Shown piece after piece: positions 1 through 64,000 of a stretch of DNA of 64,000 nucleotides (the first letter of the stretch is position 1; every line of letters begins with the position of its first letter). Below the pieces are notes generated by a model. It worked only from the letters and a program-made list of their open reading frames with translations, ran no database searches and was not told where the DNA came from. Origin of the DNA: Parelaphostrongylus tenuis (Eukaryota > Nematoda > Chromadorea > Rhabditida > Metastrongylidae); NCBI GenBank assembly GCA_019055375.1, contig JAHQIW010000616.1, forward strand, positions 310,001-374,000, given 5' to 3'. The translations under genes and the position numbers were made by a program.

Positions 1-1475
1 TAGATTCAGTTGAAGACCGATCTTTCCGCAGGCGTTATCGAAATCAGTCAACATTCGTTCCGCTTGGCTGATGTTTGGTGTTATGAGAACGATATCGTCA
101 GCAAAGCGAAGATGGTTTAATTGTCGACCGTCAATTTTCACTCCCATTTCGTCCCATTCTAATGTTCGCATGACGTTTTGCAGGGTGGCAGTGAATAGTT
201 TTGGCGATATTGTATCGCCTTGTCGAACCCCTCTTCTTACGTCAATGGTGATATTGTTGTAGAATGGAGATATTCTGGTCGTGAAATCTTTATAAAGCTC
301 ACGAAGGATCATTATGTACCGAGTAGGGACGCCCTGGTTATCCAGAGCCTCTATAACCGCTTCTGTTTCCACTGAATCAAAGGCTTTTTTCAGATCGATA
401 AAAGTGAGACAGAGTGGTTGTTTGTACTCTCGCGAAACTTCAATGAGTCTTGTGATCGTGTGGATGTGGTCCATGGTACTAAATCCTTTTCTGAACCCTG
501 CTTGTTCGCATGGCTGTCCTTCGTCTAGTGTTCTATCAATCCTGTTCAGGATGACTCGAGTAAAGAGTTTATAGACAACGGACAGCAAGCAGATTGGGCG
601 ATAATTGCCTATGTCGTGAAGGTCTCCCTTTTTGAACAACAATACGGTCTTGCTGGTTTTCCATTGAATAGGGACCTTGCATTCTGACAGGTAGCGAGTG
701 AAGAGCCGAGCCAGGGTGTTGATGAGAACTGGCGGCAGGTTCTTCAGGTGTTCTGGTCTAATCCTGTCTGGACCGGGTGTTGTTCTGTTTTTCACCGACG
801 ATATAGCATGTCGGATTTCGGAAGGAAGGACCGGTGGAACGACATATTCGTCCTCTTTCAATTTATATGACGGTAAGAGAACATGGCTAGCGAAGAGATC
901 CGAGTAGTATTGGTGGATGATTTTCTCCATAGCCCTTCTGGAAGCTGTAAGTGTCCCGTCAGGATATCGGAGTGCAATCATCTTGGTCTTATAGTTGGCG
1001 AAGCCTCGCTGGGCCTTGCGAATGCTCTTCCCAGCTTCTGCAGCTTCTGCCATAACTGCTGCTCTTCTCTCTTTAAGGTCCTCTTTTATCGCTTCTCTGC
1101 ATCGTTTCGCAAGTTCGGACGTAAGGTTTCGGTTGCCTGCAGCTCGTGCGATTCCACGTTGACGTATCAGCTCGAGTGTCTGCGGAGACAAGCGTCTCTT
1201 CGTGACCTTAGGACTCTCGGCTTTTTTAGCGCTAACGTGAAGATATTCAACGAGTCGATCGTATTCTTCGTCGATGTTGTCGACAACGGTATCTTCCCAA
1301 GAGCCGACTAATGATTTGAATGCATCCCAGTTTATGGTAGTTCTGGGACTTCGTTGTTTGAATTTAGCGGCTTTCTCTCCTCTCCTCGAAAATCGGAACG
1401 TTGCGCGAAGGAGGCGATGGTCTGATCTCGTGTAGAACTTGGGAACAACAGCGACGTCGGTCAGGCAAAACCTTC
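1..1475 (-). pseudogene. RTE ORF, linker and reverse transcriptase part (runs off the window)
   Basis: On the minus strand this continues the endonuclease after a frameshift. It encodes the Lys/Arg/Glu-rich linker, then a reverse transcriptase core: the template-entry motif TPGPDRIRPEHLKN, a block around LTFIDLKKAFDSV (first catalytic Asp), GVRQGDTISPKLF, and HLRFADDIVLITPN (FADD in place of the more usual YADD). The reading frame leaves the window at base 1 just after the FADD block, so the thumb and C-terminal region are not attached here. The matching region of the copy at 47.9-49.6 kb aligns almost base for base, apart from a 426-bp insertion in that copy. Confidence 0.8.
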
Positions 1476-1481
1476 GATTTA

Positions 1482-2123
1482 CTATGATGTATCTATTCCG
1501 TTATGGTACTCTCCATCGGGAGACTCCCACGTCCATCTCTGAGAAAGAGGCTTTTGGAATTGCGAGTTACCATGGATGGTTTGGGTCGTCATGATAAACT
1601 CAGATAGCCTCTCACCCTGTTCATTCCATTCTAGTCCGTGGGTCCCTATGTGACGTTCTTCAGACGTTCTTCTAGGTCCAATTTTTGCGTTAAAATCTCC
1701 GACAATGACCTTGAAGAATGTATGATCTTCTCTGAAGAATTTTTCGAGGTCCATGTAGAACGCTTCGACTTCGTCTTCGTCATAGCTTGATGTTGGTGCG
1801 TAAGCAACGAAGATGGTCAGAGCCTGCATAGAACCACATCGTTCCAACGGTAATCGTCCGATACGGGTTGTTAGTTGTTCGAACGAATCAATGCTCACTG
1901 TCAAATTCGATTTGACGAGGACACCAACGCCACCGACACCTCTGCGATCGCATGTTCCAAGGAACAGTTCTTCTCCGGTGTCATAGACAGCGTGAAAAGG
2001 ATGGCGCCTTCTCGTCTCAGCCAGGCCAATGACGTCGTACCTTATTCTTCTTGCTTGAATCAACAGATCTTCTACAGCGGATTGTTGAGCAAGGGTTCTT
2101 GCGTTGTAGGTACAGATCGTCAT
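1482..2123 (-). pseudogene. RTE ORF, apurinic-type endonuclease domain (213 codons)
   Basis: This is the N-terminal endonuclease of an RTE-type polyprotein, which nicks target DNA during retrotransposition. It begins MTICTYNARTL, the usual start of exonuclease-endonuclease-phosphatase domains in this clade. It keeps GLAETRR near residue 35 (catalytic Glu), a Gly-rich RRGVGGVGVLV stretch, VAYAPTS, and VGDFNAKIG (Asp and Asn of the active site). After EYHN a one-base loss relative to the expected EYHNEIDHIIVNRR gives a premature TAG at 1482-1484, so the ORF is broken before the linker. The start at 2123 is the first ATG and lies about 40 bases from the inversion junction, in line with the short 5' UTRs of RTE elements. 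Confidence 0.85.
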
Positions 2124-2160
2124 TTTAGTCCGTTTCGATCTTGGCAGCCTAGTTCGGCCC

Positions 2161-2665
2161 CTCCGTGCCCACCTTTTCGACTCGACAATTATCCCTGCCC
2201 TAACGTATGCAGCAGAAACCTGGTCGCTACGTAAGCAGTATGAAAGATCACTTGCCGTTATCGAACGCGCAGTCGAAAGGTCGACGCTAGGAGTATCCCG
2301 TATTTCGCAAATGAGACAAAGGTTCCGAACTTCCGACCTACGTCAACGATCGAAAATCAGAAACGCCGTTCTACACGCCAGGATATCGAAAATAAGGTGG
2401 GGCCGGACACGTGATGCGCTTCAACGACAACCGATGGACGAGAGCCGTTACCGACTGGATTCCTCGGGACGTCAAGCGCTCTAAAGGTAGACCACTGACC
2501 CGTTGGTCCGATTTCTTCACGAAAGCAATGGAAGAAAGATATGATGCTCAGCGAATTCCTAGAGCGAGGAGGACCCACTGGGCTACTCTTGCACGCGATA
2601 GGGAAAAATGGAAGAGTTGCTGGTACCCGCTCGAGTCACTCGACGATCAACGGGACGACAGGTGA
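2161..2665 (+). pseudogene. RTE ORF, C-terminal domain fragment
   Basis: This is the 3' end of the RTE polyprotein, in the opposite orientation to the rest of copy 1. It starts inside the region encoding YAAETWSLRK and runs through VMRFNDNRWTRAVTDWIPRD, FTKAMEERYDAQ and RTHWATLARDREKW to a TGA at 2663-2665. An extra G near 2397 (ggtggggccgg, against ggtgggccgg in the 47-kb copy) shifts the frame just before the MRFNDNRW block. The downstream frame is the intact one, unlike the 47-kb copy, which is frameshifted after RYDAQR. The stop codon lies inside the first tail repeat, so the element has practically no 3' UTR. Confidence 0.8.
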
Positions 2666-2675
2666 TACAGGTGAT
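2658..2675 (+). repeat. RTE 3' tail, two ACAGGTGAT units
   Basis: Two perfect 9-bp units ACAGGTGAT end copy 1. The 47-kb copy ends in three units of the same 9-mer on the minus strand (47,223-47,255). A short tandem tail rather than poly(A) is typical of RTE elements. The ORF stop (TGA) is contained in the first unit. Confidence 0.8.
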
Positions 2676-3555
2676 CCAAGCCCGAAACGAAAAATTCTTC
2701 TCGCTTTCACAGCTCTCTATGAGGGTTTTTTTTTTCAAAAAACTGATCTTTAAGAATAATCATTTTTCAAGTTGTAGAATGAGTATTAAAAGCCTGATGA
2801 AAAGTCAAGCACAGATGCTAGCCATGCAAATTGCGCGGAAGGTGAAACACGTTACTTTTCTCTTGAGCGCTACAATGCAATACTAAGACCTTTTCAAGAA
2901 TCATGTGCATATTAAAATCGTCGAAATTCAAGCTATTTTTCACAACTATAGGACTAAAAAAGAAGCTAAAAAGCCTCTATTTTGAAATGGTTGAAGATGC
3001 TTGATTCAACGACAGAGCTATCATTCGCTCGTAGAGCACACAACTTTCAGTCCTCTACTAAGACACAGGTCAACAGACTGGCTAATTCCACTATGCTACT
3101 CCTTCTTTGAAGAGCTCTGAAGACTTACTTGAGCAACTAATGCCTCCTTTCCAGCCTTCCTGATCGGAGTGCTTGCACTACTAACACTAAATGGCTCCTC
3201 ACCCTCTCGTCCTTTAGTGAATTCCCTGATCAGAAATGAAGTCATTCAAAATGGTCAGAGTAACAAATAAAGTATTGGGAATTTCTTAACTCAAATAGTC
3301 AAATAAATCTTATTTACAATAAGAACAATTGTGATATATCAGTTAAGAAGTAACAAAAAGATCAGCATTACTGGGAATATATGGATGTTCTATTCAGAAA
3401 TAGTTCCGCCATAAAACTCTATGCCTACTTCAGGACTAAGGTAAGATGCCCTCAAGAATACTCAACCTTGCAGTGAAAGCAGACATGCAGACATCCTTTC
3501 ATAGGCTCATAGCAAGTACGAAAATCAAAAACTGTGGCTTTGTATACGCCAACTA
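2676..3555. other. Intergenic, nothing recognised
   Basis: AT-rich sequence with short T and A runs. I see no phased exon, no tRNA-like box A/B pair and no inverted repeat of note. Confidence 0.5.
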
Positions 3556-3558
3556 CGA

Positions 3559-3708
3559 AAGTTAGTAAAAGAATTCATTGAGATACATTTAAGAGTATTA
3601 GAAAGTTTTAGTTAGTGAAAGATTTTTTTGAACTACATCTAGTACTAGTGAGTTTTAGTTAGTAAAAGATTTCATTGAGATACTTCTAAAAGTATTGAGA
3701 GGTTTGAA
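3559..3708. repeat. Degenerate tandem repeat, about 48 bp, three units
   Basis: Three successive units begin AGTTAGTRAAAGAT and continue to GAGTTTT or a variant (about 3559-3610, 3611-3656 and 3657-3708). The first and third are most alike (ttcattgagatac and agtattag/gag blocks); the middle one is diverged. Confidence 0.6.
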
Positions 3709-4140
3709 CATTCGATAACAGAGCCACGCGCTTCACCCATACCGAAGACGTCCCAGTTCCAAAAATGAGTAGGTGGTAGCGATAAAAGGATCACGAGCGA
3801 AATATTGAATTCTTCGCTAAGTCTGCTGGAGGGATCTTGGCGCGACTCAATAATTCAAACCTGAGTAGATCGTCAGACGCCAATAACGATGATATGAGCG
3901 GAAAGCTATCGGAAATTAGCTAAAGCAGACACATGAATTTGCATAAATGGCACGGAAAAGAATAAAATTTTGCCGTTCTGACTCTCTAGAAAACGTTAAC
4001 AAACAATGCAGAAGTATTTGTACAGACTGACAGACAAACTGAGGCTTCAATGTGTTACGTTGAAACGGAGTCAAATGAAGATTATAGCAGGAAAGTCGAT
4101 AAGTTTTGGGAGTAAATGGATGAACATTTCTTATGATTAA
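3709..4140. other. Intergenic, nothing recognised
   Basis: No supported gene. A minus ORF of 88 codons at 3916-4182 has no splice signals or coding-like composition. Confidence 0.4.
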
Positions 4141-4146
4141 AAAACT

Positions 4147-4198
4147 AATACTACATACGCCCAGAGAACTAAAAGGGACCAATACTACATACGCCCAG
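4147..4198. repeat. Direct 18-bp repeat just upstream of the hammerhead-like motif
   Basis: The 18-mer AATACTACATACGCCCAG occurs at 4147-4164 and again at 4181-4198. The second copy runs directly into the hammerhead-like motif. Confidence 0.7.
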
Positions 4199-4232
4199 GC
4201 TCTGAAGAAGGCGTGTCGCCGAAACGTCAGCC
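4198..4232 (+). ncRNA. Hammerhead-ribozyme-like motif 1
   Basis: Read 5' to 3': stem I strand GGCT (4198-4201), core CTGAAGA (4202-4208, matching CUGANGA), one unpaired A, stem II GGCG/CGCC (4210-4213 with 4217-4220) closing a TGT loop, core GAAA (4221-4224), a minimal stem III (C-G), cleavage triplet GTC (4226-4228), and stem I return strand AGCC (4229-4232), fully complementary to GGCT. This matches the minimal type I hammerheads reported in Penelope-like elements and retrozymes. The extra A before stem II departs from the canonical core and may lower activity. No retroelement ORF is visible next to it. Confidence 0.55.
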
Positions 4233-4239
4233 ACTTCTA

Positions 4240-4860
4240 CGACTAATTTACCAACCTCGCGTCAACTAATCAAGATAAGTTTTCTCGATTTTCATTCAAA
4301 AACTAAGGTTTAGAAACTTACTTTGTTGTGCTTATTGTTGGCGCTGTCGTTATTTTTACTGTTTTGGGATCTATCCGGTACTTCGATTCCCAATCATATG
4401 GATCCGTGAATCTGACAATCTATAGGTTAACAAGTATGAATTGGTTTTGTTTAGCTACTTTCTTACGAAAACACCGCATCATCGATTTTACGGAATGGTA
4501 CTGGTGTTCATGGTTTCTCAATTGCTCAAAAACGCAAATAAGCTTGGTGTCACAGCTTCAAATAGTGTCGCCATTTTCTTTGAGAGAACAGGAAGCTCTG
4601 TGGATTAGAGAATAACGGGAGTTAAAAGGATAGAGAACAAAATTTTCGACTCCAATAAATCTCTGAGGGATTAGGTTTACATTCAATTCCACTAGTAAAA
4701 CCACAGAGGTGATTAATGCGGAGCTGTTCTATATAGAGTGACGTTCAGGAGCTAACCGACCTATTGATATGGAAGCGTTTTTTTCTTCCAAGACCATCAG
4801 AAAAAATGAGTACGGAGAGATTGTTAAAATCACCTCATGACTACTTGAACCGCAGCGCAT
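4240..4860. other. Intergenic, nothing recognised
   Basis: AT-rich. A 95-codon plus ORF at 4328-4615 lacks recognisable motifs and usable splice context. Confidence 0.4.
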
Positions 4861-4866
4861 TAAGGG

Positions 4867-7050
4867 GGTGATCTGCGATTTGTACCTATACCGCATACTT
4901 GTAAATCCTTTATAGAGAAGCTGATGATGCTAACAAGAAAGAGAGGGTACGATGTCAACGACCTGGCTAAGACTGGAGGATGCCACCCATCTCACGATGT
5001 CAAAAACTCCAAAGAACAGCTGTTTCTCGGAACGCGCGAGGGTAGAAGGGTTGGTGGTGTTGTTGTTATTGTTAGAAGGATATCTATTCAGTGGGACAGC
5101 TAGCGGCCTGGATCGCACGCTTACTGTTGAAACATATAGACCAATACCAGCTTTGATCATCTTCGTTGTCTTGCATCAAAATCAAGAAATGACGAAAACG
5201 AAGCCGAAGCTTTCCTTATGGATTAAGAAAAGTTTTTGAGAGAACAAGATACATTCTTTCAGGTCATCCTCTGAGGTTTCAACGCAAAAATTGGACCTGA
5301 ATGTTTGAAAAGTGTCTTGAGACTCATGAATTAGATTGAAACGAAGGTGGAGAGTACCATAGCAAAATGGACCTCGTCATAGTAAATCGAACGTTTTGTC
5401 TAACTGATGTCGCCGTTGTTCCAAAATTCTACACGAGATTAGACCATAATCGAAAGTATTAGCGAAGAACATAATTTGCTTATCCAACTTCAGTTCACTG
5501 CTATGAAAGTTGAGAGTTCAGAAGTTACCGAGACAAGAGTATCTGGAAAAACTCGGAAAGATATTCTAACTTAGAATCTTGCGAGGTACAAGCAACCGTC
5601 AACACCCTGTTCGGACAAGATAAGGCCAAGAACTTTTGAAGCATCCGCCATTAATACATTAACTCAAAACCTCGAACATTACCTGTCAGAATGCAGCGCT
5701 CTTCATCAACGGAAAAACAGCAAGACCGTGATACTGTTCAAAATGGGAGACATTCACGACATCGACAACTACCGACCAGTGTACCTTCTTCCGTCTACAA
5801 GCTCTTCACTCGCGTTACCTCAACCAGGATTGACAGAACACTGGACAGGAGACATCCATTAAACAGGCAGGGTTTGATAGCAGGGAAAAGAAGTGAACAA
5901 GACTGATTGAAGTGTCGTTAGAGTACAAAAGACATCACTGTATCGCTCTCGTCGGTCCAAAGGCTTTTGACTTAGTTGAAACAGACGGAGTTACGGAAGG
6001 CCTGAATAGCTAAGAAGCCCTAATTAGTAGATGAGCATTCTTCGTAAGGTATATAACGATTTCAGAACCAAAGTATCGCTACTCTGGAACGATATACTGT
6101 CGATATAAAGCAGTTCAACAAGGTGCTGCCACGTCGCCATAACCATTCAATACCACCGTACAAAGCGTCATGCGAACTTTTGAATACGACGACACGGGAG
6201 TGAAAATGGACAGTTGACAATAAGATCATTTTTGCTATAGTGATGACACTGTTCTTATAACACCAAGCATCAGCCAGGTGGACCGAATTAAACTTACTTC
6301 GGCAACGATTAGAAAAAAAGATGATCTGAGACCGAATGTTGCAAAAAATACTTTTGAGAAACGGATTGATTTCTAGAGTCCCATTCATGTTTGACGGAAT
6401 GAATATTACCGCATGCTCTAGTTACGTCTATCTAATAGGTCGCGTAGTCAGCATGATAAACGACCTAACTCCAGAGTTGATCGGGAAGAAGCAAGCGGCT
6501 TGGGGAGCGTTTAGGAGCATCGAGGATGTAGTGAAAAGAGCAAAGAACACCCTATACGCGCTAATCGTTTTGACTTAACGATTCTCTCTGCCTTAACTTA
6601 TGGATCAGAAACTTCAATCCTACTTACACAGGACGAAAAATCACTAGACGTTAGTAAACGTGCAATCGAAAAGTCGGTTCTAGAAGTATCTCGGATTTTG
6701 GAAATAAGAGAGGTGGTCGATAGGATGACATACGCTAACGTTAGAATATCAAAGACAGTATTTCACACGCTTAGTTGGATTGGACGGGTATCGCGTGTTA
6801 ATTGTGAACGATAGACCAGAGCCGTTGCCGATCGGATAGCTCTGGATATCAGGCGCACAACGGAAAGACAATTGACTCGATCGTCTTATTTCCTCACGAC
6901 GGCCCAAAAGAAAAATATGGTGCTCAACGAATTCCTGCAGCGTGAAGAAAACTCTGAGCAACTCTTTCACGCTATAGGGAAAATTGGGAATTTTACTAAC
7001 TTGTTGAGGGCACTCGATGATGTACGAGGCGACAGAAGACACAAGTGAAG
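4867..7050 (+). mobile_element. RTE-type retrotransposon, copy 3, heavily decayed
   Basis: A plus-strand copy can be followed with many frameshifts and stops. The 5' end (4867-5460) aligns with the endonuclease: bases around 4935-4980 match the RRIRYDVIGLAETR region, 5030-5090 the Gly/Val-rich block, and 5345-5400 the EYHN to IVNR region. About 5690-6330 matches the reverse transcriptase (STSYKLFTR-type block, and SDDTVLITPSISQ at 6239-6275 in place of FADD). A 36-codon stretch at 6465-6576 reads LTPELIGKKQAAWGAF, the start of the C-terminal domain. The copy ends near 7050 with a corrupted tail (gacagaagacacaagtgaag). It is about 0.7 kb shorter than a full element; most of the linker seems lost. 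Confidence 0.75.
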
Positions 7051-7789
7051 ACTGCCTAATCTTAGGCTGCTTGTTTCGAAGAGATGAGAGGCTTGCTTAG
7101 CTTTGATTGAACTAACAACCGGGCCTATGTGCTGGGCAAATCTTATTCGTGGAACGATTTATGACTTATTTTATGCTCCCACAAAAGGTGTCAGGTCTTT
7201 ATGGATATCTATTAGACATAATATAACTATCCATGCAATTTTCTATGTGGGTACTTGATACTTGTTTTAGATGATCCTTTAGTAACCAAAGATATGAAAC
7301 GATGACTTCTATCAAGAATTGGAGTTGTAGTTATAGCTTAACAAGAAGGCATGATATTTCCCTCAACTTACGTCCGTATATGACTCAATTTACTTTCTAG
7401 AAGAGGAAGAAACAGATGACATATTGAAAGAAGTTCACTAGGCCATAAGGTTTTGAGGATTTATTTTACATGATCACTTTAAACTGTCTTATAAACAAAC
7501 TCTCCTTGTTAAAAACGAAGCTGTACAATATTTGTATGCGAATACGTCAGAAGTCAAACGGATAGCCTCAGAGCGCTTAAATTTGAAGACTTCTCTGAGC
7601 ATTTTTATTGAAACGTCTTCATAGCTTTTTTTTCGTATTATAGATCACAGTACTTATAGCATTCAAGTCGTTTTGTTGTCTGTTTCCTTAAACGTCATAG
7701 AAGATCGGTAGAGCACGTCTCCTTAACATCTCGAGGATAGCCTGGCCGTGGCGTTCCACAGAGCGTTTGCTCTTGACTGCCGAAGAATG
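7051..7789. other. Intergenic, nothing recognised
   Basis: AT-rich, no supported feature. Confidence 0.4.
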
Positions 7790-7858
7790 TTAGAAAGTGA
7801 GGTTAGGCCCTTGCTGCGCCACAACGAGCATTACAACCACTCGGCCATGGCCCCCCGA
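7790..7858 (-). repeat. tRNA-like SINE head fragment
   Basis: On the minus strand the stretch starting GGGGGCCATGGCCGAGTGG resembles a tRNA 5' half with a box A (GGCCGAGTGGTT). The T-arm part is degraded, so this is probably a decayed tRNA-derived repeat rather than a tRNA gene. Confidence 0.35.
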
Positions 7859-8227
7859 AATCCAGTCACAGAAAAATATTAGCAGCTAACAAAAATAAAT
7901 TTACTTTGCCTGTTTTGATAAATTACAGATGAATGTTTAACTACAAGTATTAACCTTTACATAAATCTCACTAACTTAAACTTCCCAGTCTTCATTATTT
8001 CCATTAGGTAACTATGTATTTCGGCGTAATCCGGACGGCTGTAGTAGTTTAATGTTCTAGAAGTACACGAGATGGTAAAATTTGAGCTCTGATTAACGTA
8101 CTCTTTCTTGATTTATTGTTCCGAACAAAATTAACATTTGTAGTACTTTTTGGGTATTTTGAAAATATTTTATGGCACTTCTACCTGTAACTACTCTTCC
8201 AACTATGGATCTATTAACATTGGATGG

Positions 8228-8510
8228 CTGTCAGCTTAACTGGGTTTATAAAACGAAATCGCCTACCCGACCAAACCTGCTGAAGGTTGGTGGCCGATAA
8301 CTAACTTAGAGATGTTGAAGAATGAGTGGTCGAGCAAATGTGCCTCGGTGTTGTAGTGGTAAAGCAAGTGTCTCTGGATGAGATGAAACGCGGGTTTGAT
8401 TCCCGCCTGAGGCCGTATTTTTGCTCACGACTCATCCTCTTAGGTATTATGAAAAAACATAACACTGGGAAACAAGGAGTAAAATTACTAGAAATTTCGA
8501 ATACTGAATG
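8228..8510 (+). repeat. tRNA-like repeat, module B (copy B1)
   Basis: The tRNA-like core is 8342-8413: acceptor strand GCCTCGG, box A-like TGTAGTGGTAAAGC, box B-like GGGTTTGATTCCC and return strand CTGAGGC. It is preceded by about 110 bp shared with the copies at 28.8 and 56.7-57.1 kb (TTTATAAAACG, then CCGACCAAACCTGCTG). It is followed by the shared GTATTTTTGCTCACGACTCA and a stretch ending GAAATTTCGAATACT. Recurrence with long common flanks argues against a functional tRNA gene. Confidence 0.75.
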
Positions 8511-8544
8511 ACACGTGGAACTTTGACCTTGTATAGCAGAAAGA

Positions 8545-8650
8545 GTGTTTACAGAGCAAGAGCACGGTAGTTAGCATGCGCCCCGGAAAGGGTGAGATGC
8601 GCGTTCGATTCCCGCTCGATGACAAAATTTTTGTATATCACTCAACATAG
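8545..8650 (+). repeat. tRNA-like repeat, module C (copy C2, diverged)
   Basis: This has a box B-like GCGTTCGATTCCC, the return strand CTCGATGAC (degraded CTGACGC), and the module C outer flank TTTTTGTATATCACTCAACAT. It lies about 130 bp after module B1 on the same strand. Confidence 0.6.
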
Positions 8651-8828
8651 TTGAATTTATAATCATGACATCATATCATTGCGTGATTAAAAGTTGAAAA
8701 AAACCCGCAGATTACAATTGTTTTTTGATGCCGTTTGAGCTATGGAAAAAACGTGTCTTCTCAAGATTTCAACCTATTGGTGGATGAATTTTCAACAACA
8801 CTAACAGTATAAAATTGAACAGTCTTAC

Positions 8829-8927
8829 TGGAGATAATCGGCGATTTTCACTAGCTGAACCGGGCTGTTTCGTAGCAAATCTTGGTGAGTAGTCTTTTTT
8901 TTCATCTCGAAAATGTCTTTCTTTTCC
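8829..8927 (-). CDS. Candidate exon, Ser/Arg/Lys-rich, possibly the kinase C-terminal tail
   Basis: A 33-codon stretch reads GKERHFRDEKKDYSPRFATK and then QPGSASENRRLSP, ending at a good donor (CCA|GTAAGA). The acceptor would be TTTTTAAG|G, which is weak. It lies on the same strand as, and downstream of, the kinase exons. The composition suits a disordered kinase tail, but no phase-matching link to the last kinase exon was found. It could belong to another gene or be chance. Confidence 0.35.
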
Positions 8928-9634
8928 CTTAAAAATATTGCAGTGAGTTGAAATCATTTTGAAAATTAACATAAAAGCAAAAAAACCACAGAGAATAGTT
9001 GACGAAGGTGCACACGAAAAGCGGAGTGGTAGGGAGAGTCGCTTCGTTCCTGATCAAACACTCTCTGAGTCACCTAAGTTTCTATTCTTTTAGGGTGAGT
9101 AAGTGATTGAAACATGTCATAGGAATGACTCCCGAATAAGGTAAAGCTTTGATTTGCTATGGTATACACCTGGAACCGTCTTATCAGAAACATCAAAAAA
9201 ATTCACGAAGAGTCCATTCGTCTAACACTTTAAGGCGATTATCAAGTCATATCCTGCCACTTGAGCACTAGAGGCCTACACACTAATTAAACAACCTCCT
9301 AATCTGCTGAAAAATTGGCTCCTTTAATACCCTTTTCTTCTAGAACGCATATCTCAGAAATCCAGTAAGCCCCACTTTTTGGGGTTCCATGGTAAGACAC
9401 TGATAAAGGCCAACATGGATTCTGCGCTGCAATCGAACGCCCTTTCCAAATGGATCGGGATGAGTTAGATAGATCAAAATTTTCCACGCAGCAATAGAGA
9501 CCACGAGTACATATGAAGGATCTCATGATCGTTAGCTGCTACGAAACGTGTGTATAAAAATGTTACGATTCCACAATATCAGCGATTTTGGGTTATGTTA
9601 TTGAAACAAGTTGATGAGGGAAACTACAATCGAC

Positions 9635-12600
9635 CTCAAATTATTCCACGGTAAATCGTCTCGCATCTCGGCCAGCATGTACAATACGCTCCATAGATCA
9701 TCCACGCGTCCTTGTTCACCTTTATCGTGTGTATTGATGGAACAGTATCGAGTCGTACCACTGTAAAAAATTTTCAAAACGACTACTTAAAATAAAAGTT
9801 GTTAGAATATATTGAATTTTTGAGCTGTTGACTGAAAATCAGTTTATATCCCAACATTAAGTGATACGACACTCTGTCTGGACTAATACATCTGCGACAT
9901 CGCTCCTAATAGTAGGGGTGAGCTGCAGAGCAAGAGGCTCTTATGAAGCGTGCGAAAACATCGAAACGACGTAAGCCATTAGCATACCAAATTTCAGAAA
10001 TGTTTGTAGAATTATATCCGTAATAACAGCGTTGCATTGTAACATTCTAACATTTATACATTATAGACCCCCAGCCGCTCAGCACAGCAATAGAATTGCC
10101 ATTAAGTGTCGGGCTAGCCGATTAATGAACTAACAAGTGCCGCGTCGGCACCTAATCAGTCGTTCCGTGAACCGATTACAAATTGCTATAGCATTTTCTA
10201 TCTGTTGGAATAGAATCAACAACAGTTGGTCCAATCTTTCGTTAACTGTTTTCTCTGCAACCTTGGTAAAGTCTATGAAATCATTTAGGGAACGGACACC
10301 TAAATCCACGTGGCTGGCGTCTGGCGTATCTATTTTAACGTCTAATTTTTCGGCGTAGTCGTTGTAATTGTTCTTCTCTCATTGTCGTCTATATGTGCTA
10401 AAGTACTTGAGTGTATGAACCATTGTCGAGTTATCGATTTCTTTGTGCAAAAAATAAAATCAAGAAAGTTTCACTATCTTAGTGATACATTACAACGGCA
10501 TACCGAAATAAAGTTCTTGGCCGAGGTCGTCTCATTTGCGGTTTTTTATTTTCATCCATGACGATGTATTCGCGAGAGAGACCAAAATCCAGAATGTGTA
10601 AAAATCGAGAATCCAGGGTGTTGGGTTTTCCGATTGCTATATTTGCTGGTTTTAAATCCCGATGAACGAAGCCGACCTAAACGACATCCGGAAATTTTCT
10701 TTTATTTTGTGATGTTTAACAAATTAATGACACAAAAACAGTTGTCTCATGTGAGAATTTAGAAGAGTCTAGAAAGTTCTCGCCCACATCATGAATTTGT
10801 TTCACTCCAAAGAGTACGTTGATACCAACTCGAGTTTGTGTTGATATGCTGGAAATCCGGCCAACTTTCCTAGAAATAAATTTCATCATAGGAGACTTCA
10901 CACAGGTCTGTGTCATCATTAGGAGACTACTCACAGGTCTAATATGTTAGCATTACGAGTATAATAGCTGACGAATCGCGAAGAAAATATGCTATCATCC
11001 TAACACGACTTGTCTGATAGGACTTCATGTGATTTTCTACCAAAACAGCGATCAACGCTGAGGTCTGCCTGCATTTCGACACGTGGACAATGAAGCAAAA
11101 CCATCCAATATCTGAGTTTAGTGTGTGGAGCCTCTGCAATCCACACAACAGCGCTGGCCGTACCGTCCAGTAATCACACCATGCTCTCTATCTTCCTATA
11201 TTGACGAACTGGTGTCAGATCTGTATACAACGATCATTGGACTAACTTAATGTTTTGATGGGACTTCGAAAGTCATTGTATAAGCAAAATATTTAATCTT
11301 CACAGCGCGTATGATAGAGTCGAATACATGTTGCCGCTCTCAGGGGTTAATCAAAGCAACACGCTTCATCTATTATCGCTTAGCTTCAGATTTTCTAAAC
11401 TTGCCAGCTTAACATACTAAAGTCCTACCTGGGTGTCGAAGTGCGATGTGTACAACGAGAAATCCTAAATTTTCATCCCAAACATGAGTACTTGAAATTC
11501 ATTTAGCTACCTTTGGCGAAGTTCTTTGTGATGCCAAACTACAGATGTGAAGGATCTCGTCAGAAAAATTATGGTGCTCTAGTGTTATCCTTGTATGTAA
11601 AAAAGTGGTGGGACTCTCGGCATTCCTGAGGGATGCATCATAGTCTTCATCAAACAACGTAAGAGGTAAATTAATGTATATCCGGTCATAACAATGACTA
11701 GCGATGGCCGACTGATCATAAAATCAGTGCTGGTATCCTCTTGGACAGGCGTTGTAGCAATTCGTCGACTCCGGTGATATGAAAGGTTTAGTAAGCCTTT
11801 GGCGAGAAGCAGGACCGTCAATCACCTGCTGTTACAGCACTCTAACTACTGTTATACACGTATCCTTGAATGTGTTAATACACATGTACATATGAAAACT
11901 AAAAGGTGTAAAAATATGGGAGCTCTCCACTAATTAAAGTCCTACAATTTTTTTGTAAACGAGAAGATCGCAAACCTTTGTAAAGTAACAAGAGTATCAC
12001 CGAGTAATGTCATCACCATATAGCAATATTTTTCTTTCTTTCCGGAATGTATTAACTGTGGAACATGTGGTAAACCGGATAAGCGACGGAGAACCTCAAG
12101 CACAAGATGACATTATAGCGATAGCTTTGGCTACTAGTTTTACAAGATGAAGCCCACTTACCTTTACTTCCAGCTTCAATACTGTTCCACCAGCTACGAA
12201 ATTCGACTCAGCTTTTAATGCAGCCTAAAAAGTCACCCTGAAAAGTCACTCTTTTTGGTTTAGCTACGCATAACGATTAAAATGCGGTCATTGAATTGAC
12301 TCGATTAGAGCAAATACACATAGCTTTTCTGCCAGCTAATTATCCATATTAAAATCGTAGAACAGCGCTTGCAACGCAGTAGTTGGAGATGCTCAGCGTC
12401 GCACACAAGGTTGATTGTTCTTTTTCGCACATGGCTCACCAAGCCTTCCATCTTCCGAGGTCGGTGAACTGGTGGTACACTTGCCTGGAAGAGTAAGTAG
12501 CACTGATTTAGTGCATCGGTAAGCCCACAAGTCATTGTTAAGGTCAGATATGCATTCAGTCACTTCAGACGAAGCTAAAAATTGAAGAATGCATGGCGCC

Positions 12601-14110
12601 CATCCCTCAGATATTGATGAACGCCGAGATCTTTAATCTTAATCGTTTCCAACGAAAAGAAAGTTTCATTTCTTCTCCGATCAAGAAAATGCTGGGGCTT
12701 TCCACAATTGAAGTCCAAGCGATTGAATGACATCATACTAAGGTTACAACAGCATTGTAACCTGTTTCGATTGGCAAATCATGTTGACAAATACATTGTG
12801 CGTAGTGGATGAAGCCGCACTGGTATCGCATCGTTTCATCAGCTGCGAACATTGCCTCCACTTTTTCCAAAGTGTTTATCATATCATCATATGGAGCAGC
12901 TTTTGTCTAAAATAGCTACTATAATAGTTTTTATTATATGCACCATTAATTGACCCTAACTGCCTTTGATAAAGCGGCGGCGCACACATTAGCGTTGTTG
13001 GAGATCAGCACTTCATATACTTGAACACTTTTAGGGCTCATTACCGACATTAATTCAAAGAAGACAATCAAGTATTTGACTGCATAATAGAGAGATTCCG
13101 CACTACACATGAAAACATGTGAGTAGTACAATGGTTAAATGTGCCCACAATATACGCAGGACTTGACCCCGCGGTCTTGCGTTCGCCAAGCCTTCCATCT
13201 TCTAGGACCACAATTTAGCTGACTTCTCTGGAAGGTAAGCTACACTGACGTGATATATTGGTGGATTTCCGCAAATTATTATTTTAGCGAAATATACATC
13301 GACGCTTGGCGAAGTCGCATATATGGTGCATTATTGCTAATGGATTGATCACTGCTGAAAACTTAACTCTTCTAATCTTCATGATGAAATTTTGAGAAAA
13401 TTGAAGAAAGAATTTCTTGATGACTTTAAAATCACTGAAAATTAGCACTTCTATTGGATTTTACATTAATCAGATTCAGATAGCTTCAAGTCAAGTAGAG
13501 GTTTATAGAGCAATGGAGGCAATTATAGTAGAGTTCTTCAAGCATTACAGTTATAATGCTTTGTTGGAATCCTAAGTTGTATTACATTTAGCAGTAAAGC
13601 AGTAGAGTAGTAGTTGACTTTACTCTACAAGCACCGTTACGGCCCTTGATCCACCAATCATAATCAACCACCGTAATCTGTGAACTCCATAAACATATAG
13701 AATGTTTCTAGAGAAGTGATCTCTTCCGTAATCAGCAAGCGCACAAAATAAAAGTGTGCAAGTTGATTGCTTCAATCCTTGTTCATAGATTAACAAGCGT
13801 CTCCATCGGCGTTAAGGAGAACTGAAGTAGAGAAGACGGAAGTACTACTGATCATGTTTGTGAATTATCCACGAATTTTCTTAATGTTTTTCCTACACAG
13901 TCAAAGTGGCATCATCGATTACGGTAGAACGTCACCTAATGAAGTGCTCATCCTGAAGATTTCATCATAAGGCACAAACCTGAAAGCCTGCATTTGTAGT
14001 ATCTTGCACTTTGTAGACTGCACCGCAACCACCTTCGCCTAATTTCTTTACAATTTTCCATCGATTTCCAATTACCGTTCCTTTTGGTATTTCTACTGGA
14101 CCGGTGTCTC
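9635..14110 (-). CDS. CK1-group, TTBK-like protein kinase (six exons seen, C-lobe incomplete)
   Basis: A Ser/Thr protein kinase gene is reconstructed from splice sites and phase. Exons in coding order: 14110-13980 (VIGNRWKIVKKL, Gly loop GEGGCGAVYKV); 12224-12162 (AALKAES, beta-3 Lys; LKLEVK, alpha-C Glu); 12094-11976 (VLRRL, HSGKKEKYCYMVMTLLG hinge); 10869-10788 (STQTRVGINVLFGVKQIHD); 10676-10504 (VGFVHRDLKPANIAIG catalytic loop, ILDFGLSREY, RRPRPRTLF); 9760-9635 (RGTTRYCSINTH activation segment, GRVDDLWSVLYMLAEM, DDLPW). All five junctions keep the frame. The GTTRYCS, RRPRPR and LAEMRDDLPW blocks are typical of nematode TTBK-like kinases. The start codon and upstream exons were not found. 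After LPWNNLR the frame reads IVVSLINLFQ and then stops, and no exon for the rest of the C-lobe was recognised. The gene may be truncated, or its last exons may be too diverged for me to see. Introns hold SINE copies. Confidence 0.85.
10137..10375 (-). CDS. Coding-like open stretch inside kinase intron 5
   Basis: About 78 codons without a stop follow an in-frame TGA. They read EKNNYNDYAEKLDVKIDTPD, then SHVDLGVRSLNDFIDFTKVA, then VNERLDQLLLILFQQIENAI. Composition is hydrophilic and protein-like, with no clear start or splice sites. It lies on the kinase strand between the exon ending RTLF and the exon starting RGTTRYC, which join in phase without it. It may be a fragment of an inserted element or a cassette exon. 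I do not recognise the family. Confidence 0.3.
11138..11345 (+). repeat. tRNA-derived SINE family A, decayed copy
   Basis: Blocks in the same order as the intact copy at 49.9 kb are visible: tatattgacgaactggtgtcag, cgaaagtcattgtataagc, and tctcaggggttaatcaaagc near the 3' end. It lies in kinase intron 3, antisense to the gene. Confidence 0.45.
12375..12640 (+). repeat. tRNA-derived SINE family A, good copy
   Basis: It aligns along its length with the SINE at 49,922-50,241: gttggagatgctcagcgtcg, CATGGCTCACCAAGCC, gaggtcggtgaactggt, agccCACAAGTCATTGTTAAG, CAGATATGCATTCAGTCAC, GCATGGCGCCCATCCCTC and GAACGCCGAGATCTTT. It lies in kinase intron 1, antisense. Confidence 0.8.
12762..13102 (-). CDS. 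Two coding-like exons inside kinase intron 1, unknown product
   Basis: Exon 13102-12961 follows the acceptor TTTTCATGTGTAG and reads AESLYYAVKYLIVFFELMSV, then SVQVYEVLISNNANVCAAAL, ending SKA before a weak donor (GCA|GTTAGG). Exon 12906-12762 follows TATTTTAG, reads TKAAPYDDMINTLEKVEAMF, then AADETMRYQCGFIHYAQCIC and QHDLPIET, and ends at GTTACA. The two join in phase 0, and composition is convincingly protein-like. They lie on the same strand as the kinase, between its first two known exons, which already join in frame without them. A nested gene, an alternative product or a mis-assembled neighbour are all possible. I do not recognise the family. Confidence 0.45.
13139..13335 (+). repeat. 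tRNA-derived SINE family A, partial copy
   Basis: It shares TTCGCCAAGCCTTCCATCTT, ctaggaccacaatttagctg, and ctggaaggtaagctacactga with the copy at 12.4 kb. Confidence 0.6.
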
Positions 14111-14740
14111 CTGTAATGAGTGTTTTTAGATAAATGAATACTTCGAGCCGGAGAAATTGTTATTAACAGGTGAAGTTATCTAGATAGTTTGATTCATTGT
14201 CTCACATAGATATCAATAAATCAAGGTAATATAACCGTCGGTGATGAGTGTAATGAATCGATATCAAGTCATCTACATTATGGTATAAGCTGAGTTAAAT
14301 CATGAAGCTTACCCATGAAACCACTGAGTAGTATCGAGTAACTATAAAATGAATCCTACCCGTGTCATTTTTAATAGCTTCGCCGTGATGATAATGATAA
14401 AAAAACAAAACAAACAAATGGAAAGGAGGGCAATTTTCCATTCGACACAGACTTTCAAGCATAAATGATAATTAGGGTGTTCTAGTCTGCACACTGTCAC
14501 CTGTCATTCAGTATTTGATTTCAATTTGACTGATTAGAGTCCTACTACGAGCACACGTAAAATTTTAACAGAGTCTAGAAAAGAAATGCGACTTGGTAGT
14601 AATCTGAAAACTTTTCATGTGATTTTGATTAAATGAGCTCACAAGATCTTATTCCACAAAGTTTTCACCGAGGCTATCCTTTTAATCCCACAGAGTTTTG
14701 ACCTTAACATTGCCTTTTAGAATTCACATATCATTAAATT
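14111..14740. other. Upstream of the first recognised kinase exon
   Basis: AT-rich. It should hold an intron or the promoter of the kinase gene, but I could not place a start codon or an upstream exon. Confidence 0.35.
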
Positions 14741-14753
14741 CTATTTTCTAGTT

Positions 14754-14945
14754 ATGAAATCACTTGCTACTCAAATTTGGATTGCCTGTTTTTTCTTGGT
14801 GTCAGTATCCGAGCATTTCTTCTATTCTTGCTATTGTTTTGGAACAGTCGACAAGGTGGTTGAATTCAAGTGTTCGCTTGGAGGCAAGTCATGGATCTGT
14901 CACCAATTCTCCTTATTGACTTCTCCCTTGCTCAAACATGGCTGA
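14754..14945 (+). CDS. Candidate small secreted or membrane peptide, 63 codons
   Basis: The ATG at 14754 follows CTATTTTCTAG by two bases. TTTTCTAG is a strong nematode acceptor and so near an ATG is the usual layout of a trans-splice site. The ORF starts MKSLATQIWIACFFLVSVSE, a plausible signal peptide (positive residue, hydrophobic stretch, small residues), followed by a short part with four Cys and ending LTSPLLKHG. It may be a complete single-exon peptide or a first exon using a donor after GTVDK (GTGGTT). I do not recognise it, and a chance ORF is possible. Confidence 0.35.
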   Translation: MKSLATQIWIACFFLVSVSEHFFYSCYCFGTVDKVVEFKCSLGGKSWICHQFSLLTSPLLKHG

Positions 14946-14949
14946 CAAG

Positions 14950-17300
14950 AAAGAATTCAAAATGCTATGTGAATCATCAGGCGGAAGTCTGTATTTCAGG
15001 ATAAGATGTCAAAAATTAAGATGACAGATCCAAAATTTTTTCTAAAACACTTCTCGCCATAACACTATCACAGGATCATTATCTCCTTTTTCCTAATTTT
15101 TTTTCTTTTTCTCACAATCGTCCTTCACCATCGGACTATGCCTAAATAGGATCAGCAAGAACACTATTCCGAAGTAGAGTGTTTCCAGGGTAGGGTCCGT
15201 AAGGTTGGGAATGATTCTATTTTTTGAACTAGTTGCAGAGGATGGATATTTTGACGAGGCGGTAATGCTTTGAAGCATCCGCGTCAATGTAAACAGAAAC
15301 ATAATACACTAAATTTTTCGTGAAGACAAGCAAACCTCTAGAGAAAACAACTTTCGAGATTGGAGAGCGTGATCACTTGAAAACGAGGTAGGCTCGACTT
15401 TTGGATAAAGCATTGGCGATTTGATGTGCTATGGCCATCGGCCAGGAGTCCCTTTCCTAGTTTTCTGATAAACTGGGAAGAAACTTACAGATGTCTTTAC
15501 ACAAGTACAGAGCAATCACATGAAGCACGGAGACTGTGTGAAAGCCTGCAAAAATCGTAAGATAAGTCGTACTAAATCGGTTAATACAAGGTTGGAGTTC
15601 TCTAGAAAGACATGTCAGAAGTAGACAGAAGAGAACAGGAAATGCTGGGTGACCTGAATGAAACGATGTCAGTGTTGTTTCTTATTGATAACTGATTCAC
15701 CACAGGATTGTCTTCGGAAGAAAGCATGCATTATTGTTATGATGTTGAAAGGCACTGTAAGTAAAAATTATCGGCCCACGATTTTCGACAGGACTTGGAG
15801 CCAATACAATCCAATAGTAACCATTAGTAGTGACCATTATGCATTTTCAGCCTAGTCATCTAGATACTTCCTCTGTTTTCGTTCCACCCAATCGACTGCC
15901 TCATCTGAATCTTATCAGACTGGTGAACTTTTGTGGCGACTTATACTTTGCTACAAATTAACCCGTTTGCGACGGCGTGTAGCGGTAGCGGTACACCATT
16001 GTGAAAGCCTTTCTCATTGGACAAAACTTTTCCTCTACGTTTCTAAAAATCATTCAAAAGCACAAATCTCTGCCATTTCACTAGTGCTGAATTCAAAAAA
16101 AGCTTCTCATTGCGTTGAAGTAGCAAAAAAACATTATGTTTAACACACAGCTTGCTTTTAACCGGCTGAGGCCTGTGGATGGCTTTTTGCTAAATTATTA
16201 CTTATCACTCGTAGCTCAAATCTCAAGAATTTTGGTATGCGACCAGTTTTCCGGAAGATGTCTAGAGAACGCTGTAAAAGCGAAGGAAATGTTGCATTTC
16301 ACTCTCAAAGTAGTTACCCCGCCGCTTGAACCTCATAACGGAATTACTGGTAGCTATAAGTAAAGTTCGTATGCTAGAGATGTATTATAGCCATAAAAAA
16401 ACGGAATTTCGAAAAGGGAATTTTATGGAGGCAGCTGTGATTAAGAGAACCACCGCCATTTTCGAGAATTTCAATTCTTCAACGAGGCTACCACATCCAT
16501 GTGAGAAGAGCATACTTTCAACCCCTGTTGTACATTTCTATTGTCTGTAATGTGAGTATTTAGCTTGGAAGCACATCTTCTACAACCAAGCACTTCTATT
16601 AGAAGTTTACTTAGAGGTATTTTTGGTATATAGCTGGAGTAAGTGTAGGAAGAGAGCGCATTCTTCATTGCGGAGAGTACTTCTTTGGAAGAATACATAT
16701 TTCTCATTAATAGTTTGCATAACATCGATGTTGCAAGCCATTTACCACAAATATTCATTCAACAAACAACGACTTATAGAACTAACATCCGGCAGCAACA
16801 ATTTACCCAACAATTCACTACCGCTAAGTACTTTATCATTCGTGCTTGAAAGTGGTCTTTTTACAATCATTAACAGTATATCCTAAAATAACCAACTAGT
16901 ATTTCATCGTCGCCTACGCAGTATACAGTACATATTGTGACGTTTTTGAATTATACTAAACAGCCCCCTTCTGCGAAGACTTAGAACGCTTACGACCACA
17001 TTTTGAATAGGAATGATTGCAACATTCTAAACAGATAATTTTCTTACATACACTGCACCTTGTAATGCATTCGTTCAGCGTTTAAAAGGACAAATAGGCA
17101 CACTTAAAGTTAAAATAAAGTCGATATGCCGAAACAATGAAGGAACTGAAAATATGCGGCACTTATTAATTCTTCTAAAAAACAATTGTCCATTCGCGCA
17201 CGCGATCCTCCCGCAGCTCGTAAAAATCGACTTTTTCTCCCAAATCACAACTCTATATAATTGAACATAAACGTACATCTGATATTTATTCATATATAAG
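14950..17300. other. Intergenic, nothing recognised
   Basis: Several short ORFs on both strands, none with coding-like composition plus splice signals. No clear repeat similarity was noticed. Confidence 0.4.
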
Positions 17301-17319
17301 GAGAGTTATCAATGAAGTA

Positions 17320-17342
17320 ATGTGGCATGCAGCATGCCACAT
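17320..17342. other. Perfect 11-bp hairpin with one-base spacer
   Basis: ATGTGGCATGC, A, GCATGCCACAT. The inner GCATGC is itself palindromic. It could form a cruciform or be a remnant of a small inverted-repeat element. Confidence 0.6.
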
Positions 17343-17699
17343 CATTTTTGACAAACCATTCATTGTTTTCCATTTTATTCACTGCTACCACTCTTGTGCA
17401 CTATATAAAATGCAAAAAGATCAGAACTATTACATTTATATTTTGATAACCTTCGTACAATTCTCTACAATTAACTAAATGCTAAATTTAGTAAGACTGC
17501 GTAAAACCAGCGCCTCACCTTTCTTCATCAAAATAGACATATATAGGAATCAAAATCACATGAACATGTAGAGAGAATCGTGCTATAGCATAGTGATATA
17601 AGAAAACCAATTTTTTTAAACGAAGGAAAGACCTCATTGAACAGCGAAAATCGCGCACCGTTGCGCGATTCGAGGTGCGCGTATCGATTTACATTGTCG

Positions 17700-17985
17700 T
17701 CCCGAACGGGTTATTAGCACGTGTATTATTAGGCGTGCCAGCGAGTTGTTAGCGAGAGTCGCTGAATCGATCCCCGTTTGAGCTCACTCAGCCTTCTCTT
17801 CCGCAGTTTTTGGGAGCCGACAAATTGGTAGCAGACTTCTCTAGAGGATTGCTGCAGAAACTTGGTACATCACTACTCCATCGAAAGTCATTGTGTAAGA
17901 CCGGCTAAACATTCTGTCACCTCCATGATAGAACGAATGGAGTCGAAAGGTATATTTCACAGGAGTTGATCATCAAAGAGAATCT
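17700..17985 (+). repeat. tRNA-derived SINE family A or relative, decayed
   Basis: The tRNA-like head (gttgttagcgagagtcgctg, then TCGATCCCC) is followed by SINE A body blocks: agccgacaaattggtagcag, CGAAAGTCATTGTGTAAG and a 3' part with aggagttgatcatcaaaga. Confidence 0.5.
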
Positions 17986-17989
17986 CATT

Positions 17990-19240
17990 TATAAATGAAC
18001 TCTCATTTTTAAAGCTAGTGTAGAAAAGTCGGTACGGTTTTTGTAAGGTTTTAATCTACCAGAGCAATACCCAATAGCGATGTGCTGGCTTTTTTTTGTG
18101 GAATCACGAAGCCACAATTTAATTGAGGAAAATAGGCGTTGAATTTGCATATGTGCCCATATTTGTACCGATATCTGATGTAACAAGTTAGTGAACTCGA
18201 GCTCTCAGATAGGAATCCCCCAAACAGATTCGTTCTCCTAATATCAACTCAATCCGACCTGCGGAGAATGGAGAGTGTGGTTTATGCTGTATACGAAGAA
18301 TTCAACCAAAGTTTCGAACTGATGGGCGTCTATATCCAATGGACTGCTGTCACAAATAGGTAAAACAGTGAGAAGCAGAAAAAAAACTATATAAGCAGAA
18401 AACGATAAATGACTACTTTTCTTCTGTCATGATATATTTCATACTTTCGAGTGCGGTGATACAAAACAACATAAGTAACCATCTCACCACTATGGCTAGA
18501 CAGCCTTCTACCTCACAATCTACCGAACACCATTCACCAACGCAATTCAAAAGAGTTCAGTTAATTGGTGCGAGGCTTAGCTGCAAAAGAGATAAGTAGC
18601 ACACTGGTTTGTCCAGTAGCTCAACTCGAAAACTTCTGCACGAAGAAATTTGCTTGCACTCTTTCCTAGCCTATTTGCAGATGTAACGTTAGTATAATGG
18701 CTCAATCGTTGAGAAAAATTGTGGAAATTAATTTTGCGTTTATATGCTTTTTACTGACAAGCCTTGAGAAGTTTACTGTAGTTTATTATACCGACTCGTC
18801 TTTGTTGTTTTCTATTTCACAAATCCCTTCATAGCTTAAGAATCTTCATACCTTTTCCTTACCTTTCTATTTTTGTGCTTTTCTACAGTAGAAGTTTCTT
18901 CCCATACAAAAATTGTAAACAGCCGCCAATCTTAGAAGATGAAGTGCTTGGTTAACACAGGTTGGGAACTCAATTTTGCACGTCTTGAGAGATAGTTCCA
19001 TGCTGCATAATATCAGCACTTAATACGTTGAGAACCGTATGGTATCTATATATTGCCATGGTCTACTCGCGCGCCAGGATTTGTACGGCGGACGCGCAAG
19101 CAACGGATATGTGGTATCTGGTAGATTTATTTCATAAAAAGACACAATCACTAGCGAATGATGAAATATCACAAAAGGCTCTCATAAAGGTTTTTGTGTT
19201 TTTTTAACTATAAAGAAAGGTCGTATGTCAAGAAAGCAAC
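17990..19240. other. Intergenic, nothing recognised
   Basis: AT-rich, no supported feature. Confidence 0.35.
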
Positions 19241-19249
19241 TGTTTTTCA

Positions 19250-20420
19250 ATAAGGAAAGCCACGTCTTCCCAAAACACATTTCCAACTATTATACAACAC
19301 TTGTTCACACTTGTTCCTTTTTTTGAGCTCATGTTTCTGTAGTCGTTCAATAGCTCGGAGAATGCCAATTTTGATAATGAGCTTGGTTTCTGGTGCTACC
19401 TTCAGACTACGCTTTACTAGTGAACAAAAGGTAACGTTTTGTAATCGCAGTCCATTTTTCCAACTTCACAGCGGAATTTTTGGCACTATAGTGAAAATGT
19501 GAATCAGATAACATAGGTATCATTTTCATAGATTATATCGTTTTCCTATAATCTTAGTTCTGGTTAAAACAACGCCCATTGGTCTCAAAAATTTCTACTT
19601 TCCATTGTGATATTTGCATCCTTAAGATAATAACGCAGTTCCAACTTTACTGCATATTAAAATCGACGATAATGTAAAACTGTAATTCGTAAACACTTTG
19701 TCTTCAATGTACAGTTTCTATGAGGAATTGAAAAAGGGTTTTAGCATATAGTCGAAGTAAGTCTTGATAGATTCCGCCTACAGTAATTTGAGAAGACTTC
19801 TGTGAGAACTAGACCGTTTTTTCACACTCAACATTCTTCTGTTCGTCATAGATAGCTGATTGTTGGAGGGACTTACACTAACATATTTTTAGTGGAAAAT
19901 GCTCAGTAATCTCCACTTTTCATCACGAACTATATATTGGACCTCGTTCGCTGGACAAAGTTTCTTCATAGGGCTATTGATAATCATTCGAAAGCTTCAT
20001 TCTCTGGCTACAGCTCGCCGTAACCGGTTTTTCAAAGCATTGTCTTATAATGCTGTAAAACCTGCAATAAAATTATGTTTCACCCACCACAAGTTTTTTT
20101 TTCTCATCTCGCCTATATTTCGCTGGTCAAAACTCCTTCCTTAGAGTGCTAATATTTTGCTGTGTTTGCTTTTTTGAGAAAACTGTGGGAAAAAGAACAC
20201 AAAATGCGTTTTACAACAAACACACCTATTATTGTTTTCTTCAGCATGAGCATATATTATGTTGTTAAAAGTTGCAGAGTGTTGAGACTTATTGTCATAA
20301 TACGCAATAATGTAAAGTTATGTGCAAAAACGTTTGCGTCAGCTGGGATAAAGTACAATCCAGTACAATCCCAGCTGACGCAAACGTTTTTGCACACTAC
20401 TCTACATAACTAGGTATATT
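19250..20420 (+). repeat. Long dispersed repeat D, copy 1
   Basis: Blocks shared in order with 45,735-46,385 are: tttccaactattatacaac; ATAATCATTCGAAAGC; aatgctgtaaaacctgcaataaaattatgtttcacc; TCGCTGGTCAAAACTCCTTCCTTAGAGTGCTA; and a terminal palindrome containing CAGCTGACGCAAACG. Both copies therefore carry a module C-type end. Neither has an intact ORF. It may be a longer or parental form of the module C elements. Confidence 0.55.
20324..20397. repeat. Module C palindrome, 27-bp perfect arms
   Basis: The left arm starts GTGCAAAAACGTTTGCGTCA and ends GCTGGGA. The right arm is its exact complement, separated by a spacer holding the direct repeat AGTACAATCC. The arms consist of the outer flank and the CTGACGC end of the module C tRNA-like sequence, so this is a module C inverted pair that has lost both tRNA bodies. 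Confidence 0.75.
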
Positions 20421-22490
20421 TTAACATCATACCACCGCAAAAGGCAGTCAAAAATGATTTCTGACTGATTATTGCCACAAAGTGCAGATTGTTGAATAAA
20501 TGGTGATAATTACGTTACATACATTTGTCGCTTGTGTTACAGTACAAATATATGAGAAATGGTGTGATTTGGTGTGTCAGTGATTCGAGCATATTGTAGT
20601 GAAAACAAAATATAACCTCTGAAAAAGCATAGTGATGTGTTGTGGTAGGAGATAGAACCAGTGATCTTCTTCCCAATGGAAGGGCCGCGAGTGGCAGAGA
20701 GGAGTGAGATAGGCAGTGATTGCCACGCTGAGGTTAGAGTAGCAGAGTCGCAGGGGGGGAGGGGGTGGTTATGGAGCCATTCCCATGTTGGCGATGAGAG
20801 CACATGCCAGTTAGACACGCCCAGTTTGGGTCCGCGTAAATCAACCGGTTAAAGTCTTTCCTATCATAGTTTCTCTTCTGATAAATAAACTCTTTTTAGT
20901 GACGGTAGAAATCCAAATTCCATGGAAAACTGCCAGATTGTCATTGTAACGCCCTGCTATCGCCACCTACCGCATGTTAAAAACAACGTGGTTTCCAACA
21001 TGCTAAACAGTCGTTCACTATACGTCCCGTTTTCTAGGTTTTAATCTAACAGGATGCTCAATAGCAAGAAATTCTGAGATTTCTAACCCCCCGACGTTTC
21101 GATTCCTTCAATATATCCACCAAAAAAATTTGCTGAGCAATCTATTACGTAAAGGGTCTAAGCACACCATGATGTGAAAATTTGGAAAATTAAAAGGACA
21201 AAAAAAAAGATCCAAGTTGTTCAGAACGATGAAAAAGAGGACATAAAGCAGATCTTTTTTTTTTCTAGAATTTCTTCTGTAAATACGATGCATCATACCA
21301 CTTTCCATGAAGTTGGAATAAAAAAAGAGGTTGTTGAATAACACAAACTAATGAGACAACAGTGCGCCACAGTTGTTAGAGGTGTTTTATAAAACGCACG
21401 TAGTCATTGGTTAGTCAAGTTCCACGAGCCAGTCAAGTCCTCCATCTCTCCAGGTCCGGCAGTTTCGTAAGAACATTTAATAGTCATCCGCAATAACCTC
21501 CATAGAGAAAATATGCATTCAAACACCTTTTGATGTTACCATCAAAATGAGTGCATGCAGCTCCTACCGACTTAACCACGCCAAACGGTTTTTTTTTTCA
21601 CAGAATGGCTCGGAAAAAAAAATAGCGAGCTCCTCAATGTTGTTGGATAACACATGAACCCTCGAGATGGGCAATTGTGGTTCCAATGGCACTTTTGGTT
21701 CCGAGATTTGCTCTTGTCTCAGCAAATTTGTAGTTTTTCTTCACTCCTTATATGAGCCAGTCTCTTAAAGCGCTATCATAATTTTTTCTCTTTCCACGTT
21801 TCTTTTTTCTACTTCGTTACCGTTGCACTCTTCTCTCTTGCGGTTCTTTCGCTTTTTGGAACTGGACATCATCGTGCAAATTGGGGTACTAGCAAGTGTC
21901 ATCATCGACGTTGTGTAAGGAACATGTTTATATTGCTGAGTCCCTTATGCGTAATTTACTCCGAATCCCTTTCTAGTCGCTGAGAATCTTTATGCGAACA
22001 TTCTATGAGCGATGGGTAATTATTCTACATATACGACACCATACATGGAAACTTGTTCACCTTTAGGTTGCGAATCGTAATTTTTTTTTGAAAATTTTTT
22101 TTTCAAATTTTAGGGTCTAACTAGTTCACTTGTTTCGTTCCCAACAGTCTTTTGGTTTTGGAAAACTTTATGATGTAATTATCGTAAGTTTACATCTAAA
22201 GAATAAATTATTGGGAGTCCAGTGAGCTTTTCGTTTTTAATGTTTTCTCAAGATCGCTCAAATTTCACTGTATTGACCACATGACATGTATGATCCAAAA
22301 AATAATTATCAGTTCCATGATGATAAATCCTTGCACGGTGCGCCATGCTTCAGATTCGCACTGGCATTGCAGAGGTGACTATGTACAAATATAGTCTGTA
22401 CAATAATTTTTCGCAGGCTTACACTGTATATAAAATTAGTGCTGCATACTCTCAGGCATGCCTCGTACTAATCCGTCGACCGTGGAGAAA
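20421..22490. other. Intergenic, nothing recognised
   Basis: Contains long T runs (21,250; 21,590; 22,080) and no supported gene. 21,400-21,500 has weak SINE A similarity (ctccatctctccaggtccgg). Confidence 0.35.
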
Positions 22491-22494
22491 TTGA

Positions 22495-22592
22495 AAGTGC
22501 AGTTAGATCAAGGCACGCAATTGAACTAACGATCGGTCCATCTTCTATAGCGCAACACCTCTAACCGTTGTGTTACATGGGCCTAGGTTAAT
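22495..22592 (-). repeat. tRNA-like SINE head fragment
   Basis: On the minus strand, CATGTAACACAACGGTTAGA resembles a tRNA 5' half with box A, followed by a degraded T-arm region (GTTCAATTGCGTGCC). Confidence 0.4.
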
Positions 22593-22699
22593 ATTATTCT
22601 AGTGATGACAATAAGAATTTTTCTAAACATGCACTCAGATTCAATATACAAGTCTGCTTTATGCCATAACTGATCGTCAAACGCCTTCCTAATGTATGC

Positions 22700-22765
22700 G
22701 ATAAGTTTGTATTTTGAGGCATTGTAGCCACAGCGCTACTAGGCGCTCACTCTTTTCGATGTCTC
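22700..22765 (-). repeat. tRNA-like SINE head fragment
   Basis: On the minus strand, GAGCGCCTAGTAGCGCTGTG followed by GCCTCAAAATACAAA matches the head at 23.88-23.96 kb (GAGCGCGTAGTAAAGCTGTG, GCCTCGAAATACAAA). Confidence 0.45.
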
Positions 22766-22824
22766 AAGAGTTTTTTGAAAAAAAAAAAGGCTGACCATGA
22801 AAGAATGCGCTTTCTTTCCCTGTG

Positions 22825-23060
22825 TAGAGCAGTGATCACATACATGGTCACATGGTTCGATCCTGCGCTACAATTTAACTGGTCTCTATCTGAGCAATGT
22901 CTAGAAAGAGCACCTCACGTATCTGGAATGACTGAAAAACGCTGATTTGATACATCAGTAGGCTCAACTTGTCCTTGAATCAGATGGAACGACATTCAAC
23001 AATTTCAATGTGACTCATGGAGTTAAATTCATAACGATTCTCTGTGAGGTTGATTAATTT
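22825..23060 (+). repeat. tRNA-derived SINE, family A-like, decayed
   Basis: The head GTGTAGAGCAGTGATCAC, box B ATGGTTCGATCCTGCGC, and body blocks cagtaggctcaacttgtcc and TGATTTGATACATCAG match the order of family A. Confidence 0.5.
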
Positions 23061-23875
23061 ATAATGTATTGTTATCTTTGACCTCTTGCTTACACAGTTC
23101 CATTCTAAAATTTGAAGTTCACGTAGATGCCACTTGCTTTATCATTGACTAAAAAGTACGCAGGAGACGGATTGGGCCCCTACATCAAGTATGCAAAAGC
23201 CTACTTCCAAATAGTGTAATATGCTGCAGCAAACTCATAAGATCATTGCACACTACTCGCATATTTTTTTGCAAAAGGCAAAAAACCAAAAGGTTTCGTG
23301 GAAAAATACAAGTTTTGGTTCTGATCATATATATCATAATTGATTGGATATCACTTGGGAAGGGTAAATTTACTACAAGTTATTACCCATTAGCAATCGT
23401 TATTTTTCCTTCTCTTCATGAGCAGTGTGACTCAGTTCTCGACTTCCTCAGATTTTTTCGTGATTTCGTCAATTTTTTTCAGACAACTTACTCATTTTAT
23501 ATAATGTTTACAGTAGCAATGGGGAACGAAAACTACAAATTCGACTTCTACAGCTTGTCACCTCCGGCAGATTTTGCTGGCGTACTTTCTCTTTCAATCT
23601 TTTATATAGTTTCGTCAGATTTTTGGCGTTGTGCCGTTTATGAAATAAGGGGTAGATATCTAATTTTTTTGAGTTTTTCCCAAAGTATATTTAATAAAAA
23701 TCATAGCTGAGTAATCGCTTAGGGATGAACCATACATGCAACTACATTCTTAGCATCATGAAATGCTGTTGAATATCAATTACTCCATAAATGAAATCGA
23801 GTATTTGATTTGTCAGTTCAATATTTCTGTTCTTACAGAGAGGAGTCTGACAAAAATTTGTTGATACAGGCTTGG

Positions 23876-23962
23876 TTGTACCAGAGCGCGAGATCGAACC
23901 ATCGACCACGTTTGTATTTCGAGGCATCTGAAGCCACAGCTTTACTACGCGCTCATTTTTTT
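23876..23962 (-). repeat. tRNA-like SINE head
   Basis: On the minus strand the head starts GAGCGCGTAGTAAAGCTGTG and ends in a good box B, GATGGTTCGATCTCGCGC, the same T-arm as family A. Confidence 0.55.
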
Positions 23963-23964
23963 TT

Positions 23965-24860
23965 TCGTTGTTTCGAGAGTTTACTGAAAAAGAGCCAAGC
24001 ACATATAAATGTGACTTATTTATCTTTCAACATATGCCGTGGATAATCAGAATTTTTCCAAAACATGTACATCAGTATGTTAACAATGCAAATCAATAGC
24101 TCTTTTTTAGAAGATAATGCCCTTCATTATTCAGCACATCAATGGGAGTGACAAGCTGTAAAAATCGTATTTGTAGATTCGTTCCCTACTACTAAACTGT
24201 TCCACCCATTGCGTTGTTCAAGAAAAATGTACTGTGTTGACTGAAAACCTAATCATGAACTCTGAATATTATCTGTAGCTGGAGGTATCATTTTTATATA
24301 CTTCTATGATTTTAGGTTCTCAAGGGTTATGAAAAGAAAGGCGCATTGTACTTTATGAGCTTGAAATCACTGACCATCGCTTTTGTCGCAAGTGCAATGC
24401 TTAGAGGATAATTTAGCAATGGTTAGATATGGTCTACAGCACACTGTAATCTGAAGTTCGATGCTGTCTTCAAGGCTAGCATGTTTTTCGTCTCTCCGAT
24501 GCCGTCAAGATTGCAAGACTTGTCTAGTAGGATAATAACACCTCAATGCACATTATTAGTCCTACTAATCAATGTTTATGGTACGTCTTCAGTCACATAC
24601 GGCGGCACTATGAATAGAATTTCTCTTGTAAACCTTTGCTACACGCTTAGTTAACAGAAAAAATGAAGCTACTAATAAAGTCGAGTGGTGCATCGTTACA
24701 GGATTAGTCAGTGTCGAAAGTATTACGTTTTCACTCTCTATAATGATATAGTCAACAAAAGCTGACCAACTCGAAAGACCGACTTTCTTGAAACCTCGCC
24801 ATGTCAAGAACATAAAACTTTGAAAATGAGAAGAAATATTTAGAAGACTAATCTTCATTC
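23965..24860. other. Intergenic, nothing recognised
   Basis: AT-rich, no supported feature. Confidence 0.35.
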
Positions 24861-24937
24861 AGAGCTTCACGGGATTGGTATCTTTTTCCCAATCGATTGT
24901 TTTTCTTTCCGGTCGATGGGTTTTCTCGGTTGCTAGT

Positions 24938-24973
24938 GGCTGGAGTTTCGGCTAATACGCCTTCTTCAGAACC
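24938..24973 (-). ncRNA. Hammerhead-like motif 2, defective cleavage site
   Basis: Minus strand: GGTT, CTGAAGA, extra A, stem II GGC/GCC, GAAAC, then TCC where GTC is expected, then AGCC. Stem I pairs through one G-U. The changed cleavage triplet should prevent self-cleavage. Confidence 0.45.
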
Positions 24974-25066
24974 GTGCAATTTAGTCTAGACATTCCCTTT
25001 TTTTTTCTTTCCTTTTTTTCTCCCTAGATTTACTCCTTAGAAAAAGTTTCCTAGACTAGATTGCAC

Positions 25067-25109
25067 GGCTCTGAAGAAGGCGTATTTGGTATTTGCCAAA
25101 ACGTCAGCC
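25067..25109 (+). ncRNA. Hammerhead-like motif 3, defective core
   Basis: GGCT, CTGAAGA, extra A, stem II GGC/GCC with an enlarged loop, then AAAAC in place of GAAAC, GTC, AGCC. Loss of the conserved G (G12) should abolish activity. Stem I is intact. Confidence 0.45.
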
Positions 25110-25189
25110 ACTAGCAAGCGAGAAAACCTATCGACCGGAAAGAATAACAATTGGTTGGGAAAAAGATACCAACCACGTGAAGCTTTGAA

Positions 25190-27600
25190 TAAAGATTACT
25201 TTTCTAAACTTTTCTTCTCATTTTCAAAGAAGCAGACCAATAATCAACGTTGCGCGCGAGCTACTTCTGGAAAGACGATGACAGAAAAGAAACTGTTTCA
25301 CTCTGCTAAGACTTTCAAGATTCAATAAACACTTTCCTACGAACTCGTTCTGCCTTGCGTGAAAAAAACTAATGAATGCAACGCATTAGTAACTCGTTGA
25401 AATAAGAAATTATTATATCACGAGCGCTGTTGGAAGTACATTGGTGTGAAGAATGCAGAGTGGTTCTTCAAGAATATGAATGTCCACAAAAGTTGCAGAG
25501 ACCGTAATGCGTCAATGATTGAATCACTTCTGTCACAGTTGACGGTGTTTTTCAACGTTTGATCTTTGTGCATGCAATCATAATTAGTAAGTAGTTTATT
25601 CTTTTTGATAAGTTGTTGGCGAAGACTACGACGATTTGGAATCTCCATGTCATTCCTGTTTGAATTTTCACAGTGATATTGCTTTTGTCCTCTGAAAGTT
25701 CTTACTAAAGATTAAACATTTTCCGATGTTGTTCCTATGAGCCTATTTACGAACAACCCTTTTATGATGGTCGGTCCATGCTACTGCAATCTCTTCTTCC
25801 TCTCTATAGTAGAATGAAGTGCCTAAATAATGAATTTAGTCCTTATCTCTTCATAATTTGTATAAAATTTTTAGGCTCAAGTCTTTTTTACACTCTCTTC
25901 CTGCTTGATTCACTCTTATTTTCATTTCTGGAAAACTTGCGCGTGTTTAGATTTGGTTTGCAACGCGAAAATTTATTTCCCCATAAAGAAACAAATTTCT
26001 CATTTAGGCTGAAGGATTTATTAGGTCGTAATATATCTTTGGCCAATTTTAGTTTTCACTGTGATTTTGTTTTAGATCTACTAAATGAATTGGCTGATTC
26101 TGATCTGAGCTCATGTACTGGATTATAACAAGTGAAAGAGTTGTGAAAACGCATGTGTCGATATAGTTAGAGGAGCGCAACAAAATAAAACTTGGTCCGA
26201 ATCCCTTTTTGAGTTGACCAATTCTTCCGTCTTTTCGGGTTTGCTAAATTAATGCCAGATTTCTTCTGAAGAATAACAACACCAATTTGATTCCTTAATT
26301 GTATGAAAGTTTCTGTGTAAGCCAGAAATGCAAAGAGTAACTATTATGGTACTGCGAATAGAATTGAACTAATTGCATAGATAAGGAGTCGGTTAATGAA
26401 CTCTATACGATGAATTCCATACTTTATTCGTCAGCATATTCGTTATCTGTAATTTTCTAGTGTTACTGAGCTACAGAACTTACAACAGAAGGCTGTTTAA
26501 CCTGCACTAGGCTCTTACACCTAATTGGTTGGTGCGACTATAGAGAGGCACCGCGTCCAATTGTCAAGAATGATCATCGCCTGCCAATGTAGTTTTACAC
26601 TATTATCTCACTTCAAGCAAAAGACGATAAGAAAAGAGTTTAGATTAGATATATTACACTGGTTATTTTATGCTTTTCTGGTAAGTCTTACCTTAGAGAG
26701 CCAAGCGTGGTTAACGTGTCTACTGCGGGCTAACGTCTCATTGAACTGTCTGTTGTAAGTCAAAGCAGACTCATAAAGGAACTCCATATGAAAGTAAAGT
26801 AAATTCATAGGAAGTGTAACGAACATCACGCGAGCTGATCAATCATTCATGGATTGGCCACTCGTTCGACTACATTTGTAGCATTTGAAGGCTACGGAAT
26901 GCATATTTTCCCTGTACTATCATTTTTGGGTGTGCTGATGTATCAAAGTCATTGGGCGTATCCTCTTGGTGTCTAGTTCCAGTTTGTTCGGTATGCAAGG
27001 TTTATTTGGCCTAGCTACGATATACAGCCAAGGACTGTGTGTATACTGAGATGTATCACCAAGCAGTGAGTTACGCAAACCCATAGCGCTAAACAGAAAG
27101 AATCTCATGTGGCCACAACACTACTGCACAGGAATTTCGCGTTCTACCAGTACATCAAATGATTATTTTCATCTTTCTAGATAGAACTATTGAGATATGT
27201 CGACCCTGGAGACATGAATAGCTTGACTAACGAATTTTTCTTTGAATCATAGACCATCTTAATTTTGTAAAACACCCGCAACCAACAAGCACCCTAATAT
27301 GAGTTACTACCTACAACAGCACACCAGCTCGTTAGCCTTAATACGAAATAGTGAAATTGATGCGATATGTTCAAATTCTAAACTGTCCCCTCTGTCAAGC
27401 ATTTCACTGTTTACTATTTCTTTCCTCAATAAACATGAGGCTGTTTATAGAACATTTTATCATTTTCAACAGCAGACATTTCGACTGTTTCAATTTCTTC
27501 AAAGTTTGGCGAAATTAAATTTGCAGACAACCTACTCAGCCTAACTAGTTCATAACAAGTCTAAACGAGACCTATTATAAAATGCTAAAAAATAATTCAA
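25190..27600. other. Intergenic, nothing recognised
   Basis: Short AT-rich ORFs only, including 116 codons at 25,778-26,128 made almost wholly of Phe, Leu and Ser. No convincing exon. Confidence 0.35.
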
Positions 27601-27608
27601 TATGTGCA

Positions 27609-27860
27609 CCGAGGTAGCGCAGTGATCAGAAAGTAAAGTGCTGGTCAATCACCATTCCTATTACTCCTGCAACTAATCAAGGAATGCTTTGGTGAGATCC
27701 TTAGCTTAGCTGCCTACAGGATTGCAAGAAGAACTGTCCCGACTAGCATTCTAAGACATTCAAATAGGAGGCGAATTGCTGAGGCAGCACCCCAAGCAAC
27801 TGTGAAATGTTCGAACCCCTTTGTGGAGAATTCGACGATACGAATGAAGGGAGTAAGTAC
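27609..27860 (+). repeat. tRNA-like SINE, decayed
   Basis: The head ACCGAGGTAGCGCAGTGATC carries a box A. Body similarity to family A is weak, and a second box B-like GTTCGAACCCC lies near 27,810. Confidence 0.35.
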
Positions 27861-28227
27861 TGAAATCCGCACTATATATTGTAATGACGATCTTGTAAAA
27901 TAAAGCAGTAATAATACATAGTAATGACAGTCGTTTCACGTAATAAGTCCTTTGATTCCCACAATGATCTGTATTAACTGTTTTCCTAAAAGACCGATTT
28001 TTTCTGTATGAGGTAACTATGATCTCAGTGCAAATCAGGATGCAGTCTACGCAGAAATTTCGAGCTCAGATACAATAATTATTGTCGGTGGATGGCCTTG
28101 TAGTGTCATTTTGGTGCCACTGAATTACATCGTTGTCGTGAAGACAGCGTGTTTTGTGAAAGACATTCCACAAGTATTATGAATTTCTCTAGCCTCTCAG
28201 ATATTGCATTTGGTTCTACTATAAATT

Positions 28228-28277
28228 TATTCTTGTATTACTTGTATTACTTGTATTATTTGCATTACTTGTATTAT
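28228..28277. repeat. Minisatellite, 9-bp unit TTGTATTAC, about five copies
   Basis: Runs TTGTATTAC, TTGTATTAC, TTGTATTAT, TTGCATTAC, TTGTATTAT. Confidence 0.8.
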
Positions 28278-28544
28278 CAAAGTAAGTTCAGATTGTCGTT
28301 TTCATCTCCATGCCTCTAAAATTTTAATCTATACTATACAATTACTGATCTAAGATTCTTCTTTGATAAATATCCTTTATCGATAAAGTATGATCATTGT
28401 ACAATTATACCTATAAATATGCTGCCTGAGGGTACGCTCCAAATAGGAAATTCTTGCAAATAAGTGAGCTACGATATAAATCCTTTTCGCTTGAAGTAGT
28501 TTTCATAAAGATAACTTTTCCAACCTCGATTGTGTCAGTTTCAG

Positions 28545-28702
28545 TCTACAAACCTGAGGAATTCTCAATAAAGGCTCTGAGAAATGAGCAGAAATTAGAG
28601 CATAAGGTGACATCGAATCATAGCGATAGTCCAACTGAGATGGCTTCCTCGAATGTTCAAAAGGAAAATAAAAGACATGTTCGACTGCGTATTCTCATTA
28701 AT
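28545..28702 (+). CDS. Candidate internal exon, unknown product
   Basis: The acceptor GTCAGTTTCAG and donor AAT|GTGAGT bracket 158 bp open in only one frame. It reads YKPEEFSIKALRNEQKLEHK, then VTSNHSDSPTEMASSNVQKE, then NKRHVRLRILIN. It is hydrophilic with normal codon use. It ends in phase 0. No partner exon with matching phase was found nearby, so its gene is unresolved. An acceptor seven bases upstream (TGTGTCAG) is also possible. Confidence 0.45.
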
Positions 28703-28756
28703 GTGAGTTAATTTATGCTCTCCTCCCAAGTTTTTGATAAAGAAAAAAAGTGATCC

Positions 28757-29040
28757 TCGAAATTACAGTATTTTCACTGCTTTTTTCGCAGTGTTATTAT
28801 GTTCCTATATAACTAAGAGAATTGAGTGGTGAACAAAAACACGGCCTCAGCTGGGACTCGAACCCACGTTTCATCCTATCCGGGGACGCGTGCTCTACCA
28901 CTACACCACTGAGGCACATTTGCCCAGCCACTCATTCTTCTACATCTCAATGTTAGCTATCAGCCACCACCTTTAGCAGGTTTGGTCGGGTATGCGATTT
29001 CGCTTTATAAACCCAGTTGAGCTGATAGCTATTCTAATTA
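28757..29040 (-). repeat. tRNA-like repeat, module B (copy B2)
   Basis: The tRNA-like core is on the minus strand at 28,844-28,915: GCCTCAG...CTGAGGC, box A GTGTAGTGGTAGAGC, box B GGGTTCGAGTCCC. It is the best preserved core of the family and folds into a cloverleaf-like form; the anticodon-loop position reads GGA, with C where tRNAs have U33. Flanks: GAATTGAGTGGTGAACAAAA on one side, TTTGCCCAGCCACTCATTC on the other, then CGACCAAACCTGCTAAAGG (minus) and the hairpin CACTGC/GCAGTG at 28,777-28,795. Confidence 0.8.
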
Positions 29041-29045
29041 CTAAT

Positions 29046-29133
29046 ACTTCGAAATTACAGTATTTTCACTGCTTTTTTCGCAGTGTTATTATGTTCTTAT
29101 ATAACTAAGAGAATTGAGTGGTGAACAAAAACA
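29046..29133 (-). repeat. Partial second module B unit, direct duplicate of the left flank of B2
   Basis: This repeats 28,757-28,841 almost perfectly (CGAAATTACAGTATTTTCAC through GTGGTGAACAAAAAC), then breaks off just before the tRNA-like core would start. Confidence 0.75.
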
Positions 29134-29481
29134 TGAACAGTGTTATTATGTTCTTTTTAGTTATATAAAAAAATGATCACCAGAAAAAAACGAGAAAAAA
29201 TGGTGAAACCTAGTTTTAATAGAGTGATAGTCCATATTTCTTGCTTTGTCAACTGCATAGGCTGCCGGTCCATTGACTTAATACTCACTCGACTGGCCTC
29301 AGTAGTGCCCATTTGCTGTGGTTGAATGACTTAGTAATTGACAGAGTTTGCTCAGTAAGGATTCATAAAAAATGAGATACTCTTTGTCTGATGTTCTTGC
29401 AAAAGTTCAATCATATGGTGATCATCGCTATAACAATCTCATAGTGATATTTAGAACAATTAAATATTTTCTCAATTTCCT

Positions 29482-29727
29482 CTAATTGCGCCACACTCTG
29501 AAATTTATATTTTGCCGTTCACTAGAATAAATTTGTGCTCTATCACTAGAGGACTTTTTTCTTGTTGACATAAATTCATTATCAGCCTCTATAAAAAGCC
29601 GCAAAAATGTTAGGAATTTTTCTCTATCGTCTAGTACGAAGTCCAGTAATGTTTTTAATATAAATGGCACTGCATGGGAGACGTTACTGTCATTTAATCT
29701 AAGGGCATCAAAAACTATTAATATCAC
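29482..29727 (-). CDS. AT-rich ORF, 81 codons, unknown
   Basis: Reads FDALRLNDSNVSHAVPFILK, then LLDFVLDDREKFLTFLRLFI, then EADNEFMSTRKKSSSDRAQI. Composition is protein-like despite AT richness, but there is no splice signal or recognised domain. It may be a fragment of a mobile-element gene. Confidence 0.25.
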   Translation of the reverse strand: MILIVFDALRLNDSNVSHAVPFILKTLLDFVLDDREKFLTFLRLFIEADNEFMSTRKKSSSDRAQIYSSERQNINFRVWRN

Positions 29728-29869
29728 TCAATACTTCAAGATACGAGTCCGATACAGATTGTTGATTATAGGTTTACGAATTTTCTTATCAAAATCCGTT
29801 TTCATATCCACTGCGCTGATCCCAACACCTGCTCTATTCATCTCAGTTTAGCAGACTTATCACTCCTGA

Positions 29870-30120
29870 TTTGAGGATTTTTATTTTTCTTATGAATGCC
29901 GTTGGATTCTGGTCCAGACGATTCTCTTTCTTCAGGTCTCTGGATAGTTGCGGTAGAGCGTTCTCACTGAAGCTTACGGAAGCGATCTATTTCCAGACGA
30001 GTCTGGTATCAGTTTCCGACCCCAAAAGAATGAGAGTTTTGTTGAAGCCATTGCGGTGTCGAGCCCACAGTGTTCGTGATTACCATCGTCACTACCACTA
30101 CTCATTGGTTTGCGAATAAA
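29870..30120 (-). pseudogene. Degenerate copy of a repeated coding-like sequence (family E, copy 1)
   Basis: Minus-strand sequence resembles 37,803-38,110. Shared blocks are AATGCCGTTG with CTGGTC and AGA nearby, and CCAGACTCGTCTG against CCAGACTTTCCTG. The frame is broken by stops here. Part of this stretch also resembles the SINE A body (GTCTGGTATCAGTTTCCGAC), so the relationship needs an alignment. Confidence 0.3.
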
Positions 30121-30330
30121 GCAAAAAAATTGCTCTCTAAGTTGATACCTAAATTTGCCACAGAATTTCATACCTTGCAATTTTATAATGTCTGATGAGA
30201 AAGATACCTTTCAAAATCAGGTCATTTTGTCATGTGGGCTACACTGGCGAAAATCAGGAAAATCATTTGCTTATCTCAGGCTCCCTATTTTCACAGAATT
30301 CAAGGCACATAAGTGAGGATAGATGGTTCG

Positions 30331-31412
30331 TCATAAGAATTCTTGTATGCCCTCTAAATTTTCCTTCAACTGCGATTTTGCTGAAGCTAACTTTTTCTTA
30401 CACCCGATTTTAAGATAGCTATAACGAGGACTCAGTTTATACCACAGACAACTAGCGACTTTTTTTAATTCGCGGAGATACTTGACACCCTGCTTGTCGA
30501 CCTTGCAGGATGTTACATAACAGGCGTTCAGAGTTAGCTGGACATCTTGAACAAATAATGTAGACTGCAATTCTCTGATCAAGAGATAGCGGTGAAGTAG
30601 CGTGCCATTAGGTAAAGGTGCTGCAAAACTAGACCGATTCTAAGCTGCTCAGCTAATTTGTTTGTTCAGTCTTGTATATTTTACTCAAACCAATATCACA
30701 AATCAGTGTGCCTACTCTATCAACTTCTTGCACTCGATTTGTTTCCTCGCACTCATCCTCCGCAAAGATGTTTAAACATTCTCTTAATACAACGACTGTT
30801 GCTTGATGACTTCGTCTTTTTTATGATTGTCATCGAATACTAGTCGAGACAATTATCCTTGCAATCGATCGTGAAGGTAGCCAAGTTGAGGCATTCTCTA
30901 AGGGGATCGCAAATTTATTGCAAGAGTGTTCGAAAGGTGGATCCGAACTAGCGCCTTGCTTACTATCTCGTTTGCTGATATATCGTATCCTTAACAAACT
31001 GCGCTATGTTTTCTATTCGTCAAGCGTAAGAGTCCTAGCCTTTAGTTGACTCGCACGGATCACATTGTTAACAACGACTTTAATTGTTCAACCTATTATC
31101 AATTCAACGACCGCCGAATAATCAAAGGCATTGAGTTTCGGTGACAGCGGGAGTTGAAACGGAGATAGCAGCGATCGTTATTGGCGCCTCATTTCATTGC
31201 ATTGGACTGATTTCGTGATTTCTAACACACATTATATGAAGCTTCAATTGAAAAACAGTACTTCAGCAGCAATGATGGCTTTGTTTCTGATCCGGAAATT
31301 CTGCTCTACTTGTGCAATAGTTCTTTTCTACCAACAATTCCCCGGTTTGCTATTCTCACCTGTACTTCAGACGTATAGCGCTAGCGGTGTTATCCCACTC
31401 ATCGAGGGTCAT
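30331..31412 (-). CDS. Candidate two-exon gene, unknown product
   Basis: Exon 1 (31412-31360) starts MTLDEWDNTASAIRLKY and ends in phase 2 at the donor TACAG|GTGAGA. Exon 2 (30574-30331) follows CTTGATCAG, restores the split Arg codon, and reads ELQSTLFVQDVQLTLNACYV, then TSCKVDKQGVKYLRELKK. It then turns more basic to a stop (CKKKLASAKSQLKENLEG, IQEFL). Codon use in the first half of exon 2 is rich in C- and G-ending codons and clearly coding-like. The protein would be about 98 residues, small, with no signal peptide. The true 3' end may use a donor inside exon 2. The intron is about 785 bp. I do not recognise the family. Confidence 0.45.
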
Positions 31413-31594
31413 AGTTTCTTCTTTGGGAATTGAACGACGAAGTGAAGTTATTTCCTTCGGTAATTACTGCTATTACACAGAAAAAATACATCGAAATTCA
31501 TAAAATAGAAAACTATTCTTCATGTTTGGATATATCTCTACCAACTATCACACCAAAGCGGTAAATAAGAAGAATGCTGTTTGATCATCCATTA

Positions 31595-31860
31595 TGCAAT
31601 ATCTGTCAGCGTGACGGGGTTCAATATCAAAATCGACTACCTCGGCAAAACCGTTGACGGTTGGCTGCTGACAGATAAATGTGTTATAGCTTAAAAAGAG
31701 TGGTGGCAAACGCGCGTCGATAGTGCAACGGGTTAAAGCACGCGCTCCTGGAAAGTGTGAAATACGGGTTCGAATTCCGACCTGACGTGAACGTTTTGCA
31801 CATCATCATTGAGTATATCTATAACATCACGCCACCATTAAAAGCAATTAAATCAAAGGG
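31595..31860 (+). repeat. tRNA-like repeat, module C (copy C3)
   Basis: Core 31,714-31,787: GCGTCGA, box A TAGTGCAACGGGTTAAAGC, box B CGGGTTCGAATTCC, end CTGACGT. It is preceded by a body shared with 51.42-51.54 kb (GTGACGGGGTTCAAT, CCGTTGACGGTTGGC, CTGACAGATAAATG). It is followed by the module C flank GTTTTGCACATCA and the end ATAACATCACGCCACCATTA. Confidence 0.75.
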
Positions 31861-32720
31861 ATTTTATCGTATCAATGCATATTATGATATGAAATTAATT
31901 GAAGTCTGATTTCGAATTTCAATATTTAGTGGTAATTATTGATCTGCATTGATGAGCATTTTTTGCATAACTCTGCACTTATGTTAATCAACTCGACAAT
32001 ATAAAAAGTCGTCCTAAATCTCACTGTTTACTTCCTTCATATCTATGTCTATTTACGAAACCACAAGGACCATGCTTTCTATTTCTGTAATTAAAGATTT
32101 TATCAACGCAGTAATTTCAAAAAAAAAAAGCAACGCAGTCTTAGCTTGAATATTCTGTTCTATTTCTGATATTCTCACGAATCTGTTGAACGCTTACTAA
32201 TACCCAAAGTCAACATAACATTTACAGCCTCTGCAACTATGACTCTTGCAAATATCATACGCAAAAGGCAATTGAATCATTTCAACTTGTGGTCAACTTT
32301 ACCTCTTTACAAAGTATTTTTTTTTCGTTTTTTTCCTTTCTTCTCTTCTTCCTTGCCAAATAGGATTAGGATGCTCTTTCAGAACTCAACAAAGTAGTGT
32401 TTTGTGTCGTCCTATTCTTGTCCTTGTATTGGTGATGGGTTATTTCGTAAATTAATTCGATATAGTGCATTTCTTAGTATCCCTTTTTTTAATAAAAAGG
32501 GACTGATCAGATCTTCTTCCACTTACAAACCTTTTCTTTGAGTTTCAGGTTCCAAACTTTCCTGCTTTCCTATATTTACGCTAAACGATCTGTAGAAGAT
32601 TCTTGAGTTGGCAGGAAATTCTCGACACGTTTTCGTTTTTGTTAATTACTTTTCATGCATCTAACTTACTGCTCTTACTATCGTTTATAGCAGCTTCTTT
32701 CGGTTATTTTGATATATAAA
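31861..32720. other. Intergenic, nothing recognised
   Basis: AT-rich, no supported feature. Confidence 0.35.
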
Positions 32721-32722
32721 GC

Positions 32723-32895
32723 TCCTACACTTGTTTCAAGATGGAATTGTCCCGAGAGGAAAAACGATTGTTGATGTTACACAGTATCATTGAATGCCGA
32801 AGCAACACTTGAATCCCAACGATAACCGTATAACATCAACAATCGTTTTTTCTCTCAGAAGAATTCCATCTCAAAACAAATGTACAAGTGTTATG
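32723..32895. repeat. Inverted repeat, about 56-bp arms
   Basis: The left arm (ACACTTGT, AGATGGAATT, AAAAACGATTGTTGATGTTA) is repeated in reverse complement at 32,829-32,895. The spacer is about 50 bp. No tRNA-like core and no obvious target duplication. Confidence 0.65.
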
Positions 32896-33206
32896 TATTA
32901 AACTAACCTCAAGAAGCTGCTCTAAACGATAGCAAAAACAAAAACCTAAATGCATGAAAAATATCCAGTAAAAACGAACAAGTCCGGAAAATCTCTTGCC
33001 AACCCAGCCACAATTCATGAATGACATTGCAGCTAAAAAAAGAAAAGTTGGAAAAACAGAATAGATTCTCGATAATGTTAAAAAGAGGCGTTTCACGCAT
33101 TTTGAGCGGTGAATAGAAGGTTATACGTAGACGAAAAGGGAACATGCGCATTTTTTTCTCAATGGAGCGTTAGATTTAGGAGATAGGCTTCTTACTCGTA
33201 TATCAG

Positions 33207-33352
33207 TCCGGAGCCCACCTTTGATACGGAGGGGGCGTCGCGCCGTCGCGTTCGCGGCACTCGCTATCCGGGGCATATGCGTCTCTGTGCGAAACTGTCG
33301 TTGTGCTTGCGCTCTCTTGCAGCAAGCGCCTTCATTCCAGGCCGCCGTCTCG
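33207..33352 (+). CDS. Candidate GC-rich exon, unknown product
   Basis: A 146-bp block much richer in GC than its surroundings lies between the acceptor GTATATCAG and donor CTCG|GTAGGT. The favoured frame reads PEPTFDTEGASRRRVRGTRY, then PGHMRLCAKLSLCLRSLAAS, then AFIPGRRL and ends in phase 1. A second frame (RRGRRAVAFAALAIRGICVS) is also open because of the GC content, so the frame is uncertain. It can be joined in phase to the block at 34,158. Confidence 0.35.
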
Positions 33353-33489
33353 GTAGGTGATTGTGACCGCGGGAAAGTTGAAAGTTACAACATATCCTTA
33401 ATCGTTATGCTTAGAGAAGAAAATCAGGAATTAGTCACAACAAAGGCAGAGAGTACACCCTGTGTATGGACAACCACTTACTAGGAGGC

Positions 33490-34010
33490 TACCACTATCA
33501 CCATCACTATCACTAATACTATCATAATCACTACCACTATCATTGCTATCACTATCAATATCACTATCATCCCTACCACTATCACCACTATCACTATCAC
33601 TGTGATCATTATCACCATCATCGCTATCAATAATCACTATCACTATCATTCACACCACTGTCATCACTAATCACTATCACTATGATCATTGTCATCGTCA
33701 TCATTATGACTTTCACTATCGTTATCACTATAATTATCATTATTACTTTGGCTACCATTATTTCATCAGTATCATTAATATCATCACAATCACTATCGAA
33801 TGAAAGTACGATTCATCTTACCAGCTACCAGTCCGATTGTTGGTCAGTGCAATGTCTATGCATCGAATGGAATGCGCTATGTAAGTGCCCTTATCACATC
33901 TCAAAAACAGCTCGAAAGGGTGGCAATTATTATCACTTTCGTAATCATTAGCATTATCAAAAGCATTATCATTTTCATTATCATGGTCATTATCACCACG
34001 TTATCATTTA
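33490..34010. repeat. Degenerate simple repeat, ACTATC/ATTATC type
   Basis: Long interrupted runs of CACTATCA, ACCACTATC and CATTATCA with point changes, in two blocks (33,490-33,790 and 33,930-34,010) separated by a non-repetitive stretch. Confidence 0.8.
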
Positions 34011-34157
34011 GCGATGTAGTTTTGTCGTTGAAACACAAGAAATGTAGATGAAATATGGAAGATATAGACGTTCTCTTTGCTGAGGATATCTCTGTGGAAA
34101 GTTTTTCAATGAAACTCCATCATTTCATGGTGAAAATGCATGGAAATGCTTTCTCAG

Positions 34158-34213
34158 AGCCATCTGGGTTCGTCTCCCCGCATCCATCATGCTGTCTGGA
34201 GTCTGCCTTCTAA
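34158..34213 (+). CDS. Candidate terminal exon following 33,207-33,352
   Basis: After the acceptor TTTCTCAG the phase left by the 33.2-kb exon gives EPSGFVSPHPSCCLESAF and a TAA. The other two frames are also open for a while (AIWVRLPASIMLSGVC; SHLGSSPRIHHAVWSL), so the assignment depends on the first exon being correct. Confidence 0.25.
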
Positions 34214-34284
34214 CGAGATTTGCCGCCTTTCTCACGGGGCGCGACGCCGCCATCACAGTGACTAAAGAGATTTGAAGTCGCGCG

Positions 34285-34305
34285 TGTGGGACGAAACGTC
34301 CCACA
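34285..34305. other. Perfect 9-bp hairpin, AAA loop
   Basis: TGTGGGACG, AAA, CGTCCCACA. It lies just after the GC-rich block at 34.15-34.28 kb. Confidence 0.6.
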
Positions 34306-34309
34306 TGGT

Positions 34310-35110
34310 CCTCAGCGTGATTTAAGTTCGTATACTTATACTTTTCCTACATTCGTAATCATGTTCAAGTACATGTTCACTGGTATTCTAGTTGATATAA
34401 ACCTTTGCATCATGCAAGATGATTCGACCAAAGACATAAAATCAAGTAACAGGAGAACTACGGAGACTGTGATTGAAGTACGAACCAAACACCCATCAAT
34501 GAAAAATACAGTAAATACTTGCGAAGATATCGACAAGCTATCAATGATAACACAACCACTTAAAGTACAACGCTCTGCGCTGATCAATGCTAGAGTTCTT
34601 AGCAAATCAGCAAATGTGCATAACCTCGAATGTGCATGAGCTCTGTTCTGTGCTTCTCAAACGATCACTCACCATCCACGGTCGACAATAGAAACGAACA
34701 GAAAGAAGGAATTTCTACTTATGAGCTCGAACTCTCTCTTGGCTGAATGGATTACTGGTGATATAAATGATTACGAGATATATTATGATCAAACATATTG
34801 GGGTGGATTTATAACTGTGCCACAATACTCGTTAGCATAGGAAAAAGATGTTTCATGCCAATGCCAGTCATTTTATGAACTTTAAACTGCGCAGAAATAC
34901 TTGATGGACCTGCAAGAATTATTTCTCTGCTACACAATTCTTGTTCGACACCCAGGACACCGTGATGTCATCGTGACAGGATAAAATCCTGTGCGAAAGT
35001 GTATTGTAGTTTTGAGTGAAAAATTTTTCTAAAGAAATGCAAAACGTGATACCTACCGTTATTAGGGTTAATTACGCTTTAGTGATTATCAGTGACTTAT
35101 TGAAGCTGCA
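34310..35110. other. Intergenic; one doubtful ORF
   Basis: A plus ORF of 117 codons (34,286-34,639) has a hydrophilic second half (STKDIKSSNRRTTETVIEV) but no splice support. Otherwise nothing recognised. Confidence 0.3.
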
Positions 35111-35112
35111 AT

Positions 35113-35859
35113 AATTCTCATAGATGTCTGTTAATGAGGGCTGACTTATAGAGCCCGATACACGTGTTTCGATCTTGCGATCTCGTCAGTCGGGCAGTTG
35201 CCCTCTCTCGTCTTTTGCTAATCTCTGTGGGTGCTCCAGTCCCCACAATGAGAGTTAGCGACGACGTACGATTTACACTCTATGTCCGGTAAAAAACTCA
35301 CCAAACACAGAGTGTTGTACACTCGAATGCTCGTGGCTAGTATATTCAGTATATCATATCTTTTGTTTCGAGTGTTTTCTTGAGACCACAGCTCAAATTT
35401 CAATATGCCTGGTAATCATTATTTGAGCCACGCATGTCAGTGGTCTGTTAATGAGGGCTGACTTATAGAGCCCGATACACGTGTTTCGATCTGCGATCTC
35501 GTCAGTCGGGCAGTTGCCCTCTCTCGTCTTTTGCTAATCTCTGTGGGTGCTCCAGTCCCCACAATAAGAGTTAGCGACGACGTACGATTTACACTCTATG
35601 TCCGGTAAAAAACTCACCAAACACAGAGTGTTGTACACTCGAATGCTCGTGGCTAGTATATTCAATATATCATATCTTTTGTTTCGAGTGTTTTCTTAAG
35701 ACCACAGCTCAAATTTCAATATGCCTGGTAATCATCATTACATTAACAGACCACTGACATGCGTGGCTCAAATAATGATTACCAGCCATATTGAAATTTG
35801 AGCTGTGGTCTTAAGAAAACACTCGAAACAAAAGATATGATATATTGAATTCTCATAGA
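35113..35859. mobile_element. Foldback element F, copy 1, with 12-bp target duplication
   Basis: The element (35,125-35,847) is flanked by AATTCTCATAGA on both sides. It contains two tandem copies of a roughly 315-bp unit (starts at about 35,125 and 35,441; TCTGTTAATGAGGGCTGACT, GCCCGATACACGTGTTTCGA, TTAGCGACGACGTACGATTT). It ends with an inverted copy of the last 80 bp of the unit (right arm 35,775-35,847). There is no ORF, and the outer ends are not inverted repeats of each other. Confidence 0.75.
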
Positions 35860-36415
35860 AGTGGTAGAATTAGTCAATATATTGGACAAAATTCAAACTA
35901 ACCAGGAAACGTTTCCATAAATCACCTGTCACTCTTGTGATCGTCAGGCCTGTCAAAATTCAAATAGCGAAGAATCAATACTTGGATTAATTACATTCCA
36001 ACCATACATTCCTGCTTTTAGATCCTTATAAATTCTTGAAAAACCAAGTTTCGTCAGCCCTCGGCATCATAAATCCATCACATATTCGTTGGTTATTAAG
36101 GGAAAATACGAAGCTGATCAAAGATTATTTCTACAGTTGACGTTTTAACGCGTTTCGTGTTTTTAAAGCTTATTGATTTGAGTCGATGCTCCACAGTTGT
36201 TTCTCCTCGTTGCGATGTATTGTCCGCTAATAATGTTTTGTTTTTGAGCGAACAGTGCATCCTACAAAAGTCGGTTTAATATTCACTGGCACAACCATCT
36301 TATATATAAGGAGTTTTGTCAAGCAAGTCTTTCATTTGAGTGGTACTCCCGAATAAAATACAACTCAAACGACAAAGAAAGCCATACCAAGCGATTGTGG
36401 AGCGTCGGCTCGGAT
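35860..36415. other. Intergenic, nothing recognised
   Basis: AT-rich, no supported feature. Confidence 0.35.
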
Positions 36416-36420
36416 CGTTC

Positions 36421-36456
36421 GGCTCTGAAGAGACGAAACGCGTCGAAAAGTCAGCA
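36421..36456 (+). ncRNA. Hammerhead-like motif 5, canonical core, different stem II
   Basis: GGCT, CTGAAGA, stem II GACG/CGTC (36,432-36,435 with 36,441-36,444) directly after the core without the extra A, GAAA, A, GTC, AGCA. Stem II is fully paired although its sequence differs from the GGCG/CGCC of motifs 1 and 4. Stem I keeps three of four pairs. The stem III position is A-G instead of C-G. Confidence 0.5.
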
Positions 36457-36659
36457 GAAGGAACAATTAAGTTTATACCAATTTCGTGCTCTCGCTCATG
36501 CACCAGTGAATATTTACACTGATGTTTAAATGTGCTCCAACATTTTTATATAAAATTATAGATGAAAATGACAATAAGAACTATTTGATATTCTTTTGCA
36601 CTATCTTCTAGTCGACTGTTTTGAGATGACGGTGAAAAACTAGATATAGTCTAATATAA

Positions 36660-37140
36660 TGTTTTAAGCCTTTCAAGAGGCCTGGTATGGCATCTCTAGC
36701 GGGTATGTGTACGTTTCGGCGTTTTTGAACGTCTCATCAATACCACATGCCCTACGGCTCACCTCTGCTACTATTATCAGTTGGCGTCGAAAACGTATCA
36801 CTCAGATGAAGTGAAAGAATCACTTGGTGTTGTCTTCTAGACCCTATTATTATTCTATTAGACCATATTGAATTCTTAGGCGAGGTCTCATAATAGTCGG
36901 TAGTAAGATATTGACATCAGTTTGCTTAACAGCCGTAAGATATTGATACTCAGTCACTCTGGAAATCAGCATGAAGTGATTCTTTTACTTCGTTTAGAGT
37001 GATACATTTTCGGCATCAATTGCTAATAGTGGTGGAGGTGAGCCGTAGGGCATGTGGTACTGATGAGGCAAGCGAGAAGGTCAAAGCATACGTATACCAC
37101 TAGAGACGCCATTCCAGACATCCTAAAGGGCTCAAAATAT
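36660..37140. mobile_element. Foldback element G, about 170-bp inverted arms
   Basis: The left arm 36,664-36,835 and right arm 36,968-37,137 are reverse complements with scattered changes. The best block is TACCACATGCCCTACGGCTC. Others are GTATCACTC and AAAGAATCACTT. The spacer holds a small repeat (GTAAGATATTGA twice). No ORF. Confidence 0.75.
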
Positions 37141-37800
37141 TCTCTCAGACTCTTTTTCATTTGTTGCTTAATTCATTCTCAGTGACTCCTTGCGAAGCTG
37201 GTTTTTCCTTCATCATTTATTCTATTCTTTTTCTTTTCTTACCTTTTCTTTTCTTTTCTTTTCCTTTTTGTTTTTATTGTACATGTAGACGACGGCAGCT
37301 ATCAGATCACTTCACGGCCGTTATCAGTCAAATGGGCGATGTTCATATGTCAGCGAAATAAATCAAAGTAATTGATGATTATATGACTGAATAACGTGTT
37401 TATGCATTAGTAGCTCTGATTTCAACAACTTGAAAAGAAAAAAGGTGTAAAGTTTGAAATTGATGAAATTCCATCTTTTTATTAGTTTCTATAAACTTCG
37501 AGCAAAAGATGAAATGAATCGTTGTGGGCGTGTCGCTGTTACCATCTCCTCAAGAATCGTCCCATCATCCAAACTATTAATCACACTGCTAGGATAATTC
37601 CTTTATGTGCACTGTATATCGATTTATTGATTAGTGCCGATGGTCACAAACAAACAGTGATTGACGTCTCTGAATTCGTTCTTTGAACCAATAGTATTTT
37701 TGTACGATAAGTCAACCGTTGAAATGACAGCTTATCGTTCTTATCAGGCGATCGATGGATTATAGTTATTTCATTTATTTTCTTCATATAACCAATGTTC
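37141..37800. other. Intergenic; one weak terminal-exon candidate
   Basis: After ATGTACATGTAG at 37,289 a short block richer in GC reads RRQLSDHFTAVISQMGDVHM and then SAK and a stop. Support is too weak for a separate call. The rest is AT-rich. Confidence 0.25.
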
Positions 37801-37802
37801 AT

Positions 37803-38110
37803 GTATTACGAGGGCTCTCTTTTTAGCACTGCTCTCATGTAATTCGTGCATTCATCACTGACGAAAACCTTCAACTTCGCGCATATGTTCAGCTGCCACA
37901 TGAGATTTTCGGCCAGTTTCATGAATGCCGTTGAATGCTGGTCGAGAAGACTCCTTCTGAAATGCTGGAATAGATCTATCACAGCGTTGTAGGCTTCAGC
38001 CAAAGGCACTCGCCGATCTTTATGAAACAGAAGGAGCACTTCTCAGGAAAGTCTGGTGTCATTTTGTCGATGAAATTGTGCACTTGATTAACCTGGAACT
38101 GTGTAATCCA
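37803..38110 (-). pseudogene. Coding-like repeated sequence (family E, copy 2), one frameshift
   Basis: The minus strand first reads VHNFIDKMTPDFPEKCSFCF and IKIGE, then after a one-base shift AEAYNAVIDLFQHFRRSLLD, QHSTAFMKLAENLMWQLNIC, AKLKVFVSDECTNYMRAVLK and REPS, then a stop. Codon use is strongly coding-like throughout. A related broken copy lies at 29.87-30.12 kb, which suggests a mobile or multicopy gene. I do not recognise the protein. Confidence 0.4.
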
Positions 38111-39490
38111 GTGGTAATATAAATGTACTGAACGGCATATCTAGCGACTGCATTTTCCCTATCCAAAATCTATTTTTGCTGATTTCCCAAAGAGCTAAGA
38201 AATTATTTATTCCATTCCTGTAGCCGTTGCTAGATAATACAAAAAGTATTATCATAAACTTTATACCTTTATCATAAACTTGTGGCCTTCTACAGATTTT
38301 GACTCTTATTTCTAAATGCGTTTTTTCAAAATTTTTTCCCCACTGCACTCTATCACAAGTCGTTAACAATGAGACCAAAATTGATTGCTCTTGTTGTCAA
38401 TTAAGTAGAGTTTGCACCTATATTTCTTCCATTTATATTTATAAGTTTTTGTATTTTCATTTTTTCATTACTCGCTACTCGTGTTCTGCACAACAAATCC
38501 TACGAGCTTTCACTCAAATTCACCACCATATATTTTGATTGATTCTCTGTTTATAGCAAGCAATAGAACATCACTATTGATCAATCATTGACTAGACAAG
38601 TTTTTCAGCCATCTTGCGTCATTCAGCTTTTGTCTTAACTATATATGTCACATGCTTTACCTGAACGATTGGCAGCTGCTTGTTCTGGAGAAGATCTGAT
38701 ATATCTCCTTATTTTTTCTTAGACGCAATTACGCTGAGGTAGCAGCTACTAAATCTGTCCTCACAAAGTGTTTTTATTTTTGAGTAAACGAGTTTGTTAT
38801 TTATGGGAGCACTGCAAGACCGTATGACCAGGACTTGAAACGATAGGACGTTTATAGATTTAAAATAGTGCATACATTTTTCAGACATTACAGCGAATTC
38901 ATGCGTAAATTCAACACTTACTAATTTTTCTAAAGTATGCCTTAAGATGGAGAAAAACATGCTAAAATCGTGTTAGTTATGTGAGATGTCTGATTAAGTT
39001 CTCTGTTGTGCGCTGGAGACTAGACTATATGGCGCTGTCGGCGTGTGTAGATATAGTGCAATACGGTAGCCATGAATTGATATGCGGTTTGGTATGTGAT
39101 GGTGAGCGAGTTCGCGAATGAATTTAATGACGATCGTAGACGATTGGTGAGCGATTGACCGAGATACGACGGTGGCCATCTCGTCGTTCAGTCGTGCTTT
39201 CGAGCATATCCCATATCGGATGGATGAGAGTCGAGAAGAATTCATAAATTGATTGCATATCGCCATATGGCGCGCTGCATACCTCATTTGTATAATTCGT
39301 GTGATGTATTTGTTAATGTTACCGCTGTTGTTACTGTTTTTATTGTATGACGCTACCTGTCCCACTGAAATGAACAGCATGTTCAAGTTCCTTCGGGTCC
39401 GAGATACGAGTTTTGTGATGTTGAAGACGAGTGAATCTACAATAACGACCAACCGATTAAATAGTCTAACAAGGACGCTACCGTGGAAAT
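38111..39490. other. Intergenic; one long unrecognised ORF
   Basis: A minus ORF of 152 codons (38,994-39,452; KARLNDEMATVVSRSIAHQS and RELAHHHIPNRISIHGYRIA near its end) has no homologue I recognise and no splice context. The rest shows nothing. Confidence 0.25.
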
Positions 39491-39498
39491 GATGTTTA

Positions 39499-39800
39499 AA
39501 GTCAAATTAGCCCGTCGCATGAAGCTTTCCAACGACAGCCGATGGACAACGGGAGCGAATGGCATGCACGGAATGAGAAGAAAACGTCAGAAAAGCCACT
39601 GATTCAACGATTGGAATTCTTTATAAAGATTTCAGAAGAAAAAGGTGACTTTCTACGTCTTTCTGAACAAGTGGAACGCACTGTGGGGCCTCTAATGATT
39701 GGTTTTCATGGGCCCCTACGTTGCTATAAGAAGATTACCGAAGAGGAACAAGTTATTTTTTATGATAATTTTGAGTATCTGTTGTAATACGCTTCGTCTC
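39499..39800 (+). mobile_element. RTE 3'-end fragment, old
   Basis: Conceptual reading KVKLARRMKLSNDSRWTTGA parallels KIRWAGHVMRFNDNRWTRAV of the RTE C-terminal domain. Further similarity follows at the TRWSDFFTKA and THWATLAR positions (gattggaattctttataaag; cactgtggggcctctaatga). Frames are broken, and neither a tail nor a 5' part is found. Confidence 0.5.
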
Positions 39801-40830
39801 CCTCAGGTGAGTAGAATATGTTGGAAAATCTAATCATCGACAATGACAGTGACTTTCTCTTGCGCATTCGAGTAGACGCTTGACGATCAGTAGAAAAAGA
39901 ATGTTACAGATGATTTTTAAATAGTAGTCATTGCTTGGACTGCGGTTGAAGTAGTAGTATTGAATTATGGCAAACACCAATATGAGTAAGCATTTGTTAT
40001 TCTTTCAACCTTTCCATGATGTTTTTCGACCTTTCCTTCCCTATGATTTTGAAAATCAAGTTTTTTCAACACTGAAACTATTTCTTATTCTTTGTAGAGT
40101 TCAATCGACGGGGTTTAAGTGTAACCATATGCTTCAGCATTCTATGGGATGTATAGAAATTCAGAAACTATAGATCAATTTCTAGCATGATTACTCAGAC
40201 GGATTACTCATATTTAATAAAATAATGCGCTACGATGACGTTCCAACTTGCTGTCCAGTATAATCAATCGATTGAGACTTCAAAATTTTACCGGAATTCG
40301 AAAATTCTTTCTCGATCAAACTAAGAAGATTTCCAAAAGGTCCACTTCTGTCATAGTTTAATAAGTCTAAACGCTTTGCGTTCAAAAGAATTTTTACTTC
40401 TGGATTACTACTTCGACGTCCTTTTCGAGTGTTCCTTATTGTGTAATGTTTTTCTACTACGTAGGAGGCTTTCCAGATGTATGAATAAGTAATTGAGCGA
40501 TAATGACAGATATACGAGGCGCCTGATTTCGGTGTAAACGTATTATGGTACTAATAGTAATTTGCCTTTTAGACACATAGATAAGCAACAGTCGCTTATG
40601 CCGTTCGGTAAATTCGGCATTTTTTAATCTAGTCAAGGCTCCTTTGTAATTTCGGATGTACTGATTCGATATCAGTGCAACATTCTTTTTCCGTTTTAGT
40701 ATCACCCACATTTAGAAAATTTTGGTAGGTAGCGTCAATCGTCGACTGCCTGACTCAAATGTATTCTAACGTTCATCATCATTCAACCACAAAGCTGACC
40801 ATCATCAATTGTTATTATATATCAGTTTTT
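39801..40830. other. Intergenic, nothing recognised
   Basis: AT-rich, no supported feature. Confidence 0.35.
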
Positions 40831-40837
40831 TGGAGTG

Positions 40838-40965
40838 TACATAGCGCAATAGTTAGAAGTGCCCGGCCATACCAAAATTATTGGTTCAATCCCGTGTCTA
40901 GTGCCAACCAAGTTCCTATGGAAGTTCGAAACGGACACATTGTCGCACTAACTTCGTATATCGAT
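40838..40965 (+). repeat. tRNA-like SINE head
   Basis: GTACATAGCGCAATAGTTAG (box A region) and ATTGGTTCAATCCCGTGTCT (box B region), followed by GTGCCAACCAAGTTCC. A decayed tRNA-derived repeat. Confidence 0.5.
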
Positions 40966-41250
40966 ACCCTTTCAACATAACTGTATGGATCAAATATGTG
41001 CTAAATCACCTTTATGGTATTAGGAATGGATTCGAACACATGGCACATTCCAGGAGCGCTTGGTCAATATTTTATAACATTATCTCTTTTTCATCATAAC
41101 ATAGACTCCGTTTTGACGTTGTTTCTCTGTTACGTCTAAACAAGTTTTGTGGAAGACTCCTTTTTATTGCTCTTCAATCTTTAAGTTCGGATTGTGGAAG
41201 TAACGATGATTTTGTAAGAGCCATTTGAGAAGGTTGTCAATTTTATCCAG

Positions 41251-41329
41251 CACTTATATACTCATGGGAAAGCTCTCCAGTGGATTCTTCCAACATCTCC
41301 GTTCGACGTTGGACATTGAACAGTATCGT
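41251..41329 (+). CDS. Candidate internal exon, unknown product
   Basis: 79 bp lie between the strong acceptor TTTTATCCAG and strong donor CGT|GTGAGT. One frame reads TYILMGKLSSGFFQHLRSTL and DIEQYR, ending in phase 0. The other open frame reads LIYSWESSPVDSSNISVRRW and TLNSI, ending in phase 2, and could join the exon at 44,639 in phase. The frame is undecided. Confidence 0.4.
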
Positions 41330-41894
41330 GTGAGTCCTCAGCAACGCTTTCTGTTCCGGAATGCTAACGACAGTCTCGGGTCTTCCACCAATTTTTTTGC
41401 CAGATATTCGTCTCTATTTCGTTTATATTAGAGCTTTTCCAACTAATGACAGTTGATTCATTCGTTGACAAAGCGCTTCTCTTCTCCAGTCGTGAAATGA
41501 AAAGTTTGCTCGTTCACTGGGGTGTTAATTGCTGATACTAGAGGACAGAAACTTATCAGTGAGAATATTCGGGTACATGATAAACCGTAAAGACGAAAAA
41601 ATATGGCAGAAACCATGAAAAGTCACATATTGAATAGAAGCCCATCATCTGCTAGTCTGTGGAACTCAACGATGTCATGATCTTCCTAATAAATCAGTCT
41701 TTGACTTTGTTTTTTTATTTGGTTTTCAATCGATCTGCGATTATACTCAACAAGCCACTCATGGTTTTCGGCACTGAGCCATTCCCTAGAGGTAGGTTAA
41801 GCATTCGTAGAATCGAAAAAGTGCTTGAACGCACATTTGGTCTAGACAGTGACCTGTGAACTCTGCTGGTGCATCAAACGGTGTAGCTTGTTCT

Positions 41895-42035
41895 TCCAGG
41901 TAGTTCTAGTACCAACCCAAACTCACCTTGGTGAGGGGGTTGAACGGCTTTGGATAGTTTAGGACAAAGGATTGAACCAAGTGTATATTACAGGTCACTT
42001 CTAATTACTGTGCTACATGGATCCTATCTGCGAGA
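41895..42035 (-). repeat. tRNA-like SINE head
   Basis: Minus strand: CATGTAGCACAGTAATTAGA, then TTGGTTCAATCCTTTGTCC, and CACCTTGGTGAG-type body on the far side. Decayed. Confidence 0.45.
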
Positions 42036-43750
42036 TGCTAAATCTCAGGATTGTACTAGAAAATGTTAGCCAAATAGAAGAACATCGATAAAATGTAGTT
42101 TAAGCAGTGGGATTCTCGAGAGCTGTTTAGCATATGTCTGAGCAAATAATAATTCCTGATATTTTCATTTTTTAGTTAATCAGTGGTCAAATTCGACGTG
42201 ACAAACTGCTTTCTTGAGACGAAAGTTTATTGTTTGGCACATAAGATGGGAAAAGGGCTTAAAATGGGCTTGACGGGTTGAAAAATTACTTTCAGAGGGC
42301 ATAATAGTAGCACCCACGCATACTGTTGTGTGCCTGCGCTACGTTATAGGTCCACCTGCTCAAGTAGGTATCTTTTATGCAGTAACTACTAACTTCTAAA
42401 TTTATCCTAGACACCTACAAACTCAACAACTTAAAAGTGCATAGGAGAAGTCGGCTTAACGAGAACAATGCGAGTGTTAATGCTTCATGTCAATAAACTC
42501 GCTGAGATCGACGAAAACAATCACGTTGACGTCGTGTATGTTTGGCAACTACTGGGGCAATTGACCTTTCGCCTTCATTTCTTGTATTTCTCAAAGAATT
42601 CGTTCCAATCCAGCCAAAGAATCTGAAATTTGACATTCATCGGATAACTTCTCTCCGTTTCTTAATCAACCTCATTGTGGTAGCGGGAGGATATTTCTAG
42701 TTGTCGAATACCAAAACTTAGGATTTTACAACCTAATAGTGAAATCCAGCAAATAGTAAAATGTCTACCTGAAACATAATAACAAAGTGACAAGCTCTCT
42801 ACGATCTAAAAGAACTGTTGACTCTCTGCTATGAAGACCTGAATATCACATTGTAAGCAGCAAGTCATATTTTAAAGATTTTATACAGTTTCTACTTCAA
42901 TAATACCATCCTAGTGGTACAAAACTATTCGACAAACTAAATTTCTTCAAACTCTAAAGTAACCAAAACTTCAAATTGAAGGCTTTAGGCTGTTGTAGAC
43001 TAATTCAGTTTTATTCATTTCTTCTTGTGATATCGTCCAATTTTCAAGATTTCATTCTTTCACTGCGAGAAAATTAGCAATTAAGTGGTAGCAAAACTTT
43101 GCATATTTTAAAAAATTCTGCCTAGAACTCCTTTGGACAGTTGAAAAAAATCAAGCGCAACTGCATTTGATCTGCGGAGTAGTAACACCACCGGTTGAAT
43201 AGGCTCAAAGTCGATAGTTGCCTTACAATGAAATTACTCCGTGATAGATGTGGAAGCCCTCACAAGGAAAACCATGAGAAAAACTATTTTTATGCTAGTA
43301 TTTCTGAAGAAAACCGAAATGATGATCAAGTCTACGATATTCTCAAGAGTTGTGTACATCAAAAGTAAATCAATATTCAAAATGCATCTGCATGTCGTCA
43401 CCGTCTCTTCCATAGGCTGCTCCATTTATAGCTGGCATTGGCGACAATCTCGAAAAGTCATTAACTTAGAGTATTTCAATTTTTCTGTTGTGAAATCATG
43501 TTTGGAGTAGAACTTTTCTTCCTGTTATAAAGTTTCTACGATATCGTCATCGCTTCATAAGAAGAAACTACAACAAAGATTTCATTACCACTTTGTTACT
43601 ACTTCATCTCTGTCTCTTCGCTGGACGCTTTTTCCTTCTAGAACTCCATTTTTCAAGAATTTTTCTTTTGCCAGTCGCCCTTCTGAAAACTTCTGGGTAA
43701 TGTTAGTTTGTAAACGTTTTCGACCGTTGTTCGTCAATGAATGAAGAATA
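42036..43750. other. Intergenic, nothing recognised
   Basis: AT-rich. Opposed ORFs at 43,234-43,510 have no splice or family support. Confidence 0.35.
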
Positions 43751-43751
43751 A

Positions 43752-44010
43752 AGCTTTCGGCGCTGATCAGTCCCTGAGTGATGCGTCAGGCATTCGACTC
43801 CATAAGGCATCGTTTGCGTTGATTGATTGACTATCTGGCCTTTACAATAACTCGAAATGGCCTACCGATGTGTCAATCCACTGTTGCTATCCTCTCAAAC
43901 AAGTCTGGTGTCAATTCGCCGATCCCGCAGGGTGAAGGACTTGGGAAGCGTTGTGCGCATGATCGGACCACCAGTCACGTGTGTCGTGGGTACCTCTGAT
44001 CGCTGCTCCA
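43752..44010 (-). repeat. tRNA-derived SINE family A copy
   Basis: Aligns in reverse with the intact SINE: GCGCTGATCAGTCCCTGAGTGA, ATCTGGCCTTTACAATAACTCG, CAAGTCTGGTGTCAATTCG, CCGATCCCGCAGGG and ATGATCGGACCACCAGTCAC. Confidence 0.75.
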
Positions 44011-44102
44011 CACGTGTTCATTTACTCGTTGCGACAAAAATCAAGACGTCCGCCGCCTTGTGTTGAAGTTTTAATCTTGTACAATGAAGCGGCAGATAGG
44101 AG

Positions 44103-44375
<273 letters not shown>

Positions 44376-44638
44376 ACTGAACTCTAAGATCAAACTCTTT
44401 CCGCCTTCTAGGAACTAGAATTTGAGCACTATTAACTAAAGTCCACGAGTAGCCACACCGACTGACTTGACCAGTTTAGCTGAAGAATTTTCGTTATTAG
44501 AATTCGTTGTCGTTGCGTGTTCATATGTGTTATAGACATGACTTATCGGCTTTGAACGCATTTTTCTCGTAAAATACACGAGTCGTCGGTGATGTTGTCA
44601 GTGATAAGCCATTTTCATCACCTGACAAACTCATTCAG

Positions 44639-44723
44639 AGGCGGCGGAACACCAACAGGTGGCTCGAAAAAGGCAACAGCCTTACGAACTCATTACGACG
44701 TCCCCATGGACGCTAATACAAAG
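44639..44723 (+). CDS. Candidate internal exon, unknown product
   Basis: 85 bp lie between the acceptor AAACTCATTCAG and consensus donor AAAG|GTAAGT. Frame 1 reads GGGTPTGGSKKATALRTHYD and VPMDANTK, ending in phase 0. A second open frame reads AAEHQQVARKRQQPYELITT. It is richer in GC than its surroundings. The next supported plus-strand exon is at 54,911, so if they belong together the intron would be about 10 kb and contain an RTE copy. Confidence 0.4.
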
Positions 44724-45730
44724 GTAAGTCAGACCGATCGTAGTCCAACTTTCAAAGGCGTGATATATTGCCAAAGTTTACCTAATTAATCACGCGGTCG
44801 TCTTAGAGACGTCACTTAGAATCACAGGATCCCGTATCGCGCTTCGATTTCTGGTCGAGAAGCTCATAAAATCGATTTTTATAGGCTTTGGCAAAATAAT
44901 TGAAAACGGGAACTATCGATGATATGTGAATTTTATACCTCTTTTGGATATCTCGAAGATGTTTTACATCCTTTCTAACAAATTCAATTCATTTCAGATT
45001 TTTAAGTTCTGTTATAATCACGTTTGGAATTCCTTATTCAGGACAGTGTCTACTTTGCCTTTCTGAGTTTTTTTTTCATAGCTTATCACGGGAACTCGAT
45101 ATGACACATATTGACAGAAGTAAGAAGCTTTGAAAGACACATTGACGTGCTAGCCAATATCGCATTTTTGGATACTTCTCAGTGTTAAAAATAGCAATAC
45201 AAGTCTAAAAAGCTGTATTCTTCTTCTTTTACTCTGAAATCTGCTCAAAATATGATGCAAACAATAGCAATCAGACTGTTGATCAAGTCAAGATTAGAAA
45301 TCTTCCTGTATTATTTTTTCTTACGTATTGAAGCAAGATGAATAAAAATCAGCTGAATCACAGTCAACTTAGAAAATGTAGTTGTTTCCATAGTAACTTA
45401 TCTACTAAAGGATGCCTATGGATCCAACTATAGATCTATATTTTTCCAACTACTACTAAACTGATTATACTGTCAATTTATTTATGAAGACACTGACTTC
45501 CTTTTTCTCAATCCTATTTAACACGTTGCGTACCGAATGAATGAAATGTCACGCATCAATCGCGGCACAGCATGCCAGGCGATTGACATTGGCACGCGCA
45601 GCAGTTGAAATAAGGAAAGTTAATTCGTGAATTGAGGCTCTGAGAAGATTTATAGTTATTAAGTGTTGAAATCTAACAGAAGAGTTTCTGCAAGGATATT
45701 TAAAATGAGCCCCTCTGTATAAAAATATCC
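44724..45730. other. Intergenic or intron, nothing firm
   Basis: A short block after TTTTTTTCATAG at 45,082 has a donor-like AA|GTAAGA at 45,119 but carries only about 12 codons. Not called. Confidence 0.3.
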
Positions 45731-45734
45731 TACA

Positions 45735-46385
45735 TATGAACAAGAAAGCCACATCCTCTCGAAAAAGATATACTTCCAACTGTTATACACAATTATCGCT
45801 ACTTTTCAATCATATGGAACAAATGAATGTTCGACCTCATTCTCCGTGCAAGAATTTTTCATAGAAATGTTAGTAATCATTCGAAAACAATCTGTGGCTA
45901 GAACCGTACTTGGTCGATTCTCTAAAACACGCTTTCATCACGCTGTAAAACCCAGAATAAATTATATTTCACCCGGCCACGCGCCTTTATATCTTATCTC
46001 TCTAATTTCTCGCTGGAGAAAACTCTTTCCTTAGAGTGCTAGTACTCTTTAGGTAGCACAATTCTCGAAAAACTCAAAAATGTTATTGTTTTTGGGAAAA
46101 GCTCTTTTTATAGCGCTGCAGGAGAAGACAAAATTTGTCAGAATTCTTTTTATTTTGACTGCCACTTCCAGTGGTATGGTGTTATAGTGTACCCAATAAT
46201 GTGGAGTGCTGTGCAAGAACGTTTGTGTCAGCCGGAATTTGAACGAAGATCTCACTCTTTTCGGGAGCGATTGCTAACCGTTGCACCACCGACGCTCGTT
46301 TTGCACAGCACTCTGGAAAGAGTGAGATCTTGGTTCAATTCCCGGCTGACGCAAACGTTTTTGCACAGCACTCCACATTATTGGA
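45735..46385 (+). repeat. Long dispersed repeat D, copy 2, with module C palindrome
   Basis: Matches 19,250-20,420 in order (ACTTCCAACTGTTATACAC; AGTAATCATTCGAAAACA; CTGTAAAACCCAGAATAAAT; TTTCTCGCTGGAGAAAACTC; CTTTCCTTAGAGTGCTAGTA). It ends in a palindrome (46,196-46,384) whose arms begin AATAATGTGGAGTGCTGTGC. The left arm carries an almost complete module C tRNA-like core (minus, 46,225-46,295); the right arm carries a 3' half only (plus, 46,302-46,352). Confidence 0.65.
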
Positions 46386-46569
46386 TAAAATTTGTTTTAC
46401 ACCTCGGCGGAAAGAAACCTTGCCTTTGACTTTAGTAATCATTCGATAGCGTAAGTATCGATAATTCCAATGCAATGATTATTTTCCGGAAAGACCGTTT
46501 CATGTAGTGTAGCATGGAATATAAGATCGCGTTTCACATATTCGACGGCTCGTTTACCGCCTAAACCAC

Positions 46570-46612
46570 GGGTAGGGGGAGGAGGGGGAAGGAGGGGAGG
46601 GGGGGGGGGGGT
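46570..46612 (+). other. G-rich run, possible G-quadruplex
   Basis: Five or more G tracts of 4-14 bases on the plus strand separated by A or GA. Confidence 0.7.
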
Positions 46613-47206
46613 GGCAGGGCCTTCGATTGATGACCTAAGAGGTTGGATATATAGGGTGCAGCTTTTCATTCAATGATGAATTCTCTTCCCCGCGTTGGAA
46701 GAAAATCCATATAGAACAACTGACTTAGATACTACAAGAAATTCTCTACAGGTTCCTATGCTTTTCGTGCTTCCACCGAACTAAACGCGTAGTATAAGTG
46801 ATGGAGCGCGGCAGAAATAAAGCACAATTTTATTTTGAATTCTACAGCATTATAAAAAGGTGCCATAAAAAAGGCCATATGCGACTTTGATTAGAGAATG
46901 AAGCTTTCGAATCATTAGTAACACTCCTACGGAAAATTCTTGTACAGTGAGTGAGATCTAATGTTCATTTGTTCCTCAATAATCAAAACGTACCCAATTA
47001 ATCTTTTATTATCGGTGATTTCGCAGTCAATCAATGGCTTATTGAATAATGATTTCAATACCATGCTTGGTCTGTAGAAAAACCTTCAGTGTACGTTATT
47101 AACGGACAAGAGATTGTGCTCTGTATTTGAAGTAAATAGTCAATGTTTTGATCTAAACCGCAGATTCGTCGGCACTTATATGGTGAAATTTTGATTTGGA
47201 GTCACT

Positions 47207-47824
47207 TTATTGCCACGAAAGAGTATCACCTGTATCACCTGTATCACCTGTCGTCCCGTTGATCATCGAGTGACTCGAGCGGATACCAGCAACTCTTCCA
47301 TTTTTCCCTATCGCGTGCAAGAGTAGCCCAGTGGGTCCTCCTCGCTCTAGGAATCGCTGAGCATCATATCTTTCTTCAATCGCTTTCGTGAAGAGATCGG
47401 ACCAACGGGTCGGTGGTCTTCGTGTAGACCGTTTGATGTCCCGAGGAATCCAATCGGTAACGGCTCTCGTCCACCGGTTGTCGTTGAAGCGCATCACGTG
47501 TCCGGCCCACCTTATTTTCGATATCCTGGCGTGTAGAACGGCGTCTCTGATTTTCGATCGTTGACGTAGGTGGGAACTTCGGATCCTTTCTCTCATTTGC
47601 GAGATGCGGGATACTCCTAGCATAGACCTTTCGACTGCGCGTTCGATAACGGCAAGTGATCTTTCATCCTGCTTACGTAGCGACCAGGTTTCTGCTGCAT
47701 ACGTTAGGGCAGGGATAATTGTCGAGTCGTAAAGGTGGGCACGGAGTCGGATGTTCTTTGTCCTCTTCACTACATCTTCGATGCTCTTAAACGTTCCCCA
47801 AGCCGCTCGTTCCCTCCTGCTCAA
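47207..47824 (-). pseudogene. RTE C-terminal domain, copy 2, frameshifted near its end
   Basis: Begins SRRERAAWGTFKSIEDVVKR and continues through STIIPALTYAAETWSLRKQD, RISKIRWAGHVMRFNDNRWT and RWSDLFTKAIEERYDAQR. It then leaves the conserved frame (copy 1 continues IPRARRTHWATLARDREKW) and ends by translating the tail repeat as TGDTGDTGD. A single-base change near 47,350 explains the shift. Confidence 0.8.
47223..47255 (-). repeat. RTE 3' tail, three ACAGGTGAT units
   Basis: Three perfect 9-bp units on the minus strand, directly after GATCAACGGGACG, the same end as copy 1, which has two units. Confidence 0.85.
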
Positions 47825-47877
47825 CTCTGGAGCTAGGTCTTGTTGATCTCATCATGTTGATCATATTCATTCACGAC

Positions 47878-48594
47878 CTAGATAAACGTAACTGGAGCAT
47901 TCGGAAATTGTCGTTCCGTTGAGCGTGAATGGGGAATAGAAACCCATCCGTTCCTCATGAACATTGTTTTCGTTAGATTCAGTTGAAGACCGATCTTTCC
48001 ACAGGCGTTATGGAAATCAGTCAACATTCGTTCCGCTTGGCTGATGTTTGGTGTTATGAGAACGATATCGTCAGCAAAGCGAAGATGGTTTGATTGTCGA
48101 CCGTCAATTTTCACTCCCATTTCGTCCCATTCTAATGTTCGCATGACGTTTTGTAGGGTGGTAGTGAATAGTTTTGGCGATATTGTATCGCCTTGTCGAA
48201 CCCCTCTTCTTACGTCAATGGTGATATTGTTGAAGAATGGAGCTATTCTGGTCGTGAAATCTTTATAAAGCTCACGAAGGATCATTATGTACCGAGTAGG
48301 AACGCCCTGGTTATCCAGAGCATCTATAACCGCTTCTGTTTCCACTGAATCAAAGGCTTTTTTCAGATCGATAAAAGTGAGACAGAGTGGTTGTTTGTAC
48401 TCTCGCGAAACTTCAATGAGTCTTGTGATCGTGTGGATGTGGTCTATGGTACTAAATCCTTTTCTGAACCCTGCTTGTTCGCATGGCTGTCCTTCGTCCA
48501 GTGTTCTGTCAATCCTGTTCAGGATGGCTCGAGTAAAGAGTTTATAGACAACGGACAGCAAGCAGATTGGGCGATAATTGCCTATGTCGTGAAG
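47878..48594 (-). pseudogene. RTE reverse transcriptase core, copy 2
   Basis: Open for about 240 codons on the element side of the insertion: IGNYRPICLLSVVYKLFTRA, QAGFRKGFSTIDHIHTITRL, CLTFIDLKKAFDSVETEAVI, VRRGVRQGDTISPKLFTTTL, HLRFADDIVLITPNISQAER and CGKIGLQLNLTKTMFMRNGW. The two catalytic aspartate blocks (FIDL and FADD) are intact. The frame closes at NAPVTFI, where full elements continue to the C-terminal domain, so copy 2 has a break near 47,878. The ORF that runs past 48,594 into the insertion is a fusion artefact. Confidence 0.85.
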
Positions 48595-49031
48595 TGGTCT
48601 GTCAATGAGGGCTGACTTATAGAGCCCGATACACGTGTTTCGATCTTGCGATCTCGTCAGTCGGGCAGTTACCCTTTCTCGTCTTTTGCTAATCTCGGGT
48701 GCTCCAGTCCCCACAATAAGAGTTAGCGACGACGTACGTTTTACACTCTATGTTCAGTGAAGAACTCACCAAACACAGAGTTTTGTACACTCGAATGCTC
48801 GTGGCTAGTATATTTAATATAACATATCTTTCATTTCGAGTGTTTTCTTAAGACCACAGCTCAAATCTCGACTGACGAGATCGCAAGATCGAAACACGTG
48901 TATCGGGCTCTATAAGTCAGCCCTCATTGACAGACCACTGACATGCGTGGCTCAAATAATGATTATCAGGCATATTGAGATTTGAGCTGTGGTCTTAAGA
49001 AAACACTCGAAATGAAAGATATGTCGTAAAG
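48584..49031. mobile_element. Foldback element F, copy 2, inserted in the RTE
   Basis: The insertion (48,595-49,020) splits a sequence that is continuous in copy 1 (CCTATGTCGTGAAGGTCTCC). The flanks are ATGTCGTGAAG and ATGTCGTAAAG, an 11-bp target duplication with one difference. The left end TGGTCTGTCAATGAGGGCTG is repeated in reverse complement at 48,871-48,944. The block ending in CACTCGAAATGAAAGAT is the inverse of 48,826-48,870. So it carries two interleaved inverted repeats and no ORF. Confidence 0.85.
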
Positions 49032-49601
49032 GTCTCCCTTTTTGAACAACAATACGGTCTTGCTGGTTTTCCATTGGATAGGGACCTTGCATTCTGACAG
49101 GTAGCGAGTGAAGAGCCGAGCCAGGGTGTTGATGAGAACTGGCGGCAGGTTCTTCAGGTGTTCTGGTCTAATCCTGTCTGGACCGGGTGTTGTTCTGTTT
49201 TTCACCGACGATATAGCATGTCGGATTTCGGAAGGAAGGACCGGTGGAACGACATATTCGTCCTCTTTCAATTTATATGACGGTAAGAGAACATGGCTAG
49301 CGAAGAGATCCGAGTAGTATTGGTGGATGATTTTCTCCATAGCCCTTCTGAAAGCTGTAAGTGTCCCGTCAGAGTATCGGAGTGCAATCATATTGGTCTT
49401 ATAGTTGGCGAAGCCTCGCTGGGCTTTGCGAATGCTCTTCCCAGCTTCAGCAGCTTCTTTCATAACTGCTGCTCTTCTCTCTCTGAGGTCTTCTTTTATC
49501 GCTTCTCTGCGTCGTTTCGCAAGTTCGGACGTAAGGTTTCGGTTGCCTGCAGCTCGTGCGATTCCACGTTGACGTATCAGCTCGAGTGTCTGCGGAGACA
49601 A
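49021..49601 (-). pseudogene. RTE linker and first RT blocks, copy 2
   Basis: Reads TLELIRQRGIARAAGNRNLT, SELAKRRREAIKEDLRERRA, KSIRKAQRGFANYKTNMIAL, MEKIIHQYYSDLFASHVLLP, TTPGPDRIRPEHLKNLPPVL and IQWKTSKTVLLFKKGDLYDI, where foldback element F interrupts it. No stop before the insertion. Confidence 0.85.
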
Positions 49602-49921
49602 GCGTCTCTTCGTGACTTTAGGACTCTCTGCTTTTTTAGCGCTAACGTGATGATATTCAACGAGTCGATCGTATTCTTCGTCGATGTTGTCGACAACGGT
49701 ATCTCCCCAAGAGCCGACTAATGATTTGAATACATCCCAGTTTATGGTAGTTCTGGGACTTCGTTGTTTGAATTTAGCGGCTTTCTCTCCTCTCCTCGAA
49801 AATCGGAACGATGCGCGAAGGAGGCGATGGTCTGATCCTGTGTAGAACTTGGGTATTCTATAAATGCAGTTTTTTTTAGTAAAAGTGCGTTAAATTTTTC
49901 TAGAATACCCTACTTTTCCAA

Positions 49922-50241
49922 CGAGCGCATGTGGCGCAGTGAGCGCAGGTGGCGCAGTGGTTGGAGGTGCTCTGCGTCGCACACGAGGTCAATGGTTCGA
50001 TCTCGCGCTCATGGCTCACCAAGCCATCCATCCCTCCGGGGTCGGTAAATTGGTACCAGGCTGGTCTCAGACTTGTCTGGGAGGATAAGCAGCACTGACT
50101 CGGTTTAGCGGGAGGCCACCGCGAGTCATTGTAAAGGCCAGATATGCATTCAATCACCTCAAACGAAGTTAAAAATTGAAGTTGAATGCATGGCGCATCC
50201 CTCAGGGATTGATCAACGCCGAGAGCTTTATTTATTTATTT
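49922..50241 (+). mobile_element. tRNA-derived SINE family A, intact copy with 16-bp target duplication
   Basis: Flanked by TACCCTACTTTTCCAA at 49,906-49,921 and 50,242-50,257. The head is a tRNA-like sequence with box A GGTGGCGCAGTGGTTGG and box B ATGGTTCGATCTCGCG; its first 18 bp (GAGCGCAKGTGGCGCAGT) are duplicated in tandem. The body includes CATGGCTCACCAAGCCATCC, GGTCGGTAAATTGGTACCAG, CGCGAGTCATTGTAAAGGCC and GCATGGCGCATCCCTCAGGG. It ends GATTGATCAACGCCGAGAGC plus (TTTA)n. The perfect duplication marks a recent insertion. It sits next to the truncated end of RTE copy 2. Confidence 0.93.
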
Positions 50242-50259
50242 TACCCTACTTTTCCAAAA

Positions 50260-50745
50260 CAAAAGCCACATTGATGGGGTAGCAACGCCTTTCCAACTCT
50301 TCTTTTCACATTTGTTGGGCGATGCTTTAAAATTATAAGTTGAGGACACGCTTCCTAAGGTGCGATATCTAGAGGGAACTTATATTTAGGTTTACCACCA
50401 TGTACTTGGAGAAAATGTATGAAGAGAGTGCATTGATCAACTTAAGGGATTTGAGGGCTTTCATCCCTCCCATAAATGCGGTGATTTCGTGAAAGGATTC
50501 ACGTTGTTTCAACTACCCATACCCGTACTGAGGTCTCTTCTATGATATTCCATATTTACTGACGACAAAGTTCCCTCTAGTGGCGATGAAAAGCTGAATT
50601 TCATTAGAAAACTACTGAATGTCATTGGAGCACGCTTGCCAGCCAACGACCGTGTCGCGTGCCAGGCGAAATATCGGCGTAGTCCGCAACGTGTTAACTT
50701 CATTTATTATGATTAGTAAGTGCATACACATCGATCGACTCTGGA
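50260..50745. other. Intergenic, nothing recognised
   Basis: No supported feature. Confidence 0.35.
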
Positions 50746-50747
50746 GA

Positions 50748-50850
50748 GGGATGCGATAGCTGAGTGGTTGGTGATGAGTGTACCAGGAGGCGTGGTGTTG
50801 GTACGGTCCCCAATCCAACACTCTCTTGAAATCGTGGGGAAAGGCCTCAG
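50748..50850 (+). repeat. tRNA-like SINE head
   Basis: GATGCGATAGCTGAGTGGTT (box A) and GTACGGTCCCCAATCC in the box B position. Decayed. Confidence 0.4.
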
Positions 50851-51214
50851 CTCGGCTAGCTTGAAGTCTGCAAGTAGAGTTAACATAATCACTATTCTAT
50901 GAGATTCACGAAGAAGACGAAATCCTCTAGCATTAGTCGAAACAATAGAAGACCTCAAAGGAAGATAAATGTGAAGAAACGACTGAAATGCTAGAAATAC
51001 CGCGATCTCCCTTGTAAAGATGTGATAATGGATCATGTAAAGTATATAAATATCCAGATAATATACACGATCAAACAGAATCTTTTTTCACAGAATCTAT
51101 GCCTGGTACTTATTTTTGGGCAAAGCAAGATGAAAGGTACTGTGCATCTGAAGAGACTGCAAGCCCGAAACAGGCGTACTGCACTCTATAAGTGCCCATA
51201 ACAAATAAAATTTT

Positions 51215-51640
51215 TTTTTATTCAACCGATTTGAGCGGTGGTATGATATTCCAGATATATCCTTTGATGTGGAGTGATGTGCAAAATTTTCGCGTCAGGC
51301 GGACTCGAACCCATACCTCATTCTATCTGGGAGCGCGTGCTCTAACCCGTTGCACTACTGACGCCCCTTTTTCCACACTACTTATTCTACGCAACAACGC
51401 TAGAAGCGGCACAATAAAAAGAATTTCTTCTGGTCATCAGTACCCAATATCTGCCACCGTGACTGGGTTCAATGTCGATACCGACTACCAGGGCCAGGCC
51501 GTTGACGGCTGGCGGCTGTCAGATAGATGCGTTGCAGCGTCGAAAGTGCAATGGGTCAGAGCACGCGCTCCAGGACAGAGTGAGATGTGGGTTCGAGTCC
51601 CCTTGACGCGGAAGTTTTGCACATCACTCTAAATCAAAAA
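51215..51640. repeat. Module C inverted pair (copies C5 and C6)
   Basis: The minus-oriented core at 51,292-51,364 and plus-oriented core at 51,537-51,609 are both nearly complete (GCGTC...GACGC; boxes GCAACGGGTTAGAGC and GGGTTCGAGTCC). Both have the flank GTGATGTGCAAAA facing outward. The interior carries the module C body (TCTGCCACCGTGACTGGGTT, GGCCGTTGACGGCTGGCGGC, CTGTCAGATAGATG). The left outer end is GAGCGGTGGTATGATATTCC. Confidence 0.75.
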
Positions 51641-51647
51641 GTGCCCA

Positions 51648-51733
51648 TGACAACAGACCACATGCATCGCTCAAAAGTGATTACCAAGCACATTGAAATT
51701 TGAGCGTGGTCTTAAGAAAACCCTCAAAACGAG
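51648..51733. repeat. Foldback element F, fragment
   Basis: ACAACAGACCACATGCATCG, GTGATTACCAAGCACATTGA and GTGGTCTTAAGAAAACCCTC match the right part of element F (compare 48,935-49,010). Wedged between two module C units. Confidence 0.65.
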
Positions 51734-51744
51734 CGCTAGAGTTC

Positions 51745-51965
51745 CTTTCATTTAACCGCTTTAAACGGTGTTATGACGTTACAATTGATGGTTGATGCGT
51801 TGTAGCGTACAGTGATTTGCAAAACAAGCGTCGATAATAAAATTGGTTTATCACGCGTTCCCGGAAAGGGTAAAATGCAGGTTTGGGTCCCGTCTGACGG
51901 CGAAATTTTGCTTATCACTCAACATTATGGAGTACATCCACACAATATATTAACCAAGCTGCAGG
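51745..51965 (+). repeat. tRNA-like repeat, module C (copy C7)
   Basis: Core 51,828-51,899 (GCGTCGATAATAAAATTGG, CAGGTTTGGGTCCC, GTCTGACGG). Left end AACCGCTTTAAACGGTGTTA, right flank GAAATTTTGCTTATCACTCA. More diverged than C5 and C6. Confidence 0.65.
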
Positions 51966-54660
51966 GTTTCTCTGCAAATTCTTTCTCTTTATGCTTTTCT
52001 ACCAGTTTAATAAAATATATTGAGAATAAGAATAAAAGATAGCATTCTACTTGTGTTGGCTACCGTATCGCTTAACTACGTCAGAAATAAACAATAAATC
52101 TGTGAATTCCAGGTCTCGAAGTACCTCGCCAATTTGAACTGCGCTGAAGCTTGTCGAAATGTGAAGTGAGAATGTTTTGATTTCATTTTCAATCTCTTAC
52201 TTCCACACATAAGAAGTTTTTGGCAATTTTATATTTGAACAATTAAAAACAGCTTATCCCTATTGAATCATCACCAATACATGCCGCTATCCTTTGTTTT
52301 TTGTTTCCATACGTACCAGCCTCTGCCAGCATCTATTTTTGACCTAGTTATTTTTCGTAGAATATTCATTGTCTGATTGTTTCCTTTTCTAACTTCTTCC
52401 ATAAATCCTTCTCTTCTACTCTTCTGTCTCTGAGAGCTTTTTATAGCTTGTTCACATTCGTTCTTTCCTACCGTTCCTTGCTGTCTATCGTAAGACCCCT
52501 CACACATTCTTTTTTCCATGCCTCATTTACTCTTTTAATTGGTCATAGTTACTTTATACTGTTTCTGAATCAAGGGTTCACTATTGCATTACTCTCAGTC
52601 TACTCTACTCAAGTTCGCGTTCAATAGCGTCTGTTCTTATGAAGTGTATTCTGGCAATTCTCATTGTCTCTACGGCCTCATTAGCCTCTTTCCGGAAGAA
52701 TCCACTGCCTGTTTATAAGATAAGGACGTCGATCACATCTGACAAATCCACGTTCTCCATCGTCTGCGTCCTGAACATTATTCTTGGCCATAGCACAATC
52801 ATATTGAGTTCGTTCGTGCTCTTTGTAATTGTCCTACGATCATGTATAGTCGCTGCTAGGAAATGCTCATAGATGTACAGTTTTCCCTAGTGTAGATTTG
52901 CGATTAATAATATATTTGTTCTCTGAGAACTTTGTTCGGACGCCATTTAGCACCTCGTCTTTAGTGTTCGTAATTGGTGACTAGTTGTTTTTTCATGTTT
53001 TTCTGTAGAAAAACATTGTAAAGTGAATTCTCTCGTAACTTTGAATGACCAGCAGCACGTTTGCATATTATGAAGATGTTGGCTGTATTGTGTTTGTCGA
53101 TAACGAATGATAATGAGTTTAGTTTGAGCTAAATCGGACTCTAGAACATAGTATTGTCGCTGGAACATCTGGAAAGTGTGGGCAAATAGGAATATTCTAA
53201 TACCTTAATGCGAAATGCGAAAAACTGTTGAGAAGTCGTTCACAAGAATCTATGCGAAACATTGTCAGTTGTAGAGATAAGCTCGTCATACTTCATCAAC
53301 TTCATTAAAACTTATCGTTTTTGCTTCGTTTCAGCCTTCTTTGTCATCCCTGCGTACAATGGAGCTATTCTTTTTCTTAGTGTAGTAGTGTAGAGAACAT
53401 CTGGCCGCGTTAGGGTGTTTTTTCTATGAATAGCGAACAAATGACGACCGTGTATTCTTACCTTACTCGTCGACTGATTGCGAATCGTTTTAGCCTCTCG
53501 TAAGTGTTCGTTTTCGATGTTTTGTTTTCCTTTTTTAGCAGCATTCGTATCACTTATAGACTAACGCACTAATGTTTCGTATTTTTCTTAGATTATTTTG
53601 TCTTCGAGAAATTATTGGCACCTCAGAAAGCTCTTCTAGAAAATTGTTGCCAAGTCCGATCTTGCTTACGAGGAAGACATTAATCTCTAAAGTCACTTAT
53701 ACAGACCACCATTATTTAGATCTTACTGTTATTGCGATGGCAATACACGGCCACTATTAATGCTATGCTCAACTGATATTATCCCTTTAGAACGCGACTA
53801 ACGCAGATGTGAAGATGACAGTCAACTCGCCGAGCGTCGTATTCTGACCTAGCATTGAGCAGCTGATCAAGCTTTACATCCTTCTGGGGCGGGAGATTGG
53901 CTTAAGACTTGTGTGAAAAAAAGCTTGTTATCATCTGCAAAGGTTAAAGGCAGCCTTTACGATGAATTTAGGAGCACCTTAGCACGACTATCTCAGACCT
54001 TAGGAAGAATCTACTCGACTACAATTCAAAGTAGTCATAAGGAATATCGAAAAGTCCCAAAAAGAAAGCGAAGCCACAAGTAAATCCGAAGGTTCTGTGG
54101 ATTGTTATGCGAAGAACGATTGAAAGAAGTTCCGCGGTTCGTTCAACATGCGATGTTGGGCTGTAGGAACAAGCATTGTTATAGTCAAGACAAAGCGTGA
54201 AACATTACCACTACTGTTGACTGCTGTTACTACTGGTATTGGTTATTTTGATTACTATCAAGTTGTCATTTTTATTACTATTGCTACTATTTTATTGAAT
54301 AATTCCGTATTTTTTTGCATGAGTAGAACCGAATTTGTTAGTAGCATTAGATGAATACAATAGTAATGCGTCACGTTAGCAATACAATGGCTGACGTTTC
54401 GGCGGAATCGCCTTTTTCAGAGCCGTTTAGTTGTTTTTCATGTCTTTCAATTAATCATGGGAGACAAATCACACAGTATTTTGCATACAATGAAGATGTC
54501 TTTATTGCTCTTATTATTATTAATATTAATAGTTCTCAAATGACATGAATAGATTTTCTAAAGTAAATTTCTTGATGAAATTGCTACTTTTCGTACCATA
54601 AACGCAAAATAGCTCTCCATGGAACGTCTTATGTCTGTTCTAAAAAATATTAACGAATGT
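51966..54660. other. Intergenic or intron; mostly nothing recognised
   Basis: A minus stretch at 52,260-52,860 has several frames of Lys/Arg/Glu-rich sequence (KRMCEGSYDRQQGTVGKNEC) that resembles a retroelement linker, but no catalytic motif was found. A SINE A body fragment may lie at 53,870-53,955 (ggggcgggagattggcttaag). Motif 4 is listed separately. Confidence 0.3.
54389..54424 (-). ncRNA. Hammerhead-like motif 4, defective core
   Basis: Minus strand: GGCT, CTGAAAA (G8 changed to A), extra A, stem II GGCG/CGCC with ATTC loop, GAAAC, GTC, AGCC. Stems I and II are intact; the G8 change should abolish activity. Confidence 0.45.
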
Positions 54661-54910
54661 TATTTTCATAGGATAATGTGGTCCTTGCTAGATCGTTACT
54701 GCCTACTTGTTGCAATCTCTCTCTCCATTTTCTCTCAGAAATGAGCATTGATCAAATCTGTCCTAACTTCCTAGCTATTTTTGTTTGTTATTTGAACTTG
54801 AAAACACTCTTTCTTGTTACATTTCTCTCAACTGTTCTTCTTTTTTCTGAGAATCTCTTTAATCCTTTTAGAAGAATTTTACTCTTTCTAACTATTTCTT
54901 TTTCTTTCAG

Positions 54911-57806
54911 CTCATCGCACATTAATACGGCGACTTTACAAACGCTACGGGGGCCTGGTCAGGTGAGCATTAAATTGTATTCTACCGTAATGTCGTCATG
55001 GTTTTTGCAGCAAATATTCTTTTGAACTAATTTTGAATAGAATAGTGAAAATTAGAACAATTACTGTCACTGACATGAAGATTGCTGGTCAGAACTGCTT
55101 CTTATCGTTTCAGGCCGCTCATGATCCCCTCCAGTTCGTTTCAACGAGCGCTGTGTCATTGGCAGAAAATGCTCGAAAGTTGATCAGTATCACGGAACAG
55201 CAGAAAAGAGAACGGGCGAAATTAGCACGTAATGGAGTGAGTCAAACATTCCGCAAAATTCGAAAACCATCTCTACAAACGTCTTCATCCAAAAACTAGT
55301 GTGCTAGAAGCGAACTGGTTAAAGAAGGCATGCAATGCACTCATAGTTACTGGTTCGATCTCACCCCCTTCAAATAGACTTATCATTAGGTAGAAATCAG
55401 TTAGCAGAAAGTGTCGATACACATGACTTTTCTCCTATTCAAAGAAAACATAGGAACTAAAGTGATCAATCTTAGCATTGATAGGAAAAGAACATCAGAA
55501 GGTCATTTAAAATTTGTATGTGAGGAAGGAACAAATGACCAGGACTATAGCACACTGTGGGCATGTCAACTTGTCCCACAATTTCTCAAACCTTGACACT
55601 TTTGTTGATTCAATTGTTAGTCGTTGATTCGATTCAATAAGTCAACAATATAGTCGTCATCATAGTCAATGATATTCAGCCAATTGCTGGATAAAAACTG
55701 AATGTCTTACCCCTGGAAGAACAAAGGTAGCGATCAAAGAAGTTGGTGACGTTCCTTGTGGGGTGGTTATAGTTTTTAAATTTTTCGCCTGCAGAAGAGA
55801 TGAAAATTTATGGAGCATAATCAGGGCTAACGGTGGACCTGTTAGTGTGGTCCAGGCCGATTTTGTCAGAATGTGGCGAGTCGACTTTGCAATGTGAGGT
55901 GATTGGTCAATGCATGAGATGTTCATCGAGACATCACTTTGCGAAAGACCCTTTCATTTAAATGGCGAGAGATGGTTCTACGGCCTTTTCGAAGTGTTTG
56001 CTCAAGCTCTAGAACATTTTCCACCATACCACAGTCTTTTGGCAATGAATCATTTTGAAATACTAAAGAAAGTGGCTAAAACAATAGTGCGAGGGAAGTT
56101 TTGGAACAGTCCCTTGCAACACAAGACAGCACTGAAATACCTCTTGTTTTTCAAGGTCATTGTATATCTATCACATTTAGACATAGTGGCCGACTGTCAT
56201 CTAAGCTGTCCGCTCTATATCTGAGCTATTTTAGCCACCATTTGACGACAATGAATCATGGCAAGAGGATTTGGATACATGGCGGCGGAAGCGAAAAACA
56301 AAAGTAGGCAGACAGGAGTGCGGCGACGACAGCAGTCTGTCCAGGGACTATAGCAAAGAATACCACAGTTTACCAAATTACGGAAGGAGTCATAAGGTTA
56401 GTCAATGATTGACAAACATTTGCCATAATTTTTATTATTTTTTCGCATTATTTTCCAACCGAAACAGTCGGCTTGATGGCTGATGTTTTTTGATTCCAAC
56501 AGCAATGGAATAGATTGTTCTATACAACGCGAGACGCCGATTTCGTCGGATTGATAATTTGAAAGGGTAGTACTCTCGTTCAGAATTGTGAAGGACTGAA
56601 CTTTATCGGTCGGGTAACAAACTCTAGTGCCTCACTGTACTCGACGCAAACTATAATTGTTTCTCGCTGACGACTTGATGAAAGATATTCCCAAGAGAAC
56701 TGAGTGATGGGCAAAAACACGGCCTCAGGCGGGAATCGGACCCGCTTATCCTATCCGGGAACGCGTGCTCTACCATTACACCACCGAGGCACATTTGCCG
56801 ACCACTCATTCTTCACCATCTCTATTTTAGCTATCAGCCACCAACCTTTAACAGGTTTGGTCGGATATGGGATTGCGCTTTATAAATCCAGTTGAGCGTA
56901 CGCCACTGTTAGATCTAATACTTTGAAATTCTAGTATATTTACTGCTTTTTTTGCAGTGTTATGATGTTACAATTCATCGCATATCCGACAAACCTGTTA
57001 AAGGTTGATAGCTGATAGTTAACATAGAGGTGATGAAGAATGAGTGATCAGGAAAGTGTGCCTCGGTGGTGTAGTAGTAGAGCAGGCGTGTCCGGATGGG
57101 TTGGAACGCGGGTTCGATTTCTGCCTGAGGCCGTGTTTTTGCCCACTACTCAGTTCTCATGGGGATATATGTAAACTCATAGCCTGCGAAAAAAGCGGTA
57201 AAATTATTAGAATTTTGGAGTATTTGATGAAAGATGTCGAAGCATTGCAGTGTCCGTTGTTCGAACGTAGCAAATAAATACTGAGTGCAAACATTATAAC
57301 CGTGTTTTGTCCCCCATAAGTTCTTTTTTGAACTAAACCGGCAAGCTGACACGACTTGAAAATAATTGTCAATCACGGTCACGTGTTCTTGAGTTTGCGA
57401 AAATTTCAAGCGGTGTATAATTACCATAATTCTTTTTGCTTAATTGATTTCAGCGGTAATGTGATGTTACAAATATCTGTAATAATTATGAGTAATGTGC
57501 AAAACTTTGAACATCCGACGCAATCTCCGTCCGATGTTCAGAGGTTTGCATAATTCCAAATTATTTACCAATTATACTGAACCACCTTTCATTCAACCCC
57601 GGAGTGCATAATCGATATGTTTTTTTTGCAGCTTCCACGAGGTTGACAGTAGTGTTTATTCTGCTGATATTTCAACATCTTCGTCTTATCGGAACCAAAG
57701 ACTCGAGTCGATTGTCCAAAGTCGTTCGTCCTCGCCTTCGTCTTCATTCGAGTGGGCTCCATTGAAGAGAATGACTCGAAAGACTACGATGACCACCACC
57801 ACATGA
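54911..57806 (+). CDS. Last exons of an unidentified host gene
   Basis: Three exon blocks on one strand. Exon 54,911-54,962 follows TTTTTCTTTCAG, reads SSHINTATLQTLRGPGQ and ends in phase 0 at GTGAGC. Exon 55,114-55,236 follows CTTATCGTTTCAG, joins in phase 0 and reads AAHDPLQFVSTSAVSLAENA, RKLISITEQQKRERAKLARN and G, ending at GTGAGT; its Glu/Arg/Lys-rich second half could be helical. Exon 57,632-57,806 follows TTTTTTTTGCAG. It reads FHEVDSSVYSADISTSSSYR, NQRLESIVQSRSSSPSSSFE, WAPLKRMTRKTTMTTTT and a TGA: a Ser/Thr-rich, basic tail. Its frame needs phase 2 from the previous exon, so at least one exon between 55,237 and 57,631 is missing, or the last exon belongs elsewhere. The first two exons are the firmer. 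I do not recognise the protein. Confidence 0.55.
55240..56685. other. Probable intron of the 54.9-57.8 kb gene
   Basis: Holds ORFs of 86 codons (minus, 55,666-55,926) and 104 codons (plus, 55,910-56,224; FIETSLCERPFHLNGERWFY) without splice support. A weak tRNA-like head is at 55,320-55,370. Confidence 0.3.
56690..57170. repeat. Module B inverted pair (copies B3 and B4), about 200-bp arms
   Basis: The minus-oriented tRNA-like core at 56,722-56,790 and plus-oriented core at 57,060-57,131 (GCCTCGG...CTGAGGC) lie in arms that are reverse complements end to end. Arm blocks: GAGAACTGAGT, GGGCAAAAACACGGCCTCAG, CACTCATTCTTCA, CTATCAGCCACCAACCTTTA and AACAGGTTTGGTCGG. The centre holds the TTTATAA block of the left unit and a copy of the CTGC/GCAG hairpin. 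No ORF. Confidence 0.85.
57491..57552. repeat. Module C palindrome without tRNA body
   Basis: GTGCAAAACTTTGAACATC at the left and its near complement GATGTTCAGAGGTTTGCAT at the right, spacer CGACGCAATCTCCGTC. It is preceded by the module C end CAGCGGTAATGTGATGTTAC. Confidence 0.6.
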
Positions 57807-57809
57807 GAA

Positions 57810-59715
57810 CGAACGACTTCAGTCAATCAACTCGCAGTATCGCTTCTGAAGAAGACGAATATGTAAATAATAGCCAAATTAAGTTTATTTTCCAAACCGT
57901 GCTGAAAAACTCAAAAATATGATAGTCAATTGCTCGATGTTGAATGAATTTCGATTAAGTAGATCATCACTGGTCTGCTGTATGGTAAGCAATCTAATAT
58001 CGAGCGATAAGATTGCATTTTGAACTTGAAAATGAATTATTGTCACTCGACAGTCAGTACTAGGCAAAAATCAAATTACTCAGTTCTATACTTTTTTATT
58101 TGGACATCTGTGTCAGAATATCGATCGCAACGATAGCTTTTCATCGATCTTTGCAAATCAAAATTTACTCGTAACTGGGTTTCTCTTGAATATCCGCTAT
58201 TTCTGGCACAATTTGCCTCTCAGCCAGGAAGAATTCAACTAGAATTATTTGAAACTGAAGTATGAAATTTGAGATCTCAAACTAATTCTTGAACTGATCT
58301 ACTGAAAAGTGGATTCACTAGATTCTTGCTGCTCATCATGCATTTGCCTAAGGACGGAACCGTTTTTACTTTTTACTTAAGACTTTTAGTGTTCATTCGA
58401 AAGCTCAAATCCCGGCGATATCGACACTGTATTTGGCTTACTAAAAGGGCTTTTTAGTGCGCTGTAGCAGTCAAATGAGAAATACGTTTTCCCTTTGGTG
58501 CACATTTTGCTCGGCTAGAGCTGATGGATGACTTTTCAACAGAGTTTTGGCACTTATTTGACGGTTTAGAAAGCGGTAACATTTAAATTGAGTTTGGTTT
58601 TTGGGAATCTTCTAATAAAACGAAGGAGTTATTTCATTTTGCCCTCGGTTGAAACGGAGAAGAGTTTCATAAATTGAAGCAAAATTCGCCCTCCTCTCAA
58701 AAGTGCTGCACGCAGTGACTTTTCAGTAGGGCGATTTTTGTTACTTGTTCAGAAGCTTGTTTGTCCTTTCGAGGTACTTTCTGGCTTTTGTGTGGCAGTT
58801 TTGATAAATCTACTGTGGACTTCAAGTAACGAGTGAATTATTTTGGGTTCAATTCATAAGCTTTTTTTTTCGCTGTTCTAATCTCTATAGAAAACTTTTA
58901 AAATTTTAAAGTGAGTTCCTAAGTTTCCGAAATTTGTACTATTAACTGATTACTAAAACTATAATGAAAAGCCATGCAAAAATCTTAACTACAAAAAATG
59001 AGCTCCGAAAGTGAAAAGTAGATTTCCGCCTCTACAGCGTGCTAAGGTTTTTTCAAAAAGCAAGTATATTTTTGAGAACAACGTTTTTCAAGCTATTGAG
59101 CGATATCTAAAAGTCCTATAAAAAAGATTTACGCGGCGAGAAAGCCAAGCGAGTACGTGTACATTCAAATGAATGCACGCTTTTCCAGTGAGTTAAACAC
59201 TCAAATTATTTCTAAAAATTTCCTAGCATTGAAATGCACTCTGTTAAAACCGTTCATGTTTGAACTACTCTTTTTCTATGATTAAAAACCATGAAGACTA
59301 TATTTTACAAAATGGATCAAATACCTGGAAATTTAGCATTAAACTATGCATTACTGGTTTTCTGTCGTCGTTATAATCGTTTGTATCTCTGAATTCTCTT
59401 TATTGAACTTTCTTTACTGGAGTCTTGTAATAATGCTTACCTGTGATCTAACACTTTTCCAAAAATAAACTATGGAATGGTTTTGAAGTCGTTAGACATG
59501 TAATTCAAGTGTTTTTCAATCATTAATCATTCTATCAATTTTCCGATTTCATTTTAGCGACGTTAATGATTATAAAATGATTCAATTTTTTCGCAATAAT
59601 AAAGATGGATAGTGCTCAGTTATTATTGGAGCTCACATTTAGAACCATATAATTAGACCGGTTTCCTTTCAAATTTTTTCACACTATAAATACTTAGACT
59701 CAACACTGATTAGTT
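57810..59715. other. Intergenic, nothing recognised
   Basis: 3' flank of the preceding gene and AT-rich sequence. CTTCTGAAGAAGACG at 57,844 resembles the start of the hammerhead-like motif, but the second half is missing. Confidence 0.35.
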
Positions 59716-59720
59716 CACAG

Positions 59721-60155
59721 AAAGTGCTGGATGTTTGTCTGTTCGCCGCAAAGAATACGGTGAAATATTATGTAGCATCAATAGTGATGAGCCTACGATT
59801 AAGGATTCAGCTCGGCATGTGCGCGTGAAATTTCAATGGTCCCGAGGGCATGATCGACGGAATGACTGTGTAACTGTCTCCGAAGACTAAAATGATGACT
59901 TGTCATTTTGGAGCATGAAAAGCCTTGAACGTCTAGGAATTTACTAGTTATAAATCATACATTAGATTTCATGTTATGCTCATACAATGATTTGCACTGG
60001 CCTACTGATTAATGTCAGTCTCACTTGTCTCCCAGAGAAAGTTTGACAGCGAAGGTCGACTCCATGGTGATTTCTTTGAGGCACAAGATCGGATCTGTGT
60101 ATGTTGCGACGATCATCTGCCCACTTGTGCTGCACGAAGCTCCGGCCAATTGTAG
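59721..60155 (+). CDS. Candidate last two exons of an unknown Cys-containing protein
   Basis: Exon 59,721-59,869 follows TTAGTTCACAG and reads SAGCLSVRRKEYGEILCSIN, SDEPTIKDSARHVRVKFQWS and RGHDRRNDC, ending in phase 0 at GTAACT. Exon 60,036-60,155 follows CTTGTCTCCCAG, joins in phase and reads RKFDSEGRLHGDFFEAQDRI, CVCCDDHLPTCAARSSGQL and a TAG. Both blocks are richer in GC than the surroundings and hydrophilic. The minus strand is also open over 60,021-60,308 (signal-peptide-like KFLSIVLRVSAALILQLAGA), so the strand is not certain. Family not recognised; upstream exons not found. Confidence 0.4.
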
Positions 60156-60309
60156 AATAAGAGCAGCAGAAACACGCAGAACTATGGATAAGAATTTGTA
60201 AGGCCACAAATCTTTGGTTCCATGCCTACGTTGGTGAACAGAGTCCGTAACGACCAAAAGTAGTGGCGGGTGGGTGACAATCTCTATTATCATCGGACTG
60301 ATTAACATC

Positions 60310-61355
60310 GTGGATTGTGTCCTTCTAGTCGGGCGTGATGAATTGATTGCGACGATCTTGATGTTGTTTCGTCATGAGCATCGATGAGGTCTCAAATTAG
60401 GTCGAATACACTTTCGATAAACATCATTATTATATCATATCCGTTACGTGAACACCCAGCACCGTACTACACAACCTGTGCCCTTTCATACGCTTCAAAT
60501 GCGCTCTAGGTATTCGGCAACCGTGATGATGAACAGGTCAGATTCATAGTTTTTTGTCTTAAATTTCAAGTTCATCTTCGAAAGAATATTGGATATAACA
60601 GTTAGGATTTCATTTCATACAAAATCCTTTTCTTGATTCTAGCAATGACATCACTAAGCATGAAACGCGAATTATCCCAATTTACAAGTAATTAAGTGAC
60701 TGCTAATTTTTTTCTTTTGCAATTTTTCAACTAAGCTATCATTTGGCATTTTTCAGTGGAGAAATACAATAAAATTATTTGAAGTAGAATTGTCAGAGCA
60801 TGTGCCAAAGTTCAGAAATTCTTTCTATCTTCTTTTATCCAAAAATGTTTCTTTTTTTTTTCGAAATTTTCTTTGCTAAATCGTGCTTAAAATATCGAGA
60901 TGGATTTTAGAAATGCGAATAATTAAATGAATGACCGATAGGACGACTTTTATCAAATCCTCCTAATAAAAGTTCTCAACTTCAGAGTGATTATGCTTTC
61001 TATATACTTGAATATTAATCAAAATATTGTGTTCTAAGTGGAATTCTTGATAGGCCGACAAAGAATGGAGAAATATTTTAGCTCAAAATATCTACAAGTT
61101 CTGCTGATTTTGCTCCCTAGAGCCTTTTTGTTTTGATTTTTTTTTTAAAACCTGAAAGCAGCAGTGTTCACGTGTATCAATAAAACCAACAGAAACTACT
61201 TTTTTGTCTTCTGTTTTTTTTTTCTCTGTGCTCGTCACACTTTTCAGTCTATTTCTAGAGCAGCATAACGCTCGTGATTTGTCCGATAAATCACCTAAGA
61301 AGTCATGATGAAGTAGCAGTTGCCAATACTATGGCTTACGGATGATGACACTTGA
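60310..61355. other. Intergenic, nothing recognised
   Basis: AT-rich with long T runs. No supported feature. Confidence 0.35.
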
Positions 61356-61360
61356 TCTAT

Positions 61361-61866
61361 TCATTGTTCTGTTTTCATAAGTCGAACATTCTTTACCGAA
61401 TTTTCGACAGCATCTATTCGACGACTCTGGCACATGGTCAAATAGATCTTTAATTCTGTGTGATCCACTTGTAATGGTACTGATACACCCATACCCGGAA
61501 TCTTGAATGGTTTGTTCTCACAATTCTCTAATTCAAGAACCACCGTTCTGGCCAGAAAACCAATATAGGCATCCAATGGTCCTTTCGAGTAAGAGTGAAG
61601 TTTGTTGTAATGGGAGTCAATTTGCACCAATACGGTGCCGGTTTCTGGTAAAAGCTTACTACTAGCTCGATCGAAAGGTAAAAATATTGGAATATTTCTT
61701 GACTATAGTGACTATTTCGGTATTGAACTTCACTGATATAAATTGCTGTCCGCTACTAGAGACCGCTGCATCGTCGCACAGAGGCCCGGGACCATTATAA
61801 GCTGCCGTAATAAAAGCGGGTAGGTGGGCGATGAGTTCTCTACCGTGCGTCGCAATTCCTGTGTAA
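61361..61866 (-). CDS. Candidate exons of an unknown gene, minus strand
   Basis: The upstream block follows TATTTACACAG at 61,867 and reads IATHGRELIAHLPAFITAAY, NGPGPLCDDAAVSSSGQQFI. The downstream block follows CTTTTACCAG at about 61,649 and reads TGTVLVQIDSHYNKLHSYSK, GPLDAYIGFLARTVVLELEN, CENKPFKIPGMGVSVPLQVD and HTELKIYLTMCQSRR, then a stop at 61,361-61,363. The downstream block is clearly protein-like and hydrophobic-alternating, as in a beta-rich domain. The donor linking the two is uncertain (GTAGCG or GTGAAG), so the joint is provisional. Not recognised. Confidence 0.4.
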
Positions 61867-62198
61867 ATAATAATGATTGCATTTGGGATTGAGGCCAATT
61901 AAATAATACTCATTGAGATTTAGACCTTTCTTGAATCTTGAGCCGTCATAGATACTTGTGTTACTCAAAATTACTAAATTCATTCTCATGCGTTAATCTG
62001 CTTGAGACTGCGCAGTACCGTTCTATACAAGATATGAGTTCACCCTTTGCAACAGTTACTATAAACTACATAAAAGCACAAAACATGGCTAATATTCGAA
62101 AGAAATTGTCTACATAAACATAGCAAATCACCGATTTTATCAAAGATCACCGAGTATTTGTTCTAGCAGTGTGTTAATGGTTTGATGAGCGCTTAAGG

Positions 62199-62440
62199 CT
62201 TATCAGAGACTGGCTTTGTGTTTGTTTCATAACCACAGCGGCACAGTGATTCCAAACCAGCCTCATAAAGATCTTGTAAATATTTGTATTCGGCCATTTC
62301 TTATTATCAGTATACTCGAAGCTGTCGATTTTACAGGGTGTCAATGTGAAACAATAATGATATTGTTCGGTGATCACGAATGGAAATGGCTTAGATATCA
62401 CTGTCTTCAAATTTTTGATTCGTCTGAAGTGAGAGTTTGT
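62199..62440 (-). CDS. Candidate exon, minus strand, overlapping a plus-strand candidate
   Basis: After ACTCTCACTTCAG the minus strand reads RIKNLKTVISKPFPFVITEQ, YHYCFTLTPCKIDSFEYTDN, KKWPNTNIYKIFMRLVWNHC. Many codons end in C or G as in real exons. It could precede the 61.4-61.9 kb exons. The plus strand is open across the same bases (see 62,216-62,578); only one can be right. Confidence 0.3.
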
Positions 62441-62578
62441 TATGATATCACGTTATCGAGAGGAGGAGCTTTGGCGCATAAACAAACATCTCAAATAAAC
62501 GAGCAGCACGAATGTCATTTTTACTTATCGAGTACTCAGCAACTGCTCATTGCACATCTAAAAGAGCTCAACTGGTGA
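62216..62578 (+). CDS. Alternative candidate ORF, plus strand, 120 codons
   Basis: An exon version could run 62,311-62,428 (acceptor TTATTATCAG, donor GAA|GTGAGA; reads ILEAVDFTGCQCETIMILFG, DHEWKWLRYHCLQIFDSSE). The ORF continues as VRVCYDITLSRGGALAHKQT and ends HLKELNW. It competes with the minus-strand candidate over the same bases. Confidence 0.25.
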   Translation: MCLFHNHSGTVIPNQPHKDLVNICIRPFLIISILEAVDFTGCQCETIMILFGDHEWKWLRYHCLQIFDSSEVRVCYDITLSRGGALAHKQTSQINEQHECHFYLSSTQQLLIAHLKELNW

Positions 62579-62650
62579 CAACTTCATCTAGCAAATCACT
62601 TATGTCCTCGGTCGAGAATTGAGCCAGTTCTCGTAATTTATCTGAATTAG

Positions 62651-62834
62651 GCAGAATAACATAAATCCGGATTGGGCTTATTTCATCAATCGTCATTGTG
62701 CAACACTGTATTCGGTCATATCCATGACTTGCCGTTATATTCTACTGATTCCTGTCCGTCTGAAAAAAACTTGTTGGATCAAGGGATGCTCTTCTACATC
62801 ACATTATTTAAGTGTGCTAAGGATCCATATAGAG
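62651..62834 (+). CDS. Candidate exon, unknown product
   Basis: 184 bp lie between the acceptor TCTGAATTAG and strong donor AGAG|GTAAGC. The only frame open end to end reads QNNINPDWAYFINRHCATLY and continues to VLRIHIE. Another frame open from base 62,660 reads LYSTDSCPSEKNLLDQGMLF, YITLFKCAKDPYR. Frame undecided; family not recognised. Confidence 0.3.
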
Positions 62835-64000
62835 GTAAGCATAATTTGTTCCTAAATTCTCCAAATTATTAACGCCTTTCATGATCCAAAAATGTTCCGT
62901 ATCAGAGTTTTTTCTTTGATTTTGGTTTGCTATTTGATAAACAAGTTTCGAGTGTAAGAAATTTTACTGTTGAAAATTGCTATCAAATCTAAAAAGAGAA
63001 CGTTTATAATTTGTATCATTGGTACTAACACCACTCATAGAGTATCAGTGAGGTCTCCATTTGCTCAAGTCTTGTTCCGTAGTGTAGAGTAGGAAACATT
63101 CTTGACTGCTTCAGAATAGATAGATGTCGTTTTTTTTTTTAGTGAAAATCTCAAGGCGACTCTTATGTACCAACTCCATCACATGATTCTGATATAGTTG
63201 AAACTCACATTCAATAATTTAACAGTTCTAAGAGCAGCTATAGTCTTTCACATTAGCAAATCTAAATACGAACTGATGTTATTACTAGCAGTTATATCCT
63301 GAGAACAAATCACAGTGTTGATATGCCATATCGTGTGAATCAATAATTATGTATTTTATTGCTAAAAGTTCGACTGCTACCTTATGTCAACATATGTTAT
63401 GTCGCCGTTTACAAGCGAGCATTCAGCCAAATCTCCAAGCCAGAGAGGATGTCGACTAATGTCTTTAATCTATTATATGACTTTGAAAGCTTACGTTGTT
63501 TGAGGCTTCTATTCCTATTGTGGTACTTGAGACTCAATCATTTTTACTTCTTGTTCAGGTAATATTTGAATATAAAAGTTTATTTTTATTGGCGCCTTCA
63601 TATTCTGTCTAAAATTTTACGCGTTGGACTCGAATATAGTTCGTGGAAGTCTTTCATTAATGGATTTTCTTAGATTGCTGTCGTCGCAATCTTTTTTTCT
63701 GTCAAGTTTCTTCTAATTTCTACCGTTTTAGTTTCCTATTCACCCTTTCTTTTCTTGTTTACTTTCTTCTCCTCGTTTTATTTGGAGCGCATACAAGCCC
63801 ATCACAGACCCAACAATCATTCGTACATGTTTTTTAAAACAAGACCTTATTTCACATAGGCTTAACTGATCAATAGTAACTTAGCTACCATTTACGCTTT
63901 CTAACAAACTCGTGTTCACTTAGTGATCCAAGAAAGTAATCGTTTATGACATGGTGTTTACTGATTGACGATGGCACTAATTATTGTTGTCTGGATGAAT
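62835..64000. other. Intergenic or intron, nothing recognised
   Basis: AT-rich, no supported exon or repeat. Confidence 0.35.

Follow-up and report, generated by a model that had tools for sequence, protein, structure and literature searches.

A retrozyme-like repeat with a tRNA-like cloverleaf, probably copied by Penelope-type machinery, in the nematode Parelaphostrongylus tenuis

Closest described systems

A purified enzyme of a Penelope-like element (PLE) both cleaves and extends the two strands (Frangieh et al., PMC11167929). It begins reverse transcription at two internal sites that lie next to each other, and the 'tail' is the stretch between them (PMC11167929). For the Penelopes of the rotifer Adineta, the accessible part of the paper describes inverted pLTRs, an optional 31 bp tail on one of them and target site duplications (TSDs) of 8–10 bp, and the authors infer there that pLTRs in cis sufficed to mobilize an unrelated gene (PMC3846280). 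The repeat described here, from Parelaphostrongylus tenuis, resembles Poseidon of Anolis (PMC11167929) and, within the same part of the text, the Adineta elements (PMC3846280) in its head-to-head inverted ends, one-end tail (30–50 nt) and tandem units. It also shares 5′ truncation and TSDs of about 8–13 bp with PLEs. It differs from them in having a unit without a reverse transcriptase (RT)/GIY-YIG coding region, in which no ribozyme was found, and in carrying a tRNA-like cloverleaf.

Metazoan retrozymes are tandem non-coding units of about 300 bp with a hammerhead, and PLEs are their suspected helpers (Cervera and de la Pena 2020, PMC7229834, in the sections available). There PLEs are proposed as the copying enzyme on the basis of common features and co-occurrence. 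In the same sections the non-LTR retrozymes match the P. tenuis repeat in their non-coding monomers of about 300 bp, head-to-tail copies, TSDs and PLEs resident alongside. The P. tenuis repeat departs from the retrozymes so described in that one copy gave no Rfam ribozyme match, a tRNA-like cloverleaf is present instead, and inverted two-ended copies are common.

The repeat resembles tRNA-derived SINEs in its TSDs, its copy number in the thousands and the box-like sequences of its tRNA-like part. Unlike them, it displays no visible 3′ tail in the printed ends, has an upstream S part within its unit, a T run after the tRNA-like part, two fixed 3′ sites and PLE-type pairs. Helenus TRIMs are likewise non-autonomous retroelements with a tRNA-derived sequence, but in the portion of the paper available they are LTR elements with short TSDs (5 bp is quoted for a plant family) and predicted RNA folds that do not support a tRNA function (Kojima 2024, PMC10886601). 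Among the literature matches listed, judged by title and the start of the abstract and with subscription journals and Repbase entries outside the scope, no such element was described.

Anatomy of the insertion

The window is a 64,000 bp stretch of P. tenuis DNA (contig JAHQIW010000616.1, positions 310,001–374,000), and coordinates refer to it. The alignment of positions 56685–57168 with their reverse complement spans 503 columns, with 75.5% identity (E = 6e-88). The insert folded as RNA has a predicted energy of −322.7 kcal/mol, 24 sd lower than the average of 100 shuffles (−147.8, sd 7.4). The inverted pair of arms and the long hairpin of its transcript, both proposed in a first-pass annotation, are thus borne out, the latter as a prediction. 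The arms are not reverse complements throughout, as had been claimed: about 100 bp at the center, which hold one E module, and the last 54 bp or so at the right, also an E module, are without a partner. Nor is GAGAACTGAGT the terminus on both sides. The element is one 537 bp insertion enclosed by an exact 12 bp direct repeat, TTGATGAAAGAT, and its ends at GAGAACTGAGT do not amount to terminal inverted repeats. The features are as follows.

56675–56686, no strand: left TSD, TTGATGAAAGAT, exact 12 bp direct repeat with 57224–57235
56687–56977, plus strand: T1 arm, one unit, from unit position ~51 round to 55 (circular-unit segmentation)
56713–56717, minus strand: T5 run (AAAAA on the plus strand), a Pol III terminator-like feature adjoining the left tRNA-like part at its 3′ end (from the sequence)
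56721–56790, minus strand: tRNA-like sequence of the left arm (Rfam RF00005, tRNA, 34.5 bits)
56913–56975, plus strand: central E (tail) module, without counterpart in the other arm (module map)
56978–57223, minus strand: E1 arm, from unit position ~242 down via T and E to E1 (circular-unit segmentation)
57060–57132, plus strand: tRNA-like sequence of the right arm (alignment with other copies)
57136–57140, plus strand: T5 run adjoining the right tRNA-like part at its 3′ end (from the sequence)
57170–57223, minus strand: outer E module, the 'tail', at one end of the pair only (module map; a PLE counterpart exists)
57224–57235, no strand: right TSD, TTGATGAAAGAT, exact 12 bp repeat

The T1 arm is antisense to its tRNA-like part, site T1 being its outer end, and the E1 arm is sense. 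That each arm holds a tRNA-like sequence stands for the left arm by its Rfam score and for the right by alignment only: the sequence at 57060–57132 is not called by Rfam at the gathering score, and ARAGORN calls neither. The earlier reading of a mobile element with a tRNA-like part is correct. Single units with oligo tails and variable partners among the genomic copies had been named as the sign of a chance pairing. Single-armed copies do exist (11 of 55 records), but here one TSD surrounds the whole pair, so a chance head-to-head arrangement of two insertions is excluded, and the inverted pair at 56687–57223 is a real, single insertion.

Repeat unit and genomic copies

The assembly from which the window derives (481.5 Mb in 5,105 contigs) was searched with the element, which gave loci L001–L060. 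These loci are assembled from a circularly permuted E-T-S unit some 293 bp long, where E is 50 bp and T is the tRNA-like part on the minus strand of the unit. In the sense direction the order is S, cloverleaf, T run, site T1, E, site E1 and then the S of the next unit. Copies take the form of head-to-tail multimers, 5′-truncated arms and outward-facing inverted pairs, and two related families, A and B, have a common layout. With at most three mismatches allowed, the genome contains 7,222 matches to the 28 bp T run–T1 stretch, as against none for the reversed control. Among the 100 exact matches listed, neighbors less than 600 bp apart number 11 outward, two direct and none inward (hand count). 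The constant total length of the old copies (L001–L030) was judged a selection effect of the 481 bp query. Two further copies are in the window.

8224–8501, minus strand: one unit in single orientation with the E1 side at the right, its ends left unclassified by the segmentation script
28757–29180, plus strand: head-to-tail copy with an 85 bp direct repeat 98.8% identical

The left end of the copy at 28757–29180 is E1 and the right is a short inverted T1 end. One genomic copy, L034, is inserted into another tRNA-like repeat. The longest continuous insert segment read, 1,041 bp in L042, is made of 293 nt units. An open reading frame for RT and GIY-YIG, which would define an autonomous PLE, is absent from the 293 nt unit and from the units of L042. 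No ribozyme appears among the five Rfam matches (E up to 10) of the single copy searched, 28740–29140, although Rfam also misses a hammerhead-like core that is visible in a PLE.

Outer ends and target site duplications

Ends were called by segmentation against a circular unit model in 55 records, comprising 53 loci and the two further window copies. Duplicates were removed before scoring: L020, L025 and L026 (same loci on the opposite strand), L031 and L036 (the window copy at 28757–29180), L047 (identical with L046) and L050 (identical with L042). Two-armed copies make up 43 of the 55 records and single-armed copies 11 (eight E1, three T1), the copy at 8224–8501 being unclassified. In 39 of the 43 the outer ends are T1 (unit position ~51) and E1 (~290), sites 50–55 nt apart, where independent ends would give 21.5 such pairs (binomial P = 1.4e-8); the query contains the E module, and short T1/T1 pairs without E would be under-sampled in this count. 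The exceptions are E1/E1 in L012, L016 and L049 and T1/T1 in L034, the last judged a parsing artefact of the adjoining tRNA-like target. L034/L057 and L054/L056 look allelic and are doubly counted in the end and TSD tallies, though once in the tally of inner ends; with allelic copies counted once and L057 replacing the mis-parsed L034, T1/E1 is found in 38 of 41 (by hand). Both outer ends of two-armed copies are 3′ ends of the sense strand, and the inner junctions vary among copies.

An exact shared flanking word of at least 9 bp is present in 31 of 54 copies (swapped flanks predict 0.9) and missing in the other 23; the copy at 8224–8501 is omitted from this count. Loci L121–L133 are in neither the end nor the TSD counts, and L128–L133 are also outside the inner-end tally. 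The commonest TSD length is 12 bp (13 copies). The proposal that boundaries and TSDs be defined from genomic copies thus yielded duplications, but the two outer ends proved to be different sites, T1 and E1. TSDs of 12 bp also enclose four one-ended copies, L033, L039, L042 (3.5 units) and L044, and for the other seven of the 11 single-armed copies the flanks share no exact word of 9 bp or longer. Some of these seven may have a second arm that escaped the segmentation; in L030, for example, a T1 arm lies at a distance of 82 bp.

Resident Penelope-like elements

A search for GIY-YIG gave 1,723 candidates, of which 150 were scored, all above the cut-off. Among these 150, 22 pairs of neighboring matches lie less than 5 kb apart, 20 outward, two direct and none inward (hand count). 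Some resident PLEs have long open frames. The PLE at L079 encodes RT and GIY-YIG; the best match of its protein is 74%, and the closest named matches are from strongylid nematodes (Angiostrongylus costaricensis, 78% identity over 52%). A COX1 stretch of the assembly is 95% identical to an Angiostrongylus cluster, and together these matches indicate a strongylid, probably metastrongyloid, nematode. A stretch CTGAAGA..GAAAC, visible by eye in the 3′ region of L079, is one that we take to be a hammerhead-like core; Rfam does not call such a core in the PLE L084.

The outer ends of all 20 listed outward PLE pairs were taken; the left end of one (C411) was not found, and another (C4986) belongs to a different family. 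Exactly one end is tailed in all 18 pairs readable at both ends, the extension being about 40–49 nt. TSDs of 12–13 bp are present in 14 of the 18, and shared words of at least 12 bp in none of 306 swapped pairs. The C4986 pair, of a second PLE family, also displays one tail, as read by eye. A pair of this kind is present in the window.

24770–25229, no strand: inverted pair of PLE 3′ ends of the second PLE family (82–86% match to the PLE ends L113/L114)

Its tail is on the left end only and its flanks, read by eye, are AGC(T/A)GACCAA. The end rule and the commonest TSD length of the repeat match those of the resident PLEs, and the one-tailed ends of both correspond to the published PLE signature of two internal RT starts. 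With two kinds of end that differ by a short tail, one kind at each end of the pair (39/43, compared with 18/18 in PLEs), the repeat has the ends expected of a PLE-mobilized element.

The element tail differs from the tails of the two PLE families read in the genome. Comparison of these tails with those of families A and B gave no significant common sequence (117, 228, 270 and 1206 of 2000 shuffles were as good), while in the same test A matches B and the first PLE family matches the second (0 of 2000 shuffles). A search of 20 PLE loci did not recover the 293 nt unit, its one hit being a weak 44 bp match in L071 (E = 0.11), and neither these loci nor the tails of the two families revealed a PLE with the E tail or the tRNA-like part.

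The tRNA-like sequence

Covariation was assessed in an alignment of 34 chosen copies that takes in the cloverleaf and a flanking 7 bp stem. Standard pairs fill 86.7% of the cells of cloverleaf and stem together, compared with 33–43% in a slid control, a control that favors a structure drawn from one of its sequences. Cells with a double change number 44, against 18.6 in shuffles, a value reached by none of 500. The pairs with a double change and the further pair types, which are the measures least inflated by relatedness, are matched by 89 and 26 of the 500 shuffles and are not exceptional. For the cloverleaf alone, 0, 70, 0, 48 and 0 of 500 shuffles are as high in the five measures; double-change cells and covariation score stand above all 500, and the acceptor, anticodon and T stems contribute. 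Examples are an acceptor pair that is C-G in 16 copies and G-C in 13, and an anticodon pair that is C-G in 18 and U-A in nine. The flanking stem, not part of a tRNA, gives 2, 319, 6, 130 and 1 of 500 by itself, mainly through one pair (6/500 for double-change cells, 1/500 for the covariation score). These comparisons support, short of proof, a cloverleaf conserved as RNA.

In the window copy at 28843–28915 the loop reads CCGGATA, with anticodon GGA and, in the numbering used here, a C at position 33. Because of this C, a role of the tRNA-like part in translation appears unlikely. In 83 of 90 copies, the 119 nt stretch that surrounds the tRNA-like part contains a run of at least four T residues. 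A Pol III transcript would stop at this run, upstream of both T1 and E1.

Sense-5′ or inner ends fall at unit positions 85–86 in nine of 53 cases, in 32 young copies. These positions are one or two bases past the tRNA discriminator base (unit 87). The binomial probability is 3.7e-9 for positions 84–86 and about 1e-6 after allowing for all positions; the query spans unit 1–85 and so drops copies truncated below 85, which should not favor 85 over later positions. Loci from another query have ends at 85–86 in three of six (L130, L131 and L132), and L125 has a 3′ end at unit 88. RNase Z cutting predicts an end peak at 85–86, and the pile-up at the 3′ end of the tRNA-like part may hint at such cutting. 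A strong RT stop at a tRNA base is an alternative source of the peak. Modified tRNA bases as RT stops were considered and set aside, ends at unit 150 being found in only two copies.

Proposed origin and alternatives

We regard it as very probable that the repeat is a non-autonomous, retrozyme-like element copied by PLE-type machinery, with a tRNA cloverleaf in the place of the hammerhead. We infer an RNA intermediate, a putative PLE helper and priming from two strands. The template would be a multimeric or circular sense RNA of one or more 293 nt units, on which both strands of the cut target would prime reverse transcription, with T1 as the start for one strand and E1 for the other. The resulting cDNAs, variable in length, would be joined head to head to give an outward-facing inverted pair in a TSD of about 12 bp, and priming by one strand only would leave a single 5′-truncated arm or a multimer. 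In the least certain step, the tRNA-like part would be cut at its 3′ end by RNase Z and so do the job of the hammerhead in retrozymes.

The alternative that survives best accepts mobilization by PLEs but sees in the tRNA-like part a captured internal Pol III promoter without a structural role, and this has an appreciable probability. The retained box-like sequences and T run fit it. So do the Helenus and Ajax TRIMs, which, in the available part of the paper, retain promoter boxes and not tRNA folds (PMC10886601). The counts of pairs and of pair types, unexceptional in the covariation test, also fit, and families A and B could owe their differences to descent from two parent tRNA genes. Against this promoter reading, the double-change cells and covariation score of the cloverleaf beat all 500 shuffles, the flanking non-tRNA stem leans the same way, mainly via one pair, and the T run would halt Pol III ahead of T1 and E1. 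Somewhat doubtful, and put forward tentatively, is the further proposal that the repeat corresponds to a retrozyme that lacks a ribozyme: its tRNA cloverleaf, carried on a long stem, would have taken over RNA processing, with host RNase Z, and perhaps also RNase P and tRNA ligase, cutting the transcript and joining it into the units copied by the PLE enzyme.

That a LINE, such as a resident RTE-type element, moves the repeat as a tRNA-derived SINE, with inverted copies arising by twin priming, is improbable. The tRNA-like A and B boxes, variable 5′ truncation and TSDs of varying length would suit it, and LINE RT is abundant, with 32,193 first-look candidates. However, no oligo-A or simple-repeat tail is present in the printed T1 and E1 ends, in agreement with the earlier view that the element differs from an ordinary tailed SINE. 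As second priming site the copies have the fixed T1 and not random positions, runs of T4 or longer occur around the tRNA-like part in most copies, and the resident PLEs follow the same two-end rule and TSD length. The 135 scored LINE matches, the most similar of the 32,193, have no neighbors within 5 kb (hand count), a limited control with a mid-ORF query.

A foldback or MITE DNA transposon with a captured tRNA-like sequence, the original interpretation of the locus, accounts for the long inverted arms and the TSDs of about 12 bp but is hardly credible, as the termini are different unit sites 50–55 nt apart and not mutual inverted repeats, one-ended copies and multimers also have 12 bp TSDs (L033, L039, L042 and L044), inner junctions vary and the end rule is PLE-like. 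A Helitron or Helentron, suggested by the asymmetric ends, was dropped once TSDs of about 12 bp appeared. The HcRep/TcRep repeats of strongylids were considered by description alone, from the portion of the source available.

Implications

In the retrozyme work PLEs were proposed on the strength of co-occurrence and of features held in common; in the present case it is the footprint of insertion, with two starts, one tail and a 12 bp TSD, that points to PLEs. Thousands of copies lie beside PLEs that have long open frames, and the question of the copying enzyme is thereby testable. The element may also explain an over-annotation of tRNA genes in P. tenuis, for which the accessible part of the genome report gives 9,623 (PMC10940269). 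A second route to a retrozyme-like parasite is suggested, one with a tRNA-like sequence instead of a hammerhead. If this is true, PLEs would have SINE-like parasites of their own, tied to them through tRNA processing and not through a common tail as with LINEs.

A second tRNA-bearing repeat family

Family A, one of two related tRNA-bearing repeat families, has the same layout as the main element, that of the 537-bp inverted pair. In its copies in the window, a long stem bearing a cloverleaf is found with a T-rich run and a tail resembling E, the ~50-bp tail module of the main element's unit. Some of these copies form inverted pairs or near palindromes.

Family A copies in the window
20310-20407, tRNA-like sequence partial
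31680-31813
46189-46387
51257-51644
51794-51935

Further repeats

Two other palindromic repeats are ~400-500 bp long, and neither yielded a tRNA call by ARAGORN or Rfam. A long CA/GT microsatellite (43963-44418) is readable as a Cys-Val open frame.

Other repeats in the window
32604-33006, palindromic repeat, 75% self-complementary
36648-37151, palindromic repeat, 69% self-complementary
24770-25229, inverted pair of Penelope-like element (PLE) 3′ ends, tail at one end only, TSD-like AGC(T/A)GACCAA
1-2678, RTE-like LINE fragment
47207-49889, RTE-like LINE fragment

The PLE pair is a compact yardstick, within the window, for PLE insertions. The LINE fragments carry endonuclease and reverse transcriptase open reading frames and are 95-98% identical over part of their length; across the genome, resident LINE reverse transcriptase gave 32,193 first-look candidates.

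Insertion starts and tRNA gene number

In two copies of the main element with differing flanks (L042 and L058; n = 2 only), the insertion starts at position 150 of the 293-bp unit, which is tRNA position 10. A stop of reverse transcriptase at a modified tRNA base 9 could account for these starts.

The published account of the P. tenuis assembly gives 9,623 tRNA genes (PMC10940269), the bulk of which could derive from these tRNA-like repeats if the window belongs to that species or a near one.
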